A DNA stretch of 11,447 nt from assembly GCA_016780605.1 (NCBI GenBank), contig JADHLS010000080.1, positions 1-11,447 on the forward strand, read 5' to 3'. The DNA is from Reyranella sp. Its GTDB lineage: Bacteria > Pseudomonadota > Alphaproteobacteria > Reyranellales > Reyranellaceae. Positions 1 through 11,447 of this stretch are shown one piece after another (the first letter of the stretch is position 1; each line of letters opens with the position of its first letter). Under the pieces are notes generated by a model. The model was not told the origin of the DNA and ran no database searches. It saw nothing but the letters and a program-made list of their open reading frames with translations. The translations under genes and the position numbers were made by a program.

Positions 1-1518
1 ATCGAGGCGCGGGTTACGCATGTCGTCGACACCGAGGAACTGGACCCGCAGGAATATGCGCTGACCAAGGACTATGCCGTGCAGCACGGGTTCCGCGCCC
101 AGCTCAATGCCCCGATGCTGCAGGAAGGCCGTGCCATCGGCTGCATTTGCCTGCGCCGGCGAAATCCCGGCGCCTTCACCTCGCGCCAGATCGAGCTTCT
201 CGAGACCTTTGCCGCACAGGCTGTCATCGCTATCCAGAATGTGCACCTCTTCACCGAGCTTCGCGAGGCGCTGGAGTACCAGACCGCGACCAGCGAGGTG
301 CTGAAGGTGATGAGCCGCTCGACCTTCGACCTCGGGCCGGTGTTGCAGACCGTGATCGAAACCGCCGCCCGCCTGTGCAAGGCCGAGATGGGCGGCGTGT
401 TCCAGCTCGAGGACGACGGCGCCTTCCACTGGAAGGCGGGCCATGCACTCGACCCGCGCTACCAGGAGCACGAGCGGGAGACGCCGCACTATCCCGGCGA
501 GGATACGCTGGTCGGTCGCGTCGCCCTGCGCGGCGCGCCGGTGTCGGAGCTCGACGCGCTCAACGATCCGGCGTACGGGCCGCGCGACATGGCGGAAATC
601 GGCCAGGTGCGGTCGATGCTGGGTGTGCCGATGCTGCGCGACGGCAGGCTGTTTGGCGTCATGTGCCTGGCGCGTACCCGGGTCGAGGCCTTCTCAACGA
701 AGCAGGTCGAGGCGATGACGGTGTTCGCCGATCAGGCCGTGATCGCCATCGAGAACGTCCGCCTGATCAACGAGATCCGCGACAAGAGCCACCAGCTCGA
801 GGTCGCCAGCCAGCACAAGTCGCAGTTCCTGGCCAATATGAGCCACGAGCTGCGCACGCCACTCAACGCCATCATCGGATACACCGAGATGATGGCCGAC
901 GGCCTCTACGGCGACGTGCCCGAGAAGGCACAGGGCGTGCTGGAGCGCGTGCAGGCCAATGGGCGGCATCTGCTGGGCCTGATCAACGACGTGCTCGACC
1001 TCTCCAAGATCGAGGCGGGCCAGCTGGTGCTGGCGATGGAGGAATATTCCGTCGCCGACATGGTGGGCACGGTGCTGTCGGCCACCGAGTCGCTGGCCCG
1101 TGCCAAGAACCTGCGGCTTGGCTCCGACGTACCGGCCGGCCTGCCCACCGGCACCGGCGATGCACGGCGGCTCACCCAGGTGCTGCTGAACCTGGTGGGC
1201 AATGCCATCAAGTTCACCGACCAGGGTTCGGTCGAGGTGCGCGCGGCCCAGGTCGACGGGCGCTTCGAGCTGTCGGTGGTCGACACCGGCTTCGGCATCG
1301 CGCCCGAGGATCAGGCCAAGATCTTCGAGGAGTTCCAGCAGGTCGACAACACCAGCACGCGCAAGAAGGGCGGCACGGGGCTGGGGCTGTCGATCTCGCG
1401 CCGCATTGTCGAGCTGCATGGCGGCCGCATCACCGTCGAATCCGAGGTGGGCAAGGGCTCGATCTTCAAGGTCGTCGTCCCGGTCAACGCCTCGCCCATC
1501 AAGGAAGCCGCGCAATGA
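1..1518 (+). CDS. GAF-domain sensor histidine kinase (5' end outside the window)
   Basis: The frame is open from base 1, so the true start lies upstream; 505 residues are visible. Residues about 1-85 are the end of one GAF domain and about 95-255 a second, complete GAF domain, so this is a cytoplasmic ligand- or redox-sensing kinase with no membrane segment in view. The HisKA H-box ([14 protein letters not shown]) puts the phospho-accepting His at about residue 282. The HATPase_c domain shows the N-box ([10 protein letters not shown], about 397-406), G1 (DTGFGI, about 428), F-box (IFEEFQQ) and G2 (GGTGLGL, about 457-463), so it should be catalytically active. It ends without a fused receiver; its stop overlaps the start of the receiver gene by ATGA, implying translational coupling and a cognate pair. 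The internal GTG at 79 is not a believable start because it would cut the first GAF domain. The ligand is unknown. Confidence 0.93.
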
Positions 1519-1880
1519 GCAAGAAAATCCTGGTCGTCGAGGACACCGAGGACAACCGCCAGATCCTGCGCGACCTTCTCGGCATGTCGGGTTACGACAT
1601 GGTCGAGGCGCACGACGGCGCGGAGGGCGTGGCCAAGGCCGCCGAGCACAAGCCCGACCTGATCCTGATGGACATCCAGATGCCGGTGATGGACGGCTAC
1701 GAGGCGACGCGGCGCATCAAGGCCGATCCGGCGCTCAAGGCCATCCCGATCATTGCCGTGACTTCCTATGCGCTCTCCGGCGACGAGGAGAAGGCGCGCG
1801 CCGCGGGCTGTGACGGCTACATCGCCAAGCCCTACTCGCCGCGCCAGATGCTGGCCAAGGTGCGCGAGGTGATTGGATGA
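1515..1880 (+). CDS. Single-domain CheY/DivK-like response regulator
   Basis: This 121-residue protein is one receiver domain with no output domain. The acidic pair is E9/D10, the phospho-acceptor Asp is D53 (LMDIQMP), the switch Thr is T83 and the conserved Lys is K105 (AKP), so all phosphorylation residues are present. The [16 protein letters not shown] stretch resembles DivK and receivers that follow hybrid kinases in alphaproteobacteria. The ATG lies inside the kinase stop codon, and AAGGAAG seven bases upstream, within the end of the kinase gene, is a good ribosome binding site. It probably takes phosphate from the upstream kinase and passes it on or acts by protein contact. It is not called divK because that gene usually lies elsewhere and identity cannot be proven here. 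Confidence 0.93.
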
Positions 1881-1899
1881 GTCACGCTGGCGCTCATGA

Positions 1900-1960
1900 T
1901 GGAGCGCGGACCTCCAGGTCCGCTCATGATCATGATGCGGACCTGGAGGTCCGCGCTCCA
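1900..1960 (+). repeat. REP-like nested palindromic element
   Basis: Two 24-base arms (1900-1923 and 1937-1960) are perfect reverse complements. The 13-base centre contains the palindrome TCATGATCATGA (1924-1935) plus one extra T. Each arm can also fold alone: GCGGACC-TCCA-GGTCCGC on the left (1907-1922 region) and GCGGACC-TGGA-GGTCCGC on the right (1937-1954). The 10-mer CGCTCATGAT occurs at 1891-1900 and again at 1921-1930. No T-tract follows, so it is not a typical intrinsic terminator. The nested form, and its place in the only sizeable gap of this signalling cluster, suggest a dispersed REP/BIME-type element. Whether it recurs in the genome cannot be seen from one copy. Confidence 0.7.
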
Positions 1961-1982
1961 ATAAAGAGGCCCGCCGCCAGCA

Positions 1983-3077
1983 ATGCGTAACCCCGCGCGC
2001 ATCCTGGTCGTCGACGATGTCGCCGACAATGTCGAGATTCTGCGCATGCGGCTCCAGTCGCTGGGCTATGAGGTGGTCGTAGCCATGGACGGCGAGCAGG
2101 CGCTGGCCAAGGTGCGCGAGGAGCTGCCCGACCTCGTGCTGCTCGACATCATGATGCCCAAGATCGACGGGCTGGAGGTCGTGCGCCGGCTCAAGGCCGA
2201 CACGACGCTGCCCTTCATTCCGGTGATCCTGGTGACGGCCAAGGCCACGCCCAAGGATGTCGTGGCCGGCCTCGACGCCGGCGGCGACGACTATCTCACC
2301 AAGCCGATCGACCACGGCGCGCTGGTGGCGCGCGTGCGCGCCATGCTGCGCATCAAGGCGCTGCACGACGAGATCCAGGAGCTGAACAAGGGGCTGGAGG
2401 CCAAGGTGCAGGCGCAGGTCGGCGAGCTGGAGCGAGTCGGCCGCCTGCGCCGTTTCCTGGCGCCACAGCTTGCCCAGGCCATCGTCTCGGCGGGCGACGA
2501 ATCGATCCTGGGCAACCATCGCCGCGAGATCGTCGCCATGTTCTGCGACCTGCGCGGCTTCACGGCGTTCTCGGAGAGCTCCGAGCCCGAAGACATCATG
2601 CAGCTGCTGGCCGAGTACCACGGCGCGCTGGGGCCGCTGATCCGCGAGCACGAGGGCACGCTCGACCGCTTCACCGGCGACGGCATGATGGTGTTCTTCA
2701 ACGATCCTCTGCCCTGCCCCGACGCGCCGGAGCGCGCCACGCGGCTTGCCATCGCCATGCGCGACGCGGTGGCCGACCTTGGCATCGCCTGGCGCAAGCG
2801 CGGCCACCGCCTGGGCTTCGGTATCGGCATGGCCCAGGGCTACGCCACGCTGGGCCGTATCGGCTTCGAGGACCGCTTCGACTACACGGCGATCGGCTCC
2901 GTCATCAATCTGGCGGCGCGTCTGTGCAGCGAAGCGGCCGACGGCGAGGTCCTGGTGAGCGGGCGCCTCGCCGCAGCGGCGGAGACCGTGGCCGAGGTCG
3001 AGGAGCTGGGCGAGCGCCAGCTGAAAGGCATGGCGCGCCCGGTGGCGGTGTCGTGCCTGCGGGGGCTCAAGGCGTAA
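1983..3077 (+). CDS. Response regulator fused to class III adenylate/guanylate cyclase
   Basis: The 364-residue protein has a receiver domain (about 5-122; D11/D12, phospho-Asp D55, T85, K107), a helical linker likely to form a dimer coiled coil (about 125-160), and a class III nucleotide cyclase domain (about 180-330). Metal-binding Asp residues are D189 (FCDLRGFT) and D233 (FTGDGMM). The transition-state pair is N309/R313 (INLAARL). T302 sits at the purine-recognition position where class IIIa has Asp, which marks class IIIb; the usual Lys four residues before D233 is Arg (R229). It should make cAMP, or possibly cGMP, under control of receiver phosphorylation, with the upstream kinase as likely donor. 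The ATG at 1983 follows only a weak, distant GAGG (1966-1969), and a palindromic repeat fills the gap upstream. No membrane segment is seen. Confidence 0.92.
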   Translation: MRNPARILVVDDVADNVEILRMRLQSLGYEVVVAMDGEQALAKVREELPDLVLLDIMMPKIDGLEVVRRLKADTTLPFIPVILVTAKATPKDVVAGLDAGGDDYLTKPIDHGALVARVRAMLRIKALHDEIQELNKGLEAKVQAQVGELERVGRLRRFLAPQLAQAIVSAGDESILGNHRREIVAMFCDLRGFTAFSESSEPEDIMQLLAEYHGALGPLIREHEGTLDRFTGDGMMVFFNDPLPCPDAPERATRLAIAMRDAVADLGIAWRKRGHRLGFGIGMAQGYATLGRIGFEDRFDYTAIGSVINLAARLCSEAADGEVLVSGRLAAAAETVAEVEELGERQLKGMARPVAVSCLRGLKA

Positions 3078-3106
3078 GTCGCTGAAAAGGACAGATTATT
3101 CGGCTT

Positions 3107-3132
3107 GGAACACTTCGCCCTGGCGAGGCGTT
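3107..3132 (+). promoter_or_regulatory. EcfG-type general stress promoter
   Basis: GGAAC at 3107-3111, a 17-base spacer and CGTT at 3129-3132 match exactly the promoter consensus known for alphaproteobacterial EcfG/RpoE2 sigma factors (GGAAC-N16/17-CGTT). The start of transcription would fall near 3139-3141, about 30 bases before the ATG at 3171. The site lies in the 93-bp gap between the receiver-cyclase and the small membrane protein, in the right direction. It is read from sequence only. Confidence 0.72.
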
Positions 3133-3170
3133 CATCTGCAGGCGCTTCCGGACCAGAAAGGAGTGACGAG

Positions 3171-3455
3171 ATGAGCGACTACATCCCCAATCCCCCCAAC
3201 CCCGAACGCGACCGTCGCAACTACGAGCGCTACTACGAGGACAATAGCGGCAGGGGCGTGACCCTGGTCGTGGGCATCCTGGTCGCGATCGCGCTGGCCG
3301 CCGGCCTGATGTTCTTCGCGGGCTCGCCCGATGAGCGCACGGAGCAAGCCCAGTTGCCGGCACAGGAACGGACCATCCCGAACCCGGCTCCGGCGCCGGC
3401 CACGCCGACGACACCGCCCGCCACGACACCTGCGCCGGCGAATCCGCGCCAGTAG
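3171..3455 (+). CDS. Small single-span membrane protein with Pro/Ala/Thr-rich tail
   Basis: The 94-residue protein has a charged, Tyr-rich N-terminal stretch (1-28), one membrane helix (about 29-51) and a low-complexity tail rich in Pro, Ala and Thr (about 63-94). This suggests an N-in inner-membrane protein with a short extended periplasmic tail. The start at 3171 is chosen because AAGGAG (3158-3163) lies seven bases before the ATG and because the EcfG-type promoter would start transcripts near 3140, after the longer alternative start at 3105. No known family is recognised. The promoter suggests induction in the general stress response, where small membrane proteins of unknown role are common. 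Confidence 0.8.
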   Translation: MSDYIPNPPNPERDRRNYERYYEDNSGRGVTLVVGILVAIALAAGLMFFAGSPDERTEQAQLPAQERTIPNPAPAPATPTTPPATTPAPANPRQ

Positions 3456-3475
3456 CCCCGACGGTCACCTTCGGC

Positions 3476-3513
3476 AAAAAAATGGCCCGGCCACGACAGG
3501 CGTGGTCGGGCCA
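3476..3513 (-). terminator. Intrinsic terminator, strong on the minus strand
   Basis: Arms 3483-3495 and 3501-3513 form a 13-bp stem with a single mismatch/G-T wobble position and a 5-base loop. On the minus strand the stem runs directly into seven T (3482-3476), a textbook intrinsic terminator for the secreted-protein gene that ends at 3626. On the plus strand the stem is followed by AAAAGGCCTTTT (3513-3524), a weaker tail, so it may also stop transcripts of the small membrane protein gene that ends at 3455. Confidence 0.85.
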
Positions 3514-3625
3514 AAAGGCCTTTTGTGTCTCCAACGCTTCCTAGCATGAGCGTGAGTCGTCATCCAAGGCGGCTTCACGCGCTTGCCATGCAAAGCTGAC
3601 CTGTCGAGACCGCAGACGCCGCGCC

Positions 3626-4063
3626 TTACTTGCCGATCTTGTCGAACGGCGGCCGCAGGAACAGCGGCACGCTCACGCCGCGCATTTCCGCCAGGCTGTG
3701 CTCCACGTCCTTAGAGATGCAGCGCCGATCGAGGGAGGCGTCCTTGGCGGTCGCCGGGTAGAAACGCACCGTGCTCAGCACCGCTTGGACCATCTCCGCG
3801 CTCTGGCGCGCGCTGGCCCCGGCCTTCTTCATCTTCTGCACAGCCTGTTCGATGTCAGCCTGCAGGCCGGCGTAAAGAAACGGCACCGTCTCGCTCGCGC
3901 CGCGCATGCAGTAGAAGATCAGCGAACGGTCGTCGGCATAATCCCGCGCCGCCATCATCGCCTGCTCGAACTGCGCGCGTTCCAGCGCTGCCTGGGCATG
4001 AGCGATAGGCACCGCAAGCACAAGGGTCGTGACGGCCAGAAATACGCGGGCTGATCGGAACAT
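3626..4063 (-). CDS. Secreted protein of unknown function
   Basis: The 145-residue protein starts with a clear Sec signal peptide: charged MFRSAR, a hydrophobic core, then AHA followed by Gln, with likely cleavage after residue 23. The mature part is mostly helical and polar, with two Cys (C52 and C115) that could form a disulfide in the periplasm. I recognise no enzyme motif or family. It is transcribed alone: its own upstream gap of over 200 bp holds a CRP-like site, and a strong terminator lies 113 bp after its stop. The ATG at 4063 has only a weak GGAAT upstream, so expression may be low or conditional. Confidence 0.82.
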   Translation of the reverse strand: MFRSARVFLAVTTLVLAVPIAHAQAALERAQFEQAMMAARDYADDRSLIFYCMRGASETVPFLYAGLQADIEQAVQKMKKAGASARQSAEMVQAVLSTVRFYPATAKDASLDRRCISKDVEHSLAEMRGVSVPLFLRPPFDKIGK

Positions 4064-4143
4064 GATTATTCCATTCTGGACGCGCGCTGGCGCCTTGTCG
4101 ATGAAGCCTCCCCGAGCAGATGCGCTGATTGTGCAGGAATATC

Positions 4144-4159
4144 AGTGATATTTGTCACC
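4144..4159 (-). promoter_or_regulatory. CRP-like binding site upstream of the secreted protein gene
   Basis: On the plus strand this reads AGTGA-TATTTG-TCACC, with the GTGA-N6-TCAC core of the classic CRP site intact (8 of 10 positions of TGTGA-N6-TCACA). It lies 81-96 bases before the ATG at 4063. It overlaps a second palindrome, AATATCA-G-TGATATT (4138-4152), which could be a separate operator. I see no convincing -35/-10 pair, so promoter geometry is unknown. The consensus is from gammaproteobacterial CRP; alphaproteobacterial homologues can differ. Confidence 0.4.
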
Positions 4160-4202
4160 TTTGCATCAGCTGCGACACACGACGAAATCACGCCCAAACG
4201 AA

Positions 4203-4231
4203 AGCGGCGGCACCTGGTCCGTGCCGCCGCT
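4203..4231 (-). terminator. Intrinsic terminator of the cyclase-haloperoxidase-protease cluster
   Basis: A perfect 11-bp stem (AGCGGCGGCAC at 4203-4213 with its complement at 4221-4231) carries a 7-base loop. On the minus strand it is followed by TTCGTTTG, a broken T-rich tail. It sits 45 bp after the stop of the SnoaL-like gene (4276) and so closes the minus-strand cluster. Termination may be partial because the T-tract is interrupted. Confidence 0.72.
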
Positions 4232-4275
4232 CTCTCTCATGGCCAACAGAGTCCGATGAACTCTCAGACGATCTT

Positions 4276-4638
4276 CTAGCTTGGCATCTTGTCGATGAAG
4301 CCGATGATCGAGGCGAGCTTGCCGTCGTCGGAGAGCGTCGCGAAGTCGACGCCTTCGACCACCGATGGCCCCGCTGCCGGACCGAGCGACCAGGCGAAGC
4401 GCACGGCGTTGTTGTGGCTGTCGATCTTCGAGATTCGCTTCAGCACGAAGCCCGGGAACTTGGCCTGCACGCCGGCCAGCATGGCGTCGAGCCCGGCATG
4501 GCCGTCGCTCACCATGACGGGATCGCGGTAGCTCGCATTGCCGGCGCACGACGCGGCCAACGCGGACTTGCGCTTGGCGGGATCGGTCTCGTTCCAGCTG
4601 GCGACGTAGTTCTCGACGACAGATTCAAGGGCGGACAT
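4276..4638 (-). CDS. SnoaL/NTF2-like small protein
   Basis: The 120-residue length and pattern fit the nuclear transport factor 2 / SnoaL-like fold: an N-terminal helix with YVASWNETDPAKR (11-23), then ASYRDP (35-40), HAGLDAML (47-54), a FPGF turn (61-64), and strands with VRFAWSLG (79-86) and VVEGVDFATL (93-102) ending in IIGFID. Members form a cone-shaped pocket that binds small hydrophobic ligands, and some act as isomerases, cyclases or hydrolases; the substrate here is unknown. There is no signal peptide. AGGAGG eight bases before the ATG is an excellent ribosome binding site. It lies 81 bp after the subtilase gene in the same direction and is probably the last gene of that operon. Confidence 0.85.
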   Translation of the reverse strand: MSALESVVENYVASWNETDPAKRKSALAASCAGNASYRDPVMVSDGHAGLDAMLAGVQAKFPGFVLKRISKIDSHNNAVRFAWSLGPAAGPSVVEGVDFATLSDDGKLASIIGFIDKMPS

Positions 4639-4719
4639 GGATGGCCTCCTGCAGTGGCTGTACGCCTGAAGAGAAGCGCGAATCAGGAAAACGAGCGATT
4701 TCCTCGCAGGTAATCAGGC

Positions 4720-6879
4720 TCAATACTCGTACCGCTTCACCTTCTGCAGCGGCGTGCCCCAGATGCGGCCCGCACCGCTACGCTCGTCCGGCGGCTTCGC
4801 CACTGCCGGCGGGGGCGGTGGCTCCGAGGGTGCCTGCTCGGCCAGGCTCTGCACGTAGGCGTTGTCGCCCAAGCCACCGGCCGCCAGATCGTCCGCGACC
4901 ATGCGTGCGACCTGCGGTGCTGCAACGCTGGTCCCGCCAATGGGCACCCGCGCGCCGCTGTGTGAGCCCGCCGCCAATCGGCCCTCAAGCACGAGCGAAT
5001 CCTCGCTTGGCGCCGAGGCATCAGGCCAGCGCGGCGGCCTCGGCCGCGGCTGGCGCGCGCCCGCCGAAGAATACTCGGCCATCACCATTTCCTTGCGCAG
5101 GATGCCGCCAATCACGATCGGATCGGCGCCGCAGGCGATGGCGTTGAGGCTGCACTGTCGCTGGACCAGGCTGTCGTTGTCGACCTGCAGGCGACGGCCG
5201 CTGTAGGGACTATGGATGCGGTAGGTGCGATCGCCGAGGTACGACTGGCGGCCGAACTGCGGATAGCCGGGAACGCTATCGTCCCGCGCCACCCAGGCGT
5301 CGATGTAATCGGTGGCGGCAAGCCCGCCGGTATGCGTGAGCGAAATGCGGTAGTAGCCACACGGACAGATGCTGGCCGTCGTGAGTGTCTCGGTCGGCGG
5401 CAGGAAGATGTAGAACGCGCTCTTCGTGTTGTAGTTTCGATGCACCAGCCAGCCGGGGTAGCTGTTGCCGAGCGGCACGGCGGTGTCGTTCTCGTCGATG
5501 GTGAAGCTGTCGCCCAACGGATCGGTCACGGTGAGCTGCAGCCGGCTATTCGATCCGACATATGGCGGCGTCCAAACCTCGACAAAGCTCTCCGTCTGGT
5601 CATTGGGCAACACCTGCCAGTCGAATGCATGCGTAGGATGGTCGGCGTCGAAGGTCATCTGCGCGTGTGTGCGCGAGAGGAAGCTGTTGCCGGAGGGCAG
5701 CACGAAGCGCAGCGTGATGCCGAGAAATCCAGCCTTGTAGACCATGTCCTGGATCAGCGCTTCCACGTCGCCCGAGCCGTCGTGCGGGCCCTCGAGACGG
5801 CCGTAGCTGAAGTTGATCACGACCGGCAGCGGGCCGTGGCCCTTGGTCAGGCAGTAGAGCAGCATCTGCAGCACGATGAAGGCCACGGCCGGCAGCAGGA
5901 ACGGCGAGAGCTGCCCGTTGTCGACATCGGCCGTCACCTCGATCGGCAGCTGCACGCAGGCGACGGGGCGGTCGACGCGGTTGTCGGCGACCGCATAGCC
6001 GCAGGCGGCGTCCATGACGTGCGTCCCGTGCGATATCCGCCACGCCGCGGCCTTGTGGTACTCGTCGTTGCAGAAGTCGATGAGGCCGGCCCTGCGGTAG
6101 ACGTCATCCTCCTCGAGCACGCCGTTGCCGTTGGTGCAGGCGGCGAACAGGGTGTCAATCGCCGGCTGAATCAGGCTCTTGCCTCCGCCACCCGTCGCCA
6201 TCGCCCACCAGCCCTGCACGCGGCTGAGGTGCTGACCGCTGCTGGACTTCACGCGGAACCGCTCGTTGGCGAAGGCAATGCCGTCGTCGATCACGCCCAC
6301 GAACACGCGAGCCTGGGTGCCGCTCGGCGGCGGCAGCGCGGCAACTTGCGGCGCCAGGCCCGCCAGCCCGCCCGCCGGCATGCCGGGAATGACAAGCGGC
6401 AGCGATGCGGTGTTGAGCGGGCGGCCGAGGACCACGCTCAGCACTTCGTCACCGGACACCATCCGAGTCATGACCGTGGGAGGGGCGAGGGCCAGCAGCC
6501 AGTCGCTGCCGGCATCCTCGTCCTCCGCCGTCACACCGGCGAAGGGCGCGATGAAGGTGGTGTCTTCCCAATCCTTGCGCAGAGGGTCGCGCTTCTTGAG
6601 CACCGTGTCGCCCTTGGCGAAATCCAGAGCGCTGCCCTTGACCTGCATCAGCAGGGTAAGCCGCTTGTCGGGACCATCCTGCAGGCCCGACGGAAAGTAG
6701 AGCGCCTTGCCCGGCCCGCAGGCCCAGGCGACGTAGGGATTGACCCTGGGATCCCGCGGATCCGGCGCGCCATCAGGAATGACGAGCTTGCGAGGCTTGG
6801 GCTTTTTCGCAGGCTTGTGTCTGCGCGGCGCGGTCTTGCGCGCGGGGCTCTTGCGCCCTGAAGTCTTGCGCTGGGCCAT
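4720..6879 (-). CDS. Subtilisin-family (S8) serine protease with long insertion and basic N-terminal tail
   Basis: The 719-residue protein has the full subtilase triad: Asp198 (VGVIDDGIA), His284 (SHGTHV) and Ser651 (GGTSVAAP), plus oxyanion Asn398 (PSGNSF). Asn to Ser spans 253 residues, against about 66 in subtilisin. The extra part (about 410-600) looks beta-rich, with WTPPYVG and LTVTDPLG motifs, and recalls the jelly-roll insert of Csp-type subtilases. There is no signal peptide; instead residues 1-31 carry 14 Lys/Arg and no acid, like a histone-H1-type tail. A hydrophobic stretch (about 325-345) is probably core helix, not a membrane span. The C-terminus is Pro-rich (685-697). GAGGAG seven bases before the ATG supports the start. 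It follows the LGG-repeat gene by 33 bp, so that protein is a natural candidate substrate or partner, but this is inference. Confidence 0.9.
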   Translation of the reverse strand: MAQRKTSGRKSPARKTAPRRHKPAKKPKPRKLVIPDGAPDPRDPRVNPYVAWACGPGKALYFPSGLQDGPDKRLTLLMQVKGSALDFAKGDTVLKKRDPLRKDWEDTTFIAPFAGVTAEDEDAGSDWLLALAPPTVMTRMVSGDEVLSVVLGRPLNTASLPLVIPGMPAGGLAGLAPQVAALPPPSGTQARVFVGVIDDGIAFANERFRVKSSSGQHLSRVQGWWAMATGGGGKSLIQPAIDTLFAACTNGNGVLEEDDVYRRAGLIDFCNDEYHKAAAWRISHGTHVMDAACGYAVADNRVDRPVACVQLPIEVTADVDNGQLSPFLLPAVAFIVLQMLLYCLTKGHGPLPVVINFSYGRLEGPHDGSGDVEALIQDMVYKAGFLGITLRFVLPSGNSFLSRTHAQMTFDADHPTHAFDWQVLPNDQTESFVEVWTPPYVGSNSRLQLTVTDPLGDSFTIDENDTAVPLGNSYPGWLVHRNYNTKSAFYIFLPPTETLTTASICPCGYYRISLTHTGGLAATDYIDAWVARDDSVPGYPQFGRQSYLGDRTYRIHSPYSGRRLQVDNDSLVQRQCSLNAIACGADPIVIGGILRKEMVMAEYSSAGARQPRPRPPRWPDASAPSEDSLVLEGRLAAGSHSGARVPIGGTSVAAPQVARMVADDLAAGGLGDNAYVQSLAEQAPSEPPPPPAVAKPPDERSGAGRIWGTPLQKVKRYEY

Positions 6880-6912
6880 GGCAATCTCCTCGGTGAACCC
6901 GATGATCGACGA

Positions 6913-8169
6913 TCAGGTCCACTCCGCCAGCGCCTTCCCCCACAGCCAGTTCAGCAATGGGCTGATCTGGACCGACAGGGCCCCCGTGGTGTTGAGCTTG
7001 GTGACGTACGATGGCTGGGTGAGGATGTTGCCGGTCGCCGGATCGATGTAGAGCGTCCAGTAGAAGTCGCCATCCGCCATCGCCGCCGTCCCCTGCGGGA
7101 AGTTGGGGCCGTCGAACTTGTAGGCATCGTAGGTCACGCCCGTCGTCGACGTGGTCTTGCAGCGCGCCACGAAGTAATAGCCAAGGGTCAGGCCAAGCAC
7201 GCAGCCGGCTGCGCTGTCGACGGGGAAGTGCACCCCCGCGATCGTCCTGTTGACGGCGATGCGGTTGGCCAGGCGGATCAGCTGTTCGAGCCACGTCATC
7301 AGCTCATAGGGCTTGGTCCCCGTCGTCGCGGTGCTGGACGGCGGCGCCGCCGTCTTCAGCAACCGCCACAGAACCGCCGCCGCCATGAAGCCCTCGGTCG
7401 CATGGCCGCTGGGGAACGTCGAATGCGACGGCGTCAGGATCATGGGCTGGACCTGCGGCGAGTATTCGATGGGCCGGCGGCTGGCCAGCGCCTGCTTCAT
7501 CCGCATGTGACAGAAGTTGGCCATGCGCTGCGTCGCCGCCAGGAGCTCGAGCGTGTACGGAGTGCGCGCCGGATGCAGGTACGGGATCGAGCACATGAAC
7601 GCCATGCCACCGCTCAGCTGCGTCATGATCTCGGTCGCCCGATCGGGCCGCAGATCGGCGTAGCTGTTCAAGAAGTCGAGGTACTTGGCAAACTGGTCTT
7701 CGCCGGGTCGCCTGAGGACGACCAGCGGCTGGTAGGTCGCGCTGGTGGCGGTGGAGCCGGTGCCCGGCGTGAGGTGGCGGATCGCCATCTGGTCGCTGGC
7801 CAATGCCTTGAAGCCGAGGCATGACATCAGCTCGAAGTCGATGACGCTCGCCCGACACCAGGCCTCCCAGCGTTTCATGTTTTCGGGGTCTTCCGTCGGC
7901 AGATTGGCCGGCGTATCGCCCGGCGCCAGCGGCATCCAGGATCCGACGATGCCCTCGCGCGTGGTGATCAGGGCGGCCGCGGCCGCGGCCGAGTTGACCG
8001 GGGCAAGCCCACCAAGGCCGCCCAAGCCGCCGAGACCTCCCAGGCCGCCAAGCCCGCCCAGGCCACCGAGGCCGCCGAGGCCTCCCAGCCCACCCAGGCC
8101 TCCGAGACCGCCAAGACCTCCCAGGCCGCCGAGCCCACCGAGCCCGCCGAGATATCCTTCCGTCGCCAT
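6913..8169 (-). CDS. PAP2 / vanadium haloperoxidase-type protein with N-terminal Leu-Gly-Gly repeat
   Basis: The 418-residue protein opens with MATEGY, then sixteen exact LGG units and a final Leu (7-55), then a short Ala run (61-66). The rest (about 75-418) is a PAP2/vanadium-haloperoxidase fold with all three phosphate or vanadate-binding motifs: K225-X6-R232-P233, P253-S254-G255-H256, and N307-R308-X5-H314-X3-D318, the last with Asn where Ser is usual. H256 and H314 correspond to the acid-base and vanadate/phosphate-ligand His. The long helical N-terminal part and lack of many membrane spans favour the soluble haloperoxidase-like branch over membrane PAP2 lipid phosphatases, but the reaction (halide oxidation or phosphate ester hydrolysis) cannot be told from sequence. 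There is no signal peptide. AGGGGAG seven bases before the ATG supports the start. It sits 32 bp after the cyclase and 33 bp before the protease. Confidence 0.9.
   Translation of the reverse strand: MATEGYLGGLGGLGGLGGLGGLGGLGGLGGLGGLGGLGGLGGLGGLGGLGGLGGLAPVNSAAAAAALITTREGIVGSWMPLAPGDTPANLPTEDPENMKRWEAWCRASVIDFELMSCLGFKALASDQMAIRHLTPGTGSTATSATYQPLVVLRRPGEDQFAKYLDFLNSYADLRPDRATEIMTQLSGGMAFMCSIPYLHPARTPYTLELLAATQRMANFCHMRMKQALASRRPIEYSPQVQPMILTPSHSTFPSGHATEGFMAAAVLWRLLKTAAPPSSTATTGTKPYELMTWLEQLIRLANRIAVNRTIAGVHFPVDSAAGCVLGLTLGYYFVARCKTTSTTGVTYDAYKFDGPNFPQGTAAMADGDFYWTLYIDPATGNILTQPSYVTKLNTTGALSVQISPLLNWLWGKALAEWT
8005..8151 (-). repeat. In-frame 9-bp tandem repeat coding sixteen Leu-Gly-Gly units
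   Basis: The stretch codes 16 consecutive LGG units plus a final Leu with no amino-acid change. At DNA level the units differ: Leu is CTC, CTG, CTT or TTG and Gly uses all four codons, giving 13 different 9-mers among the 16 units by my reading. Perfect peptide with varied codons points to selection on the peptide and not to fresh slippage. The adjacent GC-only run (about 7973-7990) codes the Ala stretch. Confidence 0.95.
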
Positions 8170-8201
8170 GGTCGCTCTCCCCTCTATCTTGCGTTAGCGC
8201 A

Positions 8202-9992
8202 TCACTCCGGAATGCCCGCTTTACGCAACACCTCCGCCGCCGTGCGGCCGATCTGGTAGCCGGCGGCCGGCGAGCTCTTCAGCCAGCCGCTGACCGTCAT
8301 GGTGGGCTGCAGCTTCAGCAGCTGCTGCGCCGATTTGCGTGCGGCGTCGACTTGGCCGAGCTGCCACTGCGCCACCGTCATGGAGCGCAAGGTCGACGTG
8401 TGCTTGCGGTTGGCGCGCAGCGAGCGCTGCGCCAGGTCGACCGCGCGCTGGTAGTTGCCGGCGGCGACGGCGGCGGTGGCGGCAAGTGAATCGTAGAAGT
8501 AGCGGTGCGGGTCGAGCGGCGACAGCGCCAGCGCCCGTTCGGTGTGCTCGACCGCCTGCGCCCCTTCGCTCTTGAAAGCATGCAGCGTGCCCTTGAGCAG
8601 CCAGGCATAGGCATTGCTGGGATTGGCGGCCAGCGCGTGCTCGTAGGATTCCTCGGCGACGTCGAACTGCTTCAGGAGATTGACGTGCACGAAGCCGTTG
8701 ATGGCGAGCGCCTGCGAGTTGTCGGGATCGAGATCGAGCGCGCGCTTGGTGCATTCCGAGGCAAGATAAGTGTCGCGCTGGGGATCGTCCGACCAGCCCT
8801 GCTGGACGCGCAGCACGTGCCAGTTGCCGAGCCAGGCGATCGGCAGGGGATGGCGCATGCCGCGGTCGACCAGCGCCTGCAGCAGCCGATGCGCTTCCTC
8901 GAAGTCGGGAAGCGACAGGCGATGCATCAGGCTGACCGCACCCATCAGCAGGGTGTAGGCCTTGAGCGTGGGCAGCGGCTGGGAGCGCGAGCGCTGGACC
9001 TCGCGCGCCGTCACCGCGGCGCCGACCGAGGCGATCAGCTGGCCGACAAGTGCCTGCTCGCCGCTCACAATGTCGCAAAGCGAGTCCTCGAGGTTGCCGA
9101 TCCACAGCACGCGGCCGGCCTTGGTCTCGGCCAGCTCGACGTCGAGCGTGAGCCGCTTGTCGGCGGTGCGATAGGCACCCGAAAGCACATAGTCGGCGCC
9201 AAGATGCGCACCGATGTCCTGCAGGCGCGCATTGCGGCCGCTGAACGCCGTGGTCGAGAGCCGCGACACCAGCTTGAGGTCCGACGACTGAGACAGGCGG
9301 CGGATGATCTCCTCGGCGAGGATCTCGCCCACCACGCCCTGGTCGGCGGCGACGTTGCGCGAGGTGAACGGAACGACGGCGATCGAAGGTGCGAGCTCAT
9401 CCCAGGACGCAGCCGGCGCCACGATCGAGCGCGGACCGGGTGGGCCGACGCGGTAGGCACGGATCGGCTCGGCCAGCCCGCGCACGTAGCAATCGCCCAG
9501 GTCCTCGATGTCGGCATCGAGGTCGGCGGTGATGCCGTCGCGCACATGCTGCGACACCACGATCTCGCCGGGACCGGCCAAGTTCATCAGACGATTCGCG
9601 AGATTGACGCCGTGACCCAGGATGTCGTCGTCGCCGACAATGACGTCGCTCACCTCCACGCCGGCGCGCAGCATGATGTGGCGATCCGAGACGCGCCCGG
9701 CATTGGCGCGCACACGCTCCTGCTGGATGGCGAGCGCGGCGGACACGGCCGAGCGCACGTCGTCGAAGTCGAGCAGCATGCCGTCGCCCAGGCTCTTGAT
9801 GAACCGGCCGTGGTGGCGGGCGAGGATGGTCCGCTTCACGTGATCGACGAAGGCCAGCCAGTGGGTGATCGTTCCCACCTCATCCTGCTCGATGAGTCGA
9901 ACCGACCCCACGATGTCGACGAGCAGGACCGCTCGCTTGGCCCACGCTACGTGACGATGTGACCGGAACTCGGAGAGATCGAGTTCTGCCAT
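8202..9992 (-). CDS. Class III adenylate cyclase with TolB-like domain and TPR repeats
   Basis: The 596-residue protein has no signal peptide or membrane span. An N-terminal class III cyclase domain (about 17-185) carries every key residue: metal Asp D26 (LVDIVGS) and D70 (SLGDGML), adenine-selecting K66 and D123, and transition-state N130 and R134 (GVNLANRL), so it should make cAMP. Next is a TolB/FlgO-like nucleotide-independent fold (about 203-300, starting IAVVPF), then a helical region with about four TPR-like units (about 408-563), likely for protein contact. This layout is widespread in alphaproteobacteria. An ATG at 9992 is chosen with GGGGG upstream; a GTG at 9998 in frame adds two residues and is possible. 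A CRP-like site lies in the 134-bp gap upstream, suggesting cAMP feedback. It is the first gene of the minus-strand cluster, 32 bp before the LGG-repeat gene. Confidence 0.9.
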   Translation of the reverse strand: MAELDLSEFRSHRHVAWAKRAVLLVDIVGSVRLIEQDEVGTITHWLAFVDHVKRTILARHHGRFIKSLGDGMLLDFDDVRSAVSAALAIQQERVRANAGRVSDRHIMLRAGVEVSDVIVGDDDILGHGVNLANRLMNLAGPGEIVVSQHVRDGITADLDADIEDLGDCYVRGLAEPIRAYRVGPPGPRSIVAPAASWDELAPSIAVVPFTSRNVAADQGVVGEILAEEIIRRLSQSSDLKLVSRLSTTAFSGRNARLQDIGAHLGADYVLSGAYRTADKRLTLDVELAETKAGRVLWIGNLEDSLCDIVSGEQALVGQLIASVGAAVTAREVQRSRSQPLPTLKAYTLLMGAVSLMHRLSLPDFEEAHRLLQALVDRGMRHPLPIAWLGNWHVLRVQQGWSDDPQRDTYLASECTKRALDLDPDNSQALAINGFVHVNLLKQFDVAEESYEHALAANPSNAYAWLLKGTLHAFKSEGAQAVEHTERALALSPLDPHRYFYDSLAATAAVAAGNYQRAVDLAQRSLRANRKHTSTLRSMTVAQWQLGQVDAARKSAQQLLKLQPTMTVSGWLKSSPAAGYQIGRTAAEVLRKAGIPE

Positions 9993-10070
9993 TGCCACCC
10001 CCGAGCCTTGTGGACGGCGACGCCCATCGGCTCTCCGAACGCGACGTTAGCAAGCCGCCGGGGACTCGAA

Positions 10071-10086
10071 AGTGACAATCCTCACA
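10071..10086 (-). promoter_or_regulatory. CRP-like binding site upstream of the adenylate cyclase cluster
   Basis: On the plus strand this reads AGTGA-CAATCC-TCACA, nine of ten positions of the CRP consensus TGTGA-N6-TCACA. It lies 79-94 bases before the cyclase ATG at 9992, in the 134-bp gap after ccmI. No clear -35/-10 pair is seen; a poor candidate -10 (GCTAAC, about 10052-10047, minus strand) would put the site near -40. The site suggests that cAMP-CRP controls the gene that makes cAMP. The main weakness is that the consensus comes from gammaproteobacteria. Confidence 0.5.
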
Positions 10087-10132
10087 CTATTTCAACGGCT
10101 TCGCCCAAGGTCACAGCGATCGTTGCGGAGCC

Positions 10133-11374
10133 CTACTCGGTCTCCTTGATCCGCCTCTCCAGCATGTCGCGGATCGGCGCGTCGGCCGGCAGCAGTGCGA
10201 GCAGCGTCTTCCAGCGTTGGGCCGCCGCCTTCTTGTCGCCGGCGGCGAAGGAGGCGGCGCCGAGATAGAAGAGCGCCAGCCCGTTGCGCGGCTCGGCCTT
10301 CTCGAGGCGCTCGAGCACGGCGACGGCGGCCGGCGACGGCGGCTCGCCGGGCTTCAGTCCGCGGACATGGGCCTCGGCCCAATCGGCCAGAATGCGGGCA
10401 TCGACCGGCGCCAGCGCATCGGCCTTGGCGTAGGCGTCGACGGCGCTGGCGTTCTCGCCCAGCACCTTCCAGGCGTTGGCGAGCCGCAGCCAGCCCGCGC
10501 GGTCCTGCGGATTGTCCTTCAGGCGCGCGGCCAGGCCCTCGACCATGCCGCGAATCGCCTGCTGACGCTGCTCGGGCGTCAGCGCCGCCATGGCGTCCTG
10601 CTGCTCACGCGACGGCTGCGGCATGGCAGTGCCGGCCGGCGCAGGCAGGCCGGCCTCGCGCGCGACCCGCGCCATCTCGGCCCGCAGCATGGGCAGGAAC
10701 GGCGCGTCGGGCGGGCTTTTGGCCTCGAGCTCCTGCCAGCGCTTCAGCGCCGCTGCACCATCGCCCGCCTGCGCATCGTGCAGCCCGAGATAGTAGAGCG
10801 AGCGCGCGTCGTTGGGCTGCAGCGCCACCGCCTTGTTGAAGGCTTCGACGGCGGCTGGCGCCACGGTGCCGTCGGCTTCGAGGGTGAGCGCCTCGCCCAG
10901 CGCCGACTGGGCCTCGGGATTGTTGGGCTGCTGGGCGGCAAGGGCGCGCGCCTCCGCCACCAGACGCGCGACGTCCATGGGCTGCGCGGCCGGCGGCTTG
11001 GCGCCGGCGACGAACGGCGCGGCCGGCAAGCCGGGATGGCCGATCTTGAGATAAAGGCCGAGCGCCAGCAGCGGGATGGCGAGCGCCAGCGCCGGCGGCA
11101 GCAGGCGATGCAGCGTCGAGGATGTCGTGATGGCGGGCCGCGCGACGTCGGCTGCGGCGAGGATGCGGCGCTCGATCTCAAGTCGCGCGGCGGCCGTTTC
11201 GGACTCGCTGAGGGCCCCGCTCGCGCGATCGCGCTCGATCTCGGCGAGCTGATCGCGATAGATCGCGAGCTCGCCTTCCAGGCGACCAGCCGAGGGTGTC
11301 TCGGCGCGCAACAGCGGAATCAACAGCGCACCGACCGTCGCCGTGGCCAGGAGAGCGAGCAGGAACTCGAGCAC
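10133..11374 (-). CDS. ccmI: Cytochrome c maturation protein CcmI (CycH)
   Basis: The 413-residue protein shows the CcmI layout: a first membrane helix (about 2-22), a cytoplasmic heptad-like loop (about 28-75, RLEGELAIYRDQLAEIERD), a second membrane helix (about 88-110), and a large periplasmic TPR part (about 135-413). CcmI is the apocytochrome c chaperone that hands apoprotein to the CcmF/CcmH haem lyase at the outer face of the inner membrane. The TPR part looks duplicated, with related segments near 218-242 (SPPDAPFLPMLRAEMARV) and 395-409 (PADAPIRDMLERRI). The start is GTG at 11374: a TAA lies directly upstream in frame, so nothing longer is possible. It begins 11 bp after the ccmH stop, implying coupled translation. 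The gap after its TAG has no clear terminator. Confidence 0.9.
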   Translation of the reverse strand: MLEFLLALLATATVGALLIPLLRAETPSAGRLEGELAIYRDQLAEIERDRASGALSESETAAARLEIERRILAAADVARPAITTSSTLHRLLPPALALAIPLLALGLYLKIGHPGLPAAPFVAGAKPPAAQPMDVARLVAEARALAAQQPNNPEAQSALGEALTLEADGTVAPAAVEAFNKAVALQPNDARSLYYLGLHDAQAGDGAAALKRWQELEAKSPPDAPFLPMLRAEMARVAREAGLPAPAGTAMPQPSREQQDAMAALTPEQRQQAIRGMVEGLAARLKDNPQDRAGWLRLANAWKVLGENASAVDAYAKADALAPVDARILADWAEAHVRGLKPGEPPSPAAVAVLERLEKAEPRNGLALFYLGAASFAAGDKKAAAQRWKTLLALLPADAPIRDMLERRIKETE

Positions 11375-11385
11375 TTAACGCACCG

Positions 11386-11447
11386 TCAGCGTCCGAGCAG
11401 GGAGCGCAGCCGATCGCGCTCCTCCTCGCTGAGCGGCGGCAGGGGCG
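11386..11447 (-). CDS. ccmH: C-terminal end of cytochrome c maturation protein CcmH (5' end outside the window)
   Basis: Reading in from the right edge on the minus strand, the last 19 codons give PLPPLSEEERDRLRSLLGR and then TGA at 11388-11386. The acidic LSEEERDRL...LL ending is typical of the CcmH C-terminus, and the position 11 bp before ccmI fits the ccmH-ccmI order of ccm operons. CcmH is the membrane-anchored thiol-redox part of the haem lyase; its CXXC motif is beyond the window. The call rests on a short tail plus context. Confidence 0.65.
   Translation of the reverse strand, partial: PLPPLSEEERDRLRSLLGR

Follow-up and report, generated by a model that had tools for sequence, protein, structure and literature searches.

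A conserved regulator, repeat-tailed PAP2 and protease gene module with lineage-specific tandem arrays

Why should a nucleotide cyclase, a PAP2-family enzyme with a tandem repeat, a subtilase and a SnoaL-like protein be encoded together? The question is raised by a stretch of Reyranella sp. DNA of 11,447 nucleotides (contig JADHLS010000080.1; hereafter the window), in which a first-pass annotation had read the four genes as one functional unit, perhaps for stress or chemical defence. We could confirm its observation in part, and its interpretation is likewise partly supported: three of the genes form a conserved module, and the SnoaL gene lies outside it.

A three-gene module and its neighbor

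The positions of the four genes, all on one strand (Table 1), and the gaps between them (32, 33 and 81 bp) were reproduced. What had been described as three strong ribosome binding sites are SD-like GGAG/GAGG motifs ahead of the PAP2, S8 and SnoaL genes; each of the four protein families is matched by a Pfam profile (Guanylate_cyc with TPR, PAP2, Peptidase_S8 and SnoaL_2), and a hydropathy scan agrees with the annotation that none of the proteins has a signal-peptide-like N-terminus.

Table 1. Features of the window
Feature	Coordinates	Strand	Evidence
Gene 1, TPR regulator with class III cyclase	8202..9998 (ATG at 9992 or GTG at 9998)	-	Pfam Guanylate_cyc, TPR
Gene 2, soluble PAP2-fold enzyme	6913..8169	-	Pfam PAP2, invariant columns, model
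LGG x16.3 array, PAP2 residues 7-55	8005..8151	-	Repeat analysis; model pLDDT <50
Conserved post-array segment, PAP2 residues 66-78, ALITTREGIVGSW	7936..7974	-	PAP2 alignment
Gene 3, subtilase, Csp-protease-like fold	4720..6879	-	Peptidase_S8, invariant triad
SnoaL_2-like protein, neighbor outside the conserved unit	4276..4638	-	Pfam; tblastn against 109 loci
CRP-like site TGTGAGGATTGTCACT, 79 nt 5' of ATG 9992	10071..10086	-	Consensus match
GC-rich hairpin behind SnoaL	4200..4234	-	Arms 4200-4213/4221-4234

Co-occurrence of the repeat PAP2 protein and the S8 protease, which the annotation had proposed as a check, is complete: the subtilase gene adjoins the PAP2 gene in all 80 loci kept from the PAP2 scan, and in one locus in each of two genomes it is convergent to it. 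The TPR regulator adjoins PAP2, directly upstream or divergent, in 79 of 81 loci (window included), the other two being interrupted by contig ends; in a further set, no regulator was seen in the stretches examined for 2 of 14 loci. The trio occurs across Alpha-, Beta- and Gammaproteobacteria and in one Anaerolineae MAG, but patchily: it was seen in 5 of 289 and in 15 of 398 genomes. Genes 1 to 3 are thus a conserved module of regulator, repeat-tailed PAP2 enzyme and protease. Like the annotation's set of four, the trio is apparently undescribed, no account of the trio or its repeat having been found in the open-licence literature.

The SnoaL protein matches its SnoaL_2 profile well enough (32.4 bits; cut-off 27), but by tblastn it lies near the module in only 3 of 109 loci, in three genomes that are all of the window's genus, and it is ruled out as a fourth conserved member. 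Its gene is about 140 bp behind the subtilase on the same strand in locus L130, about 3 kb from the module in L004/L117 and about 5 kb from it in L129.

The two flanking signals that had been pointed out exist but are weaker than described. In front, the CRP-like site departs from TGTGA-N6-TCACA at a single position, but when the window is shuffled 200 times, 22 of the shuffled sequences contain one or more sites as good. Across the family, sites with at most two mismatches occur in 21 of 72 loci against 8.2 expected and are absent from the other 51; six of the 21 represent one shared Paraburkholderia site. The enrichment is therefore modest and uneven, and CRP control as a general rule is rejected. 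Behind SnoaL there is indeed a hairpin, but it has no T-run and is absent from the terminator scan.

Three proteins with exchangeable parts

Gene 1 encodes an N-terminal class III cyclase domain (residues ~20-180), a FlgO/TolB-like middle part and a TPR C-terminus. The cyclase assignment is supported both by profile (PF00211, 28.8 bits; cut-off 21.9) and by catalytic residues, the metal, substrate and transition-state set being complete in the window (D28, K68, D72, N132 and R136). Residue 129 is aligned with what we take to be the adenine-reading Asp of class III cyclases; it is His in the window protein and, among 55 regulators with the other cyclase residues, R in 35, H in 7, Q in 4 and A in 3. 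Because Asp is found there in none of the 55, the product may be something other than cAMP. The output domain varies across loci between class III cyclase and winged helix: of 23 atypical regulators, 16 carry Trans_reg_C, and on the PAP2 tree the output changes 3-4 times. In joining a cyclase or Trans_reg_C to TPR, gene 1 resembles class III cyclase-TPR proteins and CadC/HilA-like wHTH-TPR regulators, from which it differs in that the output domain is swapped within one family of loci; moreover, a subset adjoins a repeat-tailed PAP2 gene, as other cyclase paralogues do not. Among 30 regulator-family loci listed from 97 matches in five genomes, 8 adjoin PAP2, all with arrays, and the other 22 have neither PAP2 nor a repeat-tailed neighbor.

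Gene 2 belongs to the PAP2 superfamily by profile (PF01569, 45 bits; cut-off 27.2) and by its motif set (K225/R232-P, PSGH 253-256, R308/H314/D318), of which K225, R232, H256, R308 and H314 are invariant in the 46 rows of the alignment. Its structural model (pLDDT 81) best matches class A acid phosphatases, ahead of vanadium haloperoxidases. With the class A non-specific acid phosphatases (PhoN, PhoC and E. blattae AP) it shares the PAP2 fold and the K-RP/PSGH/R-H-D motifs, but it is longer, with 418 residues where the matched chains have 211-237, carries a tandem repeat tail, and has N where the class A signature has S before the catalytic R. It also lacks the start expected of a class A enzyme secreted by signal peptide, its N-terminus being the array (hydropathy scan only). 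Behind the array is a segment, with family consensus ALIxxRDGIVGxW, that is nearly invariant in type I loci, notably at column 72, where the family has D and the window E, and at G73, I74 and G76.

In type I loci the third gene is a Csp-like subtilase. D198, H284, S651 and N398 are invariant in 35 aligned subtilases, and we assign the first three as the putative Asp/His/Ser triad and N398 as the probable oxyanion Asn. The N-terminus is basic, and a jelly-roll-like insert (residues ~405-540) completes the Csp fold. The Csp germination proteases (CspB/CspA/CspC) belong to spore formers and act on a cortex hydrolase; gene 3 shares their fold, but it does not come from spore formers and its partner is a PAP2 protein. 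In type II loci, which are distant relatives, 19 downstream ORFs were scanned, one per locus: 12 have a protease domain, 6 with PF00082, a subtilase other than the Csp-like one, and 6 with PF01828, an A4 peptidase unrelated to subtilases that replaces S8 in some of these loci. No protease was recognised in the remaining 7, and arrays are present in such loci too.

A uniform peptide written in mixed codons

The LGG repeat reported in the window PAP2 is real but is no oddity of a single protein, because every one of the 79 intact type I loci has an N-terminal tandem repeat, which is lineage-specific. Its unit is nearly always three residues (periods of 2, 4 and 6 also occur), and the triplet varies by lineage (LGG, VGG, FGA, AQR, STF, SSD and others; 30 unit types among 74 loci). 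Both the unit and the array length differ even between close relatives, and uniformity within the array is retained while unit identity changes. In 75 of 79 cases the array lies behind an in-frame start with an SD-like motif, loosely defined. Of 120 type I database proteins, no more than 9 show at least three repeat copies; some of the 120 are fragments, and some start inside or after the array. Predicted proteins so often lacking it may be why the array has gone unnoticed.

The DNA is far less uniform than the peptide. In the window, 13 of 16 units are distinct at the DNA level; across arrays, the within-array codon difference is 0.651 as compared to 0.621 expected from operon usage, and in 6 of the 79 arrays codon mixing falls significantly short of expectation. 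From one unit to the next, identical codons are avoided (combined Z -6.8), same-codon frequency being 0.261 at lag 1 and 0.316-0.354 at lags 2-7. Because array codons are as mixed as those of the operon and neighbors avoid sharing one, we conclude from the codon evidence that selection acts on the array peptide, and we reject recent slippage as its source. Where the units of a close pair differ, no codon match remains between them (z at most 1.2), but several same-unit pairs of similar divergence retain little either (z about 1); the unit may be replaced in one step rather than stepwise. Codon mixture in amino-acid repeats is generally taken as a sign of selection. Tandem amino-acid repeats of eukaryotes have reportedly been studied by their codon make-up (e.g. 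PMC1557989). The arrays here are judged likewise, but they are bacterial, short-period and uniform, with a lineage-specific unit. The array, a nearly uniform peptide encoded by codon-scrambled DNA and present in every intact type I locus of the first set, is an evolutionary puzzle.

What might read the array

Arrays and TPR regulators occur together in all 79 intact type I loci. Among 14 distinct type II loci, the regulator is present in 14 and an array in 13 (9 of at least 12 residues and 4 shorter), the PAP2 of L139 having a regulator but no array; in the stretches examined, all 8 weaker generic PAP2 loci lack both. In close pairs, array identity correlates with the regulator (partial r 0.50-0.61; 0.50 for the cyclase segment), less so with the N-terminal (0.32) and C-terminal (0.34) parts of S8, and hardly with the S8 catalytic part (0.05), which is thus unsupported as a reader of the array. 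Over all 74 loci, the highest value is that of the S8 N-terminal part (0.26, against 0.16-0.23 for regulator parts). We looked for covariation specific to the TPR and found none, all regulator segments correlating alike; in Microvirga, the TPR regions of a V-array and an I-array locus match as closely (0.90-0.96) as those of two loci that share a unit. The correlation with the regulator could come from linkage.

We favor, tentatively and as something short of probable, the following mechanism. Gene 1 would control the module, in its cyclase form through a cyclic nucleotide and a CRP-family factor and in its winged-helix form directly on DNA. Gene 2 would be a phosphatase, cytosolic or non-classically exported, whose array serves as a disordered multivalent address that a partner reads repeat by repeat, the superhelical TPR domain of gene 1 being the likeliest candidate; if that domain binds the array, the regulator would detect or retain its own product. 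Cutting or releasing the enzyme would fall to the protease. Since a register-tolerant multivalent ligand needs identical units, the selected trait would be uniformity and not any particular triplet. Binding of 4-6 tandem tripeptides by designed repeat proteins has been described (PMC10115654), and the principle proposed here, a repeat protein on tandem tripeptides, is the same; theirs are designed, and the binding here is hypothetical. More doubtful is the broader generalization that the module is a private-address system, in which a lineage-specific uniform tripeptide tail would be read by its own TPR regulator and rewritten whole, remaining uniform as peptide and non-repetitive as DNA, with output domain and protease as plug-ins. 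Should the TPR reading be true, the loci would offer partners that evolve in nature, a repeat receptor with its repeat peptide, from which orthogonal tags could be drawn and changes in binding codes studied.

Alternatively, one could envision the array as a low-complexity segment of the sticker-spacer kind, with the pattern [small][small][X] and commonly an aromatic or aliphatic residue at X, through which the enzyme self-associates, identical units favoring in-register homotypic contacts and the protease dissolving the assembly. Many units (GGX, GAY, SGF, FGA) do resemble known low-complexity or silk-like motifs, and the low pLDDT of the array and the persistence of uniformity through changes of unit are consistent with this. 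However, the charged or polar units DAR, NAD, SSD, AQR and AGR are in our judgement poor stickers, and the company of arrays with a TPR regulator is left unexplained, so we regard self-assembly as rather unlikely; were it true, about 30 natural variants of one assembly tag would exist on the same enzyme. Either reading, TPR recognition or self-assembly, proposes a testable role for part of the large cyclase/TPR protein family.

By analogy with Csp proteases, which activate pro-SleC, the array might instead be a processing tail that the dedicated protease trims, or cuts at the post-array segment, to activate or release the enzyme. A protease follows in type I and, from other families, in 12 of the 19 type II ORFs scanned, which suggests that proteolysis is needed, and the Csp-like fold, the near-invariant segment and the tracking of array identity by the S8 N-terminal part would fit. 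We nevertheless consider it unlikely, as the catalytic domain is not tracked by array identity in close pairs and arrays occur in type II loci whose scanned downstream ORF is no recognised protease.

A simpler proposal, an ordinary regulated phosphatase and protease for phosphate or nitrogen scavenging with a neutral slippage product as tail, is quite improbable. Acid phosphatases and subtilases are usually secreted hydrolases, and the acid-phosphatase-like fold, the CRP-like sites of some members, the variable array length and the six less codon-mixed arrays would agree with it, but no signal peptide was seen in the hydropathy scan, neutral slippage predicts similar neighboring units where adjacent ones avoid the same codon, codon mixing within arrays on average equals that of the operon, and a neutral tail would not persist in 79 of 79 loci. 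The annotation's own suggestion of a vanadium haloperoxidase module for chemical defense or quorum quenching is very improbable. These enzymes are soluble and of the same superfamily, but they match the PAP2 model less well than class A acid phosphatases do, and motif spacing in the window protein is shorter than theirs. Least probable is a Pycsar-type anti-phage system of cyclase and effector. In its favor one could cite that the cyclase matches PycC weakly (E 0.0084), that the distribution is patchy, and that 96 flanking ORFs include one match to PycTIR and one to a TIR effector, but no Pycsar effector is found in the module, PAP2, S8 and SnoaL having no PADLOC match at E 0.01, and other lineages have a different domain in place of the cyclase. 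Those 96 ORFs, from 150 listed around 12 loci (module genes and some others excluded), gave defense matches scattered over 7 families with at most 4 ORFs each, and a defense island is rejected.

The conserved unit

GTDB genomes were scanned with an alignment (A1) built from 46 PAP2 proteins, with that of the window at the top, which returned 506 stretches encoding a relative; only the best 80 were retained, and the set is therefore the near part of the PAP2 family. The first-pass annotation had placed four genes on the minus strand, which the ORF positions bear out (Pfam: Guanylate_cyc with TPR, PAP2, Peptidase_S8 and SnoaL_2), and had taken all four as one unit. We found that the conserved unit is three genes: regulator, PAP2 and S8 are conserved together, but a SnoaL homologue lies near the module in only 3 of 109 loci. 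An S8 protein directly adjoins PAP2 in 80/80 loci (best 80 of 506), its frame being in two ORFs in three relatives (L005, L008, L013) and ended by the contig end in two (L018, L056). A regulator of a single sequence cluster adjoins PAP2 in 79 of 81 loci (best 80 of 506 plus the window), on the same strand in 75 and divergently in 4; the two loci without one, L065 and L073, begin within PAP2 at a contig end. Regulator and PAP2 are separated by a median of 35 nt, and by no more than 100 nt in 69/70.

The co-occurrence of PAP2 and S8 extends to wider genome sets, in which only the best few candidates per genome were scored: S8 profile matches and strong PAP2 matches coincide in the same 5 of 289 class-level genomes (6 loci) and the same 15 of 398 phylum-level genomes, and on this scoring none of the 398 has an S8 match without a strong PAP2 match. 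Four of the 398 have weak PAP2 matches only; in G478, one of these four, a weak S8 match of 56 bits adjoins it. Because one PAP2/S8 pair is convergent in each of two genomes, co-transcription is not universal.

The SnoaL homologues are all from the window's genus (L004, also present as L117 and counted once; L129; L130). They lie kilobases from the module in L004 and L129; in L130 the homologue, 60% identical, neighbours a type II module (one with a more distant PAP2 relative), following its subtilase by ~140 bp on the same strand, as in the window. SnoaL is a recurrent neighbour inside this genus and no conserved member of the module.

As controls, eight weaker PAP2 loci (61–97 bits to the type II profile) had neither an array of 12 residues nor a regulator within up to ~1.5 kb on either side. 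Regulator-family matches numbered 97 in five genomes, and 30 of these were examined as loci: 8 adjoin PAP2, all with arrays, and in the remaining 22 both PAP2 and a repeat-tailed neighbour are absent. In two relatives, regulator-family cyclase genes form tandem groups of three to five (L173, L174, L175, L177), with no PAP2 or repeat-tailed neighbours within the stretches examined.

Features of the window and of related loci
Feature	Location	Position relative to neighbours	Basis
GAF-histidine kinase, response regulator, response regulator with cyclase domain	window 1-3077		domain matches
Perfect 24-nt inverted repeat, 13-nt loop	window 1900-1960	between response regulator and response-regulator-cyclase genes	
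CRP-like site	window 10071-10086	5' of gene 1 (regulator)	
TPR protein of cytochrome c biogenesis with a CcmH/CycH domain	window 10133-11374	adjoins regulator	domain match
SnoaL relative	L130 6281-6643	behind subtilase	
Non-Csp subtilase (6 ORFs)	L129 (twice), L130, L132, L135, L136	downstream of type II PAP2	PF00082
Peptidase A4 (6 ORFs)	L128, L134, L141, L142, L122, L189	downstream of type II PAP2	PF01828

The array at the PAP2 N-terminus

A tract of exact tandem repeats, 12 residues or longer, stands at the PAP2 N-terminus in 79 of 81 loci (best 80 of 506 plus the window, as throughout this paragraph), the exceptions being only L065 and L073; median tract length across all 81 is 31 residues. 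Tracts of at least 12 residues occur in 0/75 regulators and 1/81 S8 proteins, and the longest in shuffled PAP2 sequences is at most 10 residues. The period is three in 78/79, with units including LGG, VGG, IGG, AGG, AAG, FGA, FGG, FGS, GSL, SGF, SGL, AGY, GAY, NGY, TGW, SGW, TGV, LNG, LEG, NGE, GGE, SGD, SSD, GGH, RAQ, STF and NSF; in some arrays (e.g., L006, L013, L014, L022) a unit or two depart from the pattern. In 75/79 the array is preceded by a start codon in frame that has an SD-like motif (loosely defined); a start of this sort is present within the 40 codons that follow the array in 11/79.

The phylum-level scan newly returned 14 loci, some from genomes met before (a second PAP2 match in G672 was left out); all 14 have arrays, adding units TAM, AGV, AGR, QTQ, AGN and SGGA, and 12 have the regulator within the stretches examined. 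Among database proteins, at least three unit copies were found in 9 of the best 120 of type I (window-like) and 77 of 120 of type II. Some of those without a full array are fragments, and others have a predicted start inside or past it, such as P0006 (Microvirga arsenatis), which starts beyond most of the 14 unit copies present in the DNA of L008, whose contig has the same length.

Codons mismatch between two units of an array at 65% against 62% expected from the operon's own usage (mean of 79 arrays; 8 significantly more mixed, 6 significantly less), and adjacent units share a codon at 26% of positions against 32–35% for units two to seven apart. This deficit has a Z of −6.8 across the 51 arrays with 24 or more residues, −3.9 with one array per group (26 arrays, groups picked by us) and −3.5 inside Reyranella (7 arrays). 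The repeat peptide is therefore retained while repeat DNA is avoided, and the array is under selection at the peptide level. Units require at least 37 changes on the PAP2 tree (79 tips). In two Microvirga loci (L016, L021) PAP2 is 91% identical outside the array and V stands against I in all 12 units, and no residual codon match was found between these arrays.

Exchange of output domains and proteases

The regulator's output domain and the protease have both been swapped among lineages. The six aligned cyclase positions read D-K-D-x-N/S-R in 48 of 79 regulators, D-R-D-R-N-R in 7 more and D-H-D-R-M-R in L057; two (L020, L078) lack part of this region, and 21 are not cyclase-like. With L126 and L127 these 21 make 23 atypical regulators, in which a domain scan matched Trans_reg_C in 16 and BTAD in 1; on the PAP2 tree the change of output requires 3–4 events. 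At the cyclase position that usually reads adenine, the window has H; of the 55 regulators that carry the remaining cyclase residues, 35 have R. In pyrimidine cyclases of phage defence the base is read by yet other residues (PMC11224242). The CRP-like site reported ahead of the cluster is present, and sites with at most two mismatches occur in 21 of 72 loci against 8.2 expected, 6 of the 21 being one shared Paraburkholderia site.

Type II PAP2 proteins (78–98 bits to A1) occur at 14 distinct loci from the window's family. A regulator adjoins all 14, in tandem or divergently, and 13 have an array, L139 having none; nine arrays reach at least 12 residues (units TGN, DAA, ADG, LD, DGA, MS, NEG), and four are shorter LN arrays. 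Regulator and array-bearing type II PAP2 are also found together beyond the window's genus (L186, DAR; L187, TGN; L189, TSN). A protease domain was found in 12 of 19 scanned ORFs downstream of type II PAP2 (Table), ten of the 19 having been picked for recurring beside PAP2. The other seven have none (L131, L133, L138, L139, L180, L186, L187), with one ORF scanned per locus and a short flank in L187; L140 was left out of the scan. The A4 alignment has an invariant Gln in (Y/W)Q(W/F)W and an invariant Glu in AEWIxERP, presumably the catalytic residues.

In one genome (L122) a stretch of ~12 kb holds two modules: one combines an SGS array with a divergent S8 relative, the other a TGN array with an A4 peptidase. 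A further regulator match there has an internal stop. In L141 and L142 a long insert separates array from core in type II PAP2 frames of 672 and 619 residues, and the GT dipeptide repeated 31 times in a type II PAP2 of L154/L180 is the longest array observed.

Reading of the array and surroundings of the module

The data show that the three genes are conserved together, that the array is under selection and that parts have been exchanged. From this we infer that gene 1 regulates the module, that the PAP2 enzyme is a phosphatase, that the array serves as a multivalent ligand and that the protease acts on the enzyme. We prefer the reading in which the array would be read by the regulator's TPR domain, because arrays accompany the TPR regulator regardless of output domain and protease, and because tandem tripeptides can be bound by designed repeat proteins (PMC10115654). 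Two rivals are live: the array may make the enzyme self-associate, or the module's protease may trim the array or cut the enzyme just behind it. Among close pairs, array identity follows all regulator parts alike (partial r 0.50–0.61, against 0.02–0.34 for S8 parts), and across all 74 loci the highest partial r is that of the S8 N-terminal part (0.26, against 0.16–0.23 for regulator parts); linkage could account for these correlations. The folds are all known; in the open-licence literature, among the matches listed, we found no description of the trio or its array, nor of any kind of system to which either would belong.

The genome bin that includes the window, as its contig C497, is 60.7% complete. 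A CcmH/CycH-type gene flanks the type I trio in L002 and L004 and the type II version in L130, L132 and L135, as if one chromosomal address hosted alternative modules beside it. A second cyclase, that of the response-regulator-cyclase gene, lies near the module, and the inverted repeat belongs to a dispersed REP-like family with 89 matches, both strands counted, in the window's own genome.
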